This document shows, piece by piece, positions 1 to 50,899 of a stretch of DNA of 50,899 nt (its first letter is position 1; the number at the start of each line of letters is the position of its first letter). The notes below the pieces were generated by a model. The model made no database searches, had not been told where the DNA came from, and saw only the letters and a list, made by a program, of their open reading frames with translations. The translations under genes and the position numbers were made by a program. Origin of the DNA: an uncultured Bacteroidota bacterium (GTDB lineage Bacteria; Bacteroidota; Bacteroidia; Flavobacteriales; Flavobacteriaceae); NCBI GenBank assembly GCA_902557655.1, contig CACEAZ010000013.1, positions 1-50,899 on the forward strand, read 5' to 3'.

Positions 1-1139
1 ACATGAAAAATTATTCCCTCAGAATTTCTTTTCACCTTTTTTGATTTTTTAAATAAAATATCTTTAAAACTTCCTCCATCCAAAGTTTTATCTTTTAATT
101 TTTTATTTGCGGCTAAATCAACTATTGTTGGAAGTAAATCTGAAAAAGAAATTGGAGTTTCAGCCTGAGTATTTTTACTTATTCCTGGACCAGCTATAAT
201 AAAAGGAACCCTTATGCCACCCTCCATTGCATCCCATTTTCCTCTTTTCAGAGGATGATTAAAGCTCTTTTTATAATTTTTTCTAGGAACAATGACGGGA
301 ACAGATCCATTATCTGAAGAGTAAATTATGTACGTGTTATTTTCAATCCCCAACTCTTTTAACTTAGTTAAAATCAAACCAACACTAGTATCCAAATCTT
401 CGGTCATAGCGGCTAAACCTACATTATTGTGATTTTCCCCTGGCTTTTTATCTCTGTATTTTTCAAATGTATTTTGTTTCATTACAAGATCGGAATGTAT
501 GGCATAATGTGAAATCTGTAAATAAAACGGGTTTTTTTCTTCGCAACTATTTTCGATAAAATTTATCGCTCTTTTTGTGACACTAAATATTTTTTTTGGA
601 TCTTCATCGATATTATTGCTCCACTGTTTCTCGTTGGAATCCCAATTAAAAACTCCATCTTTATTTTTTGTTGCTCCATCACTTTCATCATAACCAAAAG
701 TTTTTGGGTTAGAATCCATACCCCATTTTCCAAAATGAGCAGTTTTATAATTTGAATTTATTTTTTTTAATTGTTTTGGAATGGTGTAGTTGGTTTCATG
801 ATTTATGTGTTCGGTATTCATACCTACTCTAATCATTTGTAGTCTAGCCGGAGTCTTTCCCATTTGTATACTATATCTTGACGGAGCACATACTGGAGCA
901 CTGGCATAGGCATAGGAAAATTTCATTCCCTCTCTAGCTATTTTTTCGATTTCTGGGGTCTCATAAAAATCACTTTTAGATTCTTTTAATCCATTTAACA
1001 TTTTAACAGATGTTCCATTCCAACCTTGGTCATCAGCTAGAATAAAAATGAAATTTGGGTTTTCTGAATTGTTTTGAGAATAAAGAAAACTTGTAAGTAA
1101 TAAGCAGAAAAAAAAGATTAAATATTTTCTAAAAATCAC
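1..1139 (-). CDS. S1-family sulfatase, C-terminus cut by window edge
   Basis: This is a secreted or periplasmic arylsulfatase of the formylglycine type that would remove sulfate esters from a glycan. Reading the minus strand from a GTG at 1137-1139 gives 379 residues before the window ends. An in-frame TAA lies two codons upstream and there is no earlier start, so GTG is the likely initiator. Residues 1-22 form a hydrophobic signal peptide ending YSQ. The metal-binding LADDQGW motif follows at about 35-40, and the Cys-Ala-Pro-Ser-Arg maturation motif has its Cys at residue 84. Later a SSDNGS motif supports the alkaline phosphatase-like fold. The gene starts 3 bases after the SusD stop, so it is the next gene of the SusC/SusD operon. 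The exact S1 subfamily and substrate cannot be read from sequence; an S1_16-like assignment is only a guess. Confidence 0.9.
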   Translation of the reverse strand, partial: MIFRKYLIFFFCLLLTSFLYSQNNSENPNFIFILADDQGWNGTSVKMLNGLKESKSDFYETPEIEKIAREGMKFSYAYASAPVCAPSRYSIQMGKTPARLQMIRVGMNTEHINHETNYTIPKQLKKINSNYKTAHFGKWGMDSNPKTFGYDESDGATKNKDGVFNWDSNEKQWSNNIDEDPKKIFSVTKRAINFIENSCEEKNPFYLQISHYAIHSDLVMKQNTFEKYRDKKPGENHNNVGLAAMTEDLDTSVGLILTKLKELGIENNTYIIYSSDNGSVPVIVPRKNYKKSFNHPLKRGKWDAMEGGIRVPFIIAGPGISKNTQAETPISFSDLLPTIVDLAANKKLKDKTLDGGSFKDILFKKSKKVKRNSEGIIFH

Positions 1140-1142
1140 AAC

Positions 1143-2717
1143 TTAATCAATTTCACTATTTGTGGAAGCTTCGGTTAATGGAATTGGCCATGTGTAGTCT
1201 TCAGGTTGTCTAGCTCCGTCAGTATCTCCGTAAATAAATCTACAATATTCGTCATATACTCCAAATCTAGTTAAGTCAAAGAATCTATGACCTTCCATAT
1301 AAAGTTCCACCGCTCTTTCTTTTAATAATTCTTCTCTGAATGAAGTCATTATAAAAGAAGAATAATCGACTTCACTCATTCCTACGCGATTTCTTAAAAT
1401 GTTTATATCATCATTTGCAGCAGCAGGATTTGACGAAATTTCAGCATTTGCTTCAGCTCTCATCAGGTACACATCTGCTAGTCTTATAATGTGCCAATTT
1501 TGTCTACTTGTGTATTCAGTAGTCGCTTCTGAATCTATGTATTTTGCTGTCCATATTTGCCAAAGGGTTCCCAGTGTATTTCCTGTTTCAGTGTTTGTTG
1601 GAACATACCCTGTACTCCATTGATTTATATTAAAAATCCTTGTACTTGTTTCATATTGAGTGATTATTGAATTTTGGAATCTATTGTCAAACTTGTCTAT
1701 TCTATTATTAATAAAAAGAGGTTTTAGTTTGTTATTTCCTCCAAATCCACTTCCAGATAATCCTGCATTTCTAGGTGTAAATAAATTTGAAACAGCTGTT
1801 CCTTGGCCAGTCAATGAAGATCCTTGGACATCAAAAATCATTTCAGGATTGTTTCCGTTATCAGCGTCAAAAATTGACACCCATTCTTCCAAAGAACCAG
1901 AAAGATTAAATCCTTGGCCGGTTATAGCTAAGTCGCACTCATCTTTTGCATACTGATAATAATTAACATATGATTCTGGAAATTCAAGATAAAAATCATT
2001 ACCTAAAACACCTTCACTTGCCGTTCTTTTACTTGAAGCAATTCTAGTGTATACTTTTGCTAAAATTGCATGTGCAGCAGTATTAGTTGCTCTTCCTAAA
2101 TCGTTTGTGTAATTCCCTCTTGTTTCATTTCTTCCCCAACAGTGATTAGCTGCGAAGTTAAGGTCATCAATGATAACATCGTATATTTCTACAATTGAAG
2201 ATACAGGTAGTCCTTGATCATTACCAGCTTCAACAGGTTGGGTTCTTAAGGGAACTTCACCAAAACAACGAACCAAATTGAAATAATTTAAAGCCCTTAA
2301 AAACTTTGCTTCTCCAATAATTCTATTTTTTAATTCTTCATCCATTTCAATATCTGGAACATTAGCAATTACATTATTTGCATCTCTAATGCCTAAATAA
2401 AGTTCTTTCCACAAATTATTTAAACTCTGATTAGTTGAAGTAACAATGCCACGTTTAAACTCATTGTACAAATAGGTCGAAAGTCCTTGGTCAGAGGAAG
2501 CAAATAGTGTAGGCATAAATTGTTGCTTATAATAACCGATACCACTCTTTAATCTCGCATAAACTGAGGTCAAAGCCGCTAATGCATCGGTTTCATTTTG
2601 GTAGAAGTTTTCAGTGCTTGGTTGTGTAAATGGTTCTTCATCAAGCACATTACAAGAAGTAAATGAAGCAATAACCAAGAAAATCGTGATGTAATATTTT
2701 ATACTCTTATTTTTCAT
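1143..2717 (-). CDS. SusD/RagB-like surface glycan-binding lipoprotein (sulfatase PUL)
   Basis: A 524-residue SusD-family lipoprotein, which in this family forms the outer lid on a SusC transporter and captures oligosaccharides at the cell surface. The first 22 residues are a lipoprotein signal with the lipobox ending SFTSC. Typical SusD features follow: LLDEEPF-type start (here VLDEEPFTQPS), the TPR-like segment with GEAKFLRALNYFNLVRCFGEVPL, and the C-terminal part with RLADVYLMRAEANAE and ELYMEGHRFFDLTRFG. It begins 3 bases after the SusC stop, so the pair is co-transcribed and probably translationally coupled. Its length is normal for the family and, unlike the SusD at 17003, it has no inserted module. 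The ligand is unknown; the neighbouring sulfatases suggest a sulfated polysaccharide. Confidence 0.95.
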   Translation of the reverse strand: MKNKSIKYYITIFLVIASFTSCNVLDEEPFTQPSTENFYQNETDALAALTSVYARLKSGIGYYKQQFMPTLFASSDQGLSTYLYNEFKRGIVTSTNQSLNNLWKELYLGIRDANNVIANVPDIEMDEELKNRIIGEAKFLRALNYFNLVRCFGEVPLRTQPVEAGNDQGLPVSSIVEIYDVIIDDLNFAANHCWGRNETRGNYTNDLGRATNTAAHAILAKVYTRIASSKRTASEGVLGNDFYLEFPESYVNYYQYAKDECDLAITGQGFNLSGSLEEWVSIFDADNGNNPEMIFDVQGSSLTGQGTAVSNLFTPRNAGLSGSGFGGNNKLKPLFINNRIDKFDNRFQNSIITQYETSTRIFNINQWSTGYVPTNTETGNTLGTLWQIWTAKYIDSEATTEYTSRQNWHIIRLADVYLMRAEANAEISSNPAAANDDINILRNRVGMSEVDYSSFIMTSFREELLKERAVELYMEGHRFFDLTRFGVYDEYCRFIYGDTDGARQPEDYTWPIPLTEASTNSEID

Positions 2718-2720
2718 TGT

Positions 2721-5700
2721 TTAATAATTAAATTTTAATCCAAATAATACAGATTTTGTTCCTGGATACGTTCCAAAATCAACGCCTCTTTTTTGTGGGT
2801 TTTTGGTATAAGTTCTCACTTCTGGATCATAACCTGGATAGTCAGTCAAAACAAGTAAGTTTTGCCCAGAAATATAAACTCTCATATTTTTTCCTTGAGA
2901 AAAATCAAAATTATACCCAATATTAATATTTTTAAGCCTGATAAATGATCCGTCAAATATATTTCTGTCTGAGGGTACAGCTCTTGATCCTGTATCAATT
3001 AATGCACCTGGGTGGCTAGCATTATTTAACTCACCAACAGATGGATTATAAACATAATTTCCATTTTCATAAAGAAGTGGAGCCGACCATGAATTTTCAA
3101 AAGATGAGGTTAATACATTGGTTGTTTTTTGTAAACCACTTAACTGCCATGAATCTACCCAAAACAAATCACCTCCTTTTTGACCGGTGAAAAGGATATT
3201 TGCATCCCATTTTTTATACCTAAAATTATTTGAAATGGAATAAGTAAAATCAGGATTAGGATCTCCAATTTTTACATAATCATCAAAATTTATTTCTTGA
3301 ATAGCTAATGGTTGACCAGAATCATCAAGATCAATAAAATTGTTTACATATTTAATTTCACCTGGTGCTGCTCCTGCGATTCCGCTGTTAATCGCTTCAT
3401 CCCAATCAGAATAAATACCATCAGTTTGTGCACCCCAATATATACCCAAGGGTTGACCTACCATGAATAGAATAGGGTAGGCCTGTGAAAATCCAACGGA
3501 TGGACCTAATTGAAAATCTAAGTTTGAATTTAATTTATTAAGGTTGTTTCTATTGAGTCCAAGATTTGCATTAATATCCCAACTGAAGTTGTCATTTTCA
3601 GCAATTACTGAATTCACATTAAATTCTATTCCTTTATTTTCAACTTCCCCAAAATTATCAACTCTACTCACATATCCATTTGAAGGAGGAAGTTGTACAT
3701 ACTGAAGTAAATCACTTGTTACTTTGTGATACATATCAACAGTAAAATTTAATTTTGAGTCAAACAAACCCAGATCAACTCCAAAATTAAATTGATCAGT
3801 TGTTTCCCACGTTAAATCATCATTTGCAAGATTTGATTCATAAAATCCAGTAATTATTTCATCATTAAAATTATAACGAATAGGTGTCATTAAAGCCAAT
3901 GACTGATAAGGAGATATAGGATTACTACCTATTTTACCATATGAGATTCTGAATTTTAACTCATTTAATTTATCATATTTTTTTAAGTAATCTTCTTTAG
4001 ATGCAAACCATGAAAAAGCTATGGAAGGGAATAGGGCACTTTTATTATTTGTTGAAAATTTTGATGAAGCATCTATTCTAGTGTTAATATCAACAAAGTA
4101 TTTCCTTTTAAAATTATAACCTACTCTAAACAAAGCCGATAATAACCCTACTTCTCTAAATTGAGTAATAGGGGTTAAAATTTCTTCTGCAGAAGCAAAA
4201 TTGTAAAAAGCAGTAGCATCGGTACCAAAACCTCTTGCTTTATTAAAAATTGATCTGATTTCATTTTTTTCATAAGTACCAACTAGAGTTGCATCAATTC
4301 GATGATTTTTAAATCTGTTTCTGTATCTAAGATTAGCTTCCGCATATGTTTTACTATTTTCTAAAAATGCTTGAGAAGCTTCACCATTGGTATTTCTCCC
4401 TCTAGTTGTATTTAAAGGGTAATAATTGTCTCTGTTACTTTTTTGAAAATTATAAGATGCTTTTAATGTTCCCGTTAATTTGGGTGTTATTTTACCAACT
4501 AGTTGTAAGGTTTGACGAAAGGATGTAGATTCTTTAATATCCATAACATATCTAGCTAGAGTGTATGGATTTGACACAACATTACCTTCGTTTAGAGCAG
4601 AGTAAATGTCATCATCTTGTCCTGGCTCTAATAAAGAGAAAATGGGTTGAAACTGCAGCGCTTGAGAAACAACACCTCTTTGTTGAAAAATTTCACCGTT
4701 TCCGACAGAGGCAGCATTTCCCTTTTTATGTGTAAAGTATGTTTTTGAATAAATATCAATTTTTTCATTAAATGCTTTTCTTTTAGCATTCATATTAAAG
4801 TTTACGGTTTTATTATTTGAATTAATTATTACTCCCTCTTGATTGTTAATTCCAAGTCCCATAGAAATATTTCTTTTAAAATCTCCACCCCTATAATTTA
4901 GGTTGTATCTATTACTAAGCGCAAGTCTATAGGTTTCATCTTGCCAATTTGTGTTTGTTCCAGTTGATACGGGATATGGAATAGTGTATTCAATAATTTC
5001 CGGATAATTTTCTGGGTTAATTAACTGTGATCCGTCAAATGGTCCACCAACTCTGTTAGGATCGGTTATTTCTTGAAATATTTGATTTAAAACTCTTTGA
5101 TTCATGTAGTTTTCAAATCCGGCCCCATCCAAAACATTTATTTTTCTCCTTACTGATGTTACATAGTTCTCATAGCTGAAAGAAATTTTATCTTTCCCGT
5201 TTTCATTATTAGCAGTTTTTGATGTAATTAAAATAACACCATTAGCACCTCTTGCTCCATATATAGCAGTAGCTGCAGCATCTTTTAAAACCTCAATTTT
5301 ATCTATATCATTGGGATTGATAAAGCTTAACGAGCTTTGAGATCCACCACTACCATTCATCCCCTCAGCATCTGTTAATGGGTCAACAGGAATTCCATCA
5401 AGTACGTATAATGGCTGTGTTCCGCCTAAAATTGAATTTGTACCTCGAATTGACACTCCAGAGCCTCCACCAGGTTCAGAGCTTTCTGAGACAACCAGTC
5501 CAGACACCTGACCTTGTAAAATACTTTCAACCGATCCGCTTCTGTTTTTTTCAAGTTGATCTGATTTTATTTGAGTGATTGATCCCGACAAATCTTTTTC
5601 ACTAATATCGAAATAACCAACACTCACAGTAACTTCCTCAAGTTGGTTAATATCAACCTCCATGAATACGGAAATGGGGGAGGTAATAATAGGTAACTCA

Positions 5701-5933
5701 ATCGTTTTCATTCCAATGTATGAAACTTTTATTTTATCACCTATTGTTACTTTAATCTCAAAATTTCCATCAAAATCAGTAACAACTCCTGACTCGTTTC
5801 CAATTACTTGAATTGTTGCTCCTGCCAATGCAAGATTTGTATCTTTTTCAAGTACTTTTCCTTTTAGGTTTAAATCTTGGCTATAAATTAGCGTTGAAAA
5901 AAGTAAGAGTAAAGTTGTTGTTATGTTTTTCAT
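2721..5933 (-). CDS. SusC-like TonB-dependent outer-membrane transporter (sulfatase PUL)
   Basis: A 1070-residue SusC/RagA-type TonB-dependent receptor. It starts with a signal peptide (MKNITTTLLLLFSTLIYSQ, residues 1-19). A carboxypeptidase-regulatory-like domain follows at about 22-97 (LKGKVLEKDTNLALAGATI and VTDFDGNFEI). Next comes a plug domain containing GSVESILQGQVSGLVV and the SusC signature VLKDAAATAIYGARGANGVI, and then the beta-barrel up to a C-terminal FGLKFNY ending in an aromatic residue. In this family SusC imports oligosaccharides delivered by the partner SusD, energised by TonB. It sits 2 bases after the sulfatase at 5936-7393 and 3 bases before SusD, so it lies in the middle of one minus-strand operon. 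Confidence 0.96.
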   Translation of the reverse strand: MKNITTTLLLLFSTLIYSQDLNLKGKVLEKDTNLALAGATIQVIGNESGVVTDFDGNFEIKVTIGDKIKVSYIGMKTIELPIITSPISVFMEVDINQLEEVTVSVGYFDISEKDLSGSITQIKSDQLEKNRSGSVESILQGQVSGLVVSESSEPGGGSGVSIRGTNSILGGTQPLYVLDGIPVDPLTDAEGMNGSGGSQSSLSFINPNDIDKIEVLKDAAATAIYGARGANGVILITSKTANNENGKDKISFSYENYVTSVRRKINVLDGAGFENYMNQRVLNQIFQEITDPNRVGGPFDGSQLINPENYPEIIEYTIPYPVSTGTNTNWQDETYRLALSNRYNLNYRGGDFKRNISMGLGINNQEGVIINSNNKTVNFNMNAKRKAFNEKIDIYSKTYFTHKKGNAASVGNGEIFQQRGVVSQALQFQPIFSLLEPGQDDDIYSALNEGNVVSNPYTLARYVMDIKESTSFRQTLQLVGKITPKLTGTLKASYNFQKSNRDNYYPLNTTRGRNTNGEASQAFLENSKTYAEANLRYRNRFKNHRIDATLVGTYEKNEIRSIFNKARGFGTDATAFYNFASAEEILTPITQFREVGLLSALFRVGYNFKRKYFVDINTRIDASSKFSTNNKSALFPSIAFSWFASKEDYLKKYDKLNELKFRISYGKIGSNPISPYQSLALMTPIRYNFNDEIITGFYESNLANDDLTWETTDQFNFGVDLGLFDSKLNFTVDMYHKVTSDLLQYVQLPPSNGYVSRVDNFGEVENKGIEFNVNSVIAENDNFSWDINANLGLNRNNLNKLNSNLDFQLGPSVGFSQAYPILFMVGQPLGIYWGAQTDGIYSDWDEAINSGIAGAAPGEIKYVNNFIDLDDSGQPLAIQEINFDDYVKIGDPNPDFTYSISNNFRYKKWDANILFTGQKGGDLFWVDSWQLSGLQKTTNVLTSSFENSWSAPLLYENGNYVYNPSVGELNNASHPGALIDTGSRAVPSDRNIFDGSFIRLKNINIGYNFDFSQGKNMRVYISGQNLLVLTDYPGYDPEVRTYTKNPQKRGVDFGTYPGTKSVLFGLKFNY

Positions 5934-5935
5934 AA

Positions 5936-7393
5936 TTATTTTCTAATCTGTTTACGTAACCACCAATCTCTATCGGGGTTGTATTTGTATTTTTTTTGTA
6001 ATCTTTCCGACTCTTTTCTTAACTCATTTTCAATGTCATCATAATTAGCATTATTAATTAAGTTTTTCATTTCACCCGGATCGTTAACAAGATCGTATAA
6101 TTCATCAATATCGTCTTTTAAAAAATTATCTACTAATTTGTATTCATTTGTTCTCACCGCAACCTGATCTGGGCCCGCGTATGGCCATGCATCGTCAACA
6201 TAGTATTCAAAAAATATACTTTTTCTCCAAGTTTTGCCTTTTTTTCCGCTCATTAATTTAACCATTGATTCTCCTTGCATGTATTTAGGTTTATTAACTC
6301 CAGCTAATTCTAAAATTGTAGGTGCAAGATCGATATTTAAACACTGCTCATGAATTACGGTATTTTTAGAAATTAATTTTGGATAGCTTATTATCATTGG
6401 AACGCGTATTGAGCTTTCATAAGCTAATCTTTTGTCCTTGTAGGTGTGTTCACCCATAAAATATCCATTGTCGCTACTGTAAATGATTACCGTGTTTTCA
6501 AGTTCCCCAATTTCATCTAATGCTTTTAAAACACTCCCGAGTGATTCATCAATAGCTATCAAACTCCTTAAGAGTTGCATGTTTTTAAATTTATTGATGG
6601 GCCATCTTTTTTCCTCTAAAACTTCGGGTACTTTTTTGTTTTTGTCCCATTTAAATCCAAATGTTTTTCTTCTTTGCCATTCGGGCTTCCCTTTGAAAGT
6701 TTCTTTATGCATTTCATAGGGAGGTTCGGGAAGTGGCTCATTTTTAAAGAGATCTTTGTGTCTTGGAGCAGGTAAATGTTTTTCATGAACTGCCTTATGC
6801 CATAAATTAACACTAAATGGTTTATCAGGATCGCGCTTGTTTTTAAGCCAATCAATCGTTTTTTCTGTCAAAATATCTGTGATATAACCTTCTAGTTTAA
6901 TTTCCTTTCCATTATCATTTACATTTGGATTAAAATATTGCCCTTGACCAATAAAGCTAAACCAATAATCAAATCCAGGTCTTATATGATCTTTACCACG
7001 TTTGTGAGCCATATGGATTTTACCAATATGTGCAGTTTCGTATCCAGAATTTTGTAAGTGTACGGAATATGGAGCGTAGTTTGTCCAATCAGGGTCAACA
7101 TATTTGTTATTTTGATTAACCCCGTGAATATGAGGATAGGTTCCGGTTAAAAAACTGGCTCTGGAAGGTGAGCATATGGACTGAGTAACAAAGAAATTTT
7201 TAATATTAACACCTTGTTCTGCTAACTTATCAATATTTGGAGTTTTTAAAAACGGATATCTGTTTGAAAACCCAACAGCATCGTGTGGTTGATCGTCAAC
7301 AAGAACAAAAAGAAAGTTAGGTTTCTTCTCTTTATTTTGACTGTTTATATCAAAACCTAAAAGAACTATTACAATTAAAATAATTTGCTTCAT
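5936..7393 (-). CDS. S1-family sulfatase
   Basis: A 485-residue exported sulfatase. A signal peptide covers about residues 1-19 (ending DINSQ). The metal-site motif FVLVDDQPHD is at about 29-38 and the formylglycine motif Cys-Ser-Pro-Ser-Arg has its Cys at residue 74. IGKIHMAHK and YSSDNGYFMGEH are further conserved sulfatase elements. The middle stretch rich in Pro/Trp (LPEPPYEMHKETFKGKPEWQ) resembles sulfatases annotated as N-acetylglucosamine-6-sulfatase-like, but this is family resemblance and does not prove a substrate. It follows the GH128-like gene by about 97 bases and precedes SusC by 2 bases, placing it in the PUL operon. It would need a formylglycine-generating or anaerobic maturase enzyme, neither of which is in the window. 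Confidence 0.94.
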   Translation of the reverse strand: MKQIILIVIVLLGFDINSQNKEKKPNFLFVLVDDQPHDAVGFSNRYPFLKTPNIDKLAEQGVNIKNFFVTQSICSPSRASFLTGTYPHIHGVNQNNKYVDPDWTNYAPYSVHLQNSGYETAHIGKIHMAHKRGKDHIRPGFDYWFSFIGQGQYFNPNVNDNGKEIKLEGYITDILTEKTIDWLKNKRDPDKPFSVNLWHKAVHEKHLPAPRHKDLFKNEPLPEPPYEMHKETFKGKPEWQRRKTFGFKWDKNKKVPEVLEEKRWPINKFKNMQLLRSLIAIDESLGSVLKALDEIGELENTVIIYSSDNGYFMGEHTYKDKRLAYESSIRVPMIISYPKLISKNTVIHEQCLNIDLAPTILELAGVNKPKYMQGESMVKLMSGKKGKTWRKSIFFEYYVDDAWPYAGPDQVAVRTNEYKLVDNFLKDDIDELYDLVNDPGEMKNLINNANYDDIENELRKESERLQKKYKYNPDRDWWLRKQIRK

Positions 7394-7490
7394 TGTTTTA
7401 ATGAAAATGTAAAAATAAGTGATATGTATAAATATTTACTAATAATTTAAAACTTATATGTTTTAATTATAATATTTGTAACAAATTAGT

Positions 7491-9362
7491 CTATTTTTTA
7501 ACGAATTTGATAAAATTATCATTAATCTTTAAGAAATATATTCCTTTATTTAAAAACGATACATTAATGTATTTAGTAGGGCTTAATTCTTTAATTATTT
7601 TACCCTCAACAGTTAGAATTTTTAAATCAGTAATTTCTTGATTAAATTCAATAAATATAAAATCGCTTGAGGGGTTGGGGTAAATAGTTATTTCATTATG
7701 TGACACAATTTCATGATTCGAAAGAAATGCGTTATTTGGATTACATTCTATTTGTGTGAATTCGTAATCGCTTGAATCTAAATTGCTGGGTGTAGCATAT
7801 TCATTTTCTGCTATCGACTTTGTTGAAGTAAAATTGCTGTAAAATTCACCAATTTGAGTGTAGTTGTAGTTTTCATCAAAAAAATCTGCCTGGTCTGTTA
7901 CAGGTGGGAAAAACGAATACCTTTCAATGTATTCAGTTTCTTCTAAATAGGGGAGTGCAAGTTGTAAAAATTGTCTGTGTACCCATTCATTTCTGTATCT
8001 GTTTGCATTGAATTCGGTAATCCAAATAGGTAATCCATAAAGATTGTGAACGTTTTCAAGGTAATTAACAAATCGATTGTAAATATCCTGAGGATTTGCA
8101 TTTGGGGAATTTTCTGGATTTGAAGTCCAATCATACCAATGAACAGCAATTACATCAATTCTGATATCTTGATTTTCAGCCTTATAATTAAATTCATTTA
8201 ACCAGCTAAATACTTCTCCTTGTCTGGTTGCTGGGGAAACCATTCTGAGACCTGTTTTGAGAAGGTTTTTATAGTATACAAGTGATGTGTCTACAACACA
8301 CATATTTCCATATTGACCCGATTGATCATTACAGTTATCAGGCTCGTTAAATGCTAAAAGATGTGTTGATTTATATTTTTGCTTAATAATTTCAATATCA
8401 TTTAAATCATCTGCGGCGCCTTTTCCCCATGCCATTGGAGCATATTCCCTTGACATATCAGAACTACCATTATTACTCCATTTATAGAACCAATTATTAT
8501 ACATAGCTACAGTATCTCCAGCAGTTCCTTTTTTGGTTACCCAATTCCATGGAATTACTCTGATAAATGATATTTTATTGTTAAGATATTCAGGCAGTAC
8601 ATTGATTAAAACATCTTTTTCAGATGCGATAAAAACTTTACTTTTCCCTGTTCCATCTTCATTTTCAGCAAATGTTACCATGTATCCTTTATTTAATTTA
8701 AATGAAGAAACATCATCGTTTAAATTATTTGGAATGGATTCTCCCTCAAAAACAGTATTATTACTGATATTAGCAGATTCCCCCTCAAGATTATTTTCGC
8801 TAAATACAGTAAGATTTGAAAATTCATCAGAATTAATTCTGACTATAGATCCATCATTGTAATAATTATCATAACGAATATTCTCTGGATATGAAAGTTG
8901 TTGATCTTCATAAAAAATATTGTCATGATAATAATAAAATGCACTTGTGGGATCTAAATTGTAAAACCGAATCCATGACTCATTTGAATTAATATTTACT
9001 GTTATTCCTTCAAACAAAGGATAAATATCAGTAAGATTTAGGTAAGCAGAATTGTTAAGAATAATTTCACCAAATCCTGAGATTTTTTCAGAATTTAGTT
9101 CACCATCTGTTATTATAATTTTCCCATTTTCATTTAGTATTATTTCACCATCAGCCACAATTTCACAGGTTAAATACAATGAAAAGCCAATTGATTGTTC
9201 TGGATTTATGCTATTTTCTGGAGGTGTGTTATTGGATATAAATTCTGCCCAGTTTAATTCATCAAAAAAATCGTTGTTATTTGAATTTCCAGTCCATCGA
9301 TATTCTTGAGCATTCATATTAAATGCAAGAAGAGAAAATATAAAGATGAAATAATTTTTCAT
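7491..9362 (-). CDS. GH128-like secreted glycosidase with crystallin-like domain and T9SS signal
   Basis: A 623-residue secreted protein; I start it at the ATG at 9362 because this begins a clean signal peptide (MKNYFIFIFSLLAFNMNAQ), whereas the open frame extends five codons further upstream. Residues about 20-175 look like beta-rich repeats. Residues about 180-250 resemble a beta/gamma-crystallin fold (TVFSENNLEGES and a second MVTFAENEDGTG strand motif). A TIM-barrel region follows with LLAFNEPDN (Glu 340, candidate acid/base) and IWITEFNAN (Glu 450, candidate nucleophile), the pattern of the Glyco_hydro_cc/GH128 family, which includes endo-beta-1,3-glucanases. A T9SS type A sorting domain ends the protein (ITIYPNPSSDFI to FIKFVKK). 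It heads the minus-strand PUL operon. The beta-1,3-glucan specificity is inferred from family only. Confidence 0.85.
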   Translation of the reverse strand: MKNYFIFIFSLLAFNMNAQEYRWTGNSNNNDFFDELNWAEFISNNTPPENSINPEQSIGFSLYLTCEIVADGEIILNENGKIIITDGELNSEKISGFGEIILNNSAYLNLTDIYPLFEGITVNINSNESWIRFYNLDPTSAFYYYHDNIFYEDQQLSYPENIRYDNYYNDGSIVRINSDEFSNLTVFSENNLEGESANISNNTVFEGESIPNNLNDDVSSFKLNKGYMVTFAENEDGTGKSKVFIASEKDVLINVLPEYLNNKISFIRVIPWNWVTKKGTAGDTVAMYNNWFYKWSNNGSSDMSREYAPMAWGKGAADDLNDIEIIKQKYKSTHLLAFNEPDNCNDQSGQYGNMCVVDTSLVYYKNLLKTGLRMVSPATRQGEVFSWLNEFNYKAENQDIRIDVIAVHWYDWTSNPENSPNANPQDIYNRFVNYLENVHNLYGLPIWITEFNANRYRNEWVHRQFLQLALPYLEETEYIERYSFFPPVTDQADFFDENYNYTQIGEFYSNFTSTKSIAENEYATPSNLDSSDYEFTQIECNPNNAFLSNHEIVSHNEITIYPNPSSDFIFIEFNQEITDLKILTVEGKIIKELSPTKYINVSFLNKGIYFLKINDNFIKFVKK

Positions 9363-9399
9363 ATTTTGTTGGAACAATACTAAGCTGTAAATTTAAGAC
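9363..9399. promoter_or_regulatory. Short divergent intergenic region with candidate plus-strand promoter
   Basis: Only 37 bases separate the GH128-like and sulfatase start codons. Reading plus, a TTG at 9366-9368 is followed after 19 bases by TAAATTTA at 9388-9395, one base off the Bacteroidota TAnnTTTG element. This would put transcription start nearly on the ATG at 9400, so the transcript would be almost leaderless. Reading minus, TAGTATTG is a one-mismatch candidate for the GH128-like gene. Both calls are tentative. Confidence 0.3.
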
Positions 9400-10929
9400 A
9401 TGGTAAACATTAATAAAATATTTTTTTTCTCCTTGATCTATTTTCTTTGCATTAACCACCTTAATGCGAATAAAGAAACGGATAAAAAAAAATTAAACGT
9501 TTTGTTTATAATCGCAGATGATTTGAATTGTGATATAGGTACTTATGGAGATGAAAACGTATTGACGCCTAATATTGACAAATTAGCAAAAGAAGGGGTT
9601 TTATTTGGAAATGCCCATGTACAATATCCTCTGTGTGGGCCCTCTAGAGCATCATTAATGACAGGTTTATATCCTGATCAAACAAAATCTAAAGAATTAA
9701 GATTGTATTTGAGGCAAACGGTCCCCGATGTTGTTACGATTGGTCAAAGATTTATAGAAGAAAAATATAATTCTGTTAGGGTTGGTAAAATATATCATTA
9801 TCACAACCCCAGGGATATTGGAACTTCTGGTCATGACGATCATTTCACTTGGGATCAAACAGTAAATCCATACGGAAGAGATAAGGTCGAAGAATATAAA
9901 TTAAATAAGGTAAAAAAAGATTTTGATGGTGCTACTCTTAGTTGGTTAGAAGCGGAAGGGTCTGATGAAGAACAAACCGATGGAATTGGAGCTATGGCTA
10001 CCATTGAATACTTAGATAAATTTGCAAAAAATAAAGAAAACTTTTTCTTAGCATTTGGTCTGTACAGACCTCATATTCCCTTTGTTGCACCCAAAAAATA
10101 TTTTGATATGTATGATGCTGAACAAATGGAGGTCCCAGATAATGGAGATGAGTTTTTAAAATCAATTTCTAAACCTGCTGCAAAAAGTCTAAGGGCCAGA
10201 AAAGAACAAATAAATTTGGATCACCGAACCAGAAAAATTGTCAAAGAAGCATATTATGCAACTACTTCGTTTGTTGATGCCCAAATTGGTAAAGTTTTGG
10301 ATAAGTTAAAAGAAACAGGTCTTGATAAAAACACAATAGTTGTATTTACTTCAGATCATGGTTATCATTTGGGGGAAAAAGGACATTGGCAAAAACAGAC
10401 CTTATACGACAGGGCAACAAAAGTTCCCTTAATAATTTCAGGTCCAGGTATAAAATCAAATAAAAAGATATTAAACTCGCCTGTTGAATTGGTAGACTTA
10501 TATAAAACCATTATGGATCTAACTGGTATTGATGTCCCAAAATTTGTTCAAGGATATAGTTTGAAAGAGTCTTTAGTTTCTGATAAAGAAGTAGTGAGAA
10601 AAAGTGCTTTTAGTGAGCTTAGGGTATATTCTGAAAAAGAACTTGGCCAGGGATATTCAATCAAAACCAATAGATATAGATTAATTGAGTGGGATTATAA
10701 AAATAAAATTTATCATGAGCTATATGATCATAAATACGACTCCGATGAAAATAATAATTTAGCAAGTGATGAATCATATATTCAAATTAAAGATTCTCTT
10801 AAAATAATTTTAAAAAATAGAATTCTTGAAGCTAGAAAAAAACCCGATGGTTTGGGTAGACAAATACAAAATGCTAAACCTAATTTTGAGCCCAAAAGGA
10901 TATTTTCTTCCAAAAAGTCAAGATTATAA
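9400..10929 (+). CDS. S1-family sulfatase, iduronate-2-sulfatase-like
   Basis: A 509-residue exported sulfatase on the strand opposite the rest of the sulfatase PUL. Residues 1-23 form a signal peptide (hydrophobic stretch IFFFSLIYFLCI). LFIIADDLNCDIGTYG carries the first metal ligands, LCGPSRASLMTGLYPDQT holds the Cys-Gly-Pro-Ser-Arg maturation motif (Cys 79), and VVFTSDHGYHLGEKGHWQK is the second metal-binding block. The DDLNCD start and the HLGEKGHW block are characteristic of the iduronate-2-sulfatase-like S1_7 group; the natural substrate may still be an algal glycan. Its start lies 37 bases from that of the GH128-like gene, so the two share a very short divergent promoter region. Its stop overlaps the convergent esterase gene by 6 bases. 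Confidence 0.93.
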   Translation: MVNINKIFFFSLIYFLCINHLNANKETDKKKLNVLFIIADDLNCDIGTYGDENVLTPNIDKLAKEGVLFGNAHVQYPLCGPSRASLMTGLYPDQTKSKELRLYLRQTVPDVVTIGQRFIEEKYNSVRVGKIYHYHNPRDIGTSGHDDHFTWDQTVNPYGRDKVEEYKLNKVKKDFDGATLSWLEAEGSDEEQTDGIGAMATIEYLDKFAKNKENFFLAFGLYRPHIPFVAPKKYFDMYDAEQMEVPDNGDEFLKSISKPAAKSLRARKEQINLDHRTRKIVKEAYYATTSFVDAQIGKVLDKLKETGLDKNTIVVFTSDHGYHLGEKGHWQKQTLYDRATKVPLIISGPGIKSNKKILNSPVELVDLYKTIMDLTGIDVPKFVQGYSLKESLVSDKEVVRKSAFSELRVYSEKELGQGYSIKTNRYRLIEWDYKNKIYHELYDHKYDSDENNNLASDESYIQIKDSLKIILKNRILEARKKPDGLGRQIQNAKPNFEPKRIFSSKKSRL

Positions 10930-11838
10930 CTCCTTAAGTGTAAATTTTAAAGGGATATCAACTCTTTTACTCCAAGAATCTTCACTATGCGAAGTATTTT
11001 TAAAGTAAAGGTTTTTAAAGTTACTTTCCGAATATCCATTATTAATAAAAATAGAATCTACCCTTTTTGAATATTGAGAGTAATGTTTATCTAAACCTTG
11101 ATCTCCATAATCAAAGTAAAATGTTTTTCCTTTTGATTTGGGGATGTTTTGAGACATATATTTAAAAATTGCATCTGGTAAGGGGTTATTATCGATAACA
11201 TAAGCTCCGGGCCAATGTGTTGACAAGCAGATGGCTCCATCAAAAATTTCTGGATATTCAAATGCAGCATACATTGAAATTAATCCCCCCATACTTGATC
11301 CTCCAATAACTATCCTAAAATCATCAGATGATTTTAAATATTTACTCTTTATAAAAGGGATAAGTTCATTGACAATATATTTTAAATATAAATCTGCATA
11401 TAGGGCTGGTTTGTTATCGTTAAGATATTTTGGATCCTTAACAAAATCATAAGCTTTTTCAGGAAAATAGTCATTCCATCTGTTTTTACCCGAATTATGA
11501 ATTCCAATGATAATAAATGAACTTAATTCATTTTCTGAAATTAATTTTGAAGCCCATTCATCTAATTTCCACTCTTGCTTATTCCATGTTTTATTTGCGT
11601 CAAATAAATTTTGACCGTCATGCATTATCAGTAAATCGTATTTATTTTTAGGGTTGTAATTAGGAGGTAGCCAAAACTCTACAGTTCTGTCTTCAACAAA
11701 GTTTGATTGAAAATCAGAAAAAACCTGAATAGAGCCTTGATCTTGGTGGGGTTCACTTATATAATCTAAATCTTGAGAATGAAGATTTAAGAATAATATA
11801 AAAGTGAGAAATAAAATATTATTTTTAAGCACAATCAA
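10924..11838 (-). CDS. Secreted alpha/beta-hydrolase, putative esterase (CE1/Esterase_D type)
   Basis: A protein of about 302-304 residues with a hydrophobic signal peptide ending LHSQ. It has the putative-esterase fold: LLIMHDGQNLFDANKTW, the nucleophile elbow Gly-Ser-Ser-Met-Gly (Ser 182), and a C-terminal NTSHSEDSW that supplies the likely catalytic His. There is no ATG start: the candidates are TTG at 11838 or GTG at 11832, and both lie inside a perfect inverted repeat (separate entry). It would cleave ester substituents or short esters outside the cytoplasm. It stands between the two PULs: it is convergent with the sulfatase (6-base overlap) and downstream of the mini-protein and GH13 amylase on the same strand, so I group it loosely with the alpha-glucan PUL. 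The substrate is unknown. Confidence 0.85.
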   Translation of the reverse strand: MIVLKNNILFLTFILFLNLHSQDLDYISEPHQDQGSIQVFSDFQSNFVEDRTVEFWLPPNYNPKNKYDLLIMHDGQNLFDANKTWNKQEWKLDEWASKLISENELSSFIIIGIHNSGKNRWNDYFPEKAYDFVKDPKYLNDNKPALYADLYLKYIVNELIPFIKSKYLKSSDDFRIVIGGSSMGGLISMYAAFEYPEIFDGAICLSTHWPGAYVIDNNPLPDAIFKYMSQNIPKSKGKTFYFDYGDQGLDKHYSQYSKRVDSIFINNGYSESNFKNLYFKNTSHSEDSWSKRVDIPLKFTLKEL

Positions 11839-11865
11839 AATTAGTATAATATATTGATTGTGCTT
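11827..11865. repeat. Perfect 12-bp inverted repeat over the esterase start
   Basis: Arms AAGCACAATCAA (11827-11838) and TTGATTGTGCTT (11854-11865) are exact reverse complements separated by 15 bases. The minus-strand TTG and GTG start candidates lie in one arm. A perfect 14-base palindrome, CTTTTAATTAAAAG (11863-11876), abuts the repeat. The minus-strand sequence after the hairpin is A-rich rather than a U-tract, so a simple terminator is less likely than an operator or a hairpin in the mRNA. Confidence 0.7.
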
Positions 11866-11885
11866 TTAATTAAAAGTAAATAATT

Positions 11886-12017
11886 TTACTTCTTTTCAAA
11901 ATCAGAACAAGTGTATTTTTCACTAACCTCTACGTTATGAAAACTACACAAAGAGTTTGTTAAAATATTTTCACAGTTTACACAGCTGTTACTTAATTGT
12001 AAATTTTCCATTTTCAT
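11886..12017 (-). CDS. 43-residue Cys-rich mini-protein, possible zinc knuckle
   Basis: An unrecognised small protein read from ATG at 12017 (a second ATG at 12011 would give 41 residues). The Cys/His pattern is C12-x2-C15-x8-C24-x2-H27 followed by C37, spelled SCVNC, LCSFH and YTC. The CxxC plus CxxH spacing looks like a small zinc-binding knuckle. There is no signal peptide or membrane segment, so it should be cytoplasmic. It has a good-looking promoter of its own (12029-12059). It lies between the GH13 amylase and the esterase on the same strand. Coding status rests on the ordered Cys pattern and the promoter; without a homologue search it stays tentative. It could be a small regulator or metal chaperone, but no function can be assigned. 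Confidence 0.6.
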   Translation of the reverse strand: MKMENLQLSNSCVNCENILTNSLCSFHNVEVSEKYTCSDFEKK

Positions 12018-12028
12018 TGAATTTTAAT

Positions 12029-12059
12029 CAAATGTATATTCAATTCCATTTAGAAACAA
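12029..12059 (-). promoter_or_regulatory. Bacteroidota-type promoter for the mini-protein
   Basis: On the minus strand a TTG (complement of 12057-12059) is followed after 20 bases by TACATTTG (complement of 12029-12036), an exact match to TAnnTTTG. Transcription would start near 12023, giving a very short leader. This favours the second ATG at 12011, or a nearly leaderless mRNA from 12017. Confidence 0.5.
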
Positions 12060-12105
12060 TTTAAATAAAGATATGAGTGAAATTTTTATTTAGACTGATT
12101 AGAAA

Positions 12106-14004
12106 TTAGTAATTTCTTAGAATAATTGAACTGTTTTTTTCTAGATTAATTTCGCCTTTCCAATGGAATTTTTGACCACTATAAATTTCTGTAAAAAACA
12201 TATTATCAATTCCTAACTCTGAAAATCTTTCAACAGACAATTCTTTATTTGAATTGTTTTTATTGACAATATATAAAACAGTTTCATCGTCTTTTTTTCT
12301 AGAAATTAAGTAAACCCCATCAACAGGTGCAAAATGCATTGTTTCTCCTTCATGAATGGCTTTACTATTTTTTCTAAAGTTTAAGATTGTTTTTAGGTAA
12401 TTCTGCATTTCAAGCTCATCATTATCCAAATTTTTTCCGTTAAATGCATTATGCTTGTCATTATCCCAACCACCAGGAAAGTCTGTTCTTATTAACCCGT
12501 GATCCCCAGGATTATCGCTGTCTTCCATTAGAATCTCTGTACCGTAAAGAATTTGTGGTATTCTAGGTAAAACTAATATCAATCCTAAGGCCATTTTTGT
12601 TTTGGCAATATCTTCTTTCATCTGAGTATAAATCCTACTCATATCGTGATTATCATTAAAGATTAAAAGAGAATTAGGGTCTTTGTAATAGAAATCATTA
12701 GCTAAGGACTCGTATATTTTAATTAAACCAGTATCCCAATTTTCTTCTTCGAAGATCCCTTCATAAATAGCCTTTTGCATAGCAAAATCCATTGTACTTT
12801 TCAAATTAGATTCGTATCCGTCTTTATTGTTATTTCCTTCTTGCCAGTATGCAATTCTTATAGGGTTATAGCTCCATTCTTCCCCCACAATGTTAAACTT
12901 CGGATATTCCTTCATTATCCTTCCTGCCCAATTGCTTAAAAATTCTTTTTCTGCATAAGGATAGGTGTCTTGTCTTATTCCACTTAAATTTAGCGATTCG
13001 ATCCACCATAACGAGTTTTGAATTAAATACTGAGCAAGAAATTCATTTCTTTGATTTAAGTCGGGCATAGTAGTAACAAACCACCCATCCAACATACCTC
13101 TATAATCGACTTTTGAAGCATAAATATCTTGAATTGTAGATCGTCTGTGATTTGAATAAACGGTATTCTGATTTATTGTCTTATCTGTCGACTTTAAATA
13201 ATTTTCTTGAAAATTTAACCAATCTTCAAAAGGCAAATCATCCATCCACCAATGATATAATCCACAGTGATTAACAATAATATCTTTGATTAGTTTTATA
13301 TTCTTCTTGTTTGCTTTTTCTGATAACTCTAAATATTCTTCAAATGTTCCAAATCTTGGATCAACAGTGTAATAATCAGTTGTTGCGTATCCATGATAAG
13401 ACCCCTCCTTCATGTCATTTATTAAAACTGGATTAAGCCATAAAGAAGTAAATCCCATATCGCTTATGTAGTTTAAGTTTTTGGTGATACCCTTAATATC
13501 ACCTCCATGTCTGGCGTAGTTGTCAAATCTATTTATCTTATTTTCTTTAAGACCATTAATTACATCATTCTTGTAGTCACCGTTTGCGTATCTGTCAGGT
13601 GTGATCAAATATACCACATCAGAGCTGTCAAATCCTTCATTTTGAAGCTCAAAAGAACGTCTTTTTTTCAGGTTATAATTGTAAGATAATTTCTCATCAT
13701 TTCTTGTAAAGATTATTTCAAAATCTCCTTCTTTAGAAAGATTTGAAATTTTTAAATCTATAAACAAATAATTTGGTGAATCAGCTTTGTGTATTTCTAT
13801 GAGGCTGATCCCTGGATAATTTATCTCTACATTATATTTATTGATATTGGTTGCCTTAACAAGTAGTTGCAGATTTTGATTTTCGAATCCAATCCACCAG
13901 TTGGGGGGGTGAACTTTTTCAATTTGAGAATAAATATTATTTAGACATAATACAAATGTTAATATTGTAAATAAAATTTTAAAACTATATCGTTGTAGAT
14001 TCAT
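12106..14004 (-). CDS. GH13 alpha-amylase / neopullulanase-like enzyme, exported
   Basis: A 632-residue GH13 enzyme that hydrolyses alpha-1,4 (and possibly alpha-1,6) glucans or cyclodextrins. The signal peptide spans about residues 1-27 (ending IYSQ). An N-terminal beta domain typical of cyclomaltodextrinase/neopullulanase-like proteins covers about 30-115 (HPPNWWIGFENQNLQLL). The barrel follows with DRYANGD, DIIVNHCG (conserved region I), GIRQDTYPY (nucleophile Asp 346), IVGEEW (acid/base Glu 375) and FNDNHD (transition-state Asp 454), then a C-terminal beta domain. There is no T9SS sorting domain, so a periplasmic role on imported maltooligosaccharides is the natural inference. It diverges from the SusC gene at 14088, sharing 83 bases of intergenic DNA. 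Confidence 0.95.
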   Translation of the reverse strand: MNLQRYSFKILFTILTFVLCLNNIYSQIEKVHPPNWWIGFENQNLQLLVKATNINKYNVEINYPGISLIEIHKADSPNYLFIDLKISNLSKEGDFEIIFTRNDEKLSYNYNLKKRRSFELQNEGFDSSDVVYLITPDRYANGDYKNDVINGLKENKINRFDNYARHGGDIKGITKNLNYISDMGFTSLWLNPVLINDMKEGSYHGYATTDYYTVDPRFGTFEEYLELSEKANKKNIKLIKDIIVNHCGLYHWWMDDLPFEDWLNFQENYLKSTDKTINQNTVYSNHRRSTIQDIYASKVDYRGMLDGWFVTTMPDLNQRNEFLAQYLIQNSLWWIESLNLSGIRQDTYPYAEKEFLSNWAGRIMKEYPKFNIVGEEWSYNPIRIAYWQEGNNNKDGYESNLKSTMDFAMQKAIYEGIFEEENWDTGLIKIYESLANDFYYKDPNSLLIFNDNHDMSRIYTQMKEDIAKTKMALGLILVLPRIPQILYGTEILMEDSDNPGDHGLIRTDFPGGWDNDKHNAFNGKNLDNDELEMQNYLKTILNFRKNSKAIHEGETMHFAPVDGVYLISRKKDDETVLYIVNKNNSNKELSVERFSELGIDNMFFTEIYSGQKFHWKGEINLEKNSSIILRNY

Positions 14005-14021
14005 AAAAAAGTATAATTTTG
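13993..14021 (+). promoter_or_regulatory. Promoter of the alpha-glucan SusCDE operon
   Basis: TTG at 13993-13995 and TAATTTTG at 14014-14021 with an 18-base spacer match the Bacteroidota sigma-A pattern TTG-N~19-TAnnTTTG. The start point would be near 14027, giving a leader of about 60 bases before the ATG at 14088. The upstream element lies within the first codons of the divergent amylase gene, so a regulator bound here could act on both. Confidence 0.65.
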
Positions 14022-14087
14022 CAGTGTTCTAACGTAAACTAACCACTTACTCAAGTTAGGGCTAAAACTAAAAAAACAAAACTAAAA

Positions 14088-16991
14088 ATGAAAAAAACAA
14101 ATTTACTATTGCTTTTTTGTGCCTTGTTTTTATCAGTAAACCTGTATTCACAGAGTTTATTGGATGGCAAGGTAACGGATGATGTAAGTTCTGACCCAAT
14201 TGCTGGAGTTAATGTAGTTGTAAAAGGAACCTCATCTGGAACAGCATCAGATTTTAACGGTAATTTTTCAATTAATGTTTCCTCAGGTGATGTTCTGGTA
14301 TTTTCATATATTGGATATACCACCCGTGAAATAACTTATAATGGTGAGCTTTCAATGGAAGTCTCATTATCAGAAGACGCTTCACAACTTGATGAAATTC
14401 TTTTAATTGGTTACGGATCTGTAAAAAAAGACGACCTTACCGGTGCAGCAGATCTTATTACCTCGGATGATTTTAATCAGGGATCTGTATTATCACCTGA
14501 ACAACTAATCTCAGGTAAATTGGCAGGTGTCTCAGTAACCTCAGGAGGAGGAGCTCCAGGTGAAGGACAAGCTATAAGAATAAGAGGTTTAGGTTCTTTA
14601 TCACTTACAAATTCACCTTTAATAGTTGTTGATGGAGTCCCATTAAACGATGGCGGAGTTGGTGGATCCAGAAATGCTTTAAATTCAATTAACCCTTCTG
14701 ATATCGAAAGTATGACTGTACTTAAGGATGCTTCTGCAACTGCTATTTACGGTTCAAGAGGTGCAAATGGGGTTATATTGATCAGTACTTTTAAAGGAAA
14801 GGACAGTGAGTTTAAATATAATTTTACTTCTAAATTTTCAACTTACTCACCAATTGATCAAGTAGATGTTTTAACTTCTTCTGAGTTTTCTCAAATGATA
14901 CTTGATTCTGGAGATCAATCATATATTGATCAGCTTGGTTCTTATGATACCAACTGGCAAGATGTGATTTATCAAAAAGCTTTAGGAAAAGAATATAACT
15001 TTAGTGCAAACGGAAGTATATATGGTATTCCAACCAGATTTTCTTTAGGTGTGGGTGATCATAATGGAGTTTTGTTAGGAGATAAGTTTAGCAGAAACAC
15101 AATTTCACTTAACATGAATCCTTCACTTATGAATGATAAATTAGACATTGATTTTAATTTACGAATGATGGATACTCAAAATGATTTTGCTGACAGAGGT
15201 GCTATTGGAAATGCAGTAAGATTTGATCCAACAAAACCGGTGTTTAACGGCTCACAATATGATGGTTACTATGCTTGGATTGATCCTGCTTCAGGAAATC
15301 AATATGCCATTGGTGCACCTACAAATCCTTTGGCATTATTAAATTTAGTAGATGATAATTCTGATGTAGAAAGAATTATTACAAACTTGAAATTAGATTA
15401 TGACTTACCAATGGATGGTTTAAAGGCTACAGTAAACCTCGCTTATGATGATGCAAGTAGTGATGGAAGTAGAGCAACTTCAGAAATGATTCCAACGTCT
15501 GATCCTACCTGGAACGGTTCTTTATCAACTTATACTCAAAGTGCAACAAACACATTATTGGATGCATATTTAACTTATGATAAATCATTTGAAAATTCTT
15601 CCCTTAATGCTGTTGCAGGATATTCCTATCAAGCATTTGAATTTGATAACTTCTCTTATGATAGTGAAGCTGAAGAAGATGGAAATGATTACGAATTTAT
15701 TGACAAGTCTAAAAACGTATTACTCTCTTACTTTGGTAGAGTTAATTATGATATTGAAGGAAAATATTTACTTACAGCTACAATGAGAGCTGATGCATCT
15801 TCAAAATTAAATCCTGATGACAGGTGGGGATTCTTTCCTTCATTCGCCATGGCATGGAATGTTGACAAGGAAGATTTCTTTAAAGGAGATGTTTTTAATT
15901 CTTTAAAAATTAGACTAGGATACGGTCAGGTAGGTAATGTAAATGGACTTGGAGATTATAAGTTTTTGACAAGATATACAGGTAGTACATCTACTGCTTA
16001 TTATCAATTTGGAGACTCATTCTACCAGACCTTTAGACCTGAGCCAATTAACCCTGACTTAAGATGGGAAATTGGAGAAACTCTAAATTTAGGAATTGAC
16101 TACTCGATGTTTAATAATAAGTTAAATGGTTCGGTGAATGTTTATCAAAAGACAACGAAAGATTTAATTGCTTATACATTGGTTGATCCTTTTACAAATT
16201 TTGGAAATAGAATCGATGCAAACATCGGTGATATGGAAAATAAAGGAGTTGAATTAAACTTTAATTTTCCTTTAATGACTACAGATGATTATGAGAATAT
16301 TATTGATTTTAATATTGCATTTAATGATAACGTAGTTACAAGACTTCCAGACCAACAATTCATCGGTGGTATATCAGGAGGAGTTGGAAATACAATTCAA
16401 ACTCATGTAGAAGGAGAAGCACCTTATAGTTTCTTAGTCTATCAGCAAGTTTATGACAATTCTGGAACTCCAATTGAGGGTGTATATGTAGACAGAAATA
16501 ATGACAATATAATCAATGATGATGACAGATATATAAAGGAAGATCCTTTTGCTGACATTATCATGGGTCTTACTAATTCTGTAAGATATAAATCCTGGGA
16601 TTTTTCAATTACCGCAAGAGCCAGTATCGGAAATTATGCTTACAACAACTTAGCTTCAAATGCAGTATTTAATGCTGCTGCTAGTGTAAATAATATCTTG
16701 AACAATATTCATTCAGACTACTTAAACACTGGGTTTATTGATTTTACTGAAAATTCACTTTTAAGTGATCATTACATTCAAGAAGCTTCGTTTGTAAAAA
16801 TTGACAATATTTCAATTGGTTATAACCTTTCAACAAAAAACGGTTGTAAAGTAAGAGTCTTTGGATCATTGCAAAATGTAGCAACATTTACAGATTATCA
16901 AGGAATTGATCCTGAAATTTACGGTGGTATTGATAATAATTTTTACCCAAGACCTCAAACAGGTGTATTTGGTGTAACATTTGAATTTTAA
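14088..16991 (+). CDS. SusC-like TonB-dependent transporter (alpha-glucan PUL)
   Basis: A 967-residue SusC-family transporter. The signal peptide is followed from about residue 20 by a carboxypeptidase-regulatory-like domain (LDGKVTDDVSSDPIAGVNV, ASDFNGNFSINV). The plug domain contains LSPEQLISGKLAGVSV and the SusC signature VLKDASATAIYGSRGANGVI, and the barrel ends GVFGVTFEF with a terminal Phe. The length is typical of the maltodextrin-type SusC group, which is shorter than the 1070-residue SusC at 2721. It is the first gene of a plus-strand operon with SusD 11 bases downstream, then the SusE/F-like protein. With GH13 enzymes on both sides, import of maltooligosaccharides is the best-supported role. 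Confidence 0.95.
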   Translation: MKKTNLLLLFCALFLSVNLYSQSLLDGKVTDDVSSDPIAGVNVVVKGTSSGTASDFNGNFSINVSSGDVLVFSYIGYTTREITYNGELSMEVSLSEDASQLDEILLIGYGSVKKDDLTGAADLITSDDFNQGSVLSPEQLISGKLAGVSVTSGGGAPGEGQAIRIRGLGSLSLTNSPLIVVDGVPLNDGGVGGSRNALNSINPSDIESMTVLKDASATAIYGSRGANGVILISTFKGKDSEFKYNFTSKFSTYSPIDQVDVLTSSEFSQMILDSGDQSYIDQLGSYDTNWQDVIYQKALGKEYNFSANGSIYGIPTRFSLGVGDHNGVLLGDKFSRNTISLNMNPSLMNDKLDIDFNLRMMDTQNDFADRGAIGNAVRFDPTKPVFNGSQYDGYYAWIDPASGNQYAIGAPTNPLALLNLVDDNSDVERIITNLKLDYDLPMDGLKATVNLAYDDASSDGSRATSEMIPTSDPTWNGSLSTYTQSATNTLLDAYLTYDKSFENSSLNAVAGYSYQAFEFDNFSYDSEAEEDGNDYEFIDKSKNVLLSYFGRVNYDIEGKYLLTATMRADASSKLNPDDRWGFFPSFAMAWNVDKEDFFKGDVFNSLKIRLGYGQVGNVNGLGDYKFLTRYTGSTSTAYYQFGDSFYQTFRPEPINPDLRWEIGETLNLGIDYSMFNNKLNGSVNVYQKTTKDLIAYTLVDPFTNFGNRIDANIGDMENKGVELNFNFPLMTTDDYENIIDFNIAFNDNVVTRLPDQQFIGGISGGVGNTIQTHVEGEAPYSFLVYQQVYDNSGTPIEGVYVDRNNDNIINDDDRYIKEDPFADIIMGLTNSVRYKSWDFSITARASIGNYAYNNLASNAVFNAAASVNNILNNIHSDYLNTGFIDFTENSLLSDHYIQEASFVKIDNISIGYNLSTKNGCKVRVFGSLQNVATFTDYQGIDPEIYGGIDNNFYPRPQTGVFGVTFEF

Positions 16992-17002
16992 AATAAAATA
17001 AG

Positions 17003-18880
17003 ATGAAAAATATATTTAAAAGTTTTATATACATAATCAGTTTTTCTTTCGTTCTTTCATGTCATGATGACTTGAATCAATCCCCGATTGATCCTGATAG
17101 TTTTACAGAAGAGAATGTTTTTGCAACTGTTGATGATGCAAAGGGAGCTTTGGCAAAACTATATGCTAGTTTAGCCTTAACAGGTCAGACAGGTCCTGCA
17201 GGAAATGCTGATATTGCAGATATTGACGAGGGATTCTCTCAATTTTCCAGAATGTTGTTTAATCTTAATGAAATTACCACTGATCATGCAGTTGTTGGAT
17301 GGGGTGATCCTGGATTACCTGATTTACATGGAATGTATTGGTCTAGTAGTAATGATTTTACTGAGGCTATGTATTACAGATTAGCACAGGAAGTTAGTTT
17401 TTGTAATTCATTCATAAGCAACGTGCAAGATTTAAGCGGAGAAGAGGTTTCATTATTTGTTGCTGAGGCTCGATTTTTAAGAGCATATGCTTATTACAAT
17501 TTAATGGATTTATATGGTAATGTTCCTTTAACTACAGAAATTTCTACTGAGCTTCCAACTCAGAGTAATAGGGTTGAGTTATTTGCTTTCATTGAAAGTG
17601 AATTATTGGATATTTCTACTGTGTTGCCTGCTTCTAACGAATATGGCAGAGTAAATATTACCGCAGCACAATCGCTTTTATCCAGGCTATACTTAAATTC
17701 TGAAACATGGACAGGGCAGCCAAGATATAATGAATGTGTTGAGTACTCACAATATGTGATGAATTCAGGCTATTCTTTAAACACAAATGATGCAAACGGA
17801 AATGGAACTGCATATGATGAATTGTTTTTAGCAGATAATGACGTAAACGGTGCTCAAAACGAGTTTATTTTTACGCTAAATTTTGACGGAATGCAATCTC
17901 AAACTTATGGAGGTACTACCTTTTTAGTTCACGCAGCAATTGGAGGATCAATGAATCCTGGAGAATTCGGAGTTAATGGAGGCTGGGGAGGTTTAAGAAC
18001 AACTAAAAATTTGGTGAATCAATTTTCAGTTGACATTGATGCTCTTAATTCTTCTTTAGGTAATATGTCTGATTGGGGATTAGTTGGAAATGCTACACCA
18101 AATGGATGGGACGGTCCAGATTTAGAAATGTATCAGATTGGAGCACAAGAGTTTGCAGTTTATGCAGAACTGGCTTCTGGTGAAATTAAATTTAGATTTA
18201 ATGAAGATTGGGGAGTAAATTTTGGAGACAACGATGCAGATGGAACCCTTGAATCAGGAGGTGCCAATATTGCTGTGTCTGCAGGTACATATTACATTGA
18301 AATGGATTTATCTAACGAAACATATTCTATAAGTCCTTTTACAAGTGATAGAAGAGGTATGTTTTATACAAATGGTCAAAATTTAGAAATTGAATCAATT
18401 CCTCCTTTTGAAGATGGATATGCTGTAACAAAATGGACTAATATTGATTCAAACGGAAATCAAGGAAGTGATAGTTCAGGTAATTTTGTTGATACAGATA
18501 TTCCACTTATAAGACTTGCTGAAATTTATTTAAATTATGCTGAGGCTACAATTAGAGGAGGATCAGGTGATGTTGGTACAGCGGTCTCTTTAATTAATGA
18601 AATTAGAGAAAGAGCATATGGAAATACTTCAGGAAATATTTCGAGTGGTGATTTAACCTTAGATTTTATTTTAGACGAAAGATCTAGAGAGCTATACTGG
18701 GAAGGTTTGAGAAGAACAGACCTTGTTAGATTTAATAAATTCACTAATTCTTCATATTTGTGGCCATTTAAAGGGAATGAACAAACAGGAGTGGGTGTAG
18801 ATGAATATAGAAATATATTTCCTTTACCTGCAAATGTTGTTTCAATCAATTCAAATTTAACCCAAAACGAAGGATATTAA
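17003..18880 (+). CDS. SusD-like lipoprotein with embedded starch-binding module
   Basis: A 625-residue SusD-family surface lipoprotein; the signal ends FVLSC with the lipidated Cys at 20. SusD hallmarks are present on both sides of an insertion: VAEARFLRAYAYYNLMDLYGNVPL at about 153-175, then DIPLIRLAEIYLNYAEATIRGG, and LDERSRELYWEGLRRTDLVRFNKF near the C-terminus. Residues about 355-446 are a module starting SDWGLVGNATPNGWDGPDL, clearly homologous to the three repeats of the next gene. It splits the SusD sequence between GLRTTKNLVNQF and SDRRGMFYTNGQ. This explains why the protein is about 90-100 residues longer than the SusD at 1143. The inferred function is capture of starch-like glycans at the surface with an additional binding site. 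It lies 11 bases after SusC and 10 before the SusE/F-like gene. Confidence 0.95.
   Translation: MKNIFKSFIYIISFSFVLSCHDDLNQSPIDPDSFTEENVFATVDDAKGALAKLYASLALTGQTGPAGNADIADIDEGFSQFSRMLFNLNEITTDHAVVGWGDPGLPDLHGMYWSSSNDFTEAMYYRLAQEVSFCNSFISNVQDLSGEEVSLFVAEARFLRAYAYYNLMDLYGNVPLTTEISTELPTQSNRVELFAFIESELLDISTVLPASNEYGRVNITAAQSLLSRLYLNSETWTGQPRYNECVEYSQYVMNSGYSLNTNDANGNGTAYDELFLADNDVNGAQNEFIFTLNFDGMQSQTYGGTTFLVHAAIGGSMNPGEFGVNGGWGGLRTTKNLVNQFSVDIDALNSSLGNMSDWGLVGNATPNGWDGPDLEMYQIGAQEFAVYAELASGEIKFRFNEDWGVNFGDNDADGTLESGGANIAVSAGTYYIEMDLSNETYSISPFTSDRRGMFYTNGQNLEIESIPPFEDGYAVTKWTNIDSNGNQGSDSSGNFVDTDIPLIRLAEIYLNYAEATIRGGSGDVGTAVSLINEIRERAYGNTSGNISSGDLTLDFILDERSRELYWEGLRRTDLVRFNKFTNSSYLWPFKGNEQTGVGVDEYRNIFPLPANVVSINSNLTQNEGY
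18065..18341 (+). other. SusE/F-type module inserted in SusD
   Basis: These bases code for SusD residues about 355-446. The WGLVG start, the GEIKFRF-x-DWGVNFGD segment, the DADGTLESGGANI segment and SAGTY match the repeats of the adjacent SusE/F-like protein block for block. The conserved aromatic residues and Asp-rich loop suggest a retained carbohydrate-binding fold. Confidence 0.85.
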
Positions 18881-18890
18881 AATTTACAAT

Positions 18891-20207
18891 ATGAAAAAAC
18901 TAATATTAAAATTAACATATGTTACTGCCTTATTCACGTTTATGCAATCATGTGATGACGTAGAAAGAGTTTTCTATAACGATGCGGCAGAAACAGTTTT
19001 ATCACTTTCTGATGATAATTTAACTTTATCTGATGATAACGGTGCGAATGAAATATTAACACTTACGTGGAGTGATCCTGATTACGGCTTTGATGCAGCA
19101 GCTTTATACTCTGTCCAAATGGATGTACAAGGTGGCGATTTTTCCACTCCTCAAATTATTTCGGTAGGTAGTTCTTTAGAAAAAACATTCACTGTTGAAG
19201 AATTGAATGCAAAATTATTATCGCTTTCAATGACACCTGGTGAAGAAGGTGTTGCTATTTTTAGAATTAAAGCTACTTTAAGTGAGTATCAAGAAATATT
19301 TTCTAACACAGTTAACTTAAATGTTACTCCTTACTCATCCCTTTTAGATCTTACAACCAATTTAGGGGTTGTTGGTTCTGCTACACCTGGTGGATGGGGC
19401 AATGAAAATATTCCAGATCTGCAATTTTATACAACTTCAATGACAGACGTTTATGTAGCATATGCAACTCTAAGAGATGGTGAAATTAAATTTAGAAATA
19501 ATAATGATTGGGCAGAAAATTGGGGTGATGATGGAAACGATGGAACATTAGATTCATACGGGGCTAATATTGCGGTATCAGCTGGGACCTACAAAATTGA
19601 AGTTAATTTCAGTAGTATGACCTATACAATGGAAGCATATTCTTGGGGATTGGTTGGTAGTGCAACTCCAAATCAATGGAATGGTCCAGACCTAATGTTA
19701 CACTATAATTCTTACCAAGATGATTGGAGAACTGTGGTTACCCTTGGTGAAGGTGAAGTTAAATTTAGGTTTAACAACGATTGGGGTTTAAATTATGGTG
19801 ATGACGGAGCAGATGGTTCGATGGAAGCTAATGGTGCTAATATCTCGGTATCATCAGGTCATTATTTAGTTTCAATGAATTTAAATACTCAGTCATACAT
19901 AATGGAAGAAATTGATGTATGGGGTCTTGTTGGAAGTGCAACTGCTAATGGTTGGGACGGTCCAAATGATAAGTTTATGCCAGACTTTGGTATCATGGAA
20001 GGTTATTATTATTTATCTGGAGCTGAACTTGTAGATGGTGAAATAAAGGTAAGGCAAAATGATGCTTGGGGTTTAAATTACGGAGACGATGGGAATGATG
20101 GTTTGATGGAAGTAAACGGGGCGAATATCCCTGTATCAGCAGGAACATATAATATTATTTTAAATATGGCTGCAAATCCACCGACAATTGAAATGTATCA
20201 GTGGTAA
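18891..20207 (+). CDS. SusE/SusF-like starch-binding lipoprotein with three repeats
   Basis: A 438-residue surface lipoprotein. The signal ends MQSC with the lipid-attachment Cys at 21. Residues about 30-148 form an N-terminal Ig-like SusE domain (LTLTWSDPDYGFDAAALYSVQMD). Three tandem modules follow at about 158-249, 252-339 and 343-437, each starting with a VGSAT-x-x-x-W motif and containing GE(I/V)K(F/V)R, a GDDG-x-DG Asp-rich loop and S(A/S)G-x-Y. This is the architecture of SusE/SusF proteins, whose modules bind starch through aromatic residues. The Asp-rich loop could bind calcium, which is an inference. It closes the SusC-D-E operon, followed by a terminator hairpin at 20229-20268. Confidence 0.93.
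   Translation: MKKLILKLTYVTALFTFMQSCDDVERVFYNDAAETVLSLSDDNLTLSDDNGANEILTLTWSDPDYGFDAAALYSVQMDVQGGDFSTPQIISVGSSLEKTFTVEELNAKLLSLSMTPGEEGVAIFRIKATLSEYQEIFSNTVNLNVTPYSSLLDLTTNLGVVGSATPGGWGNENIPDLQFYTTSMTDVYVAYATLRDGEIKFRNNNDWAENWGDDGNDGTLDSYGANIAVSAGTYKIEVNFSSMTYTMEAYSWGLVGSATPNQWNGPDLMLHYNSYQDDWRTVVTLGEGEVKFRFNNDWGLNYGDDGADGSMEANGANISVSSGHYLVSMNLNTQSYIMEEIDVWGLVGSATANGWDGPNDKFMPDFGIMEGYYYLSGAELVDGEIKVRQNDAWGLNYGDDGNDGLMEVNGANIPVSAGTYNIILNMAANPPTIEMYQW
19362..20201 (+). repeat. Three tandem SusE/F-type binding modules
   Basis: Protein-level tandem repeats at about 19362-19637, 19644-19907 and 19917-20201. Conserved positions are VGSAT, GE-IK/VK, ND/DAW, GDDG-x-DG and the GANI segment. A fourth copy lies inside the preceding SusD at 18065-18341. 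Confidence 0.88.
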
Positions 20208-20228
20208 TTTAACCGATTAAATTTTTTG

Positions 20229-20268
20229 AAAAAACCTACAGTTATAATATTAGATTGTGGGTTTTTTT
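20229..20268 (+). terminator. Intrinsic terminator after the SusE/F-like gene
   Basis: The arm AAAAAACCTAC (20229-20239) pairs with GTGGGTTTTTT (20257-20267), with one G-U pair and a 17-base loop, and ends in a run of T. It lies 21 bases after the SusE/F-like stop and just before the amylase start, so it should reduce read-through from the SusCDE operon into the amylase. Confidence 0.7.
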
Positions 20269-20283
20269 AATTTATATTACGCT

Positions 20284-23130
20284 ATGAAAAAAACCCTATT
20301 TGTCTTTTTATTTCTAATTACAAATTTTGTACTTGCTCAATTAACTACAAACCCTAGTCCTTTTGAAGTAAATCAATCGGTAACAATAACTATTGATGCA
20401 AATAGCAACCAAACAGATTGTAATGGTTTTAATAATCCTAATAAGGTTTATATGCATTCTGGTATAGGGAACGAGGCAGAACCTTGGGGTTTTTCTGTTG
20501 TAGGAAATTGGGGGCAAGATGATGGAGTAGGTGAAATGAATAATAATGGAGATGGTACATGGAGTATAACTATTGTTCCTTCCGATTACTACAATCTTAC
20601 AAATACCCAAATTTCAAATGCAACCAATATGGGATTAGTATTCAGAAATGAAAATGGTTCACAAGAATTTAAGGATTATGGTTGTTCAGATTTTTTTATT
20701 CAAGTGGGCTCATTCCAAGTTGATATGATAAATCCTGACAATTCAGGATTATTAATTGTAGACTCTGGGGATAGTGTGGAGATTAATGCTGTAAATACAG
20801 GTGGAAATGCCAATTATCAGCTTTATTCGAATGATAATTTAGTAGACACACAAAATAACACAAGTGAGTATGAAGGTTTTATTTTTGATAATATTTTAGA
20901 AAACAAGTATTGTAAATTGGTAGTAACGCAGGGTTCTTCACAAATAATAAAGTTTTTTTCAATTTTAGTTAATTTAACCGAAAATGAATCCATTCCTTCA
21001 AATGTTGAGGATGGAATAAATTATGTATCCGATAATTCTGTTGTGCTGGTTTTAGATGCCCCATACAAGGATTTTGTATATGTTTCTGGAAGTTTTAATG
21101 ATTGGGAGCCTGATGAGTCTTATCTCATGAAAAAAGATCCAAATTCAAGTAAATTTTGGTTGATAGTTGATAATTTAGATTCAGATATTGATTACACCTA
21201 TCAATATTGGGTTGTTGATATAGACCCTTTAGAAAATTCACCTGAGCTAGTCAAAACAGCTGATCCTTACTCTCATTTAGTTCTATCTCCATTTGATGAT
21301 CCTTGGATACCAGAAAATTCTTATCCAAACCTACCGATATATCCAGAGGGACAGGAAAGAGAAGTCACTCTATTTAATCTTTCCTCTAGTGATTATAATT
21401 GGCAGGTTGAAAATTTTCAAAAACCCAAAAAAGAAGATTTAATTATTTACGAAGTTTTAATTAGAGATTTTGATTCAGAAAGAACCTTTCAGAATCTAAT
21501 AGATAAAATAGATTATTTTAAAAATTTAAATATAAATGCAATTGAGTTGATGCCAGTAATGGAATTCGAAGGAAATGAAAGCTGGGGATATAATACTGCT
21601 TTTCATATGGCTGTGGACAAGTATTATGGTCCTGAAAATAAGTTAAAAGAATTTATCGATCTATGTCATCAGAATGAAATTGCCGTGATTTTAGATCTAG
21701 TTATGAATCATGTAATGGGTAGAAGTCCAATGAATAGAATGTGGATGCAAGATCCTGATAATGATGGTTGGGGACCAGCTAGTACAGAAAGCCCATACTT
21801 TAATTTAGAGGCAACTCATAGTTACAGTCTAGGGAATGATTTTAATCATCAAAGCACATACACCCAATATTACACGGAAAGAGTTATAAAAAGATGGATT
21901 GAGGATTTTAAAATTGATGGAATCAGATGGGATTTAACAAAAGGATTTACTCAAAACTGTAATGGAAATGATTTTGACTGTACTAACAGTTATCAGCAAG
22001 ATAGGGTAGATGTTTTGAAAAATTATGCCGATTACTCTTGGAGTATTGATCCGGATCATTATGTGATTTTTGAACATTTAGGTGGGAGTAGTGAAGAGCA
22101 ACAATGGGCAAATTACAGAGTAAACGAAGGCAAAGGAATTATGCTTTGGGGAAAAACTAGTAATTCTTATTATCAATTAGCGATGGGTTATGCAGCTGAT
22201 AGCAACATAAGCGGAATAGGTCATGAAAGCAGAGGTTTTTCTGAAAAAAGACTTGTAGGATACTTTGAGAGCCATGATGAAGAGAGGATCATGTATAAAG
22301 CATTACAATACGGAAATAGTTGGGACGGATATAATATTCAAGATTTAAACACTTCTTTATCAAGAATGTCTGCAATTGGAGCCATAAGTCTTACGATTCC
22401 TGGTCCTAAAATGATATGGCATTTTTCTGATTTGGGAATGGATAATTCTTTATTCACATGTTATGATGGTAGTGTTTATGAACCTGATTGTAAATTGGAT
22501 ACCAAACCTCAACCTCAATGGGTTGAAAATTGGTTATCAAACCAATATAGAAATCAAATTTATTTAGATTGGTCTAAGATAATTAGTCTAAAAATTAACG
22601 AAGATGTCTTTGAAGGAGATTATAGTATTAGCTCAGGGGGATTAACACCTATAATAAACATTTGGGATGATAATATTTCTTCCTCTGAACTAAAAAATAT
22701 TGTTATTGTTGCAAATCTAGATGTTGTTGAAAATTCGGTCATTCCTTCTTTTCCATATACTGGAACTTGGTATGATTTAATGGATGAAAATGCTGAGGAA
22801 TCAATTACAGTATCTTCAACAACAGATCCAATTTCATTAGGGCCAGGTGAGTTTAAGATTTATGGTAATCAAGCTTCAACCACATTGTCAACTGCGAATC
22901 TAATTAATGATGATTTACTGATTTATCCGAACCCAGTCTATGATTATTTTGTTGCAAACAAAGATGTCGAGCTTATTAAAATATTTGATGTTTCAGGAAA
23001 ACTTATAAGAACCTTTAAAAATATAACAGCAAACCAATCGATTAATATTGAATCTTTAGAAACAGGATATTATTTTCTAAAATTATTAGCTTCAGGTTAT
23101 ACTCATAACAAGAAGCTAATAAAAAAATAA
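20284..23130 (+). CDS. Large T9SS-secreted GH13 alpha-amylase
   Basis: A 948-residue secreted amylase; I start at ATG 20284 because a signal peptide (MKKTLFVFLFLITNFVLAQ) begins there, the longer frame having only a GTG inside the terminator stem. Residues about 20-142 and 145-230 look like accessory beta domains. About 245-345 is an E-set/CBM48-like domain (YVSGSFNDWEPDES). The GH13 barrel follows: LDLVMNHVMG, DGIRWDLTKG (nucleophile Asp 550), YVIFEHLGG (acid/base Glu 597) and ESHDEER (Asp 665). A T9SS type A sorting domain ends the protein (LLIYPNPVYDYF to NKKLIKK). It is predicted to be cell-surface or released and to start depolymerisation of starch or glycogen for the SusCDE system. It is convergent with the small peptide gene at 23135. 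Confidence 0.94.
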   Translation: MKKTLFVFLFLITNFVLAQLTTNPSPFEVNQSVTITIDANSNQTDCNGFNNPNKVYMHSGIGNEAEPWGFSVVGNWGQDDGVGEMNNNGDGTWSITIVPSDYYNLTNTQISNATNMGLVFRNENGSQEFKDYGCSDFFIQVGSFQVDMINPDNSGLLIVDSGDSVEINAVNTGGNANYQLYSNDNLVDTQNNTSEYEGFIFDNILENKYCKLVVTQGSSQIIKFFSILVNLTENESIPSNVEDGINYVSDNSVVLVLDAPYKDFVYVSGSFNDWEPDESYLMKKDPNSSKFWLIVDNLDSDIDYTYQYWVVDIDPLENSPELVKTADPYSHLVLSPFDDPWIPENSYPNLPIYPEGQEREVTLFNLSSSDYNWQVENFQKPKKEDLIIYEVLIRDFDSERTFQNLIDKIDYFKNLNINAIELMPVMEFEGNESWGYNTAFHMAVDKYYGPENKLKEFIDLCHQNEIAVILDLVMNHVMGRSPMNRMWMQDPDNDGWGPASTESPYFNLEATHSYSLGNDFNHQSTYTQYYTERVIKRWIEDFKIDGIRWDLTKGFTQNCNGNDFDCTNSYQQDRVDVLKNYADYSWSIDPDHYVIFEHLGGSSEEQQWANYRVNEGKGIMLWGKTSNSYYQLAMGYAADSNISGIGHESRGFSEKRLVGYFESHDEERIMYKALQYGNSWDGYNIQDLNTSLSRMSAIGAISLTIPGPKMIWHFSDLGMDNSLFTCYDGSVYEPDCKLDTKPQPQWVENWLSNQYRNQIYLDWSKIISLKINEDVFEGDYSISSGGLTPIINIWDDNISSSELKNIVIVANLDVVENSVIPSFPYTGTWYDLMDENAEESITVSSTTDPISLGPGEFKIYGNQASTTLSTANLINDDLLIYPNPVYDYFVANKDVELIKIFDVSGKLIRTFKNITANQSINIESLETGYYFLKLLASGYTHNKKLIKK

Positions 23131-23134
23131 CTTT

Positions 23135-23281
23135 TTAGTCCCCCCACCACGGATCTGGCGGAGAAGAAGAAGCCTGAGCCTTTTTGGGATTTAAAATTGC
23201 AAAGGTTCCAATAGCAGTTAATGCAGCATATTTCCCTATCTTTTTTATAGCATGTTTTCTAGTAATACCTGTCTTCTTCAT
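23135..23281 (-). CDS. 48-residue peptide with conserved hydrophobic leader (cassette 1)
   Basis: A short gene read from ATG at 23281, only 2 bases after the stop of the T9SS protein at 23284, so probably translationally coupled. The protein has a basic start (MKKTGITRKHAIKKIGK, residues 1-17), a hydrophobic core (YAALTAIGTFAIL), NPKKAQA ending at 37, and a tail SSSPPDPWWGD. The basic-hydrophobic-AQA layout resembles an export signal, Tat-like with Arg-Lys in place of Arg-Arg. A paralogue lies at 35156-35305. Over the 37-codon leader the two genes differ at 10 nucleotides, of which 8 are silent, which argues for real protein-level selection. The function is not recognised: a secreted or membrane-anchored peptide, or an accessory factor for the upstream T9SS protein, are both possible. 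Confidence 0.8.
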   Translation of the reverse strand: MKKTGITRKHAIKKIGKYAALTAIGTFAILNPKKAQASSSPPDPWWGD

Positions 23282-23583
23282 AACTATTGTATTATAAGTT
23301 TCTTAGTTAATCTCTCGTTTCCTGACTCTAATTCAATTACGTAAATACCACTTGCCATCCCAAGAGTTGAGAGGGTTTGTGTATTCATGCTGTTGCTTAA
23401 AGAAGTATTAAGCACTTTTCTTCCAAGAATGTTAAATAAACTAACATTAATATTATTTGATTGAGTAGCTAAACCTTCTATTGTAATATAATTTGCATTA
23501 GCTCCCTTGTATGCATTTAACATACTTGTTGATATATCTTCATTACTCATGGTATCGGCAGTCATATGGATAAAGAATCTCCC
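23135..23583 (-). repeat. Paralogous 3' segment, copy 1
   Basis: This segment covers the last 99 codons of the T9SS protein, the 2-base gap and the peptide gene. It is closely similar, in the same order and spacing, to 35156-35607. Upstream of the segment the two large genes are much more diverged. Confidence 0.85.
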
Positions 23584-25635
23584 CGCACCACTTAAATCAG
23601 TCGATGGAGTCAAGATATAATCAACAGACTTAAGATCTGTCATAGTACCTTCAAAAGCATCTTCTAAATAAATATTAAGATCTGCTGGGGTTGTTCTGTG
23701 AGAAATACTAATAGTCATTTCTTCGCCACTAAGAGCATTAATTCCAATAGGAATTACTTTATCCCACATTTCTGAGTAAGCTAAAGATTGATTTCCCAAA
23801 TCGATACCCTCATCATTATCTACAAGCCTGGTAGAGATATTTACTATATTATTTCCGTTTGGAAATCTTCTCACATCATAGCCAGAATCTAAACCATCAG
23901 TTACATTTTCAATAAAGTATATTTCAGTATTTTCATGGAATTCTAGTTGAGAAATTTTTAAAAATAATTCAGCCCTAAATTCATCCATAATATCTCCTAT
24001 CCAATCATTAGTGTCGGAGAGAGCAGAGTCAGATGCTTTAACCTTAAACCCTGTTCTAAAATCTAGTAGCCCTGTATCATCTCCTCCGTCAGCAGATGCA
24101 AAAGATTGTGCAGCAGAAACAAAAAATGCTGAACCGGGAGCTGCATATGTTGCTGCACTAGATTGGGAAATTGTGACATAACTGTCCCCGTCCCAATACC
24201 AAATTCCAACTTCGCCGTCTGTATGACCTAAAATATCATTTCCTGTTTTAGTTCCATTATACCAAATCAAATTTGATGATGCGGATGACTCAGTTTGTGC
24301 ATTTGAATTGATAGCTAAAAATTCAGGATATGGGTTAGATACTAAATTCCACTGAGTACCAGACCCTGAACCATTGTTATTTGTAATCAAAATTGTTTCA
24401 TTTCCAGATGTTAATGATCCAGTAAAAGCAACTGTTCCGGGATTAGCTTCAGGCATAGCCATAGAATAACCTTTACCAACAGTTGTAGAAATTGAGGAAC
24501 TGCTTGTACTAGTCCATGTATTATTTGAATTGTTATACTCCATCATGGCTACATTTCCAGAGCTAGTAGCTAATCCACTTGTTGAAACTGATGATCCAGT
24601 TACTGGTGATCCTACTAGGTCCCAACCTGGATCTGCATTTGTAGGGGAGGCAGAAGAAACATCATTAACCCATCTATTATATGTTAAATTTCCAGTCATT
24701 GATCCCTCCACGCTTAAAGTTGAATAAGCTGTTGCAGAAGACTCCATAGTTAATGTACCACTATTAATTAATTTACCTGAATTATACGCAGAAGTATTAC
24801 TTGATGAAGATACGGTTAAATCTTTTCCCGCTGCAACAGATAAGGAAGCATCTGAAGCAATTTCAACACTGGGAAAAGAAAGTGATGAGTTAAATGAAAC
24901 AGATCCTGTAGCTATGTGTACAGGTTTAGTTGAAGTTCCGGTTGGTGCAGTTGTTACATTAGCATCTGAGCTTTCATCCCAACTTATCCAATTAGTCCCA
25001 TTATGAATATAATTTGCTGGGGGTATCCCAACTCCAGCTAGAGCGGTGGAATAATCAGCAGAAGTAGGTTCACCTGATGAAAATAAAACTGTATTTTCCC
25101 AGTAAAGTGAAATGTTGTCAGTAGGTGATTGGGTAACTGCCCAATAATCAGTATCACCAGTAAATGTTCCAACCTTTCTAGAAATATTTGAATCTTTTGC
25201 TCTTACAGACCCATAATTAGAATAAGTATTTCCAGACGCTTTACCAAAAGTATCTGTCGTAGTTCCGTCTAATTCTAACCTGATTTGATCATTTCCGTTG
25301 AAGTACCAAGTTTCCTCAATATATCTTACATTTGGATTATTAGCCAGAACCTGTGTTTTAACACCTGCTGCAGTTCCTTCAGAGGGACCTAAAACTAAAA
25401 CTTCACCAGGGGCAAGAGAACCTGTATTAATAGTTTCTTTATTAGATTCACTTCCTCCATTTGCTTGATATTTAACTTTCAAATTTGTTTGTGTAAAATC
25501 AATTGTATTCCCAGTATTATTATATATTTCTATTAATTTAGGTTGACTTCCGTTTGCAGTTTCAACATATTGACTAATTATTTGCCCAAATGAAAATAAA
25601 GGAGTAATCAAAAATAGAAATATTGTTTTTTTCAT
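23284..25635 (-). CDS. T9SS-exported surface protein with lamin-tail-like N-terminus (cassette 1)
   Basis: A 783-residue secreted protein without a recognised enzyme motif. The signal peptide is residues 1-17 (ending FGQ). Residues about 18-130 resemble a lamin-tail (LTD) domain (ISQYVETANGSQPKLIEIYNNTG, GSLAPGEVLVLGPS). A Ser/Thr-rich beta-repeat region follows, including GWDLVGSPVTG, GKGYSMAMPE and WNLVSNPYPE. The final 99 residues (GRFFIHMTADTM to LTKKLIIQ) contain a T9SS type A sorting domain. That 99-residue end is 88% identical to the end of the 35308-37374 protein (12 differences counted). It is the first gene of a two-gene unit with the 48-residue peptide. It is probably an adhesin-like or structural surface protein; no function can be assigned. 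Confidence 0.88.
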   Translation of the reverse strand: MKKTIFLFLITPLFSFGQIISQYVETANGSQPKLIEIYNNTGNTIDFTQTNLKVKYQANGGSESNKETINTGSLAPGEVLVLGPSEGTAAGVKTQVLANNPNVRYIEETWYFNGNDQIRLELDGTTTDTFGKASGNTYSNYGSVRAKDSNISRKVGTFTGDTDYWAVTQSPTDNISLYWENTVLFSSGEPTSADYSTALAGVGIPPANYIHNGTNWISWDESSDANVTTAPTGTSTKPVHIATGSVSFNSSLSFPSVEIASDASLSVAAGKDLTVSSSSNTSAYNSGKLINSGTLTMESSATAYSTLSVEGSMTGNLTYNRWVNDVSSASPTNADPGWDLVGSPVTGSSVSTSGLATSSGNVAMMEYNNSNNTWTSTSSSSISTTVGKGYSMAMPEANPGTVAFTGSLTSGNETILITNNNGSGSGTQWNLVSNPYPEFLAINSNAQTESSASSNLIWYNGTKTGNDILGHTDGEVGIWYWDGDSYVTISQSSAATYAAPGSAFFVSAAQSFASADGGDDTGLLDFRTGFKVKASDSALSDTNDWIGDIMDEFRAELFLKISQLEFHENTEIYFIENVTDGLDSGYDVRRFPNGNNIVNISTRLVDNDEGIDLGNQSLAYSEMWDKVIPIGINALSGEEMTISISHRTTPADLNIYLEDAFEGTMTDLKSVDYILTPSTDLSGAGRFFIHMTADTMSNEDISTSMLNAYKGANANYITIEGLATQSNNINVSLFNILGRKVLNTSLSNSMNTQTLSTLGMASGIYVIELESGNERLTKKLIIQ

Positions 25636-25717
25636 AAATAACGATTATATAAAAAATTACTAATTCATAAATTAAAAAAAAATTATAAATATTAATAAGT
25701 AAAACTATAAAATCCTG

Positions 25718-27370
25718 TTAATTGTTGATAACTAATTTTAAGTCCCTAGAGTATACATAATAGTCTTTGTCAACATTAATAAAAAGATTTTTAATTTTCA
25801 TTTTCTTGAAATCTGTTGAGGGGTATAATATATGATTTTTACCATCAATTTTCACTTCAACTAGCATATCAAAACCATCAATCACATTATTCCATCTATA
25901 GCTCAATTCTCCTTTATTAATCTCGTATTCAAACATTGGGATTCTGTAGTCTCTTAAATATTGATCAAAGACTTTTGATAAATCCATTCCGATACTCTTT
26001 GAGATGTATTCTTCAATTTCTTTGGTCGTTACCGTTGCATGATAAAACTCTTTGTTTAATCCTCTTAAAGTTTGTCTCCAAACTTCATCGTCTTTTGCAA
26101 GTTGACGTATCGTGTGAAGTAAATTTGCTCCTTTTGAGTACATGTCGCCTGAGCCTTCTCTGTTGACATCATATTGGCCAATAATTGGTTTTTTATTAGA
26201 AATACCTCTTCTTGTTCCGATAACATAATCAGCTGAGGCTTCTTTTCCAAAGAAATAATCAACATATAAGTTTTCTGAGTAGCACGTAAATCCTTCATGA
26301 ATCCACATGTCAGCAACGTCTTTATAGGTTATATTATTAGCAAACCATTCGTGACCACCTTCATGAATAATAATATAATCAAACTTTAAACCCCAACCAG
26401 AACCTGAAAGATCTCTACCTAGGTATCCATTTTGAAATTTGTTTCCATAGGTGATAGAGCTTTGATGCTCCATACCTAAATAAGGTACTTCTACCATTTT
26501 AAAACTATCTTCATAGAAGGGATAGGGTCCAAACCAATGTTCAAAAGCTTCAATCATCATTGGAACTTGCTTGAATTGCTCTTTGGCTTTTTCAAGATTA
26601 TAGCTCAAAACATAATTATCTATATCCAAGTCACCTTTTTCACCTTTATAAACCTCGGAAAAATTAACATAATCTCCAATATTTATATTTACTCCATAGT
26701 TATTTATCGGATTTGTTACAAACCAGTCATATGTCCTTGTATCATCTTTAAGTTCAGTTATTTTTCGTAACCTTCCGTTTGACACATTTGTTAAGTGTTT
26801 TGGAACATTTACGCTTATTAACATAGAGTCAACCTCGTCATACATATGATCTTTATTAGGCCACCAAACACTTGCCCCTAAACCTTGGCAGGATGTTGCA
26901 ATAAAATGATTATTATTATCATCTTTTTTCCAAGATAGACCACCGTCCCATGGAGCTCTGATAGCTTCTTTTGGAAATCCTTCGTAATTAATTTTGATAT
27001 AATTTATATCTCCCTTCTTTTGTTTTTTTCTAAGTTCAATAAAATATGCATTACCTTCTCTTGTAAATTTCAATTCTTTATTCTTTTCAGTTACAGAGGT
27101 AATATTCATTGGTTTTTGAAGATCAATTTGCATTACTTTATTAGATTCTAATACTTTATAAACCACTGTATTAGAACCGATTATGTATTTTTTATCAGGT
27201 TTTACTTTAATGTCTAAATGATAATATGTAAGATCCCACCAAGCTCTTTCAGGTGTGATACTTCCTCTCAAAGTGTCCTGCCTAGAAGTGGGTAGTTTGT
27301 CGTCAAAAATTCCTTGTGCGTAAGTTTGATTTAGTGCTATAAATATTAAAATTATTAATCTTCCCTTCAT
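25718..27370 (-). CDS. M1-family zinc aminopeptidase, exported
   Basis: A 550-residue metallopeptidase of the M1 (gluzincin) family that removes N-terminal residues from peptides, probably in the periplasm. I start it at ATG 27370, which opens a signal peptide (MKGRLIILIFIALNQTYAQ); the longer open frame has no signal and runs into galM. The zinc site is HEGGH at residues 336-340, with the third ligand Glu 359 in WIHEGF, exactly the HExxH-x18-E spacing. GMEHQSS upstream occupies the place of the exopeptidase GxMEN motif. There is no T9SS or lipoprotein signal. It follows galM on the same strand with a 98-base gap in which I see no convincing promoter. Confidence 0.93.
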   Translation of the reverse strand: MKGRLIILIFIALNQTYAQGIFDDKLPTSRQDTLRGSITPERAWWDLTYYHLDIKVKPDKKYIIGSNTVVYKVLESNKVMQIDLQKPMNITSVTEKNKELKFTREGNAYFIELRKKQKKGDINYIKINYEGFPKEAIRAPWDGGLSWKKDDNNNHFIATSCQGLGASVWWPNKDHMYDEVDSMLISVNVPKHLTNVSNGRLRKITELKDDTRTYDWFVTNPINNYGVNINIGDYVNFSEVYKGEKGDLDIDNYVLSYNLEKAKEQFKQVPMMIEAFEHWFGPYPFYEDSFKMVEVPYLGMEHQSSITYGNKFQNGYLGRDLSGSGWGLKFDYIIIHEGGHEWFANNITYKDVADMWIHEGFTCYSENLYVDYFFGKEASADYVIGTRRGISNKKPIIGQYDVNREGSGDMYSKGANLLHTIRQLAKDDEVWRQTLRGLNKEFYHATVTTKEIEEYISKSIGMDLSKVFDQYLRDYRIPMFEYEINKGELSYRWNNVIDGFDMLVEVKIDGKNHILYPSTDFKKMKIKNLFINVDKDYYVYSRDLKLVINN

Positions 27371-27468
27371 ACATATAATTTTGATTAGATTTTTTTTCAA
27401 TTTAACAATTAACGACGGAATTATTAAAAAAAATACTTCCACTGTGAGTCTTTCCACAACATTTATTA

Positions 27469-28470
27469 TCAAAGTAATTTAAAATGATAGCTTGTTTTTG
27501 AGTAGTAATCTGTATTTGCTTTTATTATTGTTGATGGAAATGAATTGATATTTGGAGAATTTGGAAAATGTTGAGTTTCAAGGCATAACCCTTGATTTTT
27601 TGAAAAGACACCTGATAAATGATTTCCTGTGTATAATTGGATTCCAGGCTGATCAGTATGTATTTGAATTAATCTACCTGTTTCTAATTCCGATAACTCG
27701 GCGGCTATTTTTTGCCCTTTATTCAAAATAAAACAATGATCATATCCCTTGGTAATACTTAATTGCTCATCATTTTTATTTAAATCAACACCAATTACTT
27801 TTTCACTTTTAAAATCAAAAGGGGTTGATTTAACATTTTTAAATCCACCTTTGGGTATAAAACTTTTATCAACATCTAAAAATTCATTAGAATTTATTTT
27901 TAGTCTGTGATTAACTATTGTTTTGTTTTTTGGATTGAGATTAAAATAGGAGTGACTAGTTGGATTAAAAACAGTGTCCATATCAGCCCTTGCGTAAAAT
28001 TCAATATCTAAAATATTTGTATTTAAAAGCGAATATTTTACAGAGACATTTAAATTTCCTGGATATCCATTATCATTATTTTCGCTGAAATGTGTGAGTG
28101 TTATACTATTATCATTGAAATTATTTTTATCAAAAGACCAATTTGTATTATGAAAACCCTTATCACCTCCGTGAAGATGGTTTTCACCTTCATTTTTAGT
28201 AAGTTTGAATGTTTCTTTATTTAACTTAAAACAGCTTTTAGAAATTCTATTTGCATATCTTCCAATCAAGGCACCGATGAAAAATTTATCATTAAGATAA
28301 TCTTTTGGATTCTTATAGTTTAAAACCACATTCTCCACAAAACCATTTTTATCTGGCAAATTTATTTCTTGAATTATGCCTCCGTAGGAAAGAATTTTAA
28401 CCGAAATTCCGTCACTATTCTTCAGTATAAATTCTGAAATTTCATGTTTTTTTCCTAAATGGGGATTCAA
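27469..28470 (-). CDS. galM: Aldose 1-epimerase (mutarotase)
   Basis: A 333-residue cytoplasmic enzyme interconverting alpha and beta anomers of glucose or galactose, useful downstream of glycan import. It has the family motifs GRYANRI, ENHLHGGDKGFHN (substrate His), PTSHSYFNL (catalytic His), KGYDHCFIL and QGLCLETQHFPNSPN with the catalytic Glu. The reading frame starts at TTG 28468-28470: no ATG exists upstream within the open frame, and the first internal Met is about 150 residues in, beyond conserved sequence. There is no signal peptide, so it acts on intracellular sugars. It diverges from the BNR/VPS10-like gene at 28557. Confidence 0.93.
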   Translation of the reverse strand: MNPHLGKKHEISEFILKNSDGISVKILSYGGIIQEINLPDKNGFVENVVLNYKNPKDYLNDKFFIGALIGRYANRISKSCFKLNKETFKLTKNEGENHLHGGDKGFHNTNWSFDKNNFNDNSITLTHFSENNDNGYPGNLNVSVKYSLLNTNILDIEFYARADMDTVFNPTSHSYFNLNPKNKTIVNHRLKINSNEFLDVDKSFIPKGGFKNVKSTPFDFKSEKVIGVDLNKNDEQLSITKGYDHCFILNKGQKIAAELSELETGRLIQIHTDQPGIQLYTGNHLSGVFSKNQGLCLETQHFPNSPNINSFPSTIIKANTDYYSKTSYHFKLL

Positions 28471-28556
28471 CTTTTCTTTTTTTATTAAAATTAAAAAAAT
28501 ATAGCATATTAAATACTAGTTTTTATTAATTTAGGAAGCTCACAAAATTTTAAAAT

Positions 28557-31500
28557 ATGAAAAGATTTATATTATTGATAGTAATGTTATTTATTGGTTT
28601 AAATACACATTCACAAAAAAAGAAAAAAGATAATAAAGAGCCTTTGGATGACATTTCGGTAAGTGCTTTAAAATGGAGATCTGTAGGTCCTGCATTAACA
28701 TCTGGAAGAATATCTGATTTAGCTGTAAATCCAGAAAATCCTTTTGAATATTATGTAGCTGTTGCATCTGGTGGTGTATGGAAAACTTCAAATTGGGGAG
28801 TTGATTATTATCCAATTTTTGATAACGAATCATCTTATTCAATTGGATGCGTCACCATTGATCCAAACAACACTAACATAGTATGGGTAGGGACAGGTGA
28901 AAATAATAATCAAAGATCAGTAGCTTACGGCGATGGAGTATATAAATCTGTCGATGGAGGTAAGTCATGGAAAAACATGGGTCTTAAGAATTCCGAACAT
29001 ATCGGAAATATTATTGTTCACCCAGAAAATTCTAATGTTGTATATGTGTCAGCATATGGTCCACTTTGGAGTAAAGGTGGAGATCGTGGCATTTATAAAA
29101 CTACAGATGGAGGTGATTCTTGGACTCAAATTTTAAATATTGATGAACATACTGGGTTTAGTGAAATTCATATGGATCCTAGAAACCCTGAAATTTTATA
29201 TGCCTCAAGTCATCAGAGAAGAAGACATGTATATACCTATGTTGGCGGAGGACCTGGATCAGGACTTCATAAGTCAACTGACGGTGGTGAAACATGGAAA
29301 AAAATCAACAAAGGTCTTCCATCTGTTGAATTAGGTAGAATTGGTTTAGATATTTCTGATGCTAATCCTGAGATTATTTATGCAATTGTAGAAGCTTCTC
29401 AAAGAAAGGGAGGTTTTTACAGATCAACTGATAGAGGAGAAACATGGGTAAAACAAAGTGGTAAATCTACCAGCGGAAATTATTATCAGGAAATTTTTGC
29501 TGATCCTGTAAATGAAGATGTGGTTTATGTTATGGATACATGGATGTCAGTTTCACACGACGGAGGAAAAACCTTTAAAAATGTAGGTGAAGATTACAAA
29601 CACGTTGATAATCACGCCATGTGGATTAATCCAAACAATAATTCCCATTGGTTAGTTGGATGTGATGGAGGTATATATGAAACATTTGATTCAGGGAAAA
29701 AATGGGATTATAAGAAGAATTTACCTGTTACACAATTTTATAAAGTTGCTGTAGATAACGCAGAGCCATTCTACAATATATATGGAGGAACTCAAGATAA
29801 TTTTAGTTTAGGAGGACCATCAAGAGTAAATAACTCTCACGGTATTTCTAACCAAGATTGGTTTATTACACATGGTGGAGATGGTTTTGAATCTCAGGTA
29901 GATCCTGAAAACCCAAATATTGTATATGCTCAATCGCAATACGGTTGGTTAGTAAGATATGACAAATTAAGTGGTGAAGAAGTAGGGATTAAGCCTATCG
30001 CTCGAAAAGATGAATTAGATTACAAATGGAATTGGGATGCGCCTTTAGCTGTAAGTAAGCATAAATCTGGCAGACTATATTTTGCTGCTAACAAAGTTTT
30101 CAGATCAGATGATTACGGAAATAGCTGGGATGTTATAAGTGATGATCTTTCAAGGCAAATAAATAGAAACAGTTTGAAAGTATACGATAGAGTTTTAAGT
30201 ATTGATGCTGTTGCAAAAAACGGTTCAACTTCACCCTACGGAACTATCGTTGCTTTATCAGAGTCTCCATTAGATCCAGATTTCATCGCAATTGGAACCG
30301 ATGATGGTTTAATTCAGGTAACTGAAAATGCAGGAGAATCATGGAGAAAAATAGATAATATTGAGGGAGCTCCTAACCAATCTTACGTGAATTCAGTTTA
30401 TTTATCCCAACATGATTTAAATGTTATGTATGCGGCTTTTAATCATCATAAATATGGCGATTTTAAACCTTACATATTTAGATCAGATGACAGAGGGAAT
30501 ACTTGGAAGTCTATAAGTAACAACCTTCCTGAAAGGGGTAGTGTGTATTCAATTGAAGAAGATCATATTGACAGTAATTTAATTTTTTGTGGTACCGAGT
30601 TTGGTGTATTTTTCTCCCCTAATTCAGGTGGAAGATGGAAAGAGTTGTCAAACGGACTACCAACAATCGCCGTAAGAGATATTGCTATTCAGCAAAGAGA
30701 AAATGATTTGGTTTTAGGAACTTTTGGAAGAGGATTCTATGTGATGGATGACTATTCTGTATTAAGAGAAATAGAAAACAAAGAAGTTGCAGATAAGCCA
30801 AAACTATATGATGTCAGGGACGCACTCATGTGGGAAAAAGCAGCTCCTTTAGGCCTTCCAGGAAAAGCATTTCAGGGGGATAATTTTTACTTGGCAGATA
30901 ATTTGGATCCTGTAGCAATCTTCGACTATAATTATAATCAGAAATATGAATCTTTAAAATCAAAAAGACAAAAGAAAGAAAAGGGACTGATAAAGGATGA
31001 GAAAGACGTTTCATATCCTTCTTATGAAGAGTTATACAATGAAATAAATGAAGATAAGCCGCAGCTTGTATTTACAATAAGAAACGATAAAAACAAGGTA
31101 GTTAAAAAAATATTTAGATCTCCATCCAAGGGACTGAGTAGATTTACATGGAATTTGAGGTATGAGGAAAAAGATCCAATAAGTTTGCGTTCATCTTCTT
31201 TCTATAACCCGTTTGCAGGTGTTTCTGAAGGGACCTTGATTAACCCAGGAACTTATTCAATTGAAATGGCAGTCTTAAATAATGGTGAGATGACTAATTT
31301 AGTTGATCCCAAAAGTTTTAATGTTGTCGCATTAAACAATACGGTAATGCCTGCAGAGGATAGAAATGCTAAAGTTGAATTTCAAAGAAAAGTATCTTTA
31401 TTACAAGGTTTAATAGGGGAGTATTCACGAAAATTTTCCGAAGTTAGAGATAAAATGCCTTTTATAGAAAAAGCAGTAAAAATTTCTGAACAACCATTGG

Positions 31501-31826
31501 AAGATATATCAAAAATGGTTTGGGATATTAATAAATCAATCAAAGAGATTAGTGAAAAGTTCTATGGTGATGGTGTCAAAAGTAGACTAGATATTCAAAG
31601 TTATTTAACCCCTTCATCAAGATTGGGGGCTGTAGCTTATTATCAAAAATATTCTACAGCTGCGCCAACGAAAACGCATATGGATAGTTATGAAATTGCC
31701 AAAGAAGAATTTGAACCAATTAAAGTTTTAATCAACGATTTAAAGCTTGAAATGCAAGATTTAGAGAAGTTTTTAAAAGATTCAGGTGCTCCTTACACTC
31801 CAGGTAGACCAAAGGCAATAAATTAA
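28557..31826 (+). CDS. BNR/VPS10-like beta-propeller exported protein
   Basis: A 1089-residue exported protein with a signal peptide (MKRFILLIVMLFIGLNTHSQ). From about residue 40 to 740 there are repeated sialidase-type Asp-box elements of the form S-x-D-x-G-x-T/S-W (SVDGGKSW, TTDGGDSW, STDGGETW, STDRGETW, SDDYGNSW, SDDRGNTW). These build one or two beta-propellers related to VPS10/sortilin-like and glycosidase-annotated proteins. A C-terminal region (about 800-1089) has an Ig-like stretch and helical segments ending PYTPGRPKAIN. There is no T9SS sorting domain. Family members in Bacteroidota are often labelled glycosyl hydrolase without proof, and I see no catalytic motif to justify that. 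A bidirectional terminator follows at 31833. Confidence 0.85.
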   Translation: MKRFILLIVMLFIGLNTHSQKKKKDNKEPLDDISVSALKWRSVGPALTSGRISDLAVNPENPFEYYVAVASGGVWKTSNWGVDYYPIFDNESSYSIGCVTIDPNNTNIVWVGTGENNNQRSVAYGDGVYKSVDGGKSWKNMGLKNSEHIGNIIVHPENSNVVYVSAYGPLWSKGGDRGIYKTTDGGDSWTQILNIDEHTGFSEIHMDPRNPEILYASSHQRRRHVYTYVGGGPGSGLHKSTDGGETWKKINKGLPSVELGRIGLDISDANPEIIYAIVEASQRKGGFYRSTDRGETWVKQSGKSTSGNYYQEIFADPVNEDVVYVMDTWMSVSHDGGKTFKNVGEDYKHVDNHAMWINPNNNSHWLVGCDGGIYETFDSGKKWDYKKNLPVTQFYKVAVDNAEPFYNIYGGTQDNFSLGGPSRVNNSHGISNQDWFITHGGDGFESQVDPENPNIVYAQSQYGWLVRYDKLSGEEVGIKPIARKDELDYKWNWDAPLAVSKHKSGRLYFAANKVFRSDDYGNSWDVISDDLSRQINRNSLKVYDRVLSIDAVAKNGSTSPYGTIVALSESPLDPDFIAIGTDDGLIQVTENAGESWRKIDNIEGAPNQSYVNSVYLSQHDLNVMYAAFNHHKYGDFKPYIFRSDDRGNTWKSISNNLPERGSVYSIEEDHIDSNLIFCGTEFGVFFSPNSGGRWKELSNGLPTIAVRDIAIQQRENDLVLGTFGRGFYVMDDYSVLREIENKEVADKPKLYDVRDALMWEKAAPLGLPGKAFQGDNFYLADNLDPVAIFDYNYNQKYESLKSKRQKKEKGLIKDEKDVSYPSYEELYNEINEDKPQLVFTIRNDKNKVVKKIFRSPSKGLSRFTWNLRYEEKDPISLRSSSFYNPFAGVSEGTLINPGTYSIEMAVLNNGEMTNLVDPKSFNVVALNNTVMPAEDRNAKVEFQRKVSLLQGLIGEYSRKFSEVRDKMPFIEKAVKISEQPLEDISKMVWDINKSIKEISEKFYGDGVKSRLDIQSYLTPSSRLGAVAYYQKYSTAAPTKTHMDSYEIAKEEFEPIKVLINDLKLEMQDLEKFLKDSGAPYTPGRPKAIN

Positions 31827-31832
31827 AATAAA

Positions 31833-31857
31833 ATCCCCTTGAAATTTTCAGGGGGAT
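31833..31857. terminator. Bidirectional terminator between convergent genes
   Basis: ATCCCCTTGAA and TTCAGGGGGAT form an 11-bp stem with one G-U pair and a 3-base loop, flanked by A/T runs on both sides. It lies between the stop of the BNR/VPS10-like gene (31826) and the stop of the esterase at 31862, and could end transcription from both. Confidence 0.75.
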
Positions 31858-31861
31858 AATT

Positions 31862-32971
31862 TTATTGTTTTACTATTTTTTTTGTGATTGTTTTATTTTC
31901 TGAGAAGATTTTCAAAAAATAAGTTCCATTGGAACTATTTTCTATATTGATAATTGATTCATTACCTTCTTTTATTTTTTTTCCACTTGGATCATATAAA
32001 ATATATGAATAATTGGTTAAGCCAGATTGTATGACAATTTTTTCTTTTACAGGATTGGGTGTGACATAAAATTCATTTAAAACGTTATTTTCGATCGATA
32101 AAGAATTATTCATGCTTAGCTCAAAAAATAACCAAGCCTCATATGATGAATTAATATCCATATTTCCATTGGCACCAGGCCAATCATGATCTCCACCAAC
32201 TACTTTATATAACCATATTTCGTTTCCATTATCAGAATCATAATGTCTTTCTTTTACTACATAACTTCCGTCATTTGTATTTATATTTGGCAAATTCTCA
32301 GAAGAAAAAGATGAGCAGTTATTTAAATCGGACCAATATTCAATCGTTTCGGGAATACTAGGGTAAGCTCCCCATCCCCCAGAACCAGTTGGATCTCCAT
32401 TATAAATATTAATATAGTCACTTGTGCCATGAATTTCAAAAATAGGAATTAGATTTTCAGGACTACATGTATTCATAATTTCTTGTAACATCATACCTGC
32501 AACAGAGGTGACCGCTCGAAAGGTTTCAGATGCCTGACAAGCTAACATGTAACACATTTCACCTCCATTTGACATTCCTGTAGCAAATGTATTGGTTGTA
32601 CTTAAATTATTTTCAGTTTGTAGATAATTAGCAAGTTCTTTTAAAAAATCAACATCGTCCACAGTTTCATTTGGGTGAAAGGTGTAACCTACATTCCAAA
32701 ATCTATTTCCATAATTATCCACTGTTCCTCTAGGATAACAAACAGCAAATCCCTCTTCGTCTGCTAAATCATTCATTCCGGAGTAATTTTTGATTACAGA
32801 TGCATCACTTGTGTACCCGTGCATTACAAAAACTAATGGAGCATTATCTTCTAAGTTATCTGGCTGATAATATATATACTGCCTGTTTTCTCCATTGTGT
32901 TGAAATGTGGTGTATTGAGCAGATAATTGTAATGAAAATAATACAAGTATAAATGATAAAAATTCCTTCAT
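31862..32971 (-). CDS. PHB-depolymerase/feruloyl-esterase-like hydrolase with T9SS signal
   Basis: A 369-residue secreted alpha/beta-hydrolase of the LpqC/Esterase_PHB type. The signal peptide ends LSAQ at 19. PLVFVMHGYTSDAS is the oxyanion-hole region, TGMSNGGEMC the nucleophile elbow (Ser 134), and GGDHDWPG supplies the likely catalytic His. From about residue 292 a T9SS type A sorting domain follows (NEFYVTPNPVKEKIVI to KTITKKIVKQ), so the enzyme goes to the cell surface or medium. Substrates in this family range from polyesters to feruloylated or acetylated polysaccharides, so the substrate is open. It lies 35 bases after typA on the same strand. Confidence 0.9.
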   Translation of the reverse strand: MKEFLSFILVLFSLQLSAQYTTFQHNGENRQYIYYQPDNLEDNAPLVFVMHGYTSDASVIKNYSGMNDLADEEGFAVCYPRGTVDNYGNRFWNVGYTFHPNETVDDVDFLKELANYLQTENNLSTTNTFATGMSNGGEMCYMLACQASETFRAVTSVAGMMLQEIMNTCSPENLIPIFEIHGTSDYINIYNGDPTGSGGWGAYPSIPETIEYWSDLNNCSSFSSENLPNINTNDGSYVVKERHYDSDNGNEIWLYKVVGGDHDWPGANGNMDINSSYEAWLFFELSMNNSLSIENNVLNEFYVTPNPVKEKIVIQSGLTNYSYILYDPSGKKIKEGNESIINIENSSNGTYFLKIFSENKTITKKIVKQ

Positions 32972-33006
32972 ATTATAAAAGTATACAAAAACAAAGCGGT
33001 TAAATG

Positions 33007-34809
33007 CTATGAAATGGATTTATTTCTTTTTCTTTCAACTTCCTTTAATAAAACTTTTCTGAGTCTTAAACTATTTGGAGTTACCTCAACATATTCGTCC
33101 TTTTGAATATATTCTAATGCTTCTTCAAGGGAAAACTTTATAGCAGGAATAATTTTTGCTTTTTCATCAGCACCGGATGACCTAACATTACTAAGTTTCT
33201 TTGTTTTTGTTATGTTAATTACCATATCATCTCCTCTTGAATTTTCACCGATAACTTGACCTTCGTATATTTCTTCACCTGGATTAACAAAAAATTTTCC
33301 TCTATCTTGAAGTTTATCAATTGAATAGGGGATAGCTAAACCTTTTTCCATTGAAACAAGTGAGCCATTCAATCTCTCAGGAATACCTCCTTTTATCGGT
33401 CTAAAGTCTAAAAACCTATGGGATAATATTGCTTCTCCAGCCGTCGCTGTTAAAAGCTGATTCTTTAATCCAATAATACCTCTTGAAGGAATTATAAATT
33501 CACAAATCATTCTACTTCCCTTTGAAACCATGCTAGTCATTTCACCTTTTCTAATTGAAACAATTTCAATAGCTTTTCCTGAGATTACCTCTGGTAAATC
33601 TATTGTCATTTCTTCAAAAGGCTCGCATTTTACTCCATTCAGTTCTTTGGTAATAACTTGGGGTTGTCCAATTTGAAGTTCATAACCTTCTCTTCTCATT
33701 GTTTCGATTAAAACGGATAAATGCAAAACACCCCTTCCAAAAACCAAAAATTTGTCTGCACTATCTGTGGGTTCAACTTTTAGTGCAAGATTTTTTTCTA
33801 ATTCTTTATCTAATCTTTCCTTTATATGCCTTGAAGTAACATATTTACCATCTTTTCCAAAAAAAGGTGAGTCATTGATTGTAAAAAGCATACTCATTGT
33901 AGGCTCATCTATCGAAATTGAATTCAGAGCCTCTGGCGATTCAATATCTGCAATGGTATCTCCAATCTCAAAGTTTTCTAAACCCACTATTGCACAAATG
34001 TCTCCAGCCTCAACTTCTTGAACTTTTTTCCTACCTAAACCTTCGAACACGTGCAATTCTTTAATTTTAGATTTTAAAATTGTTTTGTCTCTTTTAACCA
34101 GCGAAATGTTAGCTCCACTAGTTAATTTACCTCTCTGAAGTCTTCCAATTGCAATTCTTCCTGTAAAAGAGGAATAATCTAAAGAAGTAATAAGCATCTG
34201 AAGACTGCCTTCTTCTGTTTTTGGTGATGGAATATGGTTAATAACCATATCAAGTAGAGGTTCAATATTTTCAGTTTTATTTTTCCAATCTTCACTCATC
34301 CAGTTTTCTTTGGCTGATCCATAGACTGTAGGAAAGTCTAGTTGCCATTCTTCAGCCTCTAATTCAAACATAAGATCAAATACAGATTCATGAACTTCTT
34401 CTGGGGTACAATTTTCTTTATCAACCTTGTTAATAACAACACAAGGTTTAAGGCCAAGTTCCAGCGCCTTTTGTAATACAAATCTTGTTTGAGGCATTGG
34501 CCCCTCAAAAGCATCTACAAGAAGAAGAACACCGTCTGCCATATTTAAAACCCTTTCAACTTCACCTCCAAAATCAGCATGCCCAGGTGTATCAATAATA
34601 TTAATCTTTGTTTCTTTATACGTAACGGAAACATTTTTTGAGGTAATTGTAATACCTCTTTCTCTTTCCAATTCGTTGTTGTCAAGTATTAAATCACCTT
34701 TATTTTCATTTTCTCTAAATAGTTGGCAATTAAACATGATTTTGTCAACCAATGTGGTCTTTCCGTGATCTACGTGTGCGATAATCGCAATATTTTTAAT
34801 CTTAGACAT
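33007..34809 (-). CDS. typA: Ribosome-associated translational GTPase TypA/BipA
   Basis: A 600-residue GTPase related to EF-G and LepA that binds the 70S ribosome and supports ribosome assembly and stress adaptation. All G motifs are visible: AHVDHGKTT (G1, about residue 10), RGITI (G2), DTPGHADFGGEVERV (G3), NKVDKE (G4) and SAKENW (G5). Domain II, the EF-G-like domains III and V (RRKGEMTSM-type IRKGEMTSMVS), and the BipA-specific C-terminal domain follow, ending in a Lys/Arg-rich tail. Its length is normal for the family. A possible -7 element lies 23 bases upstream at 34832. Confidence 0.98.
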   Translation of the reverse strand: MSKIKNIAIIAHVDHGKTTLVDKIMFNCQLFRENENKGDLILDNNELERERGITITSKNVSVTYKETKINIIDTPGHADFGGEVERVLNMADGVLLLVDAFEGPMPQTRFVLQKALELGLKPCVVINKVDKENCTPEEVHESVFDLMFELEAEEWQLDFPTVYGSAKENWMSEDWKNKTENIEPLLDMVINHIPSPKTEEGSLQMLITSLDYSSFTGRIAIGRLQRGKLTSGANISLVKRDKTILKSKIKELHVFEGLGRKKVQEVEAGDICAIVGLENFEIGDTIADIESPEALNSISIDEPTMSMLFTINDSPFFGKDGKYVTSRHIKERLDKELEKNLALKVEPTDSADKFLVFGRGVLHLSVLIETMRREGYELQIGQPQVITKELNGVKCEPFEEMTIDLPEVISGKAIEIVSIRKGEMTSMVSKGSRMICEFIIPSRGIIGLKNQLLTATAGEAILSHRFLDFRPIKGGIPERLNGSLVSMEKGLAIPYSIDKLQDRGKFFVNPGEEIYEGQVIGENSRGDDMVINITKTKKLSNVRSSGADEKAKIIPAIKFSLEEALEYIQKDEYVEVTPNSLRLRKVLLKEVERKRNKSIS

Positions 34810-34831
34810 TACTGTTTTTCATAAATTTTTG

Positions 34832-34839
34832 CAAAACTA
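34832..34839 (-). promoter_or_regulatory. Candidate -7 element for typA
   Basis: TAGTTTTG on the minus strand matches TAnnTTTG exactly, 22 bases upstream of the typA ATG. No TTG is found at the expected distance, so this is a partial match. Confidence 0.35.
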
Positions 34840-34965
34840 ACATTAAATATTTCAAATATGCTATAAAAGTGAAAAGGTTTGAAAGAGAGCCAACCATAGC
34901 AATCAATCAAACCAATTCGTTTGTGTGATGCGAATATACATTAAAATAATTTAAAACTTACAAAA

Positions 34966-34995
34966 ATAAAAAAACCCACTGTAACACAGTGGGTT
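34966..34995 (-). terminator. Terminator after tRNA-Ser
   Basis: The perfect 10-bp arms AACCCACTGT (34973-34982) and ACAGTGGGTT (34986-34995) with a 3-base loop are followed on the minus strand by a run of T. It lies 14 bases downstream of the tRNA 3' end. Confidence 0.85.
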
Positions 34996-35008
34996 ATAAA
35001 GTTATGTG

Positions 35009-35093
35009 CGGAGGAAGAGGGATTCGAACCCCCGGAGGTGTGACCCTCAACAGTTTTCAAGACTGCCGCATTCGACCACTCTGCCATTCCTCC
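35009..35093 (-). tRNA. tRNA-Ser (anticodon UGA)
   Basis: An 85-base class II tRNA on the minus strand. The acceptor arms GGAGGAA and TTCCTCC pair, followed by discriminator G. The anticodon stem GCAGT/ACTGT encloses the loop CTTGAAA with anticodon TGA, reading UCA codons. A long variable arm (GAGG and CCTC paired) is typical of serine tRNAs, and the T-arm contains GGTTCGAATCC. The 3' CCA is not encoded. An exact Bacteroidota promoter and a strong terminator flank it. Confidence 0.96.
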
Positions 35094-35104
35094 AATAACG
35101 GATG

Positions 35105-35134
35105 CAAATATAGAATGGTTTTCTATTGCTTCAA
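35105..35134 (-). promoter_or_regulatory. Promoter of tRNA-Ser
   Basis: On the minus strand TTG (complement of 35132-35134) and TATATTTG (complement of 35105-35112) are spaced 19 bases apart, an exact fit to TTG-N19-TAnnTTTG. The start point would fall a few bases before the tRNA 5' end at 35093. Confidence 0.75.
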
Positions 35135-35155
35135 AAAAAAACCGTAAAATAATTT

Positions 35156-35305
35156 TTAATTATCCCAACCAGGAGGTCCTTGCGGTGCGGATTGTGCCTG
35201 AGCCTTCTTAGGATTTAAAATAGCGAAGGTTCCAATAGCAGTTAATGCTGCATATTTCCCCATCTTCTTTATTGCCTGTTTTCTAGTAATACCTGTCTTC
35301 TTCAT
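35156..35305 (-). CDS. 49-residue peptide with conserved hydrophobic leader (cassette 2)
   Basis: The paralogue of the 23135-23281 gene, starting at ATG 35305, 2 bases after the stop of the T9SS protein at 35308. The leader (residues 1-37: basic start MKKTGITRKQAIKKMGK, hydrophobic YAALTAIGTFAIL, then NPKKAQA) differs from its paralogue only at residues 10 (Gln for His) and 15 (Met for Ile). The tail is QSAPQGPPGWDN, different in sequence but again Pro-rich with Trp and an acidic residue near the end. Tight coupling to a T9SS gene recurs. A conserved leader with a variable tail is the opposite of what an ordinary secretion signal shows. The function is unknown. Confidence 0.8.
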   Translation of the reverse strand: MKKTGITRKQAIKKMGKYAALTAIGTFAILNPKKAQAQSAPQGPPGWDN

Positions 35306-35607
35306 AATTATTGAATTATAAGTTTCTTAGTTAATCTATCATTTCCTGATTCCAATTCAATCACATAAATACCACTTGCCATTCCAACCGTTGATATGGT
35401 TTGTGTATTCATGTTATTACTTAGAGAAGTATCAAGTACTTTTCTTCCAAGAATGTTAAATAAACTAACGTTAATATTATTTGATTGAGTAGCTAAACCT
35501 TCTAATGTAATGTAGTTGGCATTAACTTCTTTAAATGCATTTAGCATGCTTGTTGAAACATCTTCATTACCCATCGTATCAGCACTCATGTGGATAAAGA
35601 ATCTTCC
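35156..35607 (-). repeat. Paralogous 3' segment, copy 2
   Basis: The second copy of the segment described at 23135-23583: the last 99 codons of the T9SS gene (87 of 99 residues identical), a 2-base gap and the peptide gene, in the same order. Confidence 0.85.
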
Positions 35608-37374
35608 GACTTCACTTAAATTACTCGTAGGAGTCAAAACAAAATCTTCTTCATAAAGATTTGTGAAAGTTCCTTCCTCTACATCTTCCAAATACATATT
35701 AGGATTTGGAATTGTAGCTGTATGAAGATTAATTCTAAATTCTTGACCTGCGGCTTGATTAATGACAAGTGGGATAACGGCATTTTGCATAGCGTCAATA
35801 CCCATAGCATTAATGGCCATTCCATGACCCTGGTCATCTTCGGTTAATCTAGTTGTGATTGATGCATTTTCATAATAATGACCCGCATCCCATCCACGGT
35901 CAAGCCCCATGCTAAGACCTTCATCAAAGAATAATTTAGTTTTTCCTATACCGATATCATCATTGTAAACCCTTAGCTCAACTTCAGCGTTTTCCATTAC
36001 ATCACCAGATATGAAATCATCGGATCCACTTACAGTTTGCATTTCCTCCTTGAAGATAATGTTAGCGGCAGTAGTACTTCTTGCGGCTACCATAAATGCT
36101 TGCCCTGGTGCAATTTTACCTGTTGATGCATTGTTATAAATATCAAAAAGTTCGGTTAACCCATCATTGTCAGTATTTGCATCATATCCATAGACCCCAA
36201 CAAATGTGTCGTCAATAACATCGTCGTTAACTTCAAGAAAGGTATCAGTTGTTGTATTGGGACCAATAGTTATATATGAAGGGTAGGGATTAGAAATTAA
36301 ATTCCATCGACGACCTGATGCATCTGTAAAACTCTCAACAGAAATTGTTTCGGTTGCATCCGTATCTACAGTACCAGTAAATGCTAAAGTTGCACCACTA
36401 TCGGTTGCCATCTGATAGCCTTTTCCAGGTATGAATTGAGTACTTCCAACACCTGAATCTGTAAAGTTAGTCCAAGTGTTATTACTACTATCATAAGTTC
36501 CAATTGCGTATTCCCCAGTTGCACCGGCTCCACTGCCGTTTCCAGTTGCTAAAGGAGAACTTCCAGAAGTGTTATCTGATACAAAAGAACTGATCTGTAA
36601 TCCATTAACGGGCGAACCAATTAAATCCCAACCAGAACCATTGCTAAGTGAATTAACATATCTATTGTAGGTAATGTTTCCTGATGAAGTTCCTTGAACA
36701 ATCAAAGAAGAAAATTCATTGCTGTCTGAGTTTAGGGTAACAATTCCATTATTTGTTAAATTTCCTGAAATGGTTAAAGATCCTGTCTTGGCTATGGTTA
36801 AGGTTTGTCCTGAATCCACCGTAACGTTATCATAACTTACATCCGAGCTAATTGTTTGATCAGAACTAACCGCTAGATCATTTGAATAAGCTGTCCAAGT
36901 TATATCATCAATAATTACTTGTTTGGATGTAATATTTCTAATCTCAATAATTATATTACCAGAAATATTAATTCCACTTACAGAAAAAATGTGTTCATTA
37001 AAATCATCAAAAGGGGTAGAAGTACCTTTTGACACACCATTTATAAACAATTCTACTTCTCTATTACCACCTCCTGTGAAACCTTTGTAAAGTTTGACGC
37101 TAAAATTTGCTATACCTCCAGAAATAGTGCTGGAAGTTATTTTACTATCGTTAGAAGATCTTCTTAACATCAAGGCAGGCAAATTTATTCCTGAATTGTT
37201 TAGGTCACCATTTCCATTTCTGGAATGAACATATGTCCAAGTTATACTTGAGTTCCCTACAAAACTCCCGTCAAGATAGGAAGCTGTTGCATTAGAATTT
37301 GTAAAATCTTCAGTTCCTTGAGAAAAGATAGAATAAGTAATAAAAAAACATAATAGGAAAGTAATTTTTTTCAT
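35308..37374 (-). CDS. T9SS-exported surface protein with jelly-roll-like N-terminus (cassette 2)
   Basis: A 688-residue secreted protein; I take ATG 37374 as the start because the signal peptide (MKKITFLLCFFITYSIFSQ) begins there, ten codons inside the longest frame. The N-terminal part, about residues 20-160, is a beta-sandwich-like domain (GTEDFTNSNATASYLDGSF, VIIDDITWTAYS), different from the lamin-tail-like start of its paralogue. The middle shares the layout of the 23284 protein (GWDLIGSPVNG, GKGYQMATDS, RWNLISNPYPS). The last 99 residues are 88% identical to it and carry the T9SS sorting domain ending KKLIIQ. No catalytic motif is visible. It diverges from the esterase at 37471. Confidence 0.88.
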   Translation of the reverse strand: MKKITFLLCFFITYSIFSQGTEDFTNSNATASYLDGSFVGNSSITWTYVHSRNGNGDLNNSGINLPALMLRRSSNDSKITSSTISGGIANFSVKLYKGFTGGGNREVELFINGVSKGTSTPFDDFNEHIFSVSGINISGNIIIEIRNITSKQVIIDDITWTAYSNDLAVSSDQTISSDVSYDNVTVDSGQTLTIAKTGSLTISGNLTNNGIVTLNSDSNEFSSLIVQGTSSGNITYNRYVNSLSNGSGWDLIGSPVNGLQISSFVSDNTSGSSPLATGNGSGAGATGEYAIGTYDSSNNTWTNFTDSGVGSTQFIPGKGYQMATDSGATLAFTGTVDTDATETISVESFTDASGRRWNLISNPYPSYITIGPNTTTDTFLEVNDDVIDDTFVGVYGYDANTDNDGLTELFDIYNNASTGKIAPGQAFMVAARSTTAANIIFKEEMQTVSGSDDFISGDVMENAEVELRVYNDDIGIGKTKLFFDEGLSMGLDRGWDAGHYYENASITTRLTEDDQGHGMAINAMGIDAMQNAVIPLVINQAAGQEFRINLHTATIPNPNMYLEDVEEGTFTNLYEEDFVLTPTSNLSEVGRFFIHMSADTMGNEDVSTSMLNAFKEVNANYITLEGLATQSNNINVSLFNILGRKVLDTSLSNNMNTQTISTVGMASGIYVIELESGNDRLTKKLIIQ

Positions 37375-37392
37375 TTGTAGTGGATTAGATCG

Positions 37393-37400
37393 CAAATTTA
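37393..37400 (-). promoter_or_regulatory. Candidate -7 element for T9SS cassette 2
   Basis: TAAATTTG on the minus strand, 18 bases before the ATG at 37374, matches TAnnTTTG. The upstream -33 TTG is not evident. This supports 37374 over the longer start, because the longer start at 37404 lies upstream of this element. Confidence 0.35.
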
Positions 37401-37470
37401 CCAATTTTTGATTTTAAAATTTTAAATTTAGATAGATTATATAAACAAGATTTTAACAATTTGTTATAAG

Positions 37471-38259
37471 ATGGTTAAATTAAAGAGTTTCAATGCATTC
37501 TTATTAGTAATGCTGTTTTTTTTAAATTGTAGTTTTGGTCAAAAGAAAATAATTCCTGATTATAAAAAGTTTTCTTCCAGTGAAGGAAATTTAAATTACA
37601 GAATCCTATTTCCTAATAATTTTGATAGTTCTAATAAATACCCTTTACATATTTTTCTTCATGGAATAGGGGAAAGAGGAAGTGACAATGAACTGCAATT
37701 GAAGTACGTAGATAAAGTCTTTTTAAATTCAAAGAATTATGAAAATTATCCTTCTATTGTTGTATTTCCTCAGGCACCTTTGAATGATAATTGGTCATCA
37801 AGACTTTTGACCGATAATGAAATTAGACAGGTTTTTCCAGAAAATGGCAAACCAACAAATTCTCTTCAGTTAGTTATGAAATTAATGGACTCACTTGTTG
37901 AAGAAGATTTTATAGATAAAAAGAGAGTTTATTTAAGTGGATTATCTAACGGAGCTATGGGATCCTTTGAGCTACTTAAAAACAGACCAAATATGTTTGC
38001 ATCGGCAGTTTTAATTTGCGGCGGCGGAAATCCCTTATGGGCTAAAGAATTTGCAAAAACAACTCCTGTATGGGTAGTACACGGCTCCGATGATGATGTT
38101 GTATTTCCTGAACTTTCAATAAACATTGTTAAAGCTATTATTAAGCAAGGGGGTAGTCCAAAATTCACCTTATATGAAAATGTAAATCATGATAGCTGGT
38201 TTAATGTATTCCGTGATCCAGAATATCTAAAATGGATATACAGCCACTCTAAAAATTAA
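37471..38259 (+). CDS. Exported alpha/beta-hydrolase, phospholipase/carboxylesterase-like
   Basis: A 262-residue hydrolase with an N-terminal signal (FLLVMLFFLNCSFGQ; the Cys could also be read as a weak lipobox). Motifs are HIFLHGIGERGSDNE (oxyanion region), YLSGLSNGAMGSFELL (nucleophile elbow Gly-Leu-Ser-Asn-Gly), VVHGSDDDVVFP (catalytic Asp region) and YENVNHDSWF (catalytic His). It resembles the predicted peptidase / phospholipase-carboxylesterase group found in Bacteroidota polysaccharide and lipid metabolism. The substrate is unknown. Its 3' end overlaps ribB tail to tail by 11 bases. Confidence 0.88.
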   Translation: MVKLKSFNAFLLVMLFFLNCSFGQKKIIPDYKKFSSSEGNLNYRILFPNNFDSSNKYPLHIFLHGIGERGSDNELQLKYVDKVFLNSKNYENYPSIVVFPQAPLNDNWSSRLLTDNEIRQVFPENGKPTNSLQLVMKLMDSLVEEDFIDKKRVYLSGLSNGAMGSFELLKNRPNMFASAVLICGGGNPLWAKEFAKTTPVWVVHGSDDDVVFPELSINIVKAIIKQGGSPKFTLYENVNHDSWFNVFRDPEYLKWIYSHSKN

Positions 38260-39385
38260 TATACTCTGATATTTCAAGCCCGTATCCAATCATACCAACT
38301 CTTTTGGTTCCTTTAGTATTGGATATTAATTTGAGATTTGTGATGTCTAAATCATGTAATATTTGAGCTCCGATACCAAAATCTCTATCATCCATTCCGA
38401 TAATAGGTGCTTTTGCAACTTTATTCTTTAATTGTTTTTTCTTTAAAATATTTAATCTCCTTAATGTATCAATAGATTGTTGCTCAGGACTAATGAATAT
38501 TATTGCACCTGATTTATTTTCATTGATGAGATTAAACATCTTGTTTAAAGAATTTTCTGTATTACTAGTTAGTGTACCTAAAATATCATTATTAATAGAT
38601 TTTGAATTTATTCTTGTTAGAACTTTATCACCTTTTTCCCAGCTTCCTTTCGTAAGGGCAATATGAACATTATTATTAGTTGTTTGCTCATAAGCTCTCA
38701 AACGAAAACTTCCAAACCTTGTATTTATCTCAAAATCTTCTTTTTTATCTATCAAAGAATCATGTTCCATTCTGTAAGCAACCAGGTCTTCAATCGATAT
38801 GATTTTCAGATTAAACTTTTCAGCAACTTTTACCAAATCAGGAATTCTAGCCATTGAGCCATCTTCATTCATAATTTCTACAATAACACCAGCGGGCTTT
38901 AATCCTGCAAGTCTGGGTAAATCTATAGCAGCTTCAGTATGCCCAGTCCTTCTTAAAACACCTCCATTTTTTGCAACAAGTGGAAAAACATGACCGGGCT
39001 TTGAAAATTGATTAGGCTTTGTGTTCTTGTCAATTAGTGCTTTAATTGTTGTAGATCTATCTGAAACTGAGATGCCGGTGGTAACTCCATTACCTTTTAA
39101 ATCAATGGAAACTGTAAATGCAGTATCTTGAGGATCTGTGTTTGTTCCAACCATTAAATCTAATCCTAATTTCTTTGAAATATCTTCTGTGATGGGAGCA
39201 CAAATTAGTCCTCTTCCATGAGTAGCCATGAAATTAATTATTTCAGGAGTAATCAGTTCAGCAGCAGCTAAGAAATCGCCTTCATTTTCTCTATTTTTAT
39301 CATCTACAACAATAACAATTTTCCCTTCTCTTATATCGCTTATTGCCGACTCAATAGTGTTAAGTTTAAACTTATCTTTTGACAT
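38249..39385 (-). CDS. ribB: 3,4-dihydroxy-2-butanone-4-phosphate synthase with degenerate GTP cyclohydrolase II domain
   Basis: A 378-residue cytoplasmic riboflavin enzyme. The N-terminal domain (about 1-205) converts ribulose 5-phosphate to dihydroxybutanone phosphate; VVDDKNRENEGDFLAAA, MATHGRGLICAPI and RRTGHTEAAIDL are the expected active-site motifs. The C-terminal domain (about 210-378) aligns with GTP cyclohydrolase II (FGSFRLRAYE, GMDDRDFGIGAQIL, ISNTKGTKRV). However, it lacks the cysteines of the zinc site normally in a C-x10-C-x-C arrangement: the region reads INSKSINNDILGTLTSN. This domain is probably catalytically dead, as in the RibBX-type proteins, so a separate RibA would be expected elsewhere. 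It is the last gene of the ftsK-lolA-lptF/G-ribB run, 2 bases after the permease. Confidence 0.93.
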   Translation of the reverse strand: MSKDKFKLNTIESAISDIREGKIVIVVDDKNRENEGDFLAAAELITPEIINFMATHGRGLICAPITEDISKKLGLDLMVGTNTDPQDTAFTVSIDLKGNGVTTGISVSDRSTTIKALIDKNTKPNQFSKPGHVFPLVAKNGGVLRRTGHTEAAIDLPRLAGLKPAGVIVEIMNEDGSMARIPDLVKVAEKFNLKIISIEDLVAYRMEHDSLIDKKEDFEINTRFGSFRLRAYEQTTNNNVHIALTKGSWEKGDKVLTRINSKSINNDILGTLTSNTENSLNKMFNLINENKSGAIIFISPEQQSIDTLRRLNILKKKQLKNKVAKAPIIGMDDRDFGIGAQILHDLDITNLKLISNTKGTKRVGMIGYGLEISEYINF

Positions 39386-39387
39386 AT

Positions 39388-40803
39388 TTATTTCTTTAAT
39401 TTAGCTAAGAAGTTTAAAAATTTATCTCCAAAATTAAAAACACTTCTATCATTTGTTGCTTTATATGTTAAATAGATACTAATAGGTAACATTATAAGAG
39501 TTGACAACCAACTTGCAAGTATAGGGTTAATACTACTATCTTCTGCCAAGTTTTTTGAAAAGATTCCCAAAAAATGGTAAGCCAAGAATAATAGAATTGA
39601 TATTACTAAGGGTAAACCATATCCTCCTTTTCTTATTATTGTACCAAGAGGGGCTCCGATAAAAAATAAAATAATACACGCAAATCCAAGCGAAAATTTG
39701 TCATGCATAGTCATAATATGCTTGTTCAGATTTTGTTCTCTGTATGATTGAATTGTCTTATTTGATTTTATTATACTAATTGTGCTTTTTACTGAACTAA
39801 GAGCCAAATCATATAGTTGTTTTTGCTTAGTAGGTTGAAAAAGATTTAAAAAGTTTTCATTTTCATAATTTACTTCTTGTTTAGGATTTAAATTATGATT
39901 AATCGATTTAAAATTTGATCGATTCAACATTTTTGAACTTATAACATCTACATCTTTAATCTTTTTATCAGTTAAAGAATCAATTGCGTAGCTTAATTCA
40001 TTAACCCTCATCATAGAATGCTTGTTTACATCATCCTCTTTTGAAAAATCAATATTATTAATCGATACAAGATCAATATTTATTAAATATTCTTCAAAGT
40101 AACTTTTGACAAAAGGCTTTTTGATTTTCTCTGAATAATCCTTTGAGATTATTTCATCATAATAATTTCCATCGTATAATTTTAGCTGTAATATATCTGA
40201 ATTTTCCTCACTAACAATTTCCCCTTTTTTGGATTTGATAACAGTGTAATTTCCAGGAATGTTTTTTTTCTGATGAATTATTACTTTGTCAAGTAATTTA
40301 CCTTCACTTCCATACTTGTCCTCAACTTTTATATTATAATTCCCAATTTGGCTAAATTGTCCTTCAGCAATAGCCATTGCTGGTTTTACCTTTGAAATAT
40401 TCTTTCTTAAATTGTGAAAATTATATTCTGCTATTGGCGCTATATTATTGGAAAAAAAGAATGTAAGGAAACCGAGCATTATTGTGAAGAAGATCAAGCT
40501 TTTCATGGATCTTTGAAGTGAAATTCCACTTGCTTTCATCGCGGCAAATTCATAGTTTTCAGATAAACTTCCAAAAACCATAATGCTAGAAAGTAGTATT
40601 GTTAATGGGAGAACAAGAATAACCAGCCTAGGACTAACGTTAACAAGAAATTTAAAAATTATATCTAATTCTAAATCTTTACCGGCTAATTCAGAGATAT
40701 AAAGCCAAACGGATTGAAGCAAGAAAATCAGCATTAAAATGCAAAAAGTGCTAGCTAATGTTTTTAAGTATGATTTGAATATGTATAAATCAAGTATTTT
40801 CAA
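39388..40803 (-). CDS. LptF/LptG-family LPS export permease
   Basis: A 471-residue inner-membrane protein of the YjgP/YjgQ family, the permease part of the LptBFG ABC system that extracts lipopolysaccharide for transport to the outer membrane. Hydrophobic segments at about 10-35 (LKTLASTFCILMLIFLLQS), 50-75 and 95-115 precede a large periplasmic domain (about 120-365). Three further membrane segments lie at the C-terminus (FACIILFFIGAPLGTII, LPLVISILLFLAYHFLGIF, ASWLSTLIMLPISIYLTY). The DLYIFKSYLKT start and the GAPLGTIIRKGG motif are typical. LptF and LptG cannot be told apart here. It sits 5 bases after lolA. Confidence 0.92.
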   Translation of the reverse strand: MKILDLYIFKSYLKTLASTFCILMLIFLLQSVWLYISELAGKDLELDIIFKFLVNVSPRLVILVLPLTILLSSIMVFGSLSENYEFAAMKASGISLQRSMKSLIFFTIMLGFLTFFFSNNIAPIAEYNFHNLRKNISKVKPAMAIAEGQFSQIGNYNIKVEDKYGSEGKLLDKVIIHQKKNIPGNYTVIKSKKGEIVSEENSDILQLKLYDGNYYDEIISKDYSEKIKKPFVKSYFEEYLINIDLVSINNIDFSKEDDVNKHSMMRVNELSYAIDSLTDKKIKDVDVISSKMLNRSNFKSINHNLNPKQEVNYENENFLNLFQPTKQKQLYDLALSSVKSTISIIKSNKTIQSYREQNLNKHIMTMHDKFSLGFACIILFFIGAPLGTIIRKGGYGLPLVISILLFLAYHFLGIFSKNLAEDSSINPILASWLSTLIMLPISIYLTYKATNDRSVFNFGDKFLNFLAKLKK

Positions 40804-40808
40804 TGATT

Positions 40809-41462
40809 TTAATCTAATATATTCATGTAGTAATCTTCATACTTATCTTTTTGAAAAACAAATAAGTTTTCCTCTAAGGGAAGATTAAATTCAAAATCTA
40901 CAATTGATATTGTAGTTACTGTTTCATTTTTTCCAGTTTCAATCACTTCATAAATTTGATTAAATTCAGTATCAATTCCTAGTAGTATAAATTTAATTTC
41001 AGCTTCTGAGTCTTTTGGCACTAATTTTACATACTGTATTTTTTTTCTAAATTGACCATTACCAATAAATCTAGATTTATCCATTTCAAAATAATACCCT
41101 TCTTCATAAAAATAAAGCATTTTGTTAGGGGTAATTGTAGTTTCGTCTTCAGGATCTTGACTTGAAATAGTAACCTCTTCATCATCAGGGCTAATCGAAT
41201 ATAACTTACTTCCATCAAAAATTCTTGTTACCCCCAGCATTTCAAATCTCCATTTTTCTCCTTCAGTTACAAAACTTCCTTTGTTTGTTTGATTGATATC
41301 TTCTTCAATATTATTCAAAGTATAAGCATAGTTAATGTAAATATTTACATAGTTTTTTATATTCTCAGAAACTTTATTTAGTAATAATTCTGCATTAGAA
41401 TTTTCCTGGGAAAAACCAAGATTTGTAAATATGCATAAGAATAATATCAATAAATTTTTCAT
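40809..41462 (-). CDS. lolA: LolA-like outer-membrane lipoprotein carrier
   Basis: A 217-residue periplasmic protein with signal peptide MKNLLILFLCIFTNLGFSQ. The sequence fits the LolA fold: LLNKVSENIKNY near the start, GSFVTEGEKWRFEM, and DGSKLYSISPDDEEVTI, which is the 'unable to tell if lipoprotein cargo is empty' strand region of the half-barrel. Later strands are DSEAEIKFILLGID and DFEFNLPLEENLFVF. LolA carries lipoproteins from the inner to the outer membrane, which matters here because SusD and SusE/F proteins are lipoproteins. It lies 10 bases after ftsK and 5 before lptF/G. The family has low sequence conservation, so the call rests on the pattern and on the ftsK neighbour, a common arrangement. 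Confidence 0.85.
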   Translation of the reverse strand: MKNLLILFLCIFTNLGFSQENSNAELLLNKVSENIKNYVNIYINYAYTLNNIEEDINQTNKGSFVTEGEKWRFEMLGVTRIFDGSKLYSISPDDEEVTISSQDPEDETTITPNKMLYFYEEGYYFEMDKSRFIGNGQFRKKIQYVKLVPKDSEAEIKFILLGIDTEFNQIYEVIETGKNETVTTISIVDFEFNLPLEENLFVFQKDKYEDYYMNILD

Positions 41463-41472
41463 AATGTTTTAT

Positions 41473-43812
41473 TTATTCGTTTTCAAAATGTCTGTCCAGG
41501 GATTGTAGATCTGGAATCAAAACTTGTCTGGCTTTGCTACCTTCAAAAGGACCAACAATACCTGCAGCTTCTAATTGATCTATTAATCTACCCGCTCTAT
41601 TATACCCTAACTTAAGTTTTCTTTGAAGCAAAGATGCTGATCCCTGTTGAGCTATAACAAGTACTTCAGCAGCTTCTCTAAATAACTTATCCCTATCCTC
41701 TATATTATTATCAAGTTGTGTGCCACCTTCTTCTCCTATATACTCAGGTAGTTGATGAGCAGTGGCATATGCTTTTTGTGAACCAATATAGTCTGTAAGT
41801 TGTTCAATTTCTGGTGTGTCAACAAAAGCACATTGTATTCTTATTAGCTCATTTCCTTGTGTATACAGCATGTCACCTCTTCCGATCAACTGATCAGCTC
41901 CTGATCCATCTAAAATGGTTCGCGAATCAATTTTAGAAGTTACCCTAAAAGCAATTCTAGCAGGGAAATTAGCTTTAATAACCCCGGTAATTACATTAAC
42001 AGATGGTCTTTGGGTAGCTATAATTAAATGGATTCCAATTGCTCTTGCAAGTTGTGCTAATCTTGCTATAGGCGTTTCAACTTCTTTTCCAGCAGTCATA
42101 ATTAAGTCTGCAAATTCGTCTACTACTAACACAATATAAGGTAGAAATTGGTGACCATCGTTTGGATTTAATTTTCTTGCCTTAAACTTCTTGTTGTACT
42201 CAACAATATTTCTACAAGCTGCATTTTTTAAAAGCTCATACCTATTATCCATTTCAATACATAAAGAATTCAAAGTATTAATTACTTTTTTATTATCAGT
42301 TATGATTGCTTCTTCAGAATCAGGAAGTTTAGCTAAATAGTGTCTTTCTATTTTATTGTATAAGGTAAGTTCAACTTTTTTTGGATCAACCAGCACAAAT
42401 TTTACTTCAGCAGGGTGTTTCTTGTAAAGTAAAGATGTCAATACAGCATTTAAACCAACAGACTTACCTTGACCTGTTGCTCCTGCCATAAGAAGGTGAG
42501 GCATTCTGGCTAAATCAAAAACTAAGGTTTCATTGCTAATCGTTTTACCAATTGCCACTGGTAATTCCATTTCTGATTTTTGAAATTTTTCAGCAGAAAT
42601 AACCGAGTGCATAGAAACAATGGTTGGTTTTTTATTTGGCACTTCAATTCCAATTGTTCCTTTTCCAGGAATTGGAGCAATAATTCTTATTCCTAAGGCT
42701 GCAAGAGAAAGGGCAATATCATCTTCTAAGTTTTTAATCTTTGATATTCTTACACCTGCATCAGGAATAATCTCATAGAGAGTTACAGTTGGGCCAATTG
42801 TAGCTTTAATATTTGAAATAGATATATTATAGTTAGCTAATGTGTCAACAATTCGGTTTTTATTTTCTTCTAATTCGTCTTTATCTATTGTAATTTTTTC
42901 AGAATCGTATTGTTTTAACAGGTTTAGTTTCGGAAATTGAAATTTTCCAAGCTCTAATTTTGGATCAAATTGACCAAAATTATCGACTAATTTATCGGCA
43001 AGATTATCTGCTTCAGATTTTTCTTCCACAATCTCTTTCACTTCGATGTCAACTTTATCAGTATTTGTGGTTGATTCCTTTACGGGAATAATATTCTTTA
43101 GATTATTTTTCTCTATTTCACTTTCAATTTCTTGCTCGATTTCTTGTTCAATCTCTTCATTATTATCTTCAACAGCATTCTCATTAAGCTGATCAGTATC
43201 AACATCAGATGCTTTGACACTTTTTGTTTTAAATAATCTTAAGCTTTTTACAAAGTTTACAAATCTCTTAATATCATCTAAACCTAATTTTAATCTAAAA
43301 GTTAGATACAACAAAGACATAAATACTAAAAGAAAAATAATTCCTATACTATTAATGTATACATCTAAAAAGCTTACTATTTCATATCCGATAATTCCTG
43401 AGTAAATATTACCATAATCCACAAGGCCAAAGAAGATTGAAAAAAGAAAAATTAAATAAAATCCCCATAACCAATTTTTTATCAGTTTTCTTTTTTTGAT
43501 TTCCAATAAAACATGTAAAGAGCTTAGGAATATTAGAAACGAAATTATAATTGAACTAACCCCAAATCCTTTATAAATAAAAAAATCACTAATAATTCCA
43601 CCAATCTTTCCTAATGAGTTTGAATTGGTAATGTTTTTGTCAGAAAAGCTATATAAATTACTCTGATCAATTTCTCCCGTAAAAAAATAGGATACAAAAG
43701 AAACAAAAAGAAAAACAGAAAGTATCGCCAACGTGCTCCCAATAAAAAGTCTCTTAGCGCTGGAGAGTTCCCTTTTTTCTTTATTTTTTGAAAACGAAAA
43801 AATATGCTTCAT
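41473..43812 (-). CDS. ftsK: DNA translocase FtsK
   Basis: A 779-residue septal DNA pump that clears and resolves chromosome dimers during division. About residues 20-175 contain four membrane segments (LFIGSTLAILSVFLFVSFVSYF is the first). A short acidic linker (about 205-275) contains repeated EIEQ units. Then come the alpha/beta motor domains: LLMAGATGQGKSVGLNA with Walker A at about 441-449, and IVLVVDEFADLIM (Walker B). The C-terminal winged-helix gamma domain (about 710-775, QQGSASLLQRKLKLGYNRAGRLIDQLE) reads polar sequences. The linker is short compared with proteobacterial FtsK but ordinary for Bacteroidota. It heads the block with lolA, lptF/G and ribB. Confidence 0.97.
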   Translation of the reverse strand: MKHIFSFSKNKEKRELSSAKRLFIGSTLAILSVFLFVSFVSYFFTGEIDQSNLYSFSDKNITNSNSLGKIGGIISDFFIYKGFGVSSIIISFLIFLSSLHVLLEIKKRKLIKNWLWGFYLIFLFSIFFGLVDYGNIYSGIIGYEIVSFLDVYINSIGIIFLLVFMSLLYLTFRLKLGLDDIKRFVNFVKSLRLFKTKSVKASDVDTDQLNENAVEDNNEEIEQEIEQEIESEIEKNNLKNIIPVKESTTNTDKVDIEVKEIVEEKSEADNLADKLVDNFGQFDPKLELGKFQFPKLNLLKQYDSEKITIDKDELEENKNRIVDTLANYNISISNIKATIGPTVTLYEIIPDAGVRISKIKNLEDDIALSLAALGIRIIAPIPGKGTIGIEVPNKKPTIVSMHSVISAEKFQKSEMELPVAIGKTISNETLVFDLARMPHLLMAGATGQGKSVGLNAVLTSLLYKKHPAEVKFVLVDPKKVELTLYNKIERHYLAKLPDSEEAIITDNKKVINTLNSLCIEMDNRYELLKNAACRNIVEYNKKFKARKLNPNDGHQFLPYIVLVVDEFADLIMTAGKEVETPIARLAQLARAIGIHLIIATQRPSVNVITGVIKANFPARIAFRVTSKIDSRTILDGSGADQLIGRGDMLYTQGNELIRIQCAFVDTPEIEQLTDYIGSQKAYATAHQLPEYIGEEGGTQLDNNIEDRDKLFREAAEVLVIAQQGSASLLQRKLKLGYNRAGRLIDQLEAAGIVGPFEGSKARQVLIPDLQSLDRHFENE

Positions 43813-43876
43813 TTACTTAATATTGGTTTTGTTACTTGCAAGTTAATAATCATTTAATCAAGTATAAACTTTTTAA

Positions 43877-45316
43877 TTATTTTTTATGAGAAGATAATGT
43901 CTTTATTTTTATCATAAATGCTGCATAAAACAATGTTGTAACGGGGCTTAACCAATTAAATATTGCATAAATAAAATAATCAGTAACCGAAACACCTAAA
44001 ACTCCGTAATGATATGCGCCACAAGTATTCCAAGGAATTAAAGCTGAGGTCACAGTACCTGAGTCCTCAAGAGTTCTACTTAAATTCTCTGCTGAAAGAC
44101 CTTTTTCCTCAAAAGCATCTTTAAACATTTTACCAGGAATAACAATTGCTAGATATTGATCTGAAGCCACTATGTTTATACCCAAACAACTAGCAGCGGT
44201 ACTAGCGAAAAGTCCAAAAGTAGTTTTCGCCTTATTAAGTAAAAAATCAGTTATTTTCTTTAGAGCACCAATCCCGTCCATAGATCCTCCAAAAATCATT
44301 GCACTAATTGTTAAATATATTGTCCATAACATTCCTTTCATCCCACCTGAATTATAGAGTCTTTCAATTCTAGAATTATCAGTTGCAATTTCAGTATCGA
44401 TAAAAATTGATTGAAAAACCGAGGTAATTTGCGAAGGGTTTATCGATTGTAATACATTATTCTGAAATATTAGAGCAAATAGTACAGCCCCAGCTATACC
44501 TAAACTTAAAGCAATGATGGGTCTAATTTTTAAAAAGGCTAACACTATTACCAGAACTGGGACTAAAAAAAGTGTAGGAGAAATATAAAAGTCATTTAAA
44601 ATTGTTTGAGATAGATTATTTATCTCATTCATCTCTCCGTTTCCACTAATATCTAAATTAAAACTTAGTATTATAAAAATTATAAGAGTAATAACATAGG
44701 TTGGAACGGTTGTATAAGTCATGTATCTTATGTGGGAATAAAGATCAGTTCCTGCCATTGCTGGTGCTAGGTTAGTTGTATCACTAAGTGGCGACATCTT
44801 ATCGCCAAAATAAGCTCCAGAAATTACCGCTCCTGCAGTCATGCCTGCCGAGATATTAAATGCAATTCCAACGGCTACTAATGCGATTCCTACAGTAGCT
44901 GAGGTTGTGTACGAACTTCCTGTTGTTAATGAAACTAATGTTGAAACAATTAATGTCAACGGTAAAAAGACGGAAGGATCCACAAGATTTAGCCCATAGT
45001 ATACCATTGCTGGAATAATCCCACTTACTTTCCAAGTTCCTGCAAGAGCACCAACAAGCAATAAAATAATAATAGGAATGGTTATACTTTTTATACTTTC
45101 AATTATTCTTTTTATTATATGTGAAATACTAATATTTTCTAAAAAGCCTAAAAAAACAGCAATAACAGATGAGGATATCAGTAAATAATGATATGTGTAC
45201 TCCCCAAGCCAATCATTATTTTCAAATGAAATAATATTATAGAATAATAAAGAGATTAAAATTATAATTGGAATTAATGATTTGTTTAAACTAATTTCTG
45301 AGGAAGTTGTATTCAT
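43877..45316 (-). CDS. nhaC: NhaC-family Na+/H+ antiporter
   Basis: A 479-residue inner-membrane protein with about a dozen hydrophobic segments. Family motifs include TTGSSYTTSATVGIALVAVG, GAVISGAYFGDKMSPLSDTTNLAPA, and the repeated-half region GGSMDGIGALKKI and WNTCGAYHYGVLGV. NhaC antiporters exchange sodium or other organic ions for protons; some members (ArcD-like, malate/lactate) use other substrates. Sodium export would fit a marine lifestyle. Its ATG directly abuts the stop of the trans-sulfuration gene (45317), so the two are likely co-transcribed, and a link to sulfur amino acid or keto acid movement is possible but unproven. Confidence 0.9.
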   Translation of the reverse strand: MNTTSSEISLNKSLIPIIILISLLFYNIISFENNDWLGEYTYHYLLISSSVIAVFLGFLENISISHIIKRIIESIKSITIPIIILLLVGALAGTWKVSGIIPAMVYYGLNLVDPSVFLPLTLIVSTLVSLTTGSSYTTSATVGIALVAVGIAFNISAGMTAGAVISGAYFGDKMSPLSDTTNLAPAMAGTDLYSHIRYMTYTTVPTYVITLIIFIILSFNLDISGNGEMNEINNLSQTILNDFYISPTLFLVPVLVIVLAFLKIRPIIALSLGIAGAVLFALIFQNNVLQSINPSQITSVFQSIFIDTEIATDNSRIERLYNSGGMKGMLWTIYLTISAMIFGGSMDGIGALKKITDFLLNKAKTTFGLFASTAASCLGINIVASDQYLAIVIPGKMFKDAFEEKGLSAENLSRTLEDSGTVTSALIPWNTCGAYHYGVLGVSVTDYFIYAIFNWLSPVTTLFYAAFMIKIKTLSSHKK

Positions 45317-46516
45317 CTAAATAAGTTTAAATTCCTTCAAACATTTTTTTATTCCAATATATGTTCTTTCAATATCTTGATCTAAACCAACAGAAAACCT
45401 TATCAATCCTTCACTTAAACCCATTTTTCCTTGTTCTTCATCCGATATTTCTGATGAGGTTGATGAGCCAGGGGCACAGAACAAAGTTTTATAAAATCCA
45501 AGGCTAACCGCAAGATATCCTAGGTTTTTATCCTGCATTTTCTCCATCAGCATATTGGCTTTTTTTAAACTTCCAACATCAATGGTTACCATTCCTCCGT
45601 ATCCATACGTTTCATTCATCATTTTGGAGAAAATTTTATGTGAGGTATGTGATTTAAGCCCAGGATAAACAGTTTTAATACCGTCTTTTTCAAATGATTT
45701 TGCCAAATACATAGCGTTCTCTCCGTGTTTTTTCATTCTTATGTGAAGTGTTCTCATATTTTTTAAAACAGAAGCTGCTCTTAAACTATCCATTGTTGCT
45801 CCCATCAACATAAAAGCACCGTCATTAACGTCTCTCAATGAATGAATGAATTCTTTTGAACTACATACAACCCCAGCAATTGTATCACTTGTTCCGTTAA
45901 TAAATTTTGTCAAGCTATGTATTACAATATCAGCACCAAATTTTGCAGGGGAAATTGATAAAGGAGTAAATGTATTATCAACAATTAATTTTAAGCCATT
46001 TTCTTTTGCAATTTTAGAAAGTGATTCAATATCTGCAACTTCCAAAAGAGGATTTGATGAAACCTCACAGTATATGATTTTGGTTTTTTTCCTGACAAGA
46101 TTTTTAATTGCATTAATGTTTGTTATATCAACAAAATCAGTTTCAATACCAATTTGTGGAGTAAAGTTTTTTAAAAATGCATAGGTGCCCCCGTATACGG
46201 TCCTGCTTGAGATGATATGATCTCCAGATTTGCAAATTTGTAATATAGTAGAGGTTATTGCTCCCATTCCAGATGAAAATACATTAGCAGCTTCTGTTCC
46301 TTCCATGGCTGCACATGCTTCTTCAAGATATAAATTACTAGGGGATGAGTTTCTGGAATATAAATAGCAACCCTCCATGTTTCCTTCAAATGTTTGAGAC
46401 ATTGAGTTAGCAGAAAGAAAAGTATAAGTTGAGGAGTCAGATATTGATGGATTCACTCCACCAAATTCCCCAAAAAATTGTAAGTCTTGTATTTTATTTG
46501 CAGGTTTAGATTTCAT
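45317..46516 (-). CDS. PLP-dependent trans-sulfuration enzyme (methionine gamma-lyase / cystathionine gamma-synthase family)
   Basis: A 399-residue cytoplasmic Cys/Met-metabolism PLP enzyme. GCYLYSRNSSPSNLYLEEACAAMEGTEAANVFSSGMGA corresponds to the active-site Tyr/Arg and PLP-phosphate loop. IYCEVSSNPLLEVADI and LIVDNTFTPL carry the PLP-ring Asp, and IHSLTKFINGTSDTIAG contains the Schiff-base Lys (in SLTK). The C-terminal GLIRFSVGLD binds the substrate carboxylate. Family members are gamma-lyases, gamma-synthases or O-acetylhomoserine sulfhydrylases; the sequence alone does not decide which. The gene is divergent from lpdA and directly upstream of nhaC. Confidence 0.9.
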   Translation of the reverse strand: MKSKPANKIQDLQFFGEFGGVNPSISDSSTYTFLSANSMSQTFEGNMEGCYLYSRNSSPSNLYLEEACAAMEGTEAANVFSSGMGAITSTILQICKSGDHIISSRTVYGGTYAFLKNFTPQIGIETDFVDITNINAIKNLVRKKTKIIYCEVSSNPLLEVADIESLSKIAKENGLKLIVDNTFTPLSISPAKFGADIVIHSLTKFINGTSDTIAGVVCSSKEFIHSLRDVNDGAFMLMGATMDSLRAASVLKNMRTLHIRMKKHGENAMYLAKSFEKDGIKTVYPGLKSHTSHKIFSKMMNETYGYGGMVTIDVGSLKKANMLMEKMQDKNLGYLAVSLGFYKTLFCAPGSSTSSEISDEEQGKMGLSEGLIRFSVGLDQDIERTYIGIKKCLKEFKLI

Positions 46517-46607
46517 TAAGTTATAAGTGCTTTTAATTTGAATTTTGCACTAATTTACCAAAATCAATTTTAATACTTTAAAAATTATTTTAACATTTAA
46601 ATATTTG

Positions 46608-46615
46608 TATTTTTG
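46608..46615 (+). promoter_or_regulatory. Candidate -7 element for lpdA
   Basis: TATTTTTG matches TAnnTTTG exactly, 19 bases before the ATG at 46635, inside the 118-base divergent region with the trans-sulfuration gene. No TTG stands at the expected -33 distance. Confidence 0.35.
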
Positions 46616-46634
46616 AATCCTAAATTTGAGAAGT

Positions 46635-48038
46635 ATGAACACGTTTGATGTAATTGTTATTGGTTCTGGGCCGGGAGGTTATGTTTCAGCTATTAGGGCT
46701 GCACAATTAGGTATGAAAACCGCATTAATTGAAAAGTATTCGACTATGGGCGGAACATGTTTAAATGTTGGATGTATTCCTAGTAAATCCTTGTTGGATT
46801 CTTCACATCATTATGAAAATGCAATTCATAATTTTGAAGATCATGGGATTTCAGTTAAGGGAGAGATTAAGCTTGATTTGGAAAAAATGATGTCAAGAAA
46901 ATCCTCTGTTGTTGAGCAAACCACAAAAGGTTTAGAGTACTTAATGAATAAAAATAAAGTAACAGTTTTTAATGGTATAGGATCATTTGAAAACTCAAAT
47001 AAAATTAAAATTCAATCTGATAACAAAACCGAAACCATAGAGGGGAAACATATTATTATTGCCACAGGAAGCAAACCATCGAAACTTTCTTTTGCTGATT
47101 TTGATGGTGAAAGAATCATATCATCTACTGAGGCGCTTAAATTAAAAGAGGTTCCAAAACATTTAATTGTTGTTGGAGGTGGAGTAATAGGTCTTGAGCT
47201 TGGTCAAGTTTACAGCAGGTTGGGAGCTAAGGTAACCGTTATTGAATATCAAGACAGAATAATACCAAATATGGATGCAGGTCTTTCAAAAGAACTTACA
47301 AAAGTTTTCAAAAAGAGCGGTATAAAGATAAATACATCACATAAGGTTACATCTATTGAAAGAAACGATAATTTAGTTGTCGTTTCTGCAGAAAACAAAA
47401 AGGGTGAAAATATAAAATTTGAAGGTGACTATTGCTTAATTTCCATAGGAAGGAGTGCTTACACCGATGGTCTTAACCTTGAAAATATCGGTTTATCAAC
47501 TGATAAATACGGCCGAATTGAAGTAGATGAAAATCTTAAAACAAGTATCCCCAACATATATGCTATTGGGGATGTTGTAAAAGGAGTTATGTTAGCACAT
47601 AAAGCCGAAGAGGAAGGCGTATTTGTTGCAGAGTTAATTAGCGGTCAAAGACCTCATATAAACTATAATTTAATTCCTGGTGTTGTTTATACATGGCCAG
47701 AGGTTGCATCTGTTGGATATACAGAAGACCAATTAAAGGATTCTAACAAAAACTATAAAGTTGGTCAATTCCCAATGAGAGCTCTGGGAAGAAGTAGGGC
47801 AAGTTCTGATTTAGATGGTTTCGTCAAAATTCTGGCTGATTCTGAATCAGATGAAATATTAGGAATACACATGATTGGAGCAAGATGTGCTGATCTAATT
47901 TCGGAGGCTGTAGTTGCAATGGAATATAAAGCGTCTGCGGAAGATATTGCTAGAATATCTCATGCCCATCCTACTTTCTCAGAAGCAATTAAGGAAGCAG
48001 CTTTAGCTGCTACAGAAAATAGAGCTATTCACATTTAA
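46635..48038 (+). CDS. lpdA: Dihydrolipoyl dehydrogenase
   Basis: A 467-residue flavoprotein, the E3 subunit that re-oxidises lipoamide in 2-oxoacid dehydrogenase complexes and the glycine cleavage system. The FAD dinucleotide fold GSGPGGYVSA is at about 10-19, the redox disulfide GGTCLNVGC at Cys 42 and Cys 47, and the NAD-binding GGGVIGLELG at about 178-187. The second FAD motif is IYAIGDV and the C-terminal active-site His-Glu is in HAHPTFSEAIKEA. I use ATG 46635 rather than the TTG three codons upstream because it begins the conserved sequence directly and leaves room for the promoter element. It stands alone here, with no E1/E2 genes next to it. Confidence 0.97.
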   Translation: MNTFDVIVIGSGPGGYVSAIRAAQLGMKTALIEKYSTMGGTCLNVGCIPSKSLLDSSHHYENAIHNFEDHGISVKGEIKLDLEKMMSRKSSVVEQTTKGLEYLMNKNKVTVFNGIGSFENSNKIKIQSDNKTETIEGKHIIIATGSKPSKLSFADFDGERIISSTEALKLKEVPKHLIVVGGGVIGLELGQVYSRLGAKVTVIEYQDRIIPNMDAGLSKELTKVFKKSGIKINTSHKVTSIERNDNLVVVSAENKKGENIKFEGDYCLISIGRSAYTDGLNLENIGLSTDKYGRIEVDENLKTSIPNIYAIGDVVKGVMLAHKAEEEGVFVAELISGQRPHINYNLIPGVVYTWPEVASVGYTEDQLKDSNKNYKVGQFPMRALGRSRASSDLDGFVKILADSESDEILGIHMIGARCADLISEAVVAMEYKASAEDIARISHAHPTFSEAIKEAALAATENRAIHI

Positions 48039-48066
48039 AGTAAATTTTTTATCTATTCATTTCTAT

Positions 48067-48074
48067 TATATTTG
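48067..48074 (+). promoter_or_regulatory. Candidate -7 element for tilS
   Basis: TATATTTG matches TAnnTTTG exactly, 15 bases before the tilS ATG at 48090 and 29 bases after the lpdA stop. The -33 box is not clear. It suggests tilS has its own promoter. Confidence 0.35.
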
Positions 48075-48089
48075 TTTTAAACAAAAGAA

Positions 48090-49406
48090 ATGCTACTAGA
48101 ATTTGAATCTTACATAAAAGATAAATTTCCTTATTTACTCCATGAAAAAAGTATTTTATGCTGTTCTGGTGGTGTTGATAGTGTGGTGTTATTTTATTTA
48201 ATGCTTTCAGTTTCAAAAGATTTTGTTGTTGCGCATTGTAATTTTAAATTAAGGGGGGGCGAGAGTGATGAGGATGAGGATTTTGTTAGAGATCTGTGTA
48301 AAGAAAATTCAATTAAGTATTATTCTAAGTCTTTTAATGTAAAAAAAATAAAGGCTAACTCTAGTAAATCAACTCAGATGATTGCTAGAGATTTAAGATA
48401 TGATTATTTTGATCAGTTATCATATGATTTAAATATCAAACATATTCTTACAGCACATCACTTAAATGATAGTTTAGAGGGGTTTATCATAAATATTTCT
48501 CGAGGCTCTGGATTAGACGGTTTGACTGGTATCCCAATTGAAAATAATAAGATAAAGAGACCTTTAATTTGTTTTGAAAAATCTAAAATTATTGATTATG
48601 CAAAATCCAACAATCTAAATTGGAGAGAAGACTCCTCAAACAAAACAGATTCTTATCTAAGAAATAAAATCAGGAATAATATAATTCCTGAATTTGAAAA
48701 ACTAGAAGGTAATTTTATAAAAAATTTTAAAAATAGTATTTCATATCTGCAAATATCTAACACAATAATTCACGATAAAATTAATGAGCTAAAGAAAAAT
48801 TTACTGGATTATAGAGCTGATGAAATTGCAATCAAGATTAGAGATTTGCAAAAGATAAATTCGAAGGCTTTTCTGTATTATTTTTTGAGGGATTTTGGAT
48901 TTATTGATTGGGATAAAATATATAAGTTGATTGATTCACAATCAGGAAAAAAAATATTAAGTGAATCCCATATTTTATTTAGGAATAAGGAGGAGTTGAT
49001 TTTAAGACCAATTCTGGAAATTAAAAAAATTAATTACATAATTAATGACATACACAATCCTGTATCTGTTAATAACGGTTTTCAAATTCAGTTTAAAAAA
49101 ACTGCTAAAATCACTGAGGGTAACAATGTTATCACAGTGGATAGTGAAAAATTAAAATTTCCGTTATTATTAAGAAATTTTAAAGACGGTGATTCCTTTT
49201 ACCCCTTTGGAATGAATGGAAGTAAAAAAGTTGGTAAATTCTTAAAAGACAGTAATATAAATCATTTAGATAAGGCTTCAGTTCCTGTTTTGGTTAACAG
49301 GGATAATAAAATTATTTGGGTGGTAGGAATGAGGCTGGATAATAGATTTTGTGTTTCAGAAAATACTCAAGAATTATTAAATATTTTTTATTGTAAAAAA
49401 GATTAG
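48090..49406 (+). CDS. tilS: tRNA(Ile)-lysidine synthetase
   Basis: A 438-residue PP-loop ATPase that modifies the wobble cytidine of tRNA-Ile(CAU) to lysidine, changing it to read AUA; it is essential in most bacteria. The ATP-binding SGGVDS is at residues 26-31, and AHCNFKLRGGESDEDEDFV and LTAHHLNDSLEGFIINISRGSG are N-terminal-domain signatures. WREDSSNKTDSYLRNKIRNNIIP is the TilS-specific region. The C-terminal domain is present (FKDGDSFYPFGMNGSKKVGKFLKD), so this is the long form of the enzyme. It is convergent with the aldehyde dehydrogenase, 35 bases apart with no clear terminator. Confidence 0.97.
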   Translation: MLLEFESYIKDKFPYLLHEKSILCCSGGVDSVVLFYLMLSVSKDFVVAHCNFKLRGGESDEDEDFVRDLCKENSIKYYSKSFNVKKIKANSSKSTQMIARDLRYDYFDQLSYDLNIKHILTAHHLNDSLEGFIINISRGSGLDGLTGIPIENNKIKRPLICFEKSKIIDYAKSNNLNWREDSSNKTDSYLRNKIRNNIIPEFEKLEGNFIKNFKNSISYLQISNTIIHDKINELKKNLLDYRADEIAIKIRDLQKINSKAFLYYFLRDFGFIDWDKIYKLIDSQSGKKILSESHILFRNKEELILRPILEIKKINYIINDIHNPVSVNNGFQIQFKKTAKITEGNNVITVDSEKLKFPLLLRNFKDGDSFYPFGMNGSKKVGKFLKDSNINHLDKASVPVLVNRDNKIIWVVGMRLDNRFCVSENTQELLNIFYCKKD

Positions 49407-49441
49407 TATTTAAGTTTATATATTATTTGAGTAATTTTTTG

Positions 49442-50842
49442 TTAACCAAAATACTTAATTATTTTTTTCATTATTGAGAATTTTTTTTCGTAAGGAGAAT
49501 ATCTTAGTTTATTATCATACCATGTGCCTCTTTTGACAATTGATTTGTTATGTGTGAATAATTCAAATGAATATTTTCCATGATAAGATCCGTATCCGCT
49601 GTTGCCTATTCCTCCAAAGGGTAATTTTGGATTAGCTAAATGAACTATTGTGTCATTCACAGCTCCACCTCCAAATTTATATCTGTTAATTATTTTTTCC
49701 TCAAATTCTTTATTCTTAGTAAAAACATAAAGCGCCAGAGGGTTGGGGTTTTTAAATATAATTTCATCGATATCATCTTGGTTTTTGTATGTTAAAATAG
49801 GAAGTATGGGTCCAAATATCTCATCAGCCATAATATTGTCTTCAGTATTTGATGTATCAACTAATGTTGGATAAATAAATTTTGTTTTTCTATCATGCTG
49901 CCCTCCGAATATAACTTTACTTTCGTTAATTAATTTAATAAGTCTATCAAAGTTATTTTCGTTAACAATTGAAGTGTAATTATTTATCTTATCAGTAAAC
50001 TTCCCAAAAGCTTCTAAAATGCTATTTATAAGTTCTTTAATCAATAAATCTTTAATTGATTCATGTACAATTAAATAATCAGGAGCCACACATGTTTGTC
50101 CAGAGTTTAAAAACTTACCCCAAACAATTCTTTTACTCACTAATTTTAGGTCTATAGAGTCGTCTATAACCGCGGGGCTTTTGCCTCCAAGCTCTAGCGT
50201 TGTCGGAGTTAGGTTTACTGCAGCAGCTTTGGCAACAATTTTACCAATTTTAACACTGCCAGTAAAAAATATATAATCCCATTTTAACTTAAGTAACTCT
50301 GAAGCAACTTCGGCATCACCTTCAATTACACTAAATACATTTTCAGGAAATACAGCTGAAACAATAGATTTTATAAGATTTGAGGTTGATGGGGTGTGTT
50401 CGCTTGGTTTTAATATCACGTTATTTCCACATGCAAATGCTGACATAGCTGGTAAAAGTGAAAGTTGAAAAGGATAGTTCCAAGGAGAAATTATTAAAAC
50501 CTTTCCATAAGGTTCTTTGTAAATGTAGTCTTTTGAAGGGAAGTTGATGATTGAGCTTGGAATGGATTCAGGCTTAGCCCATTTATCTAGATTTTTAATA
50601 AATAAAGAAATTTCGTTTAATAAAAAACCAATTTCAGTAGCGTAAGACTCAAATTTAGGTTTGTTTAGGTCTGATTTTAAAGCATTATATATTTCATTTT
50701 CGCGAGACTGAATTGTTTTTTTTAATTTCACTAAATAGTGGATTCTCTCTGAAACATTAAGTATACTGTGTGACTTTATGTGTTGATCTTGAATATTATA
50801 AAGTTCCGTAATTCCTAATTTATTTACTGAGTTGCTGACCAT
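49442..50842 (-). CDS. Aldehyde dehydrogenase (class 3-like)
   Basis: A 466-residue NAD(P)-dependent aldehyde dehydrogenase oxidising aldehydes to carboxylates. PWNYPFQ at about 120-126 is the cofactor-binding and oxyanion segment, and FFTGSVKIGK at about 192-201 is the Rossmann G-x-x-x-x-G loop. LELGGKSP has the general base Glu 217 and NSGQTCVAPDY the nucleophile Cys 251. EIFGPILPIL and the C-terminal PFGGIGNSGYGSYHGKYSFELFTH complete the family set. The length and the PFGG-x-G-x-SG-x-G-x-YHG end are typical of the ALDH3/coniferyl aldehyde dehydrogenase group, which often acts on fatty or aromatic aldehydes. Its ATG overlaps the end of the upstream gene by 19 bases. Confidence 0.95.
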   Translation of the reverse strand: MVSNSVNKLGITELYNIQDQHIKSHSILNVSERIHYLVKLKKTIQSRENEIYNALKSDLNKPKFESYATEIGFLLNEISLFIKNLDKWAKPESIPSSIINFPSKDYIYKEPYGKVLIISPWNYPFQLSLLPAMSAFACGNNVILKPSEHTPSTSNLIKSIVSAVFPENVFSVIEGDAEVASELLKLKWDYIFFTGSVKIGKIVAKAAAVNLTPTTLELGGKSPAVIDDSIDLKLVSKRIVWGKFLNSGQTCVAPDYLIVHESIKDLLIKELINSILEAFGKFTDKINNYTSIVNENNFDRLIKLINESKVIFGGQHDRKTKFIYPTLVDTSNTEDNIMADEIFGPILPILTYKNQDDIDEIIFKNPNPLALYVFTKNKEFEEKIINRYKFGGGAVNDTIVHLANPKLPFGGIGNSGYGSYHGKYSFELFTHNKSIVKRGTWYDNKLRYSPYEKKFSIMKKIIKYFG

Positions 50843-50899
50843 ATTTTATTCTTTTTAACAGGTGCGTTAATTTTAATTATATTTTTTGTTACTGGATGT
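50824..50899 (-). CDS. C-terminal end of an upstream gene, possibly RluA-type pseudouridine synthase
   Basis: The minus strand enters the window in an open frame of 24 codons before TAA at 50824. It reads HPVTKNIIKINAPVKKNKI and then WSATQ. The His-Pro-x-Thr start and the A-P-x-x-x-x-x-x-W ending resemble the C-terminus of RluA-family rRNA pseudouridine synthases in Bacteroidota. Only a fragment is visible, so the identity is tentative. It overlaps the aldehyde dehydrogenase start by 19 bases in a different frame, which implies translational coupling if both are real. Confidence 0.45.
   Translation of the reverse strand, partial: HPVTKNIIKINAPVKKNKIWSATQ

Follow-up and report, generated by a model that had tools for sequence, protein, structure and literature searches.

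The closest described relative of the system reported here is the group of linear polyphosphorylated peptides (LPP) of Bacillota (Popov et al. 2026, PMC13381572), in which, according to the accessible part of that paper, the kinase LppK phosphorylates Ser3 of the core and not Thr or Tyr at that place. HprK-like kinases also act on a Ser of the precursors of phosphorylated lasso peptides, and the accessible part of that work names a His-Lys-Asp-Asp set as catalytic (PMC9266682). A third point of comparison is the NCBIfam 'HPr-rel-A' cassette, made up of HprK_rel_A, a PqqD chaperone and a nucleotidyltransferase. Literature searches, whose coverage left subscription journals mostly outside, returned the LPP and lasso-kinase work, and none of the matches listed linked such peptides to type IX secretion (T9SS); with the same coverage, no paper was found under 'HPr-rel-A' or 'HprK-related kinase A'.

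The window, the whole stretch of 50,899 nucleotides analysed, comes from a member of the Flavobacteriaceae and contains two tiny precursor-like genes. Both were called in an earlier sequence-only reading, which did not give their strand; both lie on the minus strand. Copy 1 (23135..23281, 48 aa, ATG start at 23281), for which homologues were found, begins with a conserved, signal-like leader of 37 aa (23171..23281) ending in AQA and closes with the tail SSSPPDPWWGD. Copy 2 (35156..35305, 49 aa, ATG start at 35305) has a conserved 37-aa leader (35195..35305) and the tail QSAPQGPPGWDN. Both tails are as first read, and the comparison of the leaders gave the same values when recomputed: replacements at residues 10 (H/Q) and 15 (I/M) only, and 10 nucleotide differences of which 8 are silent. 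The candidate kinase target is Ser39, at AxA-x-S, with its codon at 23165..23167 in copy 1 and at 35189..35191 in copy 2 (minus strand); the position is conserved and its phosphorylation is predicted. The plus strand has no open frame at either site. Pfam and NCBIfam profiles do not match either peptide, and the absence of a PF18962 or TIGR04183 (C-terminal sorting domain, CTD) match means that, by this test, the tiny protein is not itself T9SS cargo. A promoter scan was uninformative (11 found vs 13.2 in shuffles).

Two neighbouring features were noted. A 48-aa ORF just downstream of copy 2 (34941-35087) was rejected as a further paralogue; it overlaps a tRNA-Ser (35008-35093, minus strand) and is unlikely to be a gene. 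On the plus strand, a T9SS-type gene (957 aa; region 20257-23135) ends at 23130, only 4 nt from the convergent stop of copy 1.

The genome holds four copies of the tiny gene, two in the window and the others on contigs C16 and C34, and each starts 2 nt past the stop of a T9SS gene. Together with homologues in 32 of 299 sampled Flavobacteriaceae genomes, from 24 of 236 genera, this is more than chance. The gene was found in 8 of 296 genomes of an order-wide sample and in 6 of 395 of a phylum-wide sample at E 0.01, one of these six being weak and containing a stop. Scanning genome contigs yielded 474 relatives; the best 80, which make up 79 loci and are biased to close relatives, belong to Winogradskyella, Psychroserpens, Polaribacter, Lutibacter, Gelidibacter and uncultured marine lineages. 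Six IMG/VR contigs (L117-L122) also encode the leader, with different tails that are often Gly- and His-rich. Four of them, read gene by gene, carry phage-like genes by eye (e.g., a terminase-like gene in L122) and have no T9SS gene beside the leader gene; the annotated phage records searched gave no match. Orphan tiny genes behind a FolD-like gene, with no T9SS gene upstream by eye, were observed in L050 and L065 (about 10000 each; also in L008 and L010), and these loci look orthologous.

Both upstream neighbours in the window are T9SS type A proteins on the minus strand that score above the TIGR04183 and PF18962 cut-offs. The neighbour of copy 1 (23284..25635, 783 aa) has an LTD domain near its N-terminus; that of copy 2 (35308..37404) is 698 aa long from TTG at 37404, with ATG at 37374 the likelier start. 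The CTD of these neighbours represents a subclass linked to the tiny gene, without the PNP motif that stands near the start of most other CTDs compared and placed after a GRF segment that closes a long conserved region; no recurrent Pfam model covers this region. A gene of this subclass is the immediate upstream neighbour, in the same orientation, at 68 of the 71 loci with room (median distance, 21 nt; exceptions, L050, L065 and L069), a count that leans towards it because the CTD profile was built from tiny-gene neighbours. PF18962 matches 34 of 36 full-length neighbours scanned. The coupling to a T9SS surface protein claimed in the sequence-only reading thus holds, and for one CTD subclass. 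Nor did any of the outcomes named there as speaking against it occur: relatives exist well beyond this genome, nearly all of those with room adjoin T9SS-domain genes, and disrupted frames are few, with stop codons in 4 of 42 matches of the 299-genome search.

Of 30 PF18962 matches in the genome of the window, five reach at least 132 bits with the subclass profile, and four of these five carry the tiny gene; directly behind the fifth (L163, contig C32), which has none, another secreted-type ORF begins. Over the 299 genomes, taking a 71-bit line chosen after the scores were seen, the subclass and the tiny gene occur together in 25, the tiny gene only in 7, the subclass only in 5 and neither in 262. 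The search scored the best 15 first-look candidates per genome, so copy numbers may be low; the large genomes G157 and G045 have several high-scoring subclass proteins and one tiny gene. The coupling is genomic, and the T9SS accessory factor proposed in the sequence-only reading would be one possible meaning of it.

An HprK-like kinase follows the tiny gene more closely. In the same 299 genomes both are found in 28, the tiny gene only in 4, the kinase only in 1 and neither in 266 (28/4/1 vs 25/7/5 for the CTD subclass), and the T9SS neighbour alone was therefore rejected as an explanation. Because these genomes are mutually related, a Fisher p-value for the co-occurrence is not a fair probability. 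The kinase is thus present in 29 genomes, and the sole kinase-only genome, G048, is a fragmented assembly; the tiny-only genomes are G136 (84% complete), G275 (82% complete), G283 and G295. In the phylum sample, a full-length-type kinase (above 150 bits) occurs in 5 of 390 genomes, and clear tiny genes occur in these same five; a further 104 matches reach at most 51 bits. These whole-genome searches, like that for the CTD subclass, are independent of position, and they scored the best 6 (family) or 5 (phylum) first-look candidates per genome, so copy numbers may be low.

The two genes are usually close together, with the tiny gene standing right before the kinase gene. In 22 of the 28 shared genomes the matched stretches are at most 211 nt apart and in one they are 1,065 nt apart. 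The remaining five have them at greater distances, split between contigs or, in the genome of the window, oppositely oriented on one contig. At the level of loci, the kinase lies within 5 kb of the tiny gene in 45 of 72 with room, none being found in that range in 27, and these counts lean towards the kinase since its profile was built from tiny-gene neighbours. The tiny gene is immediately followed by the opening of the kinase frame, on its own strand, in 34 loci, 32 of which also have a nucleotidyltransferase on that strand. Many kinase frames (L067, L071, L089 and others) open right after the tiny gene and have no early ATG, which suggests TTG or another non-ATG start codon. No kinase stands beside either window copy; the last 142 residues of the one in this genome are found at the edge of contig C34, outside the window. 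Within 1.5 kb, no clear leader peptide was seen at ten low-scoring Bacteroidota kinase-like loci, nor beside L257 and L258, two full kinases from genomes that carry their tiny genes at other places.

The kinase matches TIGR04352 (HprK_rel_A) below the cut-off. An alignment of 18 rows keeps H195, K216 of the Walker A motif, D233 and D234 throughout, a set compared with that of the lasso-peptide kinases by description rather than by alignment. The model of a homologue (L047, pLDDT 91.7) matches PEP carboxykinase and HprK/P structures in the PDB. Modelled alone, the N-terminal domain forms three strands followed by three helices (pLDDT 86.8), and the nine PDB chains that match it best all come from RiPP proteins: sactisynthase (5why/5wgg), the lasso RRE TbiB1 with leader (5v1u, 5v1v) and TigE (8vpo). 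Their E-values are weak, between 0.04 and 0.93, and none reaches 0.001. The sactisynthase and TigE also carry RREs. The domain therefore models as an RRE fold, one that may bind the leader. A leader recognized by a dedicated machinery, as the sequence-only reading had it, is well supported by the near one-to-one co-occurrence with the kinase and by this predicted leader-binding domain.

The presumed target of the kinase is strongly conserved. Ser occupies AxA-x-S in 119 of 123 distinct tiny ORFs, and the tails follow a common Pro-rich pattern, in many cases PPDPGG plus an aromatic residue close to the end; both the Ser and the Pro of the tail are conserved across genera. The tail SSPPDPGGNPFD recurs in 7 of the 8 loci titled Psychroserpens and in 7 of the 16 with a Winogradskyella title. 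A freely variable core was rejected, and the 'variable Pro/Trp tail' of the sequence-only reading was too strong a description: the two tails given there do differ, but within a shared pattern. The four exceptions are of several kinds. G283 has an intact frame in which Tyr replaces Ser, the only intact-frame gene with Tyr, and no kinase was found in it either by genome search or within 17 kb around the tiny gene. G295 has a disrupted tiny frame and no detected kinase, G151 a truncated tiny frame that a kinase nevertheless adjoins, and L048 a degenerate stretch. The conserved Ser as kinase target would fit the specificity of LppK, and the coincidence of Tyr with the lack of a kinase is a single case.

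The leader resembles an export signal. G, K, Y, T, A, G and T are invariant inside its hydrophobic stretch in an alignment of 18 rows. Leaders with the motif have R-K in 112 of 119 cases and R-R in 1, which makes use of the Tat pathway doubtful; PF10518 does not match either window peptide, and the family was not filed as a Tat substrate. Export is plausible nonetheless, given the signal-like leader ending in AxA, a TatC in the genome (210.9 bits) and the twin-arginine leaders beside related proteobacterial kinases described below.

Clustering of the ORFs around the tiny gene in the 79 loci recovered, besides the HprK-like protein, a recurrent PF14907 nucleotidyltransferase (above the cut-off in 4 of 4 neighbours scanned) and a PF13505-type barrel; of the loci with room, 35 of 73 have the former within 5 kb and 30 of 71 the latter. 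The nucleotidyltransferase of the genome studied lies on contig C15 among ORFs resembling capsule-export genes (named by eye). Among the 25 most frequent neighbour families, inspected by eye, no receptor or regulator was recognized (from the first residues), and no SpI-like leader peptidase, MsbA-like exporter, lasso macrolactam cyclase or B2 peptidase was noticed. In L006 (G000:C34:1-4754), the kinase fragment is separated from the tiny gene by one sugar-nucleotidyltransferase-like, two rhodanese-like and one thioredoxin-like ORF (by eye), and rhodanese-like ORFs recur in related loci.

Related kinases are also found on proteobacterial plasmids. A tblastn search with the kinase and two relatives returned 21 distinct plasmid records, of which 8, chosen by hand, were examined. 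A twin-arginine-leader protein lies near the kinase in seven of them, from Methylobacterium, Sphingomonas, Vibrio, two Rhizobium, Ensifer and Sinorhizobium; none was seen near the kinase of the Methylosinus plasmid. The two Rhizobium loci are near-copies and those of Ensifer and Sinorhizobium are close, so the seven matches amount to about five lineages, and the leaders were picked, without a background rate, by a simple pattern and by eye (in Vibrio by eye alone). Twin-arginine-leader peptides with Gly-rich tails beside HprK-like kinases lie at 4118-4402 of L249, 4362-4616 of L253 and 7785-8078 of L255; the first is missing from the listed annotation, and the records of the other two list no genes. 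The Rhizobium leaders read GKFAALT where tiny-gene leaders have GKYAALT. Scores with the tiny-gene profile are 16.1 and 15.1 bits for Rhizobium, 10.3 for Methylobacterium, 9.2 for Ensifer, 3.9 for Sinorhizobium and below 0 for Sphingomonas, and therefore suggest homology of the leader for some plasmid peptides, not all. Three plasmid nucleotidyltransferases were scanned and all match PF14907.

We consider it likely that the tiny gene codes for a RiPP-like precursor, which the RRE-kinase would bind and phosphorylate on Ser before it is modified further, exported and cleaved. Gene pairing and the structural model place the tiny peptide with an RRE-fold HprK-like kinase and often with a PF14907 nucleotidyltransferase; in the genome studied, one kinase gene (the contig-end fragment) and one nucleotidyltransferase, both outside the window, would serve four precursors in trans. 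From this pairing, the predicted fold and the conserved residues we infer the chemical and transport steps. The RRE would bind the conserved leader, with the GKYAALTA core as the likely recognition stretch. The kinase would then phosphorylate the Ser two residues past AxA, and the nucleotidyltransferase may add a group to the phosphate. The leader, seen as a Tat-derived signal sequence, would carry the peptide over the inner membrane, where cleavage by signal peptidase I after AxA would yield a short, Pro-rich modified peptide, of 11 or 12 residues for the window copies. Most tentatively, this peptide and the T9SS protein of the preceding gene might work together at the surface or in the periplasm.

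The product might instead be a membrane-anchored microprotein whose leader remains uncut and which helps the adjacent T9SS protein as a chaperone or docking factor, the kinase regulating it rather than making a natural product. Such a protein would account for a hydrophobic stretch conserved beyond the need of a plain signal and for the T9SS gene directly upstream in nearly all loci, but the AxA end with Ser just after it resembles a cleavage site with a modified residue behind it, the tiny gene is more tightly associated with the kinase than with the CTD subclass, and L050, L065 and L069 do without the upstream gene. We regard this reading as rather unlikely. A secreted signalling peptide, its modified tail released and sensed by neighbouring cells, perhaps via the nearby outer-membrane barrel, appears quite improbable: it would leave the T9SS coupling unexplained and no receptor or regulator was recognized among the 25 neighbour families, even though the short product is conserved within genera, as in the Psychroserpens and Winogradskyella loci, and a barrel gene is often near.

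Least probable is a short, passive ORF that bears a generic signal peptide (Tat or Sec) and hitch-hikes with duplicated T9SS genes. Block duplication is what the four copies behind near-identical CTD ends would look like in this one genome; the dominance of silent changes, the tail Ser and Pro kept across genera and the genome-wide partnership with one kinase all argue against it. If the modified precursor peptide is the true reading, phosphopeptide-type RiPPs extend to marine Bacteroidota, peptides with Tat-type leaders are indicated as the substrates of a class of HprK-related kinases, and a modified peptide is tied to type IX secretion. Since precursor, kinase and candidate Ser are all named, the proposal is directly testable.

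In Porphyromonas, the T9SS sortase attaches cargo to an amine linked to lipopolysaccharide. By extension of this chemistry, the modified peptide could serve as a dedicated linker or acceptor for the neighbouring CTD-subclass proteins: its free N-terminus and modified Ser would be joined to them after export, at T9SS sorting, and a peptide would take the place of lipopolysaccharide as the anchor. On a wider view, RRE/HprK kinases and the Tat-leader peptides they modify could form a cross-phylum class tied to the export of surface proteins and surface polysaccharides. This whole reading is speculative, and we think it improbable.

As far as the accessible part of the LPP paper (PMC13381572) allows comparison, the two systems share a precursor with a conserved N-terminal leader and a variable C-terminus, an HprK-like kinase (here with TIGR04352 matches, invariant H/K/D/D and the HprK/P fold match), an NTP transferase in the cluster (here PF14907, with the copy of this genome on another contig), and a Ser near the core start; a lasso cyclase, which LPP lacks, was not noticed here among the 25 most frequent neighbour families read by eye. 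The capsule-locus setting of LPP is paralleled here only around the nucleotidyltransferase of this genome, among genes named by eye. The RRE of LPP is a discrete protein, whereas here the kinase itself has the RRE-like fold at its N-terminus; the LPP leader motif YxxPxVLxHQxIxFETxxS was seen neither in the alignment nor in any of the 123 variants, whose leader is signal-like, and the [Y/W]xxP motif described for LPP and lasso leaders is lacking too. The tiny genes differ further in coming from Flavobacteriaceae rather than Bacillota, in the T9SS gene upstream and in their much shorter tails. The SpI-like leader peptidase and MsbA-like exporter that belong to LPP were not noticed among those 25 families. 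For want of a discrete RRE and of the LPP leader motif, they were not filed as LPP.

The phosphorylated lasso peptides paeninodin and pseudomycoidin, in the accessible part of PMC9266682, likewise involve an HprK-like kinase with His-Lys-Asp-Asp, a precursor Ser and a nucleotidyltransferase-like partner (PsmN); their target Ser is C-terminal, unlike that of the tiny gene, and the macrolactam cyclase and B2 peptidase typical of lasso peptides were not noticed among the same 25 families. The tiny genes were not filed as lasso peptides. The HPr-rel-A cassette has the same kinase superfamily and PF14907 partner, and a twin-arginine-leader protein adjoins it in the Sphingomonas and Vibrio loci. It differs in its separate PqqD protein (in Sphingomonas), in substrate proteins of 161 and 270 aa, and in its kinases, since those of the tiny genes score under the TIGR04352 cut-off. 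In DUF2282-type RiPP precursors, as the accessible part of PMC12710340 describes them, an export signal, there a Sec signal peptide, is the conserved N-terminal part, as the signal-like leader is here, and the modifying enzymes differ. With RiPPs in general the tiny-gene family shares a short ribosomal precursor paired with a candidate modifying enzyme and, by predicted fold with weak PDB matches, an RRE-like domain.
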